Translations under genes and position numbers: made by a program
NCBI GenBank assembly: GCA_963855995.1
Contig: OY979730.1
Span: 9,587,300-9,651,299 of the forward strand
Source of the DNA: Muricea muricata
Taxonomy: Eukaryota > Cnidaria > Anthozoa > Malacalcyonacea > Plexauridae
Direction of reading: 5' to 3'
Length of the DNA: 64,000 nt
The notes under the pieces: model-generated
What the model saw: the letters and a program-made list of their open reading frames with translations, nothing else
Database searches by the model: none
What the model was told of the DNA's origin: nothing
Part shown: one piece after another, positions 1 through 64,000 of the stretch
How positions within the stretch are numbered: the stretch's first letter is position 1
Layout: each line of letters begins with the position of its first letter

Positions 1-1917
<1,917 letters not shown>

Positions 1918-4080
1918 ACGTATATTTTATAGCGCGATAGTGTGTGTACATATAAATATTATAAGTAGGCATGTGTAAAGTTTTCATGTTACTGATAATC
2001 GCCATTTCTACTTTTCCCATACAGATTGATATTTATCCATAAGTTTTAAACCCGAGGGACATTTTACTCTGAAAAAAAAAAAAAAGGATTTTTGGATTTC
2101 GGAATTTCTGACCTCTTTTACGCGTGAAACCGAAACCTTTTAGTATTGGATTTATGTCGTTGTTTACACAGGCGCCGAAGAATCCGATAAAAAATAGTTT
2201 CGGTTTCGAGTGGTATTCGAGGACTTTGAACTGGAAAAGAACGTTCAATTATTTTAGATCCGGAAATACGCGATCCTAGATCATTCGACATGTAAACAGT
2301 TGCTTGTGGTGTGCAAATACAGGTTTTTTGCGCATATTCATACTACTTGACTGGCTAAATTTATAAATCACACGCAATTCAGCAACCTTTTATGACTTAA
2401 TTCAATTCTAAAACAGCATTTAAAATTATCCAGTAAAACGTGCTTCTTTCCTTAGATATTCAGTGGTCGATCGTTCATTAGACACGACATCGCATAATAT
2501 GTTCGACATCGCAAATAGGAAAATAAGCAGTTTTGCTTTCATGTATGGTTATGTGGGTGACATCTATGATACAAAGGTCTCGCATGGCACAGCAATTTTC
2601 AACAACTCGTTAAGCTGTGCGAAACGATGAAAATTTGAAAATCTAACATTGTGCAACTGAAGCAAGTTAAAAATTGGCAGTGATCAATAAAATTTCTTTT
2701 CATACAGGCACAATATGCCGAAAATTTTCGCCCTAAGCTATTGCAATATCACAAAATGTAATTCAGAAAATCGAGTATATCATATGGTTTGATTCGTGAA
2801 AACAATTGAAAACTAACTATTTAAAATGTGTTTTAACTAGTGAAAATATTATTTTAAAACACTCGATTCTTGGAATTGCATTTGCTTTCCTGTTGCACCA
2901 TCTCTATTTATAGAACATTTATTTTTGTCGTCGATCAAAGGTAAACATTCTTATCTGAAGACATGTCTTCATTTACAGTTCTTGTTCAAACGTCGCATCC
3001 GAATACACGAATCCAATTATTTCCACTAATTTAGTGTAAATGCGGTCTCGGAAATCCATGACGAAATTCAAAAGATCCTAGACTTTCCCAAATTATTGAA
3101 ATTTTTCTTTTTTTGTATCGACTTTTATGAGTTTTTTAAAGCAAAATTTTTGGAGTGAAATGCCCCTATATCATCAAGAGGCACCCTGAAATCGCAAATC
3201 TGAGCCTAGCGTGGGCAAGTCGAAGAATTAGGTTCATATACATTCATATTAACATGCCAAGGCAGTACTCTACTTCATGACAAGACACTGATGATAGTGA
3301 CGAGCCTGGGTATTTATATATATTTTCAAAGGAAGAACCGGTGGCAATTATTTCAAAACATTCAAGTGGATAGTTTATCAAAAATTTTGCATCAGGGGGA
3401 ACATACTGTGGATATTTCTGTCCGCAATTGTATATGGCAATTTTTTTATAAATAAATAAATGTTTTGAATTTTAAGCGAGATAATCTCCTTATAAGTGAT
3501 TCGTGTTTTCAACAGACTTTTTGCAAGTTGATTGTCAAGATTTGTTATCCACAGGCTTGCTACACGTTTTTTTAAATAGGTTGTCACAATTCTGCGAATG
3601 ACAGTAAGGCTGGTTGCAACTTGATGAAATTGACAAGTTTGTTACAGACAGAGCGGTAAAATTGACAGCTTGTTCATTATTCTTTCCCGGTGAAATAAGG
3701 TTGAGATAAGTTGACTAAAGTCCAAGCCGAAGCCTTCTTTCGCCAGCCCCGAGCCTTATTTTGCGAGCATTAGTTGATGTATTTTTTCGCGCTTTCTCAC
3801 ATACGTTTGTGCAACAGATTTTGATACTAAGTAAGCATGAAATGCAAGATCGATTCGAAGCTGGATGTACCCGAAAGCTGAGGGTTTGGGTTGGTAAAGG
3901 CTCGCAAAGGTCACTGGTAGAGGCTCGGGATATCAGGTAATTGGGACATGTCTCGCTGCATCTTTGATGCTGAGCTCATAACAATAAGATAAACTGTACT
4001 AAACCACTGATCTAAAGAACAAGGCACAGCCACATAACCATAATTCAAAATCAGGCTCGCCAATTAAGGCTGGGGCTGGC
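1918..4080. other. Intergenic, no gene seen
   Basis: AT-rich DNA downstream of the first kinase gene. Both strands have only short open frames without recognisable domains. A poor array of ACTTGTTGCAACAAG-like words lies at about 3488-3720. Confidence 0.5.
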
Positions 4081-4108
4081 ATTTTAGCAACCGGCTCGGT
4101 GAGGAGAG

Positions 4109-4765
4109 GTGGTTTCTCAGAACGGTCATGGCTTTATAGGATACCCTAAAGGTCATGGCTTTATAGGATACCCTAAAGGTCGAAATGTCGAGAGAGCACT
4201 GGGACCGAGTTGCCCCTGTGTTTTGTGTATCCCCATGGTCATGGCTAAAGGGGATGGGCGAGAGGTAGGTTTTCAAGATGGCGGCTATTTTTCAAGATTC
4301 TTAAAACGAGAACGAATCAACAACCAGACATTTATAGCATCCCTAATTTGTGGTTAGGGTTAAGGTAAGCTTTAGGAATGCTATAAATGTCTGGTTGTTG
4401 ATTCGTTCTCGTTTCAAGAGTCTTGAAAAACAGCCGCCACCTTGAAAACCTACTTCTCCTTTATCCCCTTTAGCCATGACTGTATCCCCATACATATAAT
4501 AACTATCAATATCGAGTCATTCTTGGGTTGTCACATTTGTCACTCACTGGCACTGTATCTACTTCACCAAATTTAGCTAAAGAGGAAGCGCGTAGCGCGA
4601 CGATCATTACTCGCCCTTCGGGCTCGCGGTTTAGCTAAATTTGGCGAAGTAGATACAGTCCCAGTGAGTGAGAAATACACAAAACACAGGGCAACTCGGT
4701 CCCAGTGCTCGACATTTCGACCTTTAGAGTGTCCTATAAAGCCATGACCAGACCGCAAATAAGAT
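4109..4765. repeat. Nested foldback element
   Basis: Outer arms at about 4119-4222 and 4673-4755 are inverted copies of each other (both contain the GGACCGAGTTGCCC core and the CTTTATAGGA word). Inside are two further hairpins: 4238-4481 (see separate entry) and 4540-4668, whose arms both carry ATTTAGCTAAA and the AAGTAGATACAG word. A 27-base unit starting GGTCATGGCTTTATAGG is directly repeated in the left arm (4123-4173). No transposase frame is present. Confidence 0.7.
4238..4481. repeat. Foldback MITE family 1, copy 1
   Basis: Arms of roughly 110 bases start with GAGAGGTAGGTTTTCAAGAT and return inverted as TTGAAAACCTACTTC; internal words TTAAAACGAGAACGAATC and GACATTTATAGC are also mirrored. 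Further copies of the same element are at 51851-52095 and 62297-62495, so it is a dispersed family. Confidence 0.75.
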
Positions 4766-4790
4766 ATCTGTGACCAGACAGAAAGCACGG

Positions 4791-5788
4791 GGACGCTATT
4801 AAGAATAGCCCATACTTACGTTAGTCAATTATTTATATGCTTACATAGTCATATTCCCCGCTCCCCTCGTACAATGATGTTGCAAGAAGTATCGCAATAG
4901 TCGCCATAATGATTTCAATTTTTATCAACATTGTTGTGGGGGGAGGGGGGAGGGCGGTTTTGCAAGGATATGTGAATAGTTTTCAAAAATTTTGGGGTTT
5001 TTCACGTGTGTCCCAACAAATTTGTCTATGATTGTAGCCAAGGCACAGCAGGGAAGTTTGCTAAAGCGATGACACTGCTAACAGGACGAAGACAGTGTGC
5101 ACCACCTAAGCTTCACATTTTCCTGTTGTAAGACCGTTGGGCACAGCTAAAAGGGCGAACCAAATGGGTAACAAGCCTGCTGAGTTTGCAATTAATTTCG
5201 TTGCAATTTGGGAAGAAGCAATGCCAAAACATGCTGTTGATAAGTAGTGAGACAGTTTACTCCGCAGGCGTCAGAGTTGCAAAGAAGCCGCGGGTATGCG
5301 GGTATTATCCGTGAGGAGGGTTTGAAAAATGAGCAAGGTTTCATGTCAGCACGTACTACATAATGTATCATAAACACTAACATTACAAAAAAATTAAAAA
5401 ATGATAATCTATTCCAGAAATCGTTCCTTCTTTCACAAAAAAATAGTGATTCATTCTCAAGATTTATTCTGATCTTCAGTTTGGAAAGCCCAATTTTACA
5501 ACATTTTGAGGAAGATTTGCAAACTTTGAAAATTTTGCCCGGAGGAAGGTTCAAGGCTTTTTGCAACTCTGCAGCCCGTGTGGCAAATTGTGAGACAGTG
5601 CTAAAGGTGCAAAGATTGCGCATAAGAATGCTGTACTACTGAAAACATCACATCAGATATAATTAGAAAATATATAAACCTCTACACCATAATATTTGAA
5701 AATTAATATTATAGTTTCTACTCTAAAACTACATAGATGTGTTAACTTCTGTATCTTCCACTTGTTCTTGTGATTCTTCCCCACATTG
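4791..5788. other. Intergenic, 3' flank of the Niban-type gene
   Basis: No supportable coding region. A G-tract lies at about 4938-4954. A 143-codon frame on the minus strand (5192-5623) has no recognisable domain and lacks codon-like composition. Confidence 0.45.
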
Positions 5789-8700
5789 TCAGTTTTCTTC
5801 TGTGTTTCCGTTTTCTTTTAATGTCTCTTCGTTTCTGTCTTCCTGTTTTTCTTCGGTATTTTGCTCGCAATTTTCTATTTCCTCCTCGCCGTTTGTCTGA
5901 ACTTCCTTCCCTTCTTCGCTACTTTCTTCTGTTTCATTTTCTTTTATTTCCTTTTCCTCCGTTTCCACTTCCTGGCCATTTTCTTCCACTTTTTTGTCTT
6001 CCGTTTGATTCACACTATCTGGTTCTTCTTTCTTTTCCTCCCCATTTTCTTCTTTTGGTGTTTCCATCTCGCCGTTTTGTTTTCCACTTTTCTCACATTC
6101 TTTAGTCTTTTCCTTCTTTTGTGGCTTAGGAATGCCGACAGCTAAGGATGAAAATACTTACAATGCTTTTTATTTGTGAATAGCTTTACTGGACATACTT
6201 TAGTATTTTTGCCAGTAAAAAACTAAAAATTGAGGTTTCAAAAAATTTCACACATGGAAGAGAAAATCAATACAAGAATTAAAGAAAATTACTTGACCAG
6301 AAGCTAGATGTTAATTTCTAAGTAAGCAAAGTGAAGCCTCAACTCTCATCAACTGTCATACAACTCTTGTTCTCGTTTGACCAAGACACGAGAGTTGAGA
6401 AAACTCTCATCAACTCTAACTTGTCAACTCTTATGCAACTCTCGCTCTTGTTTAACCAGGAGAGTTTAGTAGACTCGTGCAAATTCTCGTTTGGCAAGTC
6501 TCATTACACCTTATGCAATTATTGTTCTCGATTAACCAGGACATCGAAGTTGAAAAACTCTCGCATAAACTCGTATATACATAATTTCGCTTTTCTCAAA
6601 TCTCATCAACTCTCATGCAACTCTTGTTCTCGTTTAGCCGCAGCAACAGTGTTGAAGAGATTCAGGAGCAAAAGCTGTCGACTTTCACCTCTCGTTTATC
6701 ATGAGTTCTCATTAACATGGTCTTCATTTCAGTTGGAATTTGCGTAACACTCACCTCGCCTGATCAGTTCTCTAACACATTCTTCAATGTATAGTTCATA
6801 TCTCTCTTGAATGCTCACAAGTTGATTTAACGGTTCAGGTATCGCGCTCTGCGCGATCTTACGGATCTGGAAAGAAAAAGCTCATCGAATCCTGTTGCTA
6901 TTGAAATGTCGATTCTAAAACTCATTTCATTATTAAAACACAAAGAAAATCATTACCATATCGTTCAAAGTGTTTACGAAACGAAATTTTCTCCTATGAT
7001 TTGTCGACTACATAATGACTTTTCGAAAAGCTTCATTTATTTAAAAAGTAGTTAAAATAATATGCATAAATTGCAAGGCCTGGTTGTTAATCATACACAG
7101 TAGATACATGTAAGTGTAGTTCTAGTCATTTTACATTCCTACATGTTACGAAATAGTCAATCAAATAGACATCCACTTCCAATAAACATAAATATCTCGA
7201 CAAGGAAGAGAGCAACAAAAATTCTACCAATGAAGTTACGTTGTCATTTTAACTGATCTTTGCAATGCAATCAACAGAATGTTCGACAAAATTCCATTTC
7301 ATAAACACTTTAAGTCTTGTCTCAATGCTTTGAGTCCTACATACATCTTTTGTGAGCGGATCAATTTTCTTTGAGACGCAGTCCACGATGTGCGTTGTTG
7401 TTAATTCAAAACTCACGTCTTGGGGAGTTGCTTTGGAATCATGGTCGTATTTCTAGAGAAAAATGATCATTTGTCAAGAAACGAATTTCAGTACCTTTAA
7501 TTTGGGTTGCTTTCTATTGTAACAATGGATCACTAAAAGACATTCTTTTCAAAAAAAACTAATGCTGACATACAAACTTTGTTTTATCTAACCTCGATTA
7601 CTTCATCTTTAACTTTTTCCATCTTTTCTGAAGCTTTACTGTTATCTTTTAAAATATCGCTGTCTTTAGTTTGTTTGTCAAATGTTTGTTCAAACGTATA
7701 AAATGCTGCGTCAGCAATCTATGAAACAAGAACACATTTCTTAATTAAATATCAACGGTCAAGCAAGACATAGACTTGACTCTAGTACAGACATAGACTT
7801 GACTGTAGTGAAGACATTGACTTGACTCTAGTGAAGACATTCACTTGACTCTAGTGAAGACATTCACTTGACTCTAGTGAAGACATTCACTTGACTCTAG
7901 TGAAGACATTGACTTGACTCTAGTGAAGACATTTACCTTTTTTAACATATCATGAGACTGGTACACAAAATTATAGCTTCCTCTCTGCCCAAATGTTTTC
8001 TCGTATTTGGTTATGATCGCTATTGCTTCTTGTTCAATATTATAAACTTTATACCAACGATCCCAGGTTGTCAATCCTTGAGCTACACGGTCAAATGCCT
8101 TGTAATGCTAAAACATTAGGAATTAGTTAGCATACTCAAGCAACGATAAGACGACACAATGTTGCCCTCTCTGGGAGATATTTCCAAGTTATTCACTGAA
8201 ATGATATTTTACCTTTTTGATAACCCCAGCAACGTCCTTGTCTTCCTTCGCATCTTTTACCAAACGTTCCATGAGTCGAACCACACATTCTTTACGCATT
8301 TCTGTGGAAGATCTGACCGTCTGAAATTGAAAACATGCCTATCATTAGGGGAACAAAATATGAACTTTTCCATTTTGGATTAAGACCATATTTGAACACT
8401 GAAAGCTCTACACGTAAAAATCTCACAAGTGGTAGCAAGTCTGTTAACAAGCCGTCGACAAAATTTGTTCACCTGTTTGTATCAAGGTGTTAACCAATTA
8501 GAACGAGTTGTTGCGACTTGTTTTAAGCTTGATGGGAATGTTAGACTTATTAGGTTGTTCTAAAATCTCTGTTACAGACCTGTTGTGACAACAGCACTAG
8601 CGTTATGCTTTTTTACCCGTGTAAAATGAAAATGCAGATATACCAACTCTGCGCGGAAGATATTTTTCTTAATGTCTCGATAGGCTATCCCAATAGTTGT

Positions 8701-11700
8701 CAGAGCGCTGACAAGCCAGAATTCCCCAGGCAATCACTGGCTTGCTGCTTTTCATCAAATTGCGACAAATCTGTTAAAATCAAGCTTGTTGCAACTTGTC
8801 ATTTGCTGACTTGTTACAACAACTTGTTGAAACAACTTGTAGCAAGCCTTTGAATAACAAGTTTTGACAGTCAACTTGCTGTCACGAGCGAGCCCATTCT
8901 GACATAGGCTTGTTGGTAACAACTACATGGCAACTCGCAGTTTGTTGACTGAGCGATTGGATATTAAATTTTACCAAGTGACTTGAACACCACAAATCAT
9001 AAAGTGACAGTAGTTACCATTTCTTTAAGATCATCGTACAATTTCTTCATGTCTTCGTTCGCTTCCTCAAAGACTTTGTGCACGATCGACTCCACCTTGT
9101 CTATAGAGGTCAATTTTGAATAACACGATGAAACTGGTTCTTCGGTATTGGATTCGTTCTACTATGCCGGCCAGCTGCGCGCCCCTTCCAGAAATTTCAC
9201 ATGACAATTTCACAAATCACATGTAAAATTCACGTGATTGCATGTTGGAATTCGTGTGACAACATGTGAAATTTATGTGATCACATTTGAAGCGTATGTG
9301 ATTGCATGTGAAATTCATGCAACAACATGTGAAATTTATGTGATCACATGTGAAGCGTATGTGATTGCCTGTGAAATTCATGCAACAACATGTGAAATTT
9401 ATGTGATCACATGTGAAGCGTATGTGATTGCCTGTGAAATTAATGCGAGAACATGTGAAATTTATGTGATTACATGTAAAACGTATGTGATTGCATGTGA
9501 AATTCATGTATCACATCACATTGAAACTTATGTGACTAGGAACATTGAGTTAAATGAAGTCAAAAACAGTGTATACATATAAACAGGGACTTCAGGCTAT
9601 GTTTAGATGCATACAAAAGGACATAAATATACAATTATCTATTTTCAGCTACAACCACAAAACTGTGGCCCTACCAGCCAATTGTTCTACAATCTTCTTC
9701 TGAACATCAACAATGTCATCTTTCTTTTCGTTAAATATCTTCTCCAGAGGCGCTTTCATCTTATCCGTTGTCTCGACTAAGGTTTTGTAAGCGGGGACAA
9801 CCAATGCCAACACCATTGAGTCCAACACTTTCATTACCTGTTTTAGTGGTGAAATTTGAATAGGTTAGTCTTTTATTAATTTGCGGGAAAAATTGAGTAT
9901 TACAAAATACATAACGTTAATTGTCAATACAAGCGTGTGCTCCCATAGCTCTGTCTTGACGATAACAAGTCTGCTGAAAGTTGGCTGTTAAGAATTTTTA
10001 TTTTCAAGCTTAATGCAAGTTGTTTCAAAAACTTCTAGTAAGTCTGTAAATACTAAGTTCCATTAAGTCTGTTTTTCACAGACTTGATGCAACTTCATGA
10101 AGCCGAGAGGCTTGATGTAACTTTATGACTACTTTGCATCAAGCCGATAAAATCAACAACTTACATTAAGCCTGTGGCAGTTCTGACTAGTGTGACGGTA
10201 GTGGATTAATATGACATTCGTCCAGTTCTATATTACCTGGCCTCGTATTTTCTTTCTTATGGTGAAGTTTCCAGTTAAACCACTGTACACATCTGATAAA
10301 ATGCGACAATTTATGATCTCCACAAGTGTCTCGCTCAGTACCTGACAGCATAATTTTTATGTATTAAGCTCTGCACAGTCAATACAACCATTTGCAAGCT
10401 ACCGTTAACCGTGCATTCAAAACAACGTTTTAAAAAGTTATGAAGAGCATGTTAGTCAGTTGAAACTTATTAGTTTCAGCTGTCAAACTTGTAAGTTTTG
10501 AACGCGTAACTTGTTGTTTTGTGCGCGTAACTTGAAGTTTTGGCGCCGTAACTTGTAGTTTTGATGCCATAACTTGTAGTTTTGACGTCGTAACTTGTCG
10601 TAACTTCAAAACTTGCAGTTTTGATGTCGTAACTTGTCGTAACTTCAAAACTACAAGTTACGGCATCAAAACTACAAGTTATGGCATCAAAACTACAAGT
10701 TATGGCATCAAAACTACAAGTTATGGCATCAAAACTACAAGTTACTGCACCAAAACGTCAAGTTACGCGCACAAAACTACAAGTTACGCGTTCAAAACTT
10801 ACAAGTTTGACAGCTGAAACTAATAAGTTTCAACTGACTAACATGCTCTTCATAACTTTTTAAAACGTTGTTTTGAATGCACGGTTAACGGTAGGTTGCA
10901 AATGGTTGTATATCTATCATGAACTCTTATTCGAACTGTAATGAACTTTCGACATTATCAACTCTCCTCATTAACCTTTAACAACTCTCGTCAACTCTCC
11001 TCAACTCTCCTCATTAGCATCCATCAACTCTCGTCAACTCCCAAAATCAATTCTCATTAACTCTCTTTATCAACTCTCATCACCTCCCTTTGTCCACTCT
11101 CGTCAACTCTCTTTTTCAACTCTTATCAACTCTCTTTATCAACCCTCAACTCACTTTATCGACTCTCGTTAACTTCTTTTCTCGACTCTCATCCACTCTC
11201 TTCATCAACTCTCATCAACTTCCAATGTCAACTCTCCTTTGTCAGCTCTTATCAACCTTATTAACTTCCAATATCAACTCTCTGTAATCATGCACTCTTT
11301 TCAACTCATTATTGCTCTGCAAACTCTCATCAACAGCAGCTCTAATCAACTCTTGTTTAACACCTTTCATAAACCCTATATATCTCACTCTCAACTCACT
11401 TGCTCCTCAGTTCCACCGGTCGGGTTAATTCTTCTGTACCAGTTTGATTCATAACATGCTCGACGATATGCAGCCTTAAATGCCTCTTGTGCTACTGGAT
11501 CCTCGTTCGTGAATCCTGCAGCAAAAAAAGTTTGTCTCGTTTTTGTAACTGTCCTTACCCAGAACAATTTGCTATCCTATGCTCAAAAATTTATCTGTTT
11601 GCTCTGAAATTCACGAGTAGGATGGATTATGGGACTACAAAGTCTACACAGCAAAAAATGAACAACCTGTTCTGGCCTGATGAAAACAGCATTGAGCAAT

Positions 11701-14700
11701 GTTTTGTCATATTGTTCAACATTGTTGCACCTGATTGCAGGCTAGGTCAGGCTCAACAACTTGTTCAGTATTGTTGACAACATTGAACAATGTTTGCAGA
11801 AAAACATTGTTCAATGCTGTTTTCATCTAGCCAGAACAGGTTGTTCATTTTTGGCTGTGTACAACGTCCGTTACCTTTCGTTCTTCGACAACATGTCCTG
11901 AACATTTCGGCCCATTCCTTTTTCTCATCTTCATCTACAGCCGTGATGAAATAATTTCGTCTCCTCTCGTGGAACAACGCAAGGGTATGCGCCGGAAACT
12001 TTTCGGGCAAAGGCAAGCTTTCTTCATCAATTCCTAACTTCTTTGCTAAGGCTTTGAGCTGTTCGATTTTAGCATTGTCAGCACTCTCAGCAACTTCGTA
12101 ACCAGCCAAGTGGATAACGCCTTTCGGCTTTGAATTTTTATGAAACGCCTGTGAAAGGAGACACAAATTACGGTAATTGAAAAACTTTGTGCAACTCTAG
12201 TCAGTTCTAAGACTAGCTCACAACTTCATACATTTCTACGTCTTGGTCAAAACCTGATCCAGTCCTGAAACCTTCTGATCAAAATTACTTTTCCAATTCT
12301 TACTAACCTCTTCAGTTTCGTAATAAGCTACAGAAAAATCTGGATTCACAACAAAGTACCGGTGTTTCCAATTTTTAACGATTGCCCCTTTTTTCGTCAG
12401 CGCTCCCATCTTGAGAGGTTCTGTGCACTTGACAGGCTGTAACAGTTAAAAGTTTGTTATAGGCAATGGAGGATTTAGATGAATAACTTGTTATCCACAC
12501 TCCACAACTTTGTTATTAGTTGTATGTTTCAAAAAGTTGTTGAAAGTCAGCAAATGACAAGTTGCAACAAGCCTGACTTGTTGCAACTGAATGCAATTGA
12601 AGAGTTTGTTGCAACTTGTTGATAAGTCGTAACAAGCCGGTAAAATTTAAAATTTGCAACAAGTCTGCGGCAATTAAAATGTCAACAAACTTGTTGCAAG
12701 TTGATTAACTGTTAAAATTTGTTTTCCGCTTGCTGCAAGTTGTTTCGACAAGTTGTTACAAGTCTGCAAGTGACAACTTGCAACAAGCCTGATTTTAGCG
12801 AACTTTTTACGACATGACGAAATCGACAAGTTTGTTACAACTAAAATGACAATTTTTAACAAGTCAGTTACGTTTTTGATTGTGTAGTCACCGATTTAGT
12901 TTCGTCATGAATCTCTCACAAAACCAACTTTTATTTTTGGCGTTTTTACCTCTCTATACATGAGTTTTTTATCCGTCTCGGGCTCACCATAAGCCTCCTT
13001 ATCAATTTGTTTCATTTTCATCTTTGTAAACTCCACGCCATATGCTTGGACATATTGCACGTTGAATGTTGCAATGAACTCCTTCGCAATTTCTGTAATG
13101 ATATATTGGCGACAAAAGTTACGATTGTCTTGAGTGAAAAAACTCCTAAAACTGCGGAAAGTTTTATTTTTGAAATGATCAGGATTTCTCCGTTACGTAA
13201 AAATGGTTTCTTCACATGCGATGGACAATCGTTTTACAACACGTCTGTATCAGAATTGTTGGGACAACCTTGTAACAAGTCTGATTTTCATGTCAAGCTT
13301 GTTTAAAGTTGTTTCATGGTTTTGAAGTTTGCCAATAATTGGTTTGCTTTGCAAGTTGCATCCACTGATATGTATCAAAGCTGGATAGTGCATCTATTGT
13401 TGGGTTTGAAGCCGGAAGTACGTCATATTTTTAGACTTACAGCTATGTTGGATGGCCTCACTTAAGCAGCATTGCTATAAATTTCTATTACAGAATGTAT
13501 AGTTTTCATTTTGAAATTTAAAATATAAGTTTTAAGGCAAAAACTTTTGAAGAAATCAGTTTTCTAACAGAAACTACATCGATTCATTCCTCGAGTGGGG
13601 CCATTCAACATGGCCGCCGAGCTCAAAATATGACGTGTTTCCGGCTTCAATTTTATTTGGGTTTTGTATGACGATACACTATCCAGTCTTAGTACATAGC
13701 AATGGTTGCATCAAAGACTGTGAAAAACGCTTGCCATGTTGCTATATTTGCACGTTTAAGGGTGTTTACACGAAAAACTAATTCAATTCATTGAAAACAA
13801 TGTTTACAATGAATAATGAAAGCCTTGTACAGCTTTCTTGTATAATGCTTCGTTCTTAATTGAGTTCAAGGGCCAAAACATGCGAGCTGTCGGCTATCTT
13901 GGATTATGAAGACATGCATGCTACGTCACAATTTAAGGCTATTTTAATATTGACAATCAGTTATAAGAGCAAACCTTGTTCCTGTTGATAGTTTTGAAAC
14001 TTCCACAAAATATCAAGTGAATTCAGGCAAAGATTTTGAAAGAAACATTTTTAAGTTCATAAGTACAACAAAGTGTTTGGATACCGCCACAAAGTACTCT
14101 GCTTTGCAGACTGTCTACCACTCCCCCCCCCCCCGCGGTGATCTCTCTCTTCCACTTCGGGGGGGGGAAGGAGGGCGGCTTTTCAAGAAACCACTTTACT
14201 CCCCCCTGCAGCAGACACGTGACATGTTGTTATTTTTGTGGTATCTCCAACAAAACGTCATTACCATTCGAGATGCTTTTAACACTTCCGATTTCTCGAG
14301 ATCATCATGTGCCTCGAGACAAAGAAAACGATATCGTTAAGGCAAACTTAAGTTATTATTGACGTTGTGTTGAATTTTAAGAGAGCCAAATCATCTTAAT
14401 TGGAAAATTTATTATCTAAATGATTGAAAATTTGAATTGCAACCGAAGTAGCCGATTGCGAAATGCCACCAAGGTGTTGTCAAAACAATGTAGGGATGAA
14501 AGCGGCAAGCTTACACACCGAAATGCTTCTTCGACAATGCTAGTACGACTTCCTGTACCACGTTAAATAATGTTAGTTGTCGCATTTGTAATCCTAAAAT
14601 AAGCTATTAAATTGCCAGATCAATTAATACAAGCATGCGAGCATAAAAATTGTCCACTAATAGTAAGACAAACATGCAATATGAAACAATTTACGAGGTT

Positions 14701-15280
14701 TGACATTTCCGGGTGCAGATTTCAAGATCGAAGTCCACTGATTAAGGGCTAAGTATGGCATATTGCCTATTGGGATCAGTGCTAATAAACACATGGACAA
14801 GTCTTTGTCCTAATAGCGATTAAGCAAAATTCAGTATTTAAAACTTTCGCCACTTTTAACCCATGATTACAAAACAATGAAACAAAACCCGAGACTAACA
14901 GTCAATGCTAAAATTGTTTGAAAAATCGCTTAATAATATCAATACTTTCGCTATTAAAACAACACCTATCGCGTATGGAATGTAAAAGTGTGCAAGCTTA
15001 GACTTGTCCTAATTACATGAGGTCGATCGCCAGAAATGGGAATACCAGTACTGGCCAATAGCGAATTTGGTTGGGGTAGGAAGCTTGCTGTTCTATTAGA
15101 GACATATTTTGAAGGGCATTTATTGACCTTCCATTCTACGAGCCAATACTGTGTATACCTCAGTGGCCTACAAGTATTGAATCGATAACAGCAGTCAACC
15201 CAACTTCTCGTAACTCACAAACAAAGCATACCTTCGCATTCTTGCTTTTTCGCACCATCCAAAGGTATAAGATTACCCAT
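5789..15280 (-). CDS. Niban (FAM129)-family PH-domain protein, complete
   Basis: Fourteen coding exons join in frame to 679 residues: 15280-15232, 13092-12950, 12436-12308, 12148-11875, 11515-11400, 10341-10237, 9837-9675, 9100-9018, 8320-8213, 8107-7937, 7718-7593, 7452-7345, 6866-6755, 6141-5789. All have AG acceptors and GT donors. The start MGNLIPLDGAKKQE is followed by an EFIATFNVQYVQAYGVEF segment, then a PH domain (about residues 65-198, with GALTKKG, NWKHRYFVV and KKEWAEMF). The long helical middle (KVLDSMVLALVVPAYKTL, GLTTWDRWYKVYNIEQ) follows Niban order. A Glu-rich tail of about 90 residues (588-679) ends the protein. Niban proteins are cytoplasmic or membrane-peripheral and are linked to stress, translation and survival signalling in vertebrates. 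Length is near that of FAM129B. No kinship with the kinase neighbours is implied. Confidence 0.88.
6325..6720. repeat. AACTCTCATC-type short-period repeat, Niban intron
   Basis: The intron between the last two Niban exons holds many variants of CTCATCAACTCTC and ATGCAACTCTTGTTCTCG. The same words form a longer array at 10920-11395. Confidence 0.6.
7771..7932. repeat. 23-bp tandem repeat beside a splice donor
   Basis: About seven direct copies of a 23-base unit (GACTTGACTCTAGTGAAGAC plus ATT). On the minus strand the array begins only a few bases inside the intron after the exon 7937-8107, so it directly follows a 5' splice site. Confidence 0.85.
8419..8960. repeat. CAACTTGTTGCAACAAG-type repeat array
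   Basis: Dense run of words such as AACTTGTTGAAACAACTTG, ACAAGTCTG and ACAAGCCTG in both orientations, inside a Niban intron. This is one of about nine arrays of this family in the window. Confidence 0.65.
9185..9535. repeat. 21/63-bp minisatellite in Niban intron
   Basis: Tandem 21-base units built on CATGTGAAATTTATGTGAT, CATGTGAAGCGTATGTGAT and CATGTGAAATTCATGCAAC, which alternate in a higher-order 63-base period. Because the period is a multiple of three, both strands stay open by chance; no protein is proposed. Confidence 0.85.
9955..10190. repeat. Diverged CAAG/CTTG repeat array
   Basis: Intronic stretch with repeated ACAAGTCTG, CATCAAGCC and TGATGCAACTT words; a diverged relative of the CAACAAG arrays. 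Confidence 0.45.
10382..10911. repeat. Large foldback element with tandem core
   Basis: Near-perfect inverted repeat of about 260 bases per arm, from ATACAACCATTTGCAA to TTGCAAATGGTTGTAT, sharing GTTAACCGTGCATTCAAAAC near the ends. The inner part consists of tandem 20-base units of the type CAAAACTACAAGTTATGGCAT, in opposite orientation on the two sides of a centre near 10647. It sits in a Niban intron next to the exon 10237-10341. Confidence 0.85.
10920..11395. repeat. CAACTCTC-type short-period repeat array
   Basis: Nearly 480 bases of CAACTCTCATCAACTCTC variants running up to the exon at 11400-11515. Confidence 0.75.
11643..11862. repeat. Foldback element near the PH-domain exon
   Basis: Arms share AATGAACAACCTGTTCTGGC on one side and its complement on the other, plus GAAAACAGCATTGA; the centre is made of TTGTTCAACATTG words. 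It ends about 12 bases from the donor of the Niban exon 11875-12148. Confidence 0.75.
12478..12862. repeat. CAACTTGTTGCAACAAG-type repeat array
   Basis: Intronic array of AACTTGTTGCAAC and ACAAGTCTGC words in mixed orientation, between Niban exons 12308-12436 and 12950-13092. Confidence 0.65.
13365..13720. repeat. Foldback element in Niban intron 1
   Basis: Left arm has CTGGATAGTG and GAAGCCGGAAGTACGTCATA; right arm has TATGACGTGTTTCCGGCTTC and CACTATCCAG, inverted. The centre carries no open frame of note. The rest of intron 1 (13093-15231) holds only a C/G homopolymer block at about 14113-14170. Confidence 0.7.
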
Positions 15281-15689
15281 GTTGGCTGATTTTGTTATAA
15301 TGCACTTAAATTCTCTTGTCGCTTGAATACTTCGATATCCTGGCTTTGCGTGTTATAGCGCACTCTTAGTGGGGCTGTGTCGGATCATATAGCAAGTGTT
15401 TATGTATGTTGTATGAAACAATAGTTGCTCAATATAGAATATGCATCACTGCACGTCATACTGACACGGCTATGTAGGAGGTCATTTGATATCCGTGTAT
15501 ATTAGTTCCGTCTTGACCAAGTACATGGGAATAAAGGATTAGCTCCCAAACTTGTAACAAATTGTTATTGTCGCAAGAAATTATACTGTTTTGTTCGGTT
15601 GTTGCATTAATTCACAACGATATTCTTGTTGAAAAATGTTCATTTTTACTTCAAAACCATGCCGAAAATAGACGATGATAGAGCAAAGA

Positions 15690-15740
15690 ATGAGTGAATT
15701 CGAGATTATAAAGCCGGTTACGGACGGACAAGTTTTGCCG
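15690..15740 (+). CDS. Possible short first exon of an unknown gene
   Basis: ATG opens a 17-codon frame (MSEFEIIKPVTDGQVLP) that ends exactly at a strong donor, CCG followed by GTAAGT. It lies about 410 bases from, and divergent to, the Niban start codon. I find no convincing downstream exon, so this may be chance. Confidence 0.22.
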
Positions 15741-17546
15741 GTAAGTTTTTTTATGGCAGTTTACTTTTTTTCAAGTGTACGGTTTGAATGAAGAACAATT
15801 TTTAGTGGTTTTTTTGTTCGTCTGTTCAAATAAAAAAATTTACTTTGCCGAAGAAAAATTCTTACCTTGCCAATCTTTTCTATGACAAATGCACTTGTTG
15901 AAAATAATGCTAGCATGTTTGTTTTTCAACAAGTGCACGAATTGAAAGTATTGCGCACTATTGGCAACGTCTTGCTCACAAATGAGCATGAAATATTATT
16001 TGCCACAGAAAAACTTCTCATTAAAAGTTATCGCTTGTCTGTAAACAGTGTAAGCAAACAGCGTAGCAAGAACTACAGAGGGTTATTTATGTATTTATAT
16101 AATATTTGCACTGAGTACAGAAGGACTTCTGACAACAGCTTAATTCCGCCATGCCCTTAGTGCAAACAGAATATAGCAAATGGAGTTTTTTCATACAGTT
16201 TACTTGCTGCGAACAGCCAGTTCAGCGTTCTTATTGGCTGGAGGAGTAATGAAATTTATTTTTACACACAGTGCTCTACTGTCCATTTCCTATACTTTGA
16301 CGGGTAGTCTGATCGTTTGACACAAAACACCATGACAAAAAACTATAGTAATTTAGGCAATTTTCTATTTCTCCTCACTGTTAAAATTTGTAATTGTATA
16401 TAATTTTCAAATTAATTTATCAAATCGACTTGTGATCATGAATGTCTCTGTATATTTTATGAACAAGTAAGCGTACTAATTTTAATAAAGATATTTAGAA
16501 TTGGGAATGGTTTCCCAGACGGCGAATTACGCTGTGATGCTGAGAGCCTGCGAAATCGATTGATTGAAAAAAATTGTTTAAGGATTGCTTTCCGGCGCCC
16601 GGAACAAATTCCTAACTTGAATGTCGATTTTAAATTGCCAAGATAAGCGTGTGTAAATTTTTACAATTAGTTATATATATTGCTACATTTTCAGAGAATT
16701 AATGTTTTTCGGCAAAGAGACCAAACGATACAGGGTGGAATATTCTCAGTCATAGGCACACAAAGTGATGAACTGTCACCAAATAGTATTGTTGCATCAG
16801 GCTGAAACGCACCCGCCAAGCTAATGACGTACGCAGGCGGAGAAATACGAAAGTTGACTTAAGTTTTACCTGTGATATATTTTCTATATTTTGACTGTTA
16901 GGGGCTGTTTGAAAGGCGAATGAGCGCTATCCACCGGATAGTGATTTCTCAAACTTTCTAAACATGTTGAGTAACTGGTAAAACCCATATTAAAGTTCGG
17001 CATTTTCGTGTTAAAGTCACTTTTTATTCCTTGCAAGTTCCATATCCTGTTGCAATTGCTTTTCATGCCTTTTTGCGGCTGTTTAAAAAGTCACTATCCA
17101 GTGGATAGCACCATTCACCTTGTCGCCACATCCTGGCGAAAAAACTGCTCGACTGAGTGTCATCGGAAACCGTTGGGTTCATGCCAACGGTAGGAAACCA
17201 AAGGTAGGAAATGGAATGCATAAATAGATTTAAAAATTATGTTCTGTCGCGACCTGAACTGGAACTGAGGTTATAAGCGAAGTATTTTGACTGCAAAATC
17301 ACATAAATGTGAAAGGAAAACTGTTCGTTTTATCGACTTACATATATTATGAATAAAAGGAGCAATGAAACACCAGATAGTTTCTTTGGATGCGTAATGT
17401 ATTGATATATAATTCATTACAACCGAAATTTTACATGCATTAAAGCATTTTCTTAAGTGTTATGCCGATAAAATAGATAATAGTAACAAAGTGGGATCAA
17501 CAGTAATTAAGTTATATTGTAAATGGCCTGAGCCGCTGTCTGTGCA

Positions 17547-18671
17547 TTAACGAAGACCAATGGCAGTTCCAAATGCATCTGTCCAGCGATCACTCGAAGT
17601 GTAAGTACCACATCCTCCAAAATGCATTTCGGTAAGAAACAAGAAGTTGTTAGGTAATTGGCGATGACCATACGAGGGAACACCAGTTTTTCGCCACTCT
17701 ACTGACACACCACGCCTTTCATAAACCAGGTTTCCACTGTGATAGGGACTGATTGCTCCCTCCTGATGATTTGGGAACAAGGCGAAATAGGAGTTTGGAT
17801 TAGCATCGCAATTTTTGAAAGTCACACTTTTACCATTTGATCTAAACATAAATTGTTGATTCATAATTTTACTATAAGCAAATCACCTTCTGTATATGAC
17901 TTGAAAATTTAAACGTAACCTTCAATTTTATTTGATAATTCCCCATACCTGAAGCCTTGAGTGGTCCTGGCTTTTGCAAGGGACACTGGTAATATACCAA
18001 GATAAATATAATCACCAAGCCCATGATTCAAAGGGCTTGTGTACCCAGCATGGTTGTGCATTAACACACCCAGTTGTTGTTTGGAATAGGTAGGAAGTTG
18101 AGTTATGAGTGTAAATGGTTGAAGGCCATTCTTCTTTTGAAAACGGAGAAGAACTCTGGTTCTATCTTTAAAAATTTGATTTATCAGGTTAGGAAGCTGT
18201 CCTTGTCTGACTGCCTCGCGTGGTATGAAGGTGTATCCACCACCATCTTTTGCCATCTCGCAATAGACTGTGATCACAGTGTTGTCAACCAAAATATCAT
18301 AGAGGCCACTCTGTGCACCAGGTGCACTATTTTTAATTTCAAGACACGAGCGCTTGTACGTTGTTGAATACACTCCTGGTCTGACTATCGTCTATCAAAG
18401 AACAACAGAAAACGGCATGATTAAAAAGTATTAAATTGACCATCAGTTATTTATAATTATTATTATTATTTTTTACAAATGATTATTATTATTCAAATTG
18501 AGAAAACGCTCACTGACTTTAAAATATTTATTTTTGTTACGAGCTTTCGGCTATCAGCCTTCGACGGGTAAATGATAATAGTCTAAAGGACGCTGAAATG
18601 TGAGGTGTAGCTTGAAACCTGATTCAAGTGTATATTTACATGTGGTGCTAAGTTAATAAGTGCAAGTATAT

Positions 18672-18720
<49 letters not shown>

Positions 18721-19206
18721 TTGCACTTATTAACTTAGCACCACATGTAAATATGGTGCTAATTTGCGAATTGTATCAGGTTTCAAGCTACACCTCACAT
18801 TTCACCGTCGAAGGCTATAGTCTGATAGCCGAAAGCTCGTAACAAAAATAAATATTTTAAAGTCAGAGAGCGTCTTCTCAATTTGAATATGTTTAATCCT
18901 GGCTACGCGTCATCCATATTTTCTATAGTTATTATTATTTTTTAGAAATGATTGTTATTATTTTTATTATTATCATCATTGTTATTATTATTATAATTAT
19001 CAATGTCAAGTAATATTAAGAAATAGACTGAAAACCTCTCAGTGTCCAAACATCCAGGCAGTGCATAGCAATACGAGAACGAATACAAACTATATATACA
19101 AAACTATCTGTAAAACTATAAACGCTTATTAATAAATGTAACTGATTCTTACCGTAAATACACCGCTCACATTGAGTAGAAGACAAAATAGGGCTACACG
19201 ATGCAT
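17547..19206 (-). CDS. Fibrinogen-like secreted protein, copy A
   Basis: Exons 19206-19153, 18391-17949 and 17841-17547 join in frame to 263 residues. Exon 1 encodes a hydrophobic signal peptide (MHRVALFCLLLNVSGVF). The next exon carries a segment like the start of fibrinogen C-terminal domains: SCLEIKNSAPGAQSGLYDI, then VYCEMAKDGGGYTFIPR. The remainder (GVLMHNHAGYT, FKNCDANPNSYFALFPNH, HFGGCGTYTSSDRW) does not follow classical fibrinogen and looks like a cnidarian-type extracellular family. Six or so Cys fit a secreted protein. A ligand or function cannot be read from sequence. A second possible first exon lies at 20151-20204. The 761-base intron 1 contains a foldback and AT repeats. Confidence 0.75.
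18495..18892. repeat. Foldback with (TA)n core and decayed hammerhead-like arms
   Basis: Arms of about 170 bases mirror each other around a (TA)n core at 18667-18719 (shared words TTCAAGCTACACCTCACATT, GTGCTAAGTTAATAAGTGCA). The outer arms contain GTCGAAGG...AGCCGAAAGCTCG, which resembles a damaged Penelope hammerhead motif. One arm alone recurs in copy B at 27525-27602. Confidence 0.7.
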
Positions 19207-19337
19207 CCTGTGAGCTAGGGAGAAAAACAGACAGAAATAATAATACGTTAATAAAATAATAATAAAACGGATAAGTTACAGCGTTTGGTTTTATTAGAGT
19301 ATGGTTGTGATTTCTTAATGATTTTCCAGTTATACTT

Positions 19338-19591
<254 letters not shown>

Positions 19592-19627
19592 TACCCCTAT
19601 AATCTTGCTGTCTTCCCCTATAATCAT

Positions 19628-19710
<83 letters not shown>

Positions 19711-19925
19711 TTGTTTCTGTTGTAGAAATAAGGAATGGACGAAACCAGGTTTATTGAAATTCTAAAGCCATATCGTATTTGTATATAGTCGTGGATTGCA
19801 TTGTAATGTATATTATGTATTTTTATAATTGCTATTTTACCTAATATATCAAGTAGCCGACTGTAATTACCTTTTTAAAATGAGATTTACTGTTGTAAAT
19901 GTATAGAAAAATAAAAATAAAATTT

Positions 19926-19981
<56 letters not shown>

Positions 19982-20150
19982 GTGATTATTATTATTATCA
20001 AAGTCAAGTGATATTAAGAAATAGACTGAAAACTTCTCAGTGTCCAAACATCCAGGCAGTACATAACAATACGAGAACGAATACAAACTATATATACAAA
20101 ACTATCTGTAAAACTATAAACGCTTATTAATAAATGTAACTGATTCTTAC

Positions 20151-20204
20151 CATAAATACACCACAGACATGGAGTAGAAGACAAATTAGGGCTAGACGAT
20201 GCAT
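20151..20204 (-). CDS. Alternative or relic first exon (signal peptide), copy A
   Basis: ATG at 20204-20202 opens an 18-codon exon (MHRLALICLLLHVCGVFM) ending at a GTAAG donor. It is nearly the same as 19153-19206 and is the exact counterpart of the first exon of copy B (29313-29366). Its phase fits the next exon, so it could be used instead of 19153-19206. The flanks of both exons are homologous, showing a local duplication within copy A. Confidence 0.6.
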
Positions 20205-21543
20205 CCTTTGAGCTAGGGAGAAAAACAAACAAAAATAATCAAATAATGGTATTAGGCCGTGGATATATGCGGTAGGCCGCATTATATTAAAAAAATTAAA
20301 AAATTATTGGATGAGGATTTTGTGGTAGCTGATAATTCCAATGTCACAAAAACTGAATTCAATAATTGTTTTATCATACATTGCAAAGAGGAAACTAAAT
20401 TTATTAGACTTGCTCTAAAATTGCATGTCGCATCAATATATACAATACCAACGCAAAACACATTAATCTTTTTCACTTAATACTATCAGATTTTTTACTA
20501 AGTTCATGCTTCTAATAGACGTTTATCTGCACTGTCTTCACATTCACTATCAGATTCAACAACATTCATAATTCATAAACACCGTTACACTATCTATGAT
20601 CAAGCACAAAGCGATAACCGAGTGTTTTGTTTCATGAACTAAAATAAATCACCTAGTAGACACAATTTTCTATGTAAACCTGCATTTTTTCAAAACGAAA
20701 TGTCTAGCTATACACGATTTATCAAAATTATGATTGTGTGATATGAGTAGTTCCGCATTTTAGCATGACATTAAACCGATACGGCCAGGGCGAATGGCTG
20801 CGCTTATGTATAGCCATGCAACTCAAATGGATTTCATCTGCCACATTCAAATCCAAAAGAGCTGTAAAATGCACAGGTGAAGCGTTCAAAACAAATTGAA
20901 TGAACTGATAAAGTTGTTTATTCTCACTTTGGAAAGAACATTTAGAATGTGCAATTTCATGAAATTTCAAGAACGCAACTCTGGCCCTAGTGAAATTACT
21001 GGCACTGCACGCTCGAAATCGCGAGGTTTTTACATATACCTGAATAAATTTTGAGTAAATTTCATTACGTGTCATACGATAAATACTGAGTGGAAATGCT
21101 ACATTTACTTTTTAATAGTACCACCTCCGAGTAGTACCGAGAAATGAGATTGTTATTAAACATGTACATGTATATTTTATACCTCAGTTACCTTAAATTC
21201 TTTGAGCTTTGCAATATGTTGATCAATCGCTGAATCGCTGTGATTTGTTGCCTTCTCGATCCGCACCAAGTAATGGTGTATGTTAGCCAGAAGCCCGCTT
21301 ATAAATCTATGCACGCACCCGGATGAATTAAAAGCTAGGGTGTTTGCTAACCTTGAAGGACAGGGGAAGTTGATAAGCCGGACAGGGGAAGTTGATAAGC
21401 CAGACAGGATAAGCAAGCGATCTGAAAGCAGGAGCTTAAACGGAAGTTTTTCAGCTATTCTATAAAACATATAAACAAAAGTGTTAATCGGAATAGAGAC
21501 CTCGTGGCCGGGTAGTTTCGTGCCACTGAACGTCTTGCAAGTA
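20205..21543. other. Shared upstream flank of the fibrinogen-like genes
   Basis: Conserved between copies A and B. On the minus strand an open stretch at about 20728-21037 follows an acceptor (TTTATTCAG) and is preceded by a possible exon ending at a GTAAC donor near 21190. Copy B carries frame-changing differences in the second of these, and I recognise no domain. Treated as unassigned. Confidence 0.3.
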
Positions 21544-23036
21544 CAGTCGAACTTGTATTAAGCGGTCATCTTTTGTTAAGCGGTCATGTCCCGCAAATTT
21601 TGTAATATAAATGCTATTAAAGTGACCTCCATTGAACGGTCACCTCTATTATTAAGCGGGCGCTGTCACCTTTTCCACGTCCGAAACTTAATATAATTTT
21701 TCAATGTTTTGAAAATGTATTAAACGGTCAGTGGAAATATATTGTATTCAAATCATTATTTGTCAACACTCAACATCTTGTTTTTCAAAGTCTTGTTTAT
21801 CAGTAGCGATGCCAGCCCGACATTTGGTCATGCAAATGCAAATTTTTCTGTGTCTGTGGACCGTATAAGGAATGAGTTTCTAAGAAATGAAGGATTTAAA
21901 TTTGCACAGCATGACCAAATTGTCGGGCTGGCTTCGCTACTTATCTCATTACTCGAAATTCGGTGATCACTGAAGATGACAACGGTGTTTTCAGTTTGTG
22001 TTGACGTATTATTCAAGCAACTTTACTTGTATCAACTTTCCCTTTAGCCACTGAATCGAGAATGCATCTCCATGAAAGTGATCCTGGCACATTTCTGAAT
22101 CATAGCCACGTCCTCTGTTGACACCTTTTGATGATTACTTTAACAAAATTTGTCTGCCGTTTCAAAAACTTTGTCAGCCATAGGCATAGTTCCATAGGCA
22201 GGCTTCGGGGCATGTCTAACTGAGCACATCAAGAAACAGTTTACTGTTTTATGTACTTTTTAATTGGTTACTTGCTATGGGATCGAGTTATAAGGGAAGA
22301 ATATGTTGCCCTAACAGTATTAATTATGTACTGAGTGTCGAAATGTTGATGTGAATTGGCTGAATACGACATGCAATAAATTTGATACTAAGCACAGCTG
22401 ACATTATGGCATGCGTATTTGGAAATATCGACAGCGTGATCGAGACCCAAGTCGGATTCTGCGCAAAAGCATTTTCACGCCGGCGGATTTATGTATGAAT
22501 ATATCACGCTAGTTACGCCACTGGCCAGCCCAATATTACTCCAATATAAACATGTGGATTTATGCTTGGTGTGAAAATTGTTACTCTGTCACCGTCTGCG
22601 CATCGCAAGGAAAATGCGCCTGAGCGTTTTAGCTCGAGTAAACGCTTAACAAGCGTCTTGTTTTTTATAATTTCGGAAACATTGTGTTCTCACAGGCAGG
22701 GTTTCTTGGATAAATGAATTATGCTATTAATTAGTATTTATATTACAAAATTTCCAGGACATGACCGCTTAACAAAAGGTGATCGCTCGATACGGGGTCC
22801 TTAATACAGGTTCGACTGTACTTGCAAGACGTTTAGTTGCACGAGTACTTTCAAACTACCTGGCCACAAATTCTCTATTCCGATTAACACTTTTGTTTAT
22901 ATGTTTTATAGAATAGCTGAAAAAACTTGTGTTCAAAACTTCCGTCTAAGCTCCTATTTTGAGATCACTTGCTCATCCTGTCTGGCTTATCAACTTCCCC
23001 TGTCCTTCAAGGTTAGCAAACACTCTAGCTTTTAAT
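21325..23036. repeat. Large inverted repeat flanking the pogo-like element
   Basis: About 215 bases at 21325-21543 return inverted at 22819-23036 (shared words AACGTCTTGCAAG, CGGAATAGAGA, TTGATAAGCCAGACAGGAT, CTAACCTTGAAGGACAG). The left arm belongs to segmental copy A, so its inverted partner extends the duplication history. Confidence 0.75.
21544..22818. mobile_element. Non-autonomous pogo/Tc1-mariner-like DNA element
   Basis: Ends are CAGTCGAACTTGTATTAAG and its inverted counterpart near GTTCGACTG, with TA on both outer sides as target duplication. Subterminal words AAGCGGTCATGTCC and GGACATGACCGCTT are also mirrored. CAGTCGAAC ends with TA targets are typical of the pogo/Tigger branch. 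No transposase frame is visible in the 1.27 kb. A further small palindrome lies inside at about 21800-21945 (arms with AGCCCGACA and TGTCGGGCT). Confidence 0.72.
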
Positions 23037-23039
23037 TAA

Positions 23040-23320
23040 CTGTTTTCAAGTTCAATTTTGCTAAGCCCGAAAATGACTTTAGGTACAGCAAACAATACAC
23101 AACTCAACGTATGCAAACGTATGGTCAACTATCACTCGGCAACCAGATAATTTCTGGTAAATTTAAATGAATTTGCGGACGTGGCTTTGCTCATTTTTGC
23201 CCATACCGCATACGCCTAGCTGATCTATTTTGCACGAACAGGCTAGGACTGTCAGGACCTGCATAGATAGCCTTTGTCGGCCAGAACACTAACTGATATA
23301 TTTATCGGCGGCCGTTACCA
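23040..23320 (-). pseudogene. Harbinger-like transposase scrap, inverted copy
   Basis: This stretch is the inverted, decayed counterpart of 31650-31900 (shared words ACTCAACGTATGCAAACGTAT, GCATACGCCTAG). The better-preserved copy reads like the end of a DDE transposase; here the frame is broken. Confidence 0.45.
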
Positions 23321-23421
23321 CTTACCACCAAAAATATTACACATGAGAAAAAAATGGACACAAACAGAAACGACTCATCACAAACACAAGAGATTCATTA
23401 TGATCAGGAATGATTGAACAT

Positions 23422-23805
23422 TAAAGGAGCAGTGTCACATTTCACGCATATTTTATTTCTTTATTTTCTTGCTATTTTACGAATTTCTTGCAGATTCAGT
23501 TTGATTAAAGCACATAAATTGCATTATTTTTGCCTTCTTCTGTACTCAAAAGAGGACAGGTGTGCAGCGAAATCACTGCCAACGGCTACATCCCCGGCCT
23601 TAATGTTTTTATTCTCCATGCTTTAAATACATTGTATACCAAATAAATTCTTTTGCGTTGATTGTCGCATAAATTCCTTCGACTTTTGTCATTCTGTTGC
23701 TTTTTTTATCATCCACAATATCGAACTTCAGACCATGCTCGCCCTCGTTTAAGGACGCCATCTTGGATTCTAAACTTGTAAATGAAATATGGCACTGCTC
23801 CTTTA
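23422..23805. mobile_element. MITE with AAGGAGCAGTG termini
   Basis: Terminal inverted repeats AAGGAGCAGTGTCACATTTCA and TGAAATATGGCACTGCTCCTT flank 380 bases without a transposase. TTAA or TA borders the element on both sides. Confidence 0.75.
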
Positions 23806-23935
23806 ACTAGTAAAATGACTGGACAAGATAAGAATTGATTCGTTTAAACTTGAAGTGAATCATCTTGCCGTGCATTAACACGACTCGCGCTGTGTTAAAT
23901 CATATAAACAAAGTGAAATGGATTGACATGCTTTA

Positions 23936-24692
23936 ATTGACCCATTGTCTAATGAGATTATCAAACTATCGGTGACAGTTTTACCATCCTATTTTGTGAA
24001 ATTGTTTAATGTCATTTTATCCAAAGGGGTATTCCCTGCTTCTTGGTCTAAAGGGTTTATAGTACCCGGTAAATAAAACAGGTAGTACGGATGACCCGAA
24101 TAATTATAGAGGTATTTGTATCAGCAGCTGTTTAGGGAAATTCTTTACGTTAATAATGAATGAGAGACTTAACCACTATTTGGAACAGCATAAAATTTTA
24201 AGCCGAAGTCAGATAGGATTTAGAAACGACTGCAGACCATCTTTTGGTTTTAAAAACGTTAATGGAAACTTACAAAGTTAAACGAGAGCCAATTTTTGCT
24301 TGTTTTGTTGATTTTAGAAAAGCGTGCGAAAGCGTATGGAGAGAGAGGGCTTATTTTCAAGCTTATAAGCAATGGTTGTAGCAAAAATTTCATGCGAATT
24401 TTGTTAAGTATGTGCTCTTCCGTTATCACTTCTGTTAATGATTACACAACGGAATTACTCCTTTCTTTAAATCTCATATAGGGGTTAAACAGGGATTCAA
24501 CCTAAGTCCTACCCTTTTCAATATTTTTGTTAATGATATACCCAGTTTATTTACTAATTCATGCGCCTCTGTCAAACTTGGTGAAACAAACCTGAACTGT
24601 TTATTTTACGCGGATGATCTGGTCCTTCTATCTGAATCTGAAGCTGGCTTACAAAAATGTCTGACTAAACTAAAATTGTACACTAAGAGATA
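23936..24692 (+). pseudogene. Decayed LINE reverse-transcriptase fragment
   Basis: Translation in shifting frames gives a non-LTR reverse transcriptase in the right order: LFNVILSKGVFPASW, NYRGICISSCLGKF, SRSQIGFRNDC, FACFVDFRKA, VKQGFNLSPTLFNIFVND, and the catalytic LFYADDLVLLSE. Frameshifts and stops interrupt it, and both ends are missing. It stops abruptly at the start of segmental copy B (24697), so the duplicate landed in or next to it. Confidence 0.85.
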
Positions 24693-26356
24693 AAATCAAT
24701 CTTTTCTATGACAAATGCACTTGTTGAAAATAATGCTAGCATGTTTGTTTTTCAACAAGTGCACGAATTGAAAGTATTGCGCACTATTGCTAACGTCTTG
24801 CTCACAAATGAGCATGAAATATTATTTGCCACAGAAAAACTTGTCATAAAAAGTTATCGCTTGTATGTAAACGGCGTGAGCAAACAGCGTAGCAAGAACT
24901 ACAGAGGGTTATTTATGTATTTATATAATATTTGCACTGAGTACAGAAGGACTTCTGACAACAGCTTAATTCCGCCATGCCCTTAGTGCAAACAGAATAT
25001 AGCAAATGGAGTTTTTTCATGCAGTTAACTTGCTGCGAACAGCCAGTTCAGCGTTCTTACTGGCTGGAGGAGTAATGAAATCTATTTTTACACGTGCCCT
25101 ACTGTCCATTTCTTATACTTTTACGGGTAGTCTGATCATTTGAGACAAAACATCATGACAAAAAACTATAGAAATTCAGGCAATTTTCTATTTCTCCTCA
25201 CTGTTAAATTTTGTATAATTGTATATAATTTTCAAATTAATTTATCAAATCGACTTGTGAATGTCTCTGTATATTTTATGAACAAGTAAGCGTACTAATT
25301 TTAATGAAGATATTTAGAATTGGGAATGGTTTCCCAGACGGCGAATTAGGCTGTGATGCTGATGGCCTGCGAAATCGATTGATTGGAAAAAATTGTTTAA
25401 GGATTGCATTCCGACGCCCGGAACAAATTCCTAACTTGAATATCGATTTTAAATTACCAAGATAAGCGTTTGTAAATTTAACAATTAGTTATATATATTG
25501 CTACATTTTCAGAGAATTGACGTTTTTCGGTAAAGAGACCAAACGATACATGGTGGAATATTCTCAGTCATAGGCACACAAAGTGATGAACTGTCGCCAA
25601 ATTTTGGCGTAGTATTGTTGCATCAGGCTGAAACGCACCCGCCAAGCTAATGACGTACGCAGGCGGAGAAATACGGAAGTTGACTTAAGTTTTACCTTTG
25701 ATGTATTTTCTATATTTTGACTGTTAGGGGCTGTTTGAAAAGCGACTGAGCGCTATCCACCGGGTGGTTATTTTTTCAAACTTTCTAAACATGTTGAGTA
25801 ACTGGTAAAACCCGGCTTTTTCGTGTTAAAGTCACTTTTTATTCCTTGCAAGTTCAATATCCTGTTGCAATTGCTTTTCATGCCTTTTTGCGGCTGTTTA
25901 AAAAGTCCCTATCCAGTGGATAGCACCATTCACCTCTTCGCCACATCCTGGCGAAAAAACTGCTCGAGTGTCGTCGGGAACCGTTGGGCTCATGCCAAAA
26001 CCAAAGGTAGGAAATGGAATGCATAAATAGATTTAAAAATTATGTTCTGTCGCGACCTGGACTGGAACTGAGGTTATAAGCGAAGTATTTTGACTGCAAA
26101 ATCACATACATGTGAACGAAAAACTGTTCGTTTTATCGGTCGACTTACATGTATTATGAATAAAAGGAGCAATGAAACACCAGATAGTTTCTTTGGATGC
26201 GTAATGTATTGATATATAATTCATTACAACCGAAATTTTACATGCGTGAAAGCATTTTGTTAAGTGTTATGCCGGTAAAATAGATAATAGTAACAATTAA
26301 GTGCGATCAAAAGTAATGAAGTTATATTGTAAATGGCCTGAGCCGCTGTCTGTGCA

Positions 26357-29366
<3,010 letters not shown>

Positions 29367-30796
29367 CCTTTGAGCTAGGGAGAAAAACAAACAAAAATAA
29401 TCAAATAATGGTATTAGGCCGTGGATATATGCGGTAGGCCGCATTATAATAAAAAAATTAAAAAATTATTGGATGAGGATTTTGTGGTAGCTGATAATTC
29501 CAATGTCACAAAAACTGAATTCAATAATTGTTTTATCATACATTGCAAAGAGGAAACTAAATTTATTAGACTTGCTCTAAAATTGCATGTCGCATCAATA
29601 TATACAATACCAACGCAAAACACATTAATCTTTTTCACTTAATACTATCAGATTTTTTACTAAGTTCATGCTTCTAATAGACGTTTATCTGCACTGTCTT
29701 CACATTCACTATCAGATTCAACAACATTCATAATTCATAAACACCGTTACACTATCTATGATCAAGCACAAAGCGATAACCGAGTGTTTTGTTTCATAAA
29801 CTAAAATAAATCACCTAGTAGACACAATTTTCTATGTAAACCTGCATTTTTTCAAAACGAAATGTCTAGCTATACACGATTTATCAAAATTATGATTGTG
29901 TGATATGAGTAGTTCCACATTTTAGCATGACATTAAACCGATACGGCCAGGGCGAATGGCTGCGCTTATGTATAGCCATGCAACTCAAATGGATTTCGTC
30001 TGCCACATTCAAATCCAAAAGAGCTGTAAAATGCACAGGTGAAGCGTTCAAAACAAATTGAATGAACTGATAAAGTTGTTTATTCTCACTTTGGAAAGAA
30101 CATTTAAAATGTGCAATTTCATGAAATTTCACGAACGCAACTCTGGCCCTAGTGAAATTACTGGCACTGCGCGCTCGAAATCGCGAGGTTTTTACATATA
30201 CCTGAATAAATTTTGAGTAAATTTCATTACGTGTCATACGATAAATACTGAGTGGAAATGCTACATTTACTTTTTAATAGTACCACCTCCGAGTAGTACC
30301 GAGAAATGAGATTGTTATTAAACATGTACATGTATATTTTATACCTCAGTTACCTTAAATTCTTTGAGCTTTGCAATATGTTGATCAATCGCTGAATCGC
30401 TGTGATTTGTCGTCTTCTCGGTTCCTCGATCCTCGCCGAATTATGATGTATGTTAGCCAGAAGCCTGCTTATAAATCCATGCACGCACCCCAATCAATTA
30501 AAAGCTAGGGTGTTTGCTAACCTTGAAGGACAGAGGAAGTTGATAAGCCAGACAGGATAAGCAATCGATCTGAAAATAGGAGCTTAAACGGAAGTTTTTA
30601 ACACACGTTAACAACACAAAAATGTTAATCGGAATAGAGAATTTGTGGGCAGGTAGTTTGAAAGTACTTGTGCAACTTATGAACGTCTTGCAAGTACAAC
30701 TTATGCATCTTCTCGCGTGGTACGTGCATGTTTTTTTCCAAATTACGCCCAAAACCGTACTACCAGAGGTTTTTAGCATAAACTCATACGTATACA

Positions 30797-30988
30797 GCTA
30801 ATTCAAAAAAGGTTGTCCGTCAAAAATTTAAAATCCAAATACGAAGAGCGAAGTTTTGAATAATAATATAGTCGTGATAGTTTTGTCTTTGCCATTTAAC
30901 CTTGTGTTGTTAGCAGAACGTATGTTGTGTCTCCTATTTTGGATTTTGTAATTTAGATTTTTAAAGGACAACCTTTTTTGAATTAGCT
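30797..30988. mobile_element. MITE with AGCTAATTCAAAAAAGG termini
   Basis: Inverted ends AGCTAATTCAAAAAAGGTTG and CAACCTTTTTTGAATTAGCT enclose 190 bases with no gene. Confidence 0.8.
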
Positions 30989-31124
30989 ATAGTCCATATG
31001 CAGTCTATTGCTTCAACTACACGATCTAAGATTAGAACACCCACGAGATCATATCATTTAAGTCATTTACGGGCTTGGCATGACTGAACTTGAAAACACT
31101 TAAAAGCGTTTGACTTGGAGCGTG

Positions 31125-32210
31125 TGGAAATTGACCGTATTGCTACAATTTGAATGCCTTTACAAAAAGAGAACTTTGAAAATTAAACCCACGGGTTATT
31201 TTCAAAGGCCTGATTTCTTGATCCAGCATCGGAGCCGCAAAGTGAATTTTATAGTTAACATCTCGAATATCACCACATGATATATATGCAGCTATTACTC
31301 GAGTTAGAGCGAGAGTCCTAATTTCGGTCTGGGTTTTTTTTTCGCGCTAGACTTATTCTCCCACGCGGTACTCTGAATTTTGACCAATCGTGGCAGTCTT
31401 ACATGCTTAAGCTTATCTCATTCGACTTCCTGTTCTTGATCAATGGCTGCATGTGCACTTTGTATGCGTACCAACCACCACGCTTTTGATACATCTCCGC
31501 ATCGCAAGAAGAGCTTGGCTGAGCGTTTTAGCTCGAGTAAACGCTTAGCAAGCGTCTTGTTTTTTATAATTTAGGAAACATTGTGTTCTCACAGGCAGGG
31601 TCCTTGAATAAATGAATGATGGTAGTAATTTCAATTTAGTGCAACAAATAGGTGCCGGAACGGAAACAGTATGTCCGTTGGTGTTGTTCTTCTGGTCGAC
31701 AAAGGCTATCTATATGCAGGTCCTGTTCGTACAAATAGATCACCTAGGCGTATGAGCAAAAATGAGCAAGGCGACGTCCGCAAATTCAATTACCAGAAAT
31801 TATCTAATTGCCGAGCGACAATTGAGCATACGTTTGCATACGTTGAGTTGTGTATTGTTTGCTGCATCTAAAGTCATTTGCGGTCTTAGCAAAGTTGAAC
31901 TTGAAAACAGTTAATTAATTGACAAGCCTTTTTCAGATACCTTGCAGCGTGTAGAATTTGACCGTATTTTTATCATTTGAATGCCTTTACAAAAAGAGAA
32001 CTATGGAAATTAAACCAACGGGTTACCTTGAAAGGCCTGATTTCTTGATCCAGCATCGGAGACACAAAGAGAATTTTATAGTTAACGTCGCCAATATCAC
32101 CACATGATATCTATGCAGCTATTACTCGAGCTAAAACAAAAGTCCTAATTTCGGTCTGGTTTTCTTGCGATAGACTTATCCTCCCACGCGGCACTCTAAA
32201 CTTTGACCAT
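31125..32210. repeat. Pair of ~260-bp direct repeats flanking a transposase scrap
   Basis: 31125-31385 and 31945-32210 share long words (TTTGAATGCCTTTACAAAAA, TGATTTCTTGATCCAGCATC, ATCACCACATGATAT, CCTAATTTCGGTCTGG). Between them lie a fragment also found at 22585-22735 and the Harbinger-like piece at 31671-31871. Confidence 0.75.
31671..31871 (+). pseudogene. Harbinger-like transposase C-terminal scrap
   Basis: The short frame reads LLVDKGYLYAGPVRTNRS and then NYQKLSNCRATIEHTFAYVE, which resembles the DDE-type end of PIF/Harbinger nucleases (D at DKGYL, E at the IEHTF position). No catalytic N-terminal part is present. Similarity is judged by eye only. Confidence 0.45.
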
Positions 32211-33764
32211 TTCCTACATGCTTAATCGATTTTTTACAAACTGAAATATAATAAATGGAAAGTTTACTGTATTGTATTATTACATTAAAATTTTGTTCAT
32301 ATACAGTTGATATGTTCCCATGTTAAAGGCTAACACAACGTTGCAGTCAGAACTAAATAATGTGAATGCCATACAATTGTTTGAGTTTATCTTCAAACAC
32401 AGTTAATAGAATAGGATAATTTGCATAGTGGGCGGAGTTACGTGATATGTTATATGGTTCTCGTCTTTGAAGAGTCGCGTGACGATTAATGCGCATCAAA
32501 TTACAATAGCATATGTGTAGTCTAGAGCGTTCCCGTCGAAAGATTATTCTTTTTACAGCGCTGTTAAATTTCTTTTATATTTTTTCAGTCTTACAATGTA
32601 AGTTCTAAACCATTCCTGGTCGAAACTTTGCCTTTTTAAGGCTGTCCGACAAGCCAAGAGCATAAACTTCCGCTTTTCCAAATACTTGTTGTGAGCGCAA
32701 AGCAAACTGAATACACTGCCTGTACAGTATAAAAAGGAAAACCGAGAAGAATGACTCAAAATCATCTTGCGAAGAAGAGAGATGACCCCAACTATCGCTA
32801 TGCGTCGCCATCTTAAAGTGTATATGCGATGAAAATTTCGATTTTGGGATTTTTACATCATCTAAAAATTTCATCTTTTCTGATCATTTTGATACCAACC
32901 TTGTTGCGAAATTCGAACTAAAAGTGTGTGAATTTTCAGTTTAAAGTTGGGCTATAAAAAATTTAGCTGATGAAATTCCTGGCGCGGCGAAAAGGTCGTG
33001 ATGACGTATGCACTGTGACACAGCGCATTCTTCTTATATGTAAATACTATAAACAATTTAGCTTCAACTGCGTTAAATTTGGATTTTTTGATGAATTAAA
33101 CAAAACCCAAATAAATTGATACGATACACTGGCTAACTAGATGCGAGAGCATCACCACAAAACGATATTTATCGCTTAGGAGCCGCCGAAATCCACAATA
33201 AATGCTGTGTAGTACTAGTAGCAATGTAGTGTTCGCTTATATATAATTATATAGATTAGCTTAAATTCATTAGCCAAAATGAAGATACTCAAATGTCATT
33301 ATTTGGGGATACTAACAGTGACATATTGTAAATATTTTTGTGGTATATACCCCTTTTTTATACACAGGATTTTTGTTGCTTCAAATGCAATTCAGACAAA
33401 GTAATGACATGTTGACTGGATTGTATTCGACACTACTATATAGTTCGACGCATAAAAAGGGCTTTAGGCTTAGTTAGCATATATACAGTCCGAACTATGA
33501 AATTATATTAATCTCTTAATCGAAGCAAACGAAAAAACGAAATTCATTGAGTATATCTATAAACCCAAAATATTACAAAGTCACAAACCCAGAGCTAGGA
33601 CTACAAGCACCTCAATTCGCGCGTCATATTTTAATCACAGAAAGTTCCATGCTTGTTCACGCCTCGGGTATATCATGTTTTCGCTCACTTGAGGTTGCCG
33701 AAATTGGCGAAATATGTCGTGTCCATATCCTGTTAGCGCGCAATTTATTCATTTTACTTTCTAG
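32211..33764. other. No supportable gene
   Basis: AT-rich DNA with short open frames only; the longest on the minus strand (32605-32874, and an overlapping one at 32553-32765) show no domain I recognise. Confidence 0.4.
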
Positions 33765-34189
33765 TCACTTGATGTTGTGGTTACTGCGTCCATCGTTTGT
33801 GAATTTGGCCATACATTCGAGAATCTCTTTACAACATCGGTATTCCCTCGCGTCGTCCAACAAAGCATCACTACAATACCCACATGTGCACCTAAAATCA
33901 ATTCACAATATCAAACAAAACACGCTAATAAACAATGCGACAAACGCTTTACCATTAGATGCCTTGTTAAGCTTACTTACCATGAGCTAACAGCTATGGT
34001 TTTCTTAAATCTTGCCTCTAGAGTCTCTCGCAGAATACCTTCTTCGTCTGTTTCGTCCTCCTCATAATCGCTCTCAGCAACTGGCTCGAACTGATAGGGC
34101 TGTACAACCGACGATTGCTCAACAGCGTCCTCGTTATCTGTTGACTGTTCTGTGTCTGTCTGTGATTCAAAGCTTTCGCTATCAGACAT
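33765..34189 (-). CDS. Small P2X7-cytoplasmic-tail-like zinc protein
   Basis: Exons 34189-33981 and 33891-33765 (GT donor, TTTTAG acceptor) join to 111 residues. An acidic Ser-rich start (MSDSESFESQTDTEQ) leads to VVQPYQFEPVAES, then a WCTCGYC motif and a CC pair (YRCCKE). Acidic leader, PYxFEP and WCxCGxC are the layout of the P2X7 cytoplasmic tail domain, which many cnidarian proteins carry without a channel. Family members usually continue for another hundred residues, but here a TGA follows at NIK, so the copy may be truncated. The domain binds zinc and, in the receptor, guanine nucleotide; role here unknown. Confidence 0.62.
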
Positions 34190-34281
34190 TTTTTGCGGTT
34201 TTAACAAGAAATATACAAGCTACAGTCCTTCGACCAGCGATATTTTGTAGTTTTTATTAAAGTAAACACTGCGCTGTGTCA

Positions 34282-34800
34282 CACTGCATACCAATCTCGT
34301 TCCCCGAGCCTGCGATCCCTTGGGAAGGAAACGGAGGCTCTGGGATAATCCGTGATCGACATACAAAAAACTGTATGTCGCCTGTACTGCGCATGCGTTG
34401 GAAATAAATAGTTCAATAAGACGAAGGGAAGAAGCTGGCATTTAAGTGACTTTCCATAACCAGTAGGCAAGATACAAATCGTGTCTTTCCGGTCGACAAC
34501 AACAGCCTTTACCGCTTCGTATTGACACTCCTTCAATTTGAGATTCTTCTTACCCAGTCGCTCTAACGCTTCGTTCAACACAGAATTAAATAAACTAATA
34601 TTTTCCACTGACATTACAAACAAAATAGTAAAAGTACTGTTCCAAAAAGCTTTAGAAAAAGGCTATTGCGGCTTATTGAATCGCATGCGCAGTACAGGTG
34701 ACATACAGTTTTTTGTATGTCGATCACGGATTATCCCAGAGCCTCCGTTTCCTTCCCAAGGGATCGCAGGCTCGGGGAACGAGATTGACTGCATACGTCA
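34282..34800. repeat. Inverted repeat arms around a RecQ fragment
   Basis: Arms 34282-34395 and 34680-34800 are inverted copies (shared TCGTTCCCCGAGCCTGCGAT, ACATACAAAAAACTGTATGT, GCGCATGCG). The arms enclose the RecQ-like coding piece. No transposase is seen. Confidence 0.75.
34396..34614 (-). pseudogene. RecQ-like helicase N-terminal fragment
   Basis: From an ATG at 34614 the frame reads ALERLGKKNLKLKECQYEAV, then DTICILPTGYGKSL with a Walker A motif, and CQLLPFV. This is the start of a RecQ-type helicase core. The reading frame then runs straight into the left arm of the inverted repeat, and no DExH box or later motif follows, so it is a fragment or a gene broken by the repeat. It lies upstream of, and on the same strand as, the P2X7-tail-like gene. 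Confidence 0.65.
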
Positions 34801-35964
34801 CAAGCCTGGAATTTTCGTTCCCAGTCTTTCATCAGGTCAAGACTCAAAATAGCTGTATTTGGCGCACATTTTAGTTCATTTTCAATGCTTTTAGAGCGCT
34901 TTTATTCGCTAATAATATAATTTCCTAATCAAGGAAGACCATTTCTTTCCAAATTTCGAAATTTTATTTTTTTCATTTTTCGTTGCATATACACTTTAAA
35001 GCGAAACTAACTTTGCTCTCTCAAATGTCAATCATTCTTAACTAATTAATTAATTAATGTCCCCTAATATTACTATCCCATGTCACAAAATTATTAACAC
35101 AAATTATCAATACGGACATGATTGTTGAAATATGTGTGTTTGATACTACACCAAATTAAAGGAAGTCCCTCGTACCTGGTAGCTATTATGCCATCTACTT
35201 CTTCCAGCATTATAGAGCTTGCATTGTGTTTAGGTACAAGTTTAAAAGACCTCACCAGCCAGCTTGGTACCACTGTCTTGTTGCCATGGCTAACAGAATT
35301 GACACAAGATGAGAATATCAAATGTTACTCAGTGACCAGGTTCATGCAGTTGCGACCTGTGCTGTTGTTGTGGGCATGAGTTCGGAGTTTACTGTGTACG
35401 CATATAATTGGTCAATACTTAATGTCCACAAAATCTACAGTGATCACAAACGGTCAATTAAGATTGCTCAAGATATTCAGGAATTTTAGAGAGAAATTTG
35501 TTTCCTCCTGATTCATTGCTATAATTATATAATGGGACCTTGAAAAATAAAAACTTGTAAGGCAAGTGGCGAGGCAACTTGCAAATTTCGGTTGTAAATT
35601 GTGCGAGCAATCAACCAATAAATGTACATTGCAAGATATGATTGGTTAGAATGATTGCAATACTCAAAGAAGTAGAGCATCCGATTTTGAATGTAATCCT
35701 TTTCTTAGTATTCAAATGTCTCCAGTTATTAAATAAAAATATGAATTTATACAATGTTCTTATATTCCTTTACTTGTTCTGTGTTCGAATTTTATTCGAG
35801 CGAAGGGAAACCAAAGGGAATCCAAATATGGTGTTCCCCAAGGCTTACTAAAGGTCCTGAAAATGGTCGTGCGTGATTTTTCATGATTGCGTGCTGTAAT
35901 GTTTGCGTGGGCGTGCAGTCGTCATGCATAACGCGCTCGATATATCGCACGCAAAAAAAACAAC
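34801..35964. other. 5' flank of the Kelch gene, no gene seen
   Basis: No domain recognised on either strand. The promoter of the Kelch gene must lie here; I see no strong TATA box close to its ATG. Confidence 0.4.
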
Positions 35965-42567
<6,603 letters not shown>

Positions 42568-44982
42568 GTAGAAAACGGGAGGAGGGGGTGAGGACAGATC
42601 AGTTCTATTAACCATTTACCAGCGCATGAAAAAGCGAAAAATTTAATTGTTTATAGCAGAATTACAACCAAAAGCACTTATTTCACACAATGAATCAATA
42701 GTTTATGTGCTGAAGGCATTAAAAATAGTTCAATAGCATTTCCGGTCGTGTAAGGCCCTAATATGTTTTTGTTATAACGTGTCTTTGGCCTTGAACCTTT
42801 CCGGGAAAAGCTGCGTGCCTTATAGTTGATAGAAAACAAATATATTCGAGGGTTTTGGTCCAATATTCCAAATTTCGTCAAGTGTTGAAATTTCGCAAGC
42901 TCCTTGTCTGCGGCGGTCGTTACGAGGCTGCTGGAAACTCCTTCAATTTCAAAACAACCAACTATATAGTACTCCTTGAAAGTCCTAGAAATTCTTCAAA
43001 TGGCATCGCTGACATTCAAACAAAATTTGAACGACAACAAGTGCAACTGATATTTAGTAATTGTGAGTGAAGCAAAATTTCGGTGACTTTCAAGAAGCAT
43101 TTCAGCGTTTCATTACAATATCACGCCCCAGCACTAAATAGAAAATTGTGCTTTTAAAACTGAACCACTGCATGTATGCGATATATCATTATTTCAATAC
43201 TAACTTCCCAAAACTTTCTCATGTGTAATCGCTGAAAGATGCAGCTCTAAAAGGAGATTTTCGCCGTGCGAGATTCCTTCAGCTAAGTATGACCTATAAG
43301 GTATTCTTCATGTTGTTACATGCCTCGTAAAACCCCCGAAGGCTTTGCATGCTGTGATCGTAATATATATTGTGTCGAAGTACTCGATTTCAATGGAAAT
43401 AGTATCTGATGTTTGGAATATGCTATGCTAGGTTCCGCTTGGTTCAAAATGCGTTAAGGAAGGGTGTAGATTTTGGAACTTTAGTTTTTCTTACAGAAAC
43501 TATGTTGAGTTTTAGTTAAAGTTGCCAGTGGATCTAGTGCAATCAACTGCGAACAAAAACCGACGATATTTTAATACCTGAAACCATATACCATGCCCGT
43601 AGTGGCATCCCACCCCCTGCGCTTTTAACCGCGGATGAAGCCTTCGAATTTTGATTACCTTCCTTTATACACCTTGTATGTCGTGAAACCTATTTCCCTG
43701 CAATTTTCTTACACAGTATTCAGCGAGTAAAGTCTTTAGAAGACCCCTACCCTGCCCTGCCCCACCCTGCCCCAAACAGAATGTTTACCATGCATCCATT
43801 GCATTGTGCGTGATGTTGTGCGTACCACTCTTGTCGTCGCAGTTGGGAGGGGGGGGGGGGGGGGGGAGGGCAAGCCTTGGTCGGAAATTAAGATAACTGA
43901 GGGAAAAGAACTGCGGTTTGTGAGATGGGATCTGCAAGCAGGTGATTTAAACTACAGATACCTCTCATGCCCCTATCAATGGACGATTCCCCTTTTAGAC
44001 AAACTTTTGAATAAGGAATATTCATTAGCACAGCTGGAAAGAGCATCCTAAATTTAGTAAAATGGTGAAGTTTGGTAGCAAAATAGTGTAAAATATGGAA
44101 AATATAGTCCTGTGAAGTTTGCAAATTTTGTTTATGGTGTTACCCACGGAAAAGTGTGATCAGATTTCAAAATGTAAAATTGGGTAATAGGCTGTTGGGT
44201 AAATACACTCACCAAAGAGCGAAGAATTAAGAAATATAAAACATTTTATAATATAGCAATGTCAAAACCCCGAAGGATACGAAAAATTTTCGTGTTTGCA
44301 AGTGGCGGGAAATTTTCCGTGTTACATTGAGTTATGTAAACACGGCTCTTAACCAATCAGCGTTCAGGACTTGCAAATGCTATATTATAACACAATATAT
44401 CAAATGGTCTCGTAACCACCCCCCCCCCCCCCTAACCTCTTTGTATCGCGGCTACAGTAACTTCCTTTTGTGCGAACTGTCGTCCTCTATAAATCAATAA
44501 ATATTAGTTAAATTAATTCCTATTGTGACAAATGCAACATTTATAGCGAAATATATATACATGTATACATATGTTAATATGTAACGCTAACTGATGATGC
44601 CATTTATTAACTAAACATGTCGAGCTGTTGCTAATAGCATTAAGTATGTCTACAAAATGCTTCGGAAATTAATTTGGTTTTGAATTATGGAAATAGAAAC
44701 AAAGAAATACTGTCGTTAGATATCGTTAACCTCGACATTATCATTTTTCATGGTTCAATATTTCCGCATGCAGTTTTAAAACAAACATCAAATTTTCAAC
44801 CAATCAATTTCGCTAAAGTCAAGCACATGTTTTTTTACCAAGGCTGATCCTGAGTGTCAAATTTCGAAACTCCGTTCGCTGAGCTGCCGATTTGAACCCG
44901 GAAGCTTTATTTCGAGCGAACAAGAACGCCGAAAATTTAAGCCTTTTTCTCGCTCGAGACCCTTCGTTGGGTCAGAATAAAG
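42568..44982. other. Intergenic between Kelch and second kinase gene
   Basis: No gene seen. Contains G/C homopolymer blocks (about 43848-43868 and 44418-44432) and one MITE copy at 44250-44395. Confidence 0.5.
44250..44395. mobile_element. MITE family 2, copy 1
   Basis: Runs from TATAATATAGCAATGTC through AAATTTTCCGTGTTACATTG and GGCTCTTAACCAATCAGCG to TGCTATATTATAA. An inverted relative lies at 61757-61910, giving a dispersed family; ends TTATAATATAGCA and TGCTATATTATAA are inverted. Confidence 0.75.
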
Positions 44983-47900
44983 ATGGGTTGCTGTGGTTCT
45001 AAACCACAAGAGACGAAACATAAAGTCCCGGACTTGAATGCGAGTGATAACAAGTTAAACAACCAAGCTCCTGAGGTACCACCGCCGCCAGAGTTGCCAG
45101 CCGAGCCCGTTCAAAACGATATAAAGGTTTACATTGCCTTGTACGATTACGATGCGAGGACGGACGAGGACTTGTCCTTCAACAAGGGCGACTATTTGGA
45201 AGTAAAAGCGGAAAACTGCCAGTTCGACTGGTGGACGGCGACGTCTCGTTCCACGGGAAAAACTGGTTACATCCCGAACAACTATGTCGCCGAGGTTAAA
45301 AGCCTTGAAGCCGAAGAGTAAGTGGGATTTTATGTGTCACTTAGAGTATCATATGAACTGTATTAAACGCTTTCTTTCCACTGAAATGTCTCTATACAGA
45401 CATTGCTACATACCAACCGCTGCTAATACTCGAAAGAATTCGACATAAACAGTGCTTACTGAATTTCTTAATTTCATAATGTATCGGTATTTACTTAGCA
45501 AATCCTTCGTTATTGAATACATTGTTAGAAATCAAAGCACGAAATCGATGGGCAACACGGGTTTTGTTGTTGGATATTGTTTCATACCTAGTGTAAGATG
45601 TGTTCATTTAAATTCAAGCAACAATACCGGCCTATTGCCCGTGTCGATTTTCTACTTCCGCCACCTTTCTGTTTGTTTTTTTCGCCTCTTTGTTATGGCT
45701 GTGTCACGCCACAATCGGAGCGCACAAAATTTGGACGAAAGTCTCGCCAAACTTTCAGTACTTTGTACAAGAATTTAAGATATTTCTCATACAATAAGAT
45801 GCGAGCGGACGGTGTGTTTACACGCCCGTCGGCAATTCCACAAAAGATTAAAATATTCAGGAGCTTCGTTGGAGGTTGGGTGCGTAGCATGACTGCGATA
45901 TAGTCTTTAACATGAGTAACAGTTTGAAGAATATGTACCAAAAAGTTCGACCTGAAAAATGACTATTGTATAATATGTTTCGGTGAGTTTTCTCGGCGAA
46001 TGCGGCCGGGAGGAGCCATGTTAATTGCATGCATAATTTTTTAATTTGTAAAATGATATTGACAATATTTGTCAAGTGCCACAGTTTCTATAGGATATCA
46101 GTTTGCAACTAAATTTCTTTAAAAAAGAGGCGCCAAAGTGGTTTTGTGGTCAAATTTTTTGAATTCAGACGTAGCTATATCTGCATGTCATCAGAGAAAT
46201 GCGAAGTTGTTTGAGCATAGCCCAGACAACTACTTTAAACAGAGCGAAAAATATAGTGCCCATGTGCTTCCTGTCATGTCGTATCTTCAGTGCCGGTTTT
46301 GCAAAAAAGTATTGGAAATCAATAAAAATCGCCTGTTTGATAATCAAGCTGCTATCGACTACAAAACGGCTAGTTAAAGTGTAATTTAGCGCTTCTCCCT
46401 GTGTCATTTGTAACTTTATAGCGGTATTCACCGGATATTGTTTTTTAACTGTTTTAAAATGCTTATAAAAGCTATAAAATTACAAAATGTGGACCTGGCA
46501 AGCGATAAAAGGAAAATCAGTTAGGTTGGAAATACTGATGTGTAAGCCGATTCAGATCAATCAACGGGTCAGAGATCGCCATTCCATAGAGAGCGCTATC
46601 GTGTCTTTATATTGTAATGTCATCTTGACCCGCACTTTTTTATTTGGCCTTATTCTCCCTCAAGATACAGAGCAAAGCTAAACACGCACAAATCGATCGG
46701 CACCTATCTACTTGTTGCAGAAGTGCGGCTTAATTGATGAAATTGACAAGTTTGTTGTAAATCGTCGAAAAAAATGCAACAAGCCGCGGTAAAATTGACA
46801 ACTTGCAACAGGTCTGTGACTTTTTTGGCCCTTTAGAGCGGCGAAATATCTTTCTCAGTTTGTAAATCGTCCAACATAGCTTGCAGGAGTACTTAAGATG
46901 ACAGGCTATTTACATGTTTTAAAAACCTGGCAGTTGAACGATCCAAGGTCACTCGTTGAATGATCTAGGATTTTCGCTTGTCAGTCCAATACGTCGAGGA
47001 CTCGTAAACGAAATTTTCACTTTCTATGTTTTTGTATGTGAAACAGTGTCGGGCATTTACAGGGGGGGGTATAGATATTGTAAAGATAGACAAACCTAGA
47101 AGCATTGTTTCCTAGCCATGTTTCCGAAGGTGGACAAACCAAGAGACATTGTTTCCCCGCCATGTTTCCTGAAGATGGACAAACCAAGAAACATTGTTTC
47201 CCAGTCATGTTTCCTGAAGGTGGACAAACCAGGAAACATTGTTTCCTAGCCATGTGTCCTGAAGGTGGACAAACTAGGAAACATTATTTCCTAGCCATGT
47301 TTCCTGAAGGTGGACAAACCAGGAAACATTGTTTCCAAGCCATGTTTCCTGAAGGTCGTATAAACATTGCAGTTTCCTAAAACAGAAAAAGGCCTGGAAA
47401 CCACAGGAGCATTTATGCTCTCGAAACTATGGTTTTGACCCCATGCTTTTGATCCTAGTTAGAAATTTCTGCGCCCCTACTCGAAGGCTTATTTTTGCTC
47501 TACTGAAGATTCATTTGATGGAAGAATCGTTATAAGATGTAGAGTCAAAATAAAAGATGTTTGAAATCGTTCTAAGAGTCGCAGGGGACCGATAACAACA
47601 ACTCCAAAAAGAGGGAACGAGACCTAATTCCACTCTTCGCTGGAGTCATTGTACTCTGTGCTAGAGATATTTGACTCTTTATGTCAGTCAATAAACTAGA
47701 AAAGGAATCAATTATTGACTGCTGATAGACATTAGAGGTCCTTACGTTACGCCAGAATTAAACAATGAATTGCAATGCAATGTGGGAAACATGTGGGAAA
47801 AATTTACCTTGTATTTATATGCATTGAAAACCGCGTGACGTAAGCACTTCTAAGGCTAATTCAAGAGTCATTTTTCTTTAGTAAAGCAAAACGACACTTT

Positions 47901-50895
47901 TTAAGGAGTACATTCCAGTTTATCCTTTCGCTGTGTCAGAACGATTCTTAAATTGTAAAACTCTTTGAAATGACTCGAAATGAACTCTCCATGTGATCAA
48001 AATGACTCGTGAAAAAAGTCAGATTAACTTTTTAAAAGAGTGTAGGAAATGCCAAAATGAGCCTTTTTTAGTTCGTTTCGAAACATGCTTCCAGTATGAG
48101 GAGGTGGGCAATGTTTGAAAATATTTTGAAACCTTTTTTACGAAATAAAGATCATTTCTCGTTTCAGCTGGTATTTCGGCAAGGTGAGCCGTGTCGAAAC
48201 TCAGAAACTACTCCTGGCCGAAGTAAATGCACATGGGTCCTTCTTGATACGCGAGAGCGAGTCCGTACCCAATACCTACGCACTTTCTCTACGTGATACG
48301 GATACTGTGAGGCATTACAAAATCAAGAGATTGGACAATGGCGGGTATTTTATTTCCAAAAACCGTGAATTCGAAAGTTTGCAGAGCCTTGTTGCTTTTT
48401 ATCTGCAAGAACCCGAAGGCTTGTGTTGTAAACTGGTTGCACCGTGTATCAAAGTAAGTTTCGATGATTAATACTGGTGTAACAGGAAATATGCCCCCCC
48501 CCCAAAAAAAAAATCCCCCGGGCCGTATTTCCTAGGAAATATGGCCCCCTTTCGGAAACCCTAAAACAAATTTCCTAAGAGGGGGTCATATTTCCTAGGA
48601 AATTTTTGACGTTTATTGTTTCAACTCAAAACTAAGAAAAATTGAAGGGGGGGGGGGGGGGTTACCATGTAAAGGTGTCAACTTTTTGTAGTACGCACGA
48701 GCCAATAAAATTTGTGAAGGAAGAATTGCTTGTATTATAGTTTGGGTTTCCTTTACGCTTGATCAATAAGAGGTGGTCATTAGAATACACAATATGATTT
48801 TCTTTCTAGACAGACATCCCTCAAACCAAGGGAATATCGCATAAAATGGCGGACAAGTGGGAAATCAACAGATCCGAGCTCACTTTTAAAACACGTCTTG
48901 GTGCCGGCAATTTCGGCGAGGTCTGGGAGGGTCTTTGGAACAAAACCACAAAGGTCGCCATCAAGACACTTAAGGAAGGCACCATGTTGCCAGAAAAATT
49001 CCTGGAAGAGGCTGAGATTATGAAGAAGTTGATTCATCCGAAGCTCGTGCAGTTGTTCGCTGTTTGTTCAAGAGAGGAGCCAATTTATATCGTGACGGAA
49101 CTGATGGAGAATGGGAGCCTGTTGGATTATTTGAGAGGGCCTAAAGGAAAGTTGATGAAGATGCCCAAACTGATTGATATTGCAACGCAGGTACAAATAA
49201 ATACAAGTACAAATAGATCCTAAGAGATCATGCTTACTGGACCTCTCGGAAGAAGAGTTTAGAACTGATCTAGCTCTCCAGTACAAATGAAGTTAGTTTA
49301 GTTTAGATTTTCTCCTGTAGTAACACTGGATCAATAAGAGATGATCCTTACTGGATCACTAGGAAGAACAGTTTAGAACTGATAGAGATATCCAGTATAA
49401 ATAAAGTTAGTTTAGTTTGGTTTCCCTCCTGCAGTAACACTGGATCAATAAGAGATGATCCTTACTGGACCTCTAGGGAGAACAGTTTAGAACTGATGGA
49501 GCTATCCAGTATAAATAAAGTTAGTTTAGTTTGGTTTCCCTCCTGTAGTAACACTGAATCAATAAGAGATGATCCTTAGCAAACCTCTAGGAAGAATATA
49601 TTTTAGAACTGTGTGACACAGGATCAACGAGGGAAGATCCTTACTAAAGAAGAATAGGTTCGAAATGAAGAAGCAGGGTTTTACTACTTGTTTTGAGAAT
49701 CTATATCTCGCAGTTTTACCGCCAATTTATGGATTTTCTTTGTCTAAAGGTTGCACAAGGTTTGGCATTTTTAGAAAAACATGGCTACGTTCATCGTGAC
49801 TTGGCCGCTCGTAACGTTTTGGTTGGCAAAACGTTGAACGTAAAGGTTGCCGATTTTGGTCTCAGCCGATCTGTTGTGGAAGATGAGTATGTTGCCCACG
49901 AGGGAGCGAAGTTTCCCATCAAGTGGACAGCGCCAGAGGCGTGTCTCACGAATGCGTTTTCAACCAAATCTGACGTTTGGTCGTTTGGTGTTCTCATATC
50001 GGAACTCGTGACCTATGGCCGAATTCCGTACCCCGGCATGAGCAATCATGAGGTATGGATCACAGAATAGTAAATAACCAGAAGCATAATGCAACACATA
50101 ATAGGAGAAGAACCAGTCCAACGTTTTTGTCCGCAGAAAAGTGCAATAGACAAGTTCTTTCTGACTATGATGATTATTTATTTTTCTCTAAATTGAGTAA
50201 AATTTAGAGTATATTTTCCCCCTTGCTCTCTTTTTTGACTGTTAGATGTAGCCTGATACGAGTTTAGATAAAGAAAATACAGACTTTTACACAGCTCTTC
50301 GACTAACAGCATCAGTTTTTATCGCTAAACAACTCGTCTTTAAATTACAAAATCACTTTAGGTACATGTAGTATCCATCACATGAGTTGTATTTTAGAAC
50401 TCGAGGAAGAGACGAGACTACTAGTTGTATATCGGATACAGTAGGAACACGATTGTGAAACTCTTCAATCTCTTGGCAGTAATTTTAAAAATGCATCTTA
50501 CATAACACGAGAAAATCAAAGACAAAATTAAAGTTCATTTCACATATCCCTTATGACTCCTTCACGCTCATGGTTTCTTCTGTGCCTTCGTGAATTGTTA
50601 ACTGTTCACAACTAAAAATATTTTTATATGTTTTTTTAATGTTTTCGTGGGCCAGTTCAATTCCAATACGTTTGATGAAATTTTATAGGTAATCAGAAAA
50701 ATCGAAGAGGAAGATTACAGGATGCCGAAGCCGGCAAATGCTCCGGAAAAATTATACAAAGATATTATGTTAAAATGCTGGGCCAAGGAGCCTGATGATC
50801 GCCCGACGTTTGAGACGTTGAGTTGGCAACTCGACGAGTTCTTCAGCGACGATACTCAATATAAAGAAGCTGATGAAGTAAACACTATCCGTTAA
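44983..50895 (+). CDS. Src-family tyrosine kinase, complete and apparently active (gene 2)
   Basis: Exons 44983-45317, 48168-48453, 48810-49190, 49750-50052 and 50689-50895 give 503 residues. MGCCGSKPQ has Gly2 and Cys3/Cys4 for myristoyl and palmitoyl anchors. A proline-rich patch ([12 protein letters not shown], about 31-42) precedes SH3 (ALYDYDA to NYVAEV, about 49-108). SH2 follows (about 113-207, with FLIRES). The kinase domain has the GAGNFGEV loop, Lys259 (VAIK), Glu274, HRD 349-351 in [11 protein letters not shown] 369-371, activation Tyr381 and APE. Tail Tyr493 (DDTQYKEA) is a candidate Csk site. Every catalytic residue is present. It should phosphorylate substrates at the inner face of the plasma membrane. 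It is the first of three tandem Src genes. Confidence 0.96.
46705..46815. repeat. CAACAAG-type repeat array
   Basis: Short array (GATGAAATTGACAAGTTTG, GACAACTTGCAACAGGTCTG) in intron 1 of the second kinase gene. The rest of this 2.85 kb intron has the minisatellite at 47090-47375 and nothing else recognised. Confidence 0.5.
47090..47375. repeat. 45-bp minisatellite in kinase intron
   Basis: About six copies of a 45-base unit (GTTTCCTAGCCATGTTTCCT, then GAAGGTGGACAAACCAGGAA and ACATT). The period is a multiple of three, so both strands stay open without being genes. Confidence 0.9.
49222..49640. repeat. 114-bp tandem repeat in kinase intron
   Basis: Nearly four copies of a 114-base unit (AGAGATGATCCTTACTGGAC, GAACAGTTTAGAACTGAT, AAATAAAGTTAGTTTAGTTT) fill most of the intron between exons 48810-49190 and 49750-50052. 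Confidence 0.9.
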
Positions 50896-50924
50896 CTCAG
50901 ACTATGTAATCAATGCACAGTCAA

Positions 50925-51245
50925 AAACACGCAAGTTTCAGCCAGTCTGTTGGCGGACAGACATCTTTGCAACAGACTTGTTATCATCCGACAAGCCGGT
51001 ATCAGAATGGCTTGTGACAGCTTGTTGACGACGAGTCTGTTGCAAGTTGTCAACGAGCTTGTTGCAAGTAGATTGTCAAAATTTGTTACCCATAGGCTTG
51101 CCACAAGTTTTTTCAAAGCAGTCTGCAAATAACAACTTGCAACAAGTCTGGTTTTAACAGACTTGTTGCAACTTGCTGAAATTTATAAGTTTGTTGCAAA
51201 AAGCTGGTGAAATTGACAACTTGCAACAAGTCTGTAGCATATTTT
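50925..51245. repeat. CAACAAG-type repeat array
   Basis: Array (CAACAGACTTGTTATC, GTTGCAAGTTGTCAAC, ACAACTTGCAACAAGTCTG) starting about 30 bases after the kinase stop codon, so it may lie in the 3' UTR. Confidence 0.65.
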
Positions 51246-51574
51246 GCTGTGTAAAGAAAAACCCTAGATGAATAGCCTCGTAACGTGTTCCCAGTACGCT
51301 GTGATTAGTTTAAATGATGATCTATTCTTTGGAGCACACACGGGTGTAATCTAAACTTACTTAAATTAATTTGGAATTTAAAGCTATACGCATCGCCATA
51401 TTGATAACACACATTGTAAAAATTAAAATTCTGCCATTGCAAGGTTTTTTTACCTTTTTACTTTGACAAATCAAGTAAATTTTTCTGTCAGCATGTTTCA
51501 CGTACAATTGAATGCAATTTAAAAAAACATTCTAGGTTCATGGTCAATTTTAAGCATATGCAAAATGCTCATCA

Positions 51575-51850
51575 CAACATGTCTGCAAACAAGCTCTCAA
51601 AACTGCGTGTTAAAAATTGCAAATAAGCTTGGAACAAGCTGTTAACAACTTGTAACAAGCTTGATGTCATTATAAGGTTATTCTAACATGGCTCATAAAG
51701 CCATTACGTAACAATATTGTTACTTTGAAATATTTTTGTTATATCATGATTGCACCAGACCTGTTAGACAATCTTGTAACAAATCTGATAGTCCCATCAA
51801 GCTTATTGCGAGTTGTTAACAGTTTGTTGCAAACTTGTTGCAACAAACTG
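51575..51850. repeat. CAACAAG-type repeat array
   Basis: Second array downstream of the same gene, running directly into the foldback at 51851. Confidence 0.6.
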
Positions 51851-52095
51851 GGAAAACGAGATGGACGAGAGTTAGGTTTTCAAGATGGCGGCTGTTTTTC
51901 AAGATAAGTCTTAAAACGAGAACAAATCAACACTAACCAGTCATTTACATCATTCCTACACCTCGCCCCAACCCGCACGCTGAACCTAATCTCAATTTAG
52001 GGATGTTATAAATGCCTAGGAGTTAATTCGTTCTCGTTTTAAAACTCTTAAAAAACAGTCGCCATCTTGAAAACCTACCTCTTGGCCATCGCCCT
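51851..52095. repeat. Foldback MITE family 1, copy 2
   Basis: Same element as 4238-4481: GTTAGGTTTTCAAGATGGCG on the left, CGCCATCTTGAAAACCTACC on the right, with mirrored TTAAAACGAGAAC inside. More diverged in the centre. Confidence 0.75.
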
Positions 52096-52634
52096 GGGAA
52101 CAAGCAGTGAGAAAACAACTCATGTGTTTTTACGCGTGCATGTGGGTCATGATTTTTTGCGAATTTTTTTAAATTAAAGTCACGGACTTTATTCACTATA
52201 CAGGGTAAGACTAGCCATTCTAATTTTGGTAGTTAGAATCCCCCCATTGTCGATTTGCTTTCATTTCGATTCTGTCCGCGATGTACTGGTATATTATAAA
52301 GTAGATATGTGAAAAAGCACACTAATTGAAAATTTTAAATATATATATCTATATATATTTTCTAGTTGTTAGAAATTACAATAAAGAATTGTAATTTTAC
52401 AGGAATAAAGGTTTATGAAATAGCACAATCGACTTATTTGGATTTTTGTGTTACAAATGCGCAGTTGCTCAAAAAAGACTATCATTGAAGTCAAGTGCCG
52501 AACATTGAATTTGAAGGCTTTAACTCGTTAATTAACAGCCCTTTTTTAACATAAGAAAGGACAACTTTTCTCCTGGGGTTTACGTAGACAAAGCAGAAAT
52601 AATATTCTTTTCTTTTGAATTTGTTTTTGTTCTA

Positions 52635-53600
52635 CTACAGGGTGAGTAAAAAAACTGATGCTCTTTCAAATTCAAATTAGCTGCGAATTTCATTATGGTG
52701 TATTCCCATGGGTATACAGAGAACAGATCGAGATTTAGTACACAGTACGTAAACCAATGATTCAACAGGGTGTCCCAAAAAAACCCAAAAAACTGTTGAA
52801 AATGATCTATTGCTAGAATTTCAATGCCTAGCACTAAATTGAAGCTACGAGTGGATAAACTATTGACATAATAGTAATACTCAGTGTTAACCATTTTTAT
52901 GCCAGACAAAAAACTAAACCTAGGAGTGCATATTAAAAATGCAATCAAAATTTTATGCATGTCTTTTATGCAAATTTTATGCATTTTATTTTAGCCTATT
53001 CAATTTGGTTTTTATCAATATTACCTACAGGTATAAGTTGTTTCAGCCGGGAAAATGACGACATCAAACAAACTAACAAGACAGTATTGTTTTCATTTTT
53101 TCTAAGCCTGATTTGCTTTTAGAGTTTAGAGAAAACAATTTACAAATGTAAATTCCCATGAGCAAAACAAACGTACTTTACAAAGATATTTTAATTTTTT
53201 AACAAGTGCTAGGGCATTCAAATATTAACAATAGATGATTTCAATAGTTTTTGGGTTACCTTTTTTTGCGACACCCTGTAGTGGTGCAAGAATTAATAAA
53301 TCTGTACAAATTTGCATGGAGCACCAATGTCCGACAATGAAACAACAATGGAAACCATGTCCTGTTCGTTGCACACATGGGAATATGAATCTGAAAGGCA
53401 TTAGTTTTTTGGCTCAACCTGTAGCTGTTGAGCTGTTCTTGTCATCTAGTGTTATAGTTCATCAAGGTTCTTTCTCCAAGGAAATACGTGCTAGCAGTCA
53501 GTTTAAAGCAAGGAAAACCACAAAATTAACCTCCTGGCGAAGTGCTTCTCTATTCTTCTGTGGTAGTGCACAAAACTGAAGCTTCAAACACAGGCGATTG
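52635..53600. mobile_element. Degenerate inverted-repeat element with mariner-like ends
   Basis: CAGGGTGTCCCAAAAAAACC near 52767 is answered by GGTTACCTTTTTTTGCGACACCCTG near 53257-53280, and TTCCCATGGGTATACAGAG by GTTGCACACATGGGAATA further out. CAGGGTGTCCCAAAA ends are common in Tc1/mariner elements. Frames inside are too broken to call a transposase. Confidence 0.5.
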
Positions 53601-55145
53601 AGCCTATAAAGGTACCTTTTGTGAACTTTGTATAAAATGTACGTATTTTAGCGAATACGAGCCGTATGAGTGCGGCTGGCAAGAATAGCCGGGGTAACGT
53701 AAAATTCATAAGAAATTAGGCAACAGCTTGTTTACAAGCTTGAGAGTATTTCTTCAAAAATCTTGTCTGTATCAATTTCAGTTTAGGTTTCTGAAGTCTT
53801 GAGATAAACGGGCGTGTAGAAATACAGCAACTAAGACATTGAGTTTTAGATTATTTTATCAGAACAACGTTTCAATGCCTTGTTCAAACGAGGCGAATAT
53901 CTTGGTCGAACATAGGGATTAACATGTTGGCCTCACTTAGACACTGTGTTGGATGCTTTTGGATGGTGCATGTTGAATGATTTTGAAAAATGTTGGATGT
54001 TGAATTATGTTAGAAGAAGATTGTTTCTGTTAAAGTGATGGACGCGAGGGAAAATACGGCCAGCCCAAAAACTATGATATTTTGTATTATACCTATATGT
54101 TGTTGCTATTTAAAACGACACGATAGGAGATAAAAATAGTTGTAATATATAATTACATGTAATATATGTAATATATAATTACAAGTATTCATAGCATTCA
54201 CTTGTGAGAAATGATTATTCATTTCTACCGGACGCATATACACCATGACACCTTGGAAATAGAGAACATTGGTCCCGTGTGCAGACGACAGCTCTTTATT
54301 AACAACGTAAATTTTAAATTTTCATATTTACATTTGAATATTATATTTGCTACTTATTTTGTCCGATAGTTGCCTTCTATAGGACTGCATACTATTATTG
54401 CGAAGTATCAAATGTTTGTCATATGTAACGTTACTCTCAAGCAAAAATGCTTGTTCATCTTCAAACTTGTTCCGCGTCTTACTGCTGGTACAGGGAGACC
54501 AGAAAAAACCTCCACTACGTGGTAGGAAATCTCGGCGGGACCAAGATACCAGCACGCTGCCAGCTCAGCAAAGTTGCGATATTAACTGTTCCCAATGGGA
54601 ATAAAGTTCTACATTCCACCAAACCAAGATGTTCCTTGACCGAGATGTTCCTTGATCATCGACACGATTTTTCATACTCTTGCTCTGCATACTGCTCCGT
54701 CCGCGTGGGAATACTGCTTTGTTGTAGTGAATGTAGTAGGAAACTATTTATTTACAAGTTTAATCGCTTTTGTATCATTTGAAATTCTATACAAGCTTCT
54801 ACTCCACAAAATTGGCATGTTTTATAATAAAAATAATCAAAATGTGCGTCAAAACATGACATAACATGACAGTTACAGTTACAGTTACAGAACAGTCGGG
54901 TTTTGCATTTAAATAGTTCCGTTTCAAACGGCCAAACGTCACGTTACAAACGTTCAAAAACTCGCGAATATGCGTGCGCTTAGTGATTGGACGCAAATTA
55001 CTGTACCATGATGTGGTTGAGAAGTCGCCGAGACTAAAAAAATTGGTATACGAACAGTTCTTTGAGAAGAATATTGCAAATGAAAAATTCAGACTTTTTA
55101 CCTCGAACAATTTTGCATATGAACTGAAATCACGGGTTGATTAAC
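53601..55145. other. Intergenic, no gene seen
   Basis: AT-rich. Small palindromes of AATATATAATTACA words at about 54145-54185 and a short CAGTTA repeat at about 54870-54890. Confidence 0.4.
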
Positions 55146-55400
55146 AGAAGTCAGAAGCGTATGATGAATTAGGTAACAATTACAAACTGCCATTATTTTG
55201 CATTAACAAACCTGAGAATTTGATAAAAAATGAGGACATTGGAGAAACTACGGTAAATAATAATGAAGACGAAGAAAAAGATGCAGTACCAAGTGGTGAA
55301 GCACCCTGTGAAATTTCGACTTTCAACTGGCAAAGAAGCAAAGCTTCAAGTTCACCCTTCAGACGTAATGTTCATAAACTAAAAAGAATTATAAACAAAA
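55146..55400 (+). pseudogene. Ubiquitin-domain-containing (UBTD1/2-like) pseudogene fragment
   Basis: Reading gives EAYDELGNNYKLPLFCINKP, then an acidic stretch, and, after a frame change near 55312, VKFRLSTGKEAKLQVHPSD. These two blocks occur in this order in UBTD1/UBTD2 (YDELGxRYxLPxYC, then xLRLSTGKxVxL at the start of the ubiquitin-like fold). The frame change and a stop soon after SDVMF mark it as dead. N-terminal exons are absent. A processed or partial copy is likely. Confidence 0.6.
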
Positions 55401-56082
55401 TGATGTTGCTTGTCGCTAAATACGTAGAAGTGACTGAAGTCAATCACCTCAAAGTATTATAAAGATAAATAATTTATGGTATTTGACCTAATTTACACAA
55501 ATTAGGTTTCAGAAATGTAAATACTTGCATGAAATTTGTAAATAGATATGTTTAACTAAACTTGACTAATAACATCATCTCATTCTGTCACGTAAATGTG
55601 CTTTCAAACACGGTAAAATATTGTATCAAACACTAGTGTTTGATCATCAAGCACTAGTACTTTATTTATGTTAATTCAACAATTAAAACGCAAGAAACGA
55701 TTATTTATTAGCACACATTTTCATTACACAATATATTGTTTTTTTAATGCTTTAGATAAATTATTCGACATCATTATCTAAAGCATTCATTGCTTTCTCG
55801 TGTTTTGATACCGTGATCAAACACTCGAACTCGTTGTTGAAAAAGTACTTCACACATTTATATAATTCTGGTGCATGTAATTTTAACATTTGGGTACAAA
55901 GTCAGGTAGCCGCGTCTCAAAATGATACCACTGACAGTATTTTACTGCCACACATTTTTACAATCGGTGACTTAACGCTCCAGAGAGCGTTTTGTGTGTT
56001 AAAAGAATGTCCTGCTGTGACTATTGCTTCATGCTATTTTCATTTTCTATGCTTTACCTCGGCACTAACACGGTTTTAATCC
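55401..56082. other. 5' flank of the pseudokinase gene
   Basis: No gene seen. Promoter expected here; no clear core element recognised. Confidence 0.4.
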
Positions 56083-59000
56083 ATGGGAAATTCTGTCGAC
56101 AAGGAGGAACCGGTAGTCCTCATTGCCGCCTCGCGATTATCACAAACCGACATCGAGCCGAGTGATGAACACTCGACACTGCCTCTGCATCATCAGTCAC
56201 AACAGTCGCTCGCCTCAAATAGCAGGGCTAGTAATGAATATTCGACACTACCAATGGTTTATCGGACCAAACAGTCGCTCACCGCATGCGATGACGTCGA
56301 ACCGTCGCCTAAAAGCGACGTACGTCTCTTTGTGGCTCTCTTCGACTACGATGCTCGAACGTCGGAAGATTTGACGATCAAAAAAGGCGACTATTTGGAA
56401 GTAAAGCCAGAGAATACCGCGTTCGATTGGTGGCAGGCGAAATCACGATCGAGCCAACAGGAAGGTTACATTCCTAGCAACTATGTAGCCGAAGTCAACC
56501 CTCTCGAAGCTGAAGAGTAAGTAGATAGCTTATTAAATTTTTTGCAGCCACGCAAAGTGTACTTGTACTTGGTCAGCCATGAGGCAAAATAAGATACGCA
56601 AAGTGAAAGTGGATTCTGCAACAGAAAACGAATTGAATATTTTGCACCATGCCGTCTTGAATTCCTCGATTTCGGTTAAATAGTATTTTGCCAAAAAAAA
56701 CGAAGCAAAAATAGTTTTATTCACCATCTTGACGACGTTCTTCTGGCCATGTTATCGCGAGCGGAAAAGGTGTTAAATGGAAAGCACCATCTTTTTCCCA
56801 GAAATAGACGCCCGCTTAGGCGTTTACTCCGCCTGCCGAGAAGAAACTGGGCACGAGGTGATCTTTTGTGAGACATTAGGGTGAGATAAGAACCAGAGCA
56901 CAGGAGGCGACACGCAACAATATGCCTCATGTTTTCCGGGGTTTGCAATGTCGAATAAATAATGCAATTCTTCCTCTGGAAATAAAAGCAAATAGGAAGT
57001 TCAGTCACAGTTTGCGGACCTCTAGATCAATCAAGCAGTCATTTTGTTGGCATATTTATCTAGGTCGGTGAAATGGAAATCCACAATGCTTTATCGATGT
57101 TAAGCTCGGATTAACAAGTTAACAACACTTAAAAGCAACTATTTTCTCGTACTAATTTTGGATCGGATATGTTCGCAATCGCCAGTGAAATGTTCCAAGC
57201 GTTGTTCTGTTCAAAATATGTAGTCTTTGCATCACAAACTCTTGCCTTGTTTCACTACACTAGCTGCATTCAAAACATCAAGGCAAATTCAACGTACATC
57301 GCTTCAACCACTCCAGGCCATCATACAATGCAATAAATTCAGAAAGCTTCAGAAATGCACTCGATGTGAATAAATATACCTCGAAAACGTAAAAAATGAT
57401 TACTTTGTTTATCTAGAGGTCGGCAAACCATGCCTGAGCTACCAGCGGGCAGGCGGAGAAAAACTGAATGCTACCATCTGTAGATGAAGTAACTAGTACT
57501 CTTGATTTTTTAAATTATTTTATAATTTAGTTGGTTTTATGGTGGAATTTCTCGTGAAGAAGCAGTGGAGCATCTCCTATCCCTTGTCAACAAAGATGGC
57601 GCTTTCTTGATCAGAGAAAGCAAAAATCCAGACAACAAATATGCACTGTCAGTTCGTGTTGGCGACAAGGTCAGGCACTACAGAATACACACACTTAACA
57701 ACAACCAAGGATTCTTTATCACAAGAGGAAACGAGTTTACGACCCTCCAAGATTTGGTAGAGAATTACAAAAAAGAATCAGTTTATTATCCATGTAACAA
57801 GGTGAGATTTTTGGTTTTTGCATTAGTAGATTATTGGGAGAGGGTTAGGAGGTGCCCAAAAACCCGAATCCATGATTTGGAAGGAAGAGTAGTGGTGTGT
57901 GTGTGAATTTAGAACTAAACATAGACTATCATAAACTATGACTTATTTCAATAACTTGAAATCATGTTACTCTTTATGTAATCCTGGGTACGCAGGATCA
58001 TATAATAAGCCTTTAGATCTGGAATTACTATGATGTTGAATAAGTAAGCAATTAAAACAAGTGGATTTTGTTATAATTCCAGGTGGGAAAAGCACAAACA
58101 GTTGGTCTACCTTACAACATGGCTGATAAATGGGAAATAGACAAAAGTGCGCTTAAATTCCTAAAAAAGCTTGGGGCTGGGAATTTTGGTGAGGTCTGGG
58201 AAGGTTTATGGAATGACAAGGTAAAAGTTGCGATCAAAATCCTCCGAGAAGGAAACATGCAACCCGAGGCATTCTTACAAGAGGTCGAAATAATAAAGAA
58301 ACTTATCCACCCGAAATTAGTTCAATTGTACGCAGTATGCTCCCGCGAAGAGCCAATTTACATCGTCACCGAACTAATGACGAAAGGCAGTTTGTTGGAA
58401 TTCCTCCACGGAGAGGGACGACAAGTTCTAAATTTGACAAAAATGATCGACATCTCAGCTCAGGTGGCAGAAGGAATGGCGTTCTTGGAGTCGCATGGCT
58501 GCGTCCATTATAACTTGGCCGCAAGAAATGTCTTAGTCGGCGATGGCTTGATCGTAAAGATCGCCGATTTCAGCCTGTGTGGTCCATATGTTGATGATGA
58601 GTGCGGGGTCCACGAAGGTGCTAAGTTACCAATCGAGTGGACTGCACCAGAAGTGATCTTCGAGAATAAATTCTCGATAAAATCCGATGTGTGGTCGTTT
58701 GGTATTTTGCTGTATGAAATAACAACGTTTGGTGGAATCCCTTACGCGGGAATGCTCAATGCTGAGGTATGTCATTTATAAATGTTTTCAATAATGAAAC
58801 AAAATGCAACCGTGTAAACTTGATAGAGTAGTAATAATCCTGCACAGATCAAAGGTGCGTTTGACACTAGTTTAATTTTTGAGTAATTCGAATCACTGAT
58901 ACTTCGTAATCCGACTTTGTCAGAAATCTACTAATCCAGTTCTAATCACAGATTCTATTGTTCCATCTTTCAGTTATTCAAATGTTGAAATAGTCTCCTT

Positions 59001-59347
59001 AGTATCATGTTTTTCAAAGTAAATTACACTGTGAGAATCACAACACAAACAATCCTATGATTTTTTAAATATTCACACATTCATGCACCTTAACAATAAT
59101 ACGCAGGCGAGTTTCCCTGCATAAACTAAGTATCCTAATTTTCCAGGTCATACGAAACATTGCCGATACGACATACAGAGTGCCGAAACCAGCAAATGTT
59201 CCCGAAAGACTCTACGCTATCATGTTACATTGTTGGACAGCCGCGCCCGAAGAACGACCAACGTTCGAAACTCTAACATGGCAGTTGGACAAGGACTTTA
59301 TCTTTGACAGAGGGACATTGTTTAGTGCCGATTCTATAGACTTTTAG
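56083..59347 (+). CDS. Src-family pseudokinase, complete (gene 3)
   Basis: Exons 56083-56516, 57531-57801, 58083-58766 and 59147-59347 give 529 residues with all junctions in phase. MGNSVDKEEP allows myristoylation but has no nearby Cys. The unique region holds two related blocks, DEHSTLP and NEYSTLP. SH3 (ALFDYDA to NYVAEV) and SH2 (FLIRES present) follow; SH2 is seven residues shorter near its end than in the next gene. In the kinase domain the GAGNFGEV loop, Lys287 and Glu302 remain, but HRD is H377-Y378-N379, DFG is D397-F398-S399, and the activation-loop Tyr site is Cys409 (DDECGVHEGAKLPIEW). The tail ends SADSIDF with no Tyr. Phosphotransfer is therefore unlikely. One intron present in gene 2 is absent here (exon 3 is fused). 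Expected role: membrane scaffold or decoy. Confidence 0.93.
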
Positions 59348-61328
59348 AAAATGCCTATGCAGTTAAATGGTAGAGATTTTGTAGGATCACTGGATTTGCC
59401 AGATCTTCAAGAATGGTAGCAAATGTACACAAAGCATGTGGACCAGGCATATTGCTTATTTATTAAACTTATATTCGATGGCTCACAGCATATCTTTAAT
59501 TAAGCTGCCGGGTCTGGGAGCCCATGGGCGGGGGAGGGGGCTTTACCCATTTATTTTGTTTGAATTGATTTAGAAAACGACAAGCTAACCTGTATCGTCC
59601 ATGAGCGCTGCGCCAACCTCTGTCACGGAAAAAGAAAAAACCCTGTGAACTGGGCGAATTTTTATTTCACAAACCGAGAAATATTTTAATTTCAAACGAG
59701 CAGAGTTTATCGCAACTTCACATGACCGTAGATTGAAGCATATTCGTGTAGAAATGTACTGCTGGCGAATAGGCAGATGTGATTCTTCGAGTGATGCTAA
59801 TTAACATTCCTAGTTTTTCAATTAAAAGAGCATAAAAACACACCGCTCGAAAGACTGCTTGTGCTCTTTAAAGAACAAAATAACATAGCAGCCGACCAAA
59901 CATTCTAGTCTCTCTTTTCCTGCGCTCAGCCGAATAGAAAACATTTCGAATCTAAGTGCATGAAACGAGAATAGAGGTGACCGCCCAGCATGGGTAAGCG
60001 AGTCAAGGCCTACACAGACCAAAGGCGATTTCCCAAAGCGATGCGATTTTTCAATTTTCAAAACAAAATAAAACAATTAACGGAATGAAATTTTGCAAGA
60101 TATGTTCACCAAATAGCTTAAATTGCTCAGGTCGTTTTGAAAATTGGAGAAAAATGGATATTGATTAGAGATAAAGAACGTTGAAAATAGAAAATTTGCA
60201 TCGCGTTGTCAAATCGCGTCCGGTCTGTGTGAGCTGTGCTATATACTATGACGTATTAAAGTATTTTATCAAGTGTCCGCTTGGCGCCATAAAGATTAAA
60301 TGTTCAGTATTTACATTATTATTTACTGTTACTGCTATTACAAAACGTATACGGACATGTTGGTAATTCTGAAGATGCTGAGTGGCGTCAAGTGCAGAAC
60401 ACAGGCGGAGAATGGGTTTATATAGTGATGCAAACACAACTAGAATCCCGCGAGGGCCAGGCTAGAGCAACAACGAATTGAGAAACATTTTCACGGCTAT
60501 CTCGCTTCAAGAAAATTCTGTGTGTAATGCCAAAGATGCATCACGTTTTATTTCCCTCGCATGGTGAAAAAAGTAACGTCTACACACTAGCTGATCTTAC
60601 CCTGAGTAAAAGGCCTGGAACTAGCTACCAAATAGAAATCCATTTTGCTGTTGTTAATAACTTATATCTTTTGTTTTCCTTTGTGAAACTTGCTGAAACT
60701 TAGTAACTGTCTTTAATAAAGAAAATTATAAGCCTGCTAGAAATTTAGAAACAAGGTAAATTATATTTCATGAGAAATTTGATAATTTGGATCGAAAAAA
60801 TGATTTCCATTTGACAACTAGTGCCTGTACTTTTCCGTGTTTTCAGATCAACTAAACAAGTACTTGTTACAAGGAGGAAAAAACGTTGCTAGCAAAGGCA
60901 GACTTATGATATTTTAATATATACAAGTATACTTTCGTAAAGGAGCTCGTAAAAAATGGGACTCCCGCAAGTCAGACAAAGTGTAGATAAAGCTAATCCA
61001 TATAAAAGAGGCTTCCCTTGCAAAAATATGCCGTGGAATACCGGTATCATATCAATCGTTATGTGGAATATTGCACAATGTCTTCCTAGTCAACATTGTT
61101 TGTAATTTTAGTGCAACTAAAACGAAATTTTCGATTCTTTTTTATTGCCTCATGTAAGGATCTTGCTTTCCTAAGTTCAAAATCACAAACATAATTCAAA
61201 TTCCAAAGTAGAGTCGTGTCGTAACGTGTTACCCGTGTGAACACTGTGTAACCGATCGCAACAGTACGACTCAATTTACAAATACATATATTGAGCATCA
61301 GATGTAGAACTCAGTCAGACGGAAATCT
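59348..61328. other. Intergenic between pseudokinase and fourth kinase gene
   Basis: No gene seen. Contains at 60605-60860 a relative of the insertion found at 26677-26880 (shared GAGTAAAAGGCCTGGAACT, AAATAGAAATCCATTTTGCT). Confidence 0.5.
60605..60860. mobile_element. MITE-like repeat, second copy
   Basis: Homologous over about 200 bases to 26677-26880, with indels. Supports a dispersed mobile family. Confidence 0.65.
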
Positions 61329-64000
61329 ATGGGAAATTGTTGTGAAAAGAAGGAGCCATGGGGTACAGAGATGTTTCAAAGACGTTCCCCCGAAGCCGAT
61401 ATTACGTCGGATAATGAATATGCGACATTGCCATTTGTCAGTCTTCAGACGAAACAGTCGTTCGCCGCAAGTGAAACAAGAGTCCACTCGTCGTCACTGA
61501 ACAATCAAGTCGAACGCGACGTACGTGTGTTTGTGGCTCTCTTCGACTACGATGCTCGAACGTCGGAAGATTTGACGTTCAAAAAAGGCGACTATATGGA
61601 TGTAGAGAAGGCAGAGAATACTGCGTACGATTGGTGGCGAGGGAAGTTGCAATCGACCCAAGAAGAAGGATACTTTCCCGGAAACTATGTGGCCGAAGCA
61701 AATAGTCTCGAAGCTGAAGAGTAATTAGATACCTTACTAAATTGATATTATATATTATAATATTGCATTTGTGAATCCTGAACGCTGATTGGTTAAGAGC
61801 CGTGTTTACATAACTCAATGTAAACACGGAAAATTTCCCGCCACTTGTAAACACGGAAGTTTTTCGTATCCTTCGGGCTTTTGACATTGCTATATTATAA
61901 AGCAAACTCCGCCCTTTGGGCGTCGTATTTCCACACAATTTCTCGTTTTCCCAATTCGACTCGTGTTGATATAAGTATATCGACACGGAAAATGCTTTAT
62001 ATTTGTTAATTATTACATGGTTATGGGTGTTTTACCGTAAACTAAAACACTCGTATTTTTCATATTTTCACAAGTGAAGGTATGAAAAAAAATGTAACGC
62101 GTGAAAATCGCGTGTGTTTTCCCGTGGGATTTACATGTTCTCTGTTCGCTTGTCCCGACCTCTGACCATATAATAAAAAGAACATTACACGGTAGCTTGA
62201 AGATATGAATATTATTTTCTCGTCTTGAAAATAATATTGTTTTCACCACTCGAAAATAATATTCATATCTTCGCGCCACCGTGTAATATCCTGGTTATGG
62301 CTAAAGGGGAAGGACGAGAGGTAGGTTTTCAAAATGGTACGACAACAAGACATTTATAGCATTCCTAAATCGTGGTTAGGTTCAAGGTGAGCTTTAGCAA
62401 TGATATAAACGTTTGGTTGTTGATTCGTTCGTTCACGTTTTAAAAGAATCTTGAAAAACAGCCGCCATCTTGAAAACCTACCTCTCGCCATGACTGTAAT
62501 ATATGTGCTTGCATATATAAAACTTTGGCAATCACACAAAGTGTGCACTTAGTCAGCAGCATTGAGACGAAGGTGAAAGTGGATTTAAGAAAGGAAACTG
62601 GGTCCCTCAATCCAAGCCCTACATCTAATCTCAAATGTTTAAATCTTCATGATCAACCATCAAAGTTAAAACATGTCAAATAAAACGTTAGTTAGGGTCA
62701 GAATTAGGGCTTGGATTACGATTTATATTCGCCATACTGAGAACATGGAATTGGAAACTGAAAAGCCTTTCCTCATCATGACGTCAGTCCGGAACAATTT
62801 ATGTAACATGAAATTTGATTGGATCGACATTTTTTCGTAAATTTATTCAGAAAAAATGATAAAAAAAGAACGACTGTACCCCACATAACATGAACACTCC
62901 GGAAACAATCGTGATCAGTGTTTATGATTCGTTCTTTAGAAATATACTGATTTCTATGATTTTATATTATTGTCTTTTATTGTCTCGATCAGCCAATCAC
63001 AGAATCTGTGCGCATGGGTAGGTGGCGACACGAAGACTATAGAAAAAAAACGTAAACTGAGCGAATTTTAAAGCTGGCGTTCTAAGCGGCCGAAGCAGAG
63101 TAAAAAACTCCGCTACCAGCAGAGTAACTTGATTTCTTCTCTTGACTTTTTTATTGTGCTTTATTTTAGTTGGTTTTATGGTGGAATTTCTCGTGAAGAA
63201 GCAATGAAACATCTTCTATGCCCTGTCAACAAAGATGGTGCCTTCTTGATCAGAGAAAGGGAAAATGTGGATGACAAATATGTACTGTCAGTTCGTGTTG
63301 GTGACGAGGTCCAGAACTACAGAATAAAAGTACTTGACAACAGCAAAGGGTTTTTTATGACCAAAGGAGGGGAGTTTGCGACGCTCCAAGATTTGGTCGA
63401 GCATTATTATAAAAACAAAGCTGACGGTGTTTGCTTTAATTTAAAACTGCCATGCATCAAGGTGAGTCTAATTGACTTTTAACTTTTCCTTATGGAGCCG
63501 CTCTTTCAAAGCTGTTTTAGCTGACTATGAGTTTAAGCCACTGTTTTAGTTTCTGTATATCTCCACATTTCTGTTTATTTTAGAACATCGCACACACGTG
63601 TGTGGGGGAGGGCTACTGTTTGTGCTTGCCATAGAAAAATTGTAATAATAAAATAAGATCATTCTGGCAAAATTGCAATACCTAATAACTCTTATAATTC
63701 CAGGTGGAAAAACCACCAACAGTCGGTCTGTCTTACAACATGGCTGATAAATCGGAAATAGACAAAAGTGCGCTTAAATTCCTAAAAAAGCTTGGAGCGG
63801 GGAATTTTGGCGAGGTCTGGGAAGGTTTATGGAATGACAAGGTAAAAGTTGCGATTAAAATCCTTCGAGAAGAAACCGTGCAGCCTGAGGCATTCTTGGA
63901 AGAGGCCGAGATAATGAAAAAACTTATCCATCCGAAATTAGTTCAATTGTACGCGGTATGCTCCCGCGAAGAGCCAATTTACATCGTCACCGAACTAATG
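61329..64000 (+). CDS. Src-family kinase, 5' part (gene 4, cut by window end)
   Basis: Exons 61329-61720, 63170-63461 and 63704 to beyond 64000; 327 residues are visible. [10 protein letters not shown] has Gly2 with Cys4 and Cys5 for dual acylation. The unique region carries [10 protein letters not shown]3 (ALFDYDA to NYVAEA) and a full-length SH2 (FLIRER, ending [11 protein letters not shown]) follow. The N-lobe has GAGNFGEV, Lys280 and [11 protein letters not shown] and is almost the same as in gene 3, so the two are recent duplicates. The conserved Trp at the linker-kinase border (ADKWEI in genes 2 and 3) is Ser245 here (ADKSEI). Whether HRD and DFG are intact cannot be seen. Confidence 0.94.
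61757..61910. mobile_element. MITE family 2, copy 2 (inverted)
   Basis: Inverted relative of 44250-44395: CGCTGATTGGTTAAGAGCC, CAATGTAAACACGGAAAATT, TTTGACATTGCTATATTATA. It lies in intron 1 of the fourth kinase gene, about 35 bases after exon 1. Confidence 0.75.
62184..62290. repeat. Hairpin element
   Basis: Arms ATTACACGGT...GAAGATATGAATATTATTTTC and the inverted GAAAATAATATTCATATCTTC...ACCGTGTAAT close on about 30 bases, directly before foldback family 1 copy 3. Confidence 0.8.
62297..62495. repeat. Foldback MITE family 1, copy 3
   Basis: Same termini as the copies at 4238 and 51851 (CGAGAGGTAGGTTTTCAAAA; TTGAAAACCTACCTCTCG). The left arm is shortened. In intron 1 of the fourth kinase gene. 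Confidence 0.75.

Follow-up and report, generated by a model that had tools for sequence, protein, structure and literature searches.

Pseudokinases are defined in one review as proteins with a kinase fold that lack one or more of the VAIK Lys, the HRD Asp and the DFG Asp, with class IV comprising those that bind nucleotide and cation without phosphotransfer, for example HER3 (PMC8141879). In a survey of 82 kinase-like non-kinases from human, mouse, rat and fly, HRN and DFG are given for HER3 (P21860) and HGN for the JAK JH2 domain; 13 of the 82 proteins have an SH2 domain, and SH3 domains go unmentioned in its text (PMC2754085). For c-Src, kinase-independent functions have been tabulated, and kinase-deficient Src protects src-/- mice against osteopetrosis (PMC3215182).

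The window analysed here, 64,000 bases of contig OY979730.1 (C15; positions 9587300-9651299) within a 453-Mb genome, contains a Src-family gene, designated copy B, in which the HRD Asp is Asn inside a domain with a Pfam kinase match of 291 bits, and in which the HRD, DFG and activation-loop Tyr of active Src-family kinases are replaced by HYN, DFS and Cys409. Copy B resembles c-Src and HCK in its SH3-SH2-kinase order, full-length similarity, linker Trp and SH3 and SH2 pocket residues, but differs from them in HYN and DFS, in the absence of the loop Tyr, the canonical tail Tyr and the linker Pro, and in its acidic, Cys-free N-terminus. With HER3/ErbB3 it shares Asn for the catalytic Asp, the retained Lys, helix-C Glu and DFG Asp, and an otherwise active family; however, HER3 is a receptor and an allosteric activator of its partners, whereas copy B appears to be cytoplasmic, carries SH3 and SH2 domains and is altered in the DFG motif and HRD Arg as well. 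In JAK JH2, too, an SH2 domain adjoins a pseudokinase with Asn for the catalytic Asp, but JH2 precedes an active kinase in the same chain, whereas copy B has no second kinase domain. Engineered kinase-deficient c-Src likewise combines the full Src-family architecture and kinase-independent functions with the lack of catalysis (PMC3215182), but these are laboratory mutants, whereas copy B is natural and has additional regulatory losses.

With its Gly-loop, VAIK Lys and DFG Asp in place, copy B fits class IV by motif, and nucleotide binding is predicted. Stops, frameshifts, lost splice sites and neutral rates throughout, the marks of a processed or unitary pseudogene, were not found in copy B; recent decay without disablement is possible. 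A search for a Src pseudokinase in a partial literature collection, one without the main pseudokinase survey, returned no paper, which fits the first-pass annotation's remark that such proteins are rarely described. The novelty of a pseudokinase with full Src architecture is thus likely rather than established.

The Src-family array and the structure of copy B

Six Src-family copies (A to F) lie in tandem on a single strand within C15:9630001-9730000, the 100 kb examined. A canonical Src gene (C15:9582706-9589207) is located 43 kb upstream of the array, with its last exons at positions 1-95, 1044-1454 and 1468-1908 of the window. Copy B is the pseudokinase-type member, HRD, DFG and the loop Tyr being retained in all five other copies. 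The first-pass annotation had described it as a complete gene at 58083-59347 between two intact paralogues. The gene is indeed complete, but that interval is limited to its two kinase exons; in full, it spans 56083-59347 and has four exons, 529 codons, no internal stop and GT-AG introns throughout, with canonical splice sites. As for the paralogues, the catalytic motifs of A and C are intact, but the word fits the regulation of C only loosely, since Ser replaces the linker Trp and the canonical tail Tyr is absent, the C-terminus being SIDFY. The complete copy C in the contig encodes 524 aa with HRD, DFG and Tyr.

Copy D (C15:9653471-9679452), with introns of up to about 16 kb, has GNFS in the Gly-loop, DWC and Y134H in SH3, and R153S in SH2; perhaps it is also degenerating, in domains other than those affected in B. 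In copy E (C15:9692607-9695061) kinase exons alone are seen, and tblastn found no SH3 or SH2 exon nearby.

Table 1. Features of copy B and its neighbours, in window coordinates
Feature	Position	Strand	Remark
Copy A, Src-family gene of five exons with HRD/DFG/Tyr and a tail Tyr	44983..50895	+	complete within window
Copy B exon 1, N-terminus MGNSVDKEEP and SH3, residues 1-145	56083..56516	+	ATG, GT donor
Segment of some 230 bases covering SH3, with ~96% identity to D and F and 84% to C	56300..56530	+	
Copy B exon 2, SH2, FLIRES Arg kept, BG-loop region shortened	57531..57801	+	Pfam and copy comparison
Copy B exon 3, SH2-kinase linker and most of kinase domain, residues 236-463	58083..58766	+	
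Ala239 at the linker Pro position of the five other copies and HCK	58092..58094	+	
Glycine loop GAGNFG, intact	58173..58190	+	
Lys287 of VAIK, kept	58236..58238	+	
Glu302 of helix C, kept	58281..58283	+	
HYN replacing HRD (R378Y, D379N)	58506..58514	+	
DFS replacing DFG (G399S)	58566..58574	+	
Cys409 replacing activation-loop Tyr	58602..58604	+	
Copy B exon 4, C-lobe end and tail SADSIDF without canonical tail Tyr	59147..59347	+	
Copy C, HRD/DFG/Tyr, tail SIDFY	61329..64000	+	cut by window end; runs to contig position 9652196

Pfam detected SH3, SH2 and PK_Tyr_Ser-Thr in copy B, in Src-family order, and its best PDB matches were HCK and Src (E 2.3e-131), the alignment spanning residues 79-512. 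The SH3 and SH2 pocket residues are present, among them the Arg of the pTyr pocket and the aromatic residues of SH3, and the linker Trp is kept. Every residue named in the first-pass annotation (HYN, DFS, Cys409 and the tail without Tyr, in an open frame of 529 residues) was found in the sequence, and the domains and residues it reported as kept (SH3, SH2, ATP-loop and Lys287) were recovered as Pfam domains, GAGNFG and the VAIK Lys.

Other features of the window and genome

The genome contains 147 PF07714 matches, and on another contig (C9:4326674-5058354) twelve tyrosine-kinase-like matches of this type lie on one strand in open frames of 1209-2479 aa. Elsewhere in the window, two near-identical stretches about 9 kb apart (17909-19874 and 26930-29057) represent a tandem duplication; each contains an ORF of 160-162 aa that has no Pfam match, and long TA repeats come after it. 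An ORF at 36178-37035 matches GIY-YIG below the threshold (20.6 bits against a cut-off of 22.6) and is perhaps a retroelement remnant, and a Kelch-like gene with BTB-BACK and Kelch exons occupies 37342-42567. On the mitochondrial contig (19,292 bases) there is a MutS reading frame of 987 aa, in which MutS and HNH domains are recognised, and ARAGORN found a single tRNA, tRNA-Met; a mitochondrial MutS and a lone tRNA-Met are marks of octocorals. A second COX1 match, with one TAA inside, lies on a large contig (C1:38414782-38416095) and is either a nuclear copy or foreign DNA.

Loss of catalytic residues in copy B

In addition to the replacements in Table 1, the kinase domain of copy B carries K420E (the P+1 Lys) and changes at F417 and at R402 of the activation segment, while N384 and D397 are kept. 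At 119 kinase positions identical in A, C, D, E, F and human HCK, copy B departs at 13, and 7 of these changes fall in the catalytic loop and activation segment (24 of the 119 positions; P=0.0045). Leave-one-out counts of such departures were 3/109 for each of C, D and E, 0/106 for F and 13/119 for the older outgroup copy A. Kinase activity is unlikely because the HRD Arg, the DFG Gly, the loop Tyr, F417, K420 and R402 are changed besides the Asp-to-Asn replacement, and by these residues copy B is very probably crippled as a catalyst.

A weak or conditional kinase, in which Asn379 would allow slow phosphotransfer or activity would arise only in a complex with an active copy, agrees with the retained ATP/Mg-binding residues and with the report that HER3 and JAK2 manage some catalysis with HRN (PMC7586955); an Asp-to-Asn change by itself is thus no proof of inactivity. 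However, copy B is also changed at the HRD Arg, the DFG Gly, the loop Tyr, the P+1 Lys and R402, and evolution in its active-site segments looks neutral (see below), which makes this alternative improbable.

It is far less probable still that the changes are assembly or sequencing errors or that A-to-I editing restores the residues (AAC to GAC, AGC to GGC). A single A-to-G step would turn Asn379 or Ser399 into the active residue, but Tyr378 to Arg and Cys409 to Tyr are beyond the reach of editing, and RNA hairpins as an editing signal were discarded, since local RNA folds were no stronger than those of shuffled sequences (z 0.36). Assembly error, which the first-pass annotation had named as a possible source, does not fit at least 13 conserved-site changes in an open frame, several of them two-base (CGT to TAT), unlike sequencing error.

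No second HYN kinase was found with the pattern HYN[LF]A in the genome: it gave 6 matches (4 for a reversed-pattern control), of which five had no kinase context on translation, judged by eye, and the sixth was copy B. Likewise, no spliced retrocopy at least 60% identical was found outside the array among the 84 places listed (82 of 306 candidates scored), so that this indirect sign of copy B expression is lacking. Promoter conservation was considered and set aside: identity over the 250 bases upstream was 58% for B-D, 41% for B-F and 37% for B-C, beside only 57% for D-F and 31% for C-F, all in a forced alignment without a control.

Regulatory features

The linker reads KAQTVG in copy B vs KPQTVG, the Pro being missing in B alone of the six copies. 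Among the five copies that have the N-terminal exon, B alone is without an N-terminal Cys (MGNS vs MGNC or MGCC); Gly2 is present, and position 6 is Asp, this position being acidic also in C. The consensus for myristoylation is an N-terminal signal with Cys or basic residues. At the BG loop, the SH2 domain of B falls 5-7 residues short of those of A, C, D and F, exon 2 having 271 bases vs 286-292.

A and F carry QYKEA in the tail, whereas the C-terminal regulatory Tyr is absent in B. The tails of B (SADSIDF) and C (RAHSIDFY) are homologous, and the canonical tail Tyr was also not seen in D and E, the last exon of D having been read short of the stop codon. Since the active copy C is also without it and has the homologous SIDF tail, the loss of the tail Tyr probably preceded the catalytic losses of B. 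The claim that catalysis, activation and tail-regulation sites were lost together was therefore not borne out, the tail Tyr being missing in the catalytically intact C as well.

Mosaic history of the SH3 segment

The SH3 region of copy B has a history different from that of its kinase domain: dS was 0.026 (B-D) and 0.055 (B-F) in SH3 vs 0.340 (B-D) and 0.412 (B-F) in the kinase, and the SH3 of B is nearly identical to that of F. These values suggest that B, D and F were recently homogenised over this segment, with gene conversion as the probable cause. Such recent homogenisation makes SH3 conservation poor evidence for selection on B. In exon 4, unlike exon 3, copy B has 85-86% identity with D, E and F but only 77% with C.

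Selection on the branch leading to copy B

A codon model (own code) was fitted to copies B to F, with A left out because of saturated synonymous sites. Without partitioning, omega on the B branch was 0.54 for the kinase (p=0.042 vs 1; p=0.16 vs background), and by part it was 0.18 for the N-lobe, 0.72 for the C-lobe and 0.81 for SH2, the latter two not different from 1. Standard motifs then served to divide the kinase into 37 codons of the catalytic loop and activation segment and the 229 others. Omega was 1.37 inside the active-site segments (p=0.42 vs 1) and 0.40 outside (p=0.0048 vs 1; p=0.14 vs background), with p=0.0022 for the difference. In exon 3 alone the values were 1.35 inside and 0.31 outside (p=0.001 vs 1; difference p=0.0006). 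The pattern was reversed in the active neighbour C (0.30 inside, 0.78 outside), although not significantly (p=0.22). Parsimony assigned 8 nonsynonymous and 1 synonymous change to B inside the segments and 17 and 22 outside (Fisher p=0.024), a count that drops 11 of 266 codons as ambiguous, 4 of them inside. The active-site segment was chosen because an earlier observation pointed there; a scan of all windows of 30-60 codons gave P values of 0.025, 0.157, 0.050 and 0.064.

Two histories were compared: i) decay of the whole kinase over the last part of the B branch, and ii) release confined to the active site. This focal release was ahead by 0.52-2.49 lnL in 5 of 6 settings, the exception being the C-lobe alone (-0.04), and by 1.8 lnL in both exon 3 fits. 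Against a free model, decay was rejected in 4 of the 6 settings (p 0.009-0.037; the others 0.070 and 0.125) and in both exon 3 fits (p 0.041 and 0.039), whereas focal release was rejected in none of the 8. A model without change on B, with omegas equal to background, was rejected against focal release in 1 of 6 settings (p 0.022; the others 0.063-0.25). In neutral simulations of exons 2-4, 0.4% of 2000 runs were stop-free at the estimated branch length (0.145 per site), compared with 6.5% for a length of 0.06 and 25% for one of 0.03; the last value makes a short recent neutral phase of B possible.

The main alternative is that copy B is a redundant tandem copy at the start of its decay, in which catalysis was lost recently and the whole gene now drifts, the frame still unbroken and the SH3 renewed through gene conversion. 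Elsewhere in the array, too, copies seem to degenerate (the Gly-loop, SH3 and SH2 changes of D, and E with kinase exons only), and the C-lobe and SH2 omegas of B are compatible with 1. Decay is also at most 2.5 lnL behind focal release in all six settings and marginally ahead in the C-lobe. Moreover, the unique changes of B at deep-invariant kinase sites do not avoid HCK-shared positions (13/17, P=0.57), unlike those of D (3/8, P=0.023) and E (3/9, P=0.009); copy C shows a tendency to avoid them (3/7, P=0.06). Against decay are i) an omega of 0.31-0.40 outside the active-site segments, below 1 (p 0.001-0.005), ii) the preference for focal release in 7 of 8 settings, and iii) the absence of stops and frameshifts, expected in only 0.4% of full-branch runs, though in 25% at a fifth of the branch. 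We regard decay as disfavoured, while granting it a substantial chance of being correct. The selection tests favour retention of copy B, with moderate, not decisive, support. The selected non-catalytic role proposed in the first-pass annotation is thus upheld as far as constraint outside the active site is concerned (omega 0.40, p=0.005); it is weakened in that decay is only disfavoured and SH3 retention is weak evidence.

A possible role for copy B

The explanation that we put first, with about even confidence, is that copy B is a Src-family pseudokinase whose active site has been released from selection while its fold has stayed constrained, and that it most likely serves as an SH3-SH2 adaptor by the mechanism outlined here. 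After tandem duplication, the active site would have been freed from selection, with the rest of the kinase fold kept under constraint. The protein may still bind nucleotide, as do class IV members such as HER3, with little or no phosphotransfer. Because the linker Pro and tail Tyr are absent, the closed Src state presumably could not hold, which would leave SH3 and SH2 exposed, and weaker membrane anchoring would make the protein more cytosolic. It could then bind proline-rich and phosphotyrosine sites common to the active copies and scaffold or compete there. The first-pass annotation's idea that it dampens its active neighbours is conjectural.

Few decoys have been proven among pseudokinases according to the review (PMC8141879). 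The kinase-independent functions of c-Src, taken with the predicted exposure of SH3 and SH2, speak for an open adaptor whose ligands are also those of the active copies. The fullest form of this proposal, a constitutively open, membrane-released SH3-SH2 adaptor that is retained next to its active paralogues, shares its SH3 through recurrent gene conversion and acts as a built-in competitor or scaffold, is offered tentatively and is on balance doubtful.

If copy B is decaying instead, it would reveal what a Src kinase gives up first. If the adaptor reading is true, one array holds kinases together with a competitor or scaffold for their ligands, and the active sister copies in the same cluster are ready controls. 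That Src does part of its work without catalysis has long been known from engineered mutants deficient in kinase activity; if a natural pseudokinase of the family has been retained, it would demonstrate that the adaptor role can be split from the enzyme in evolution.
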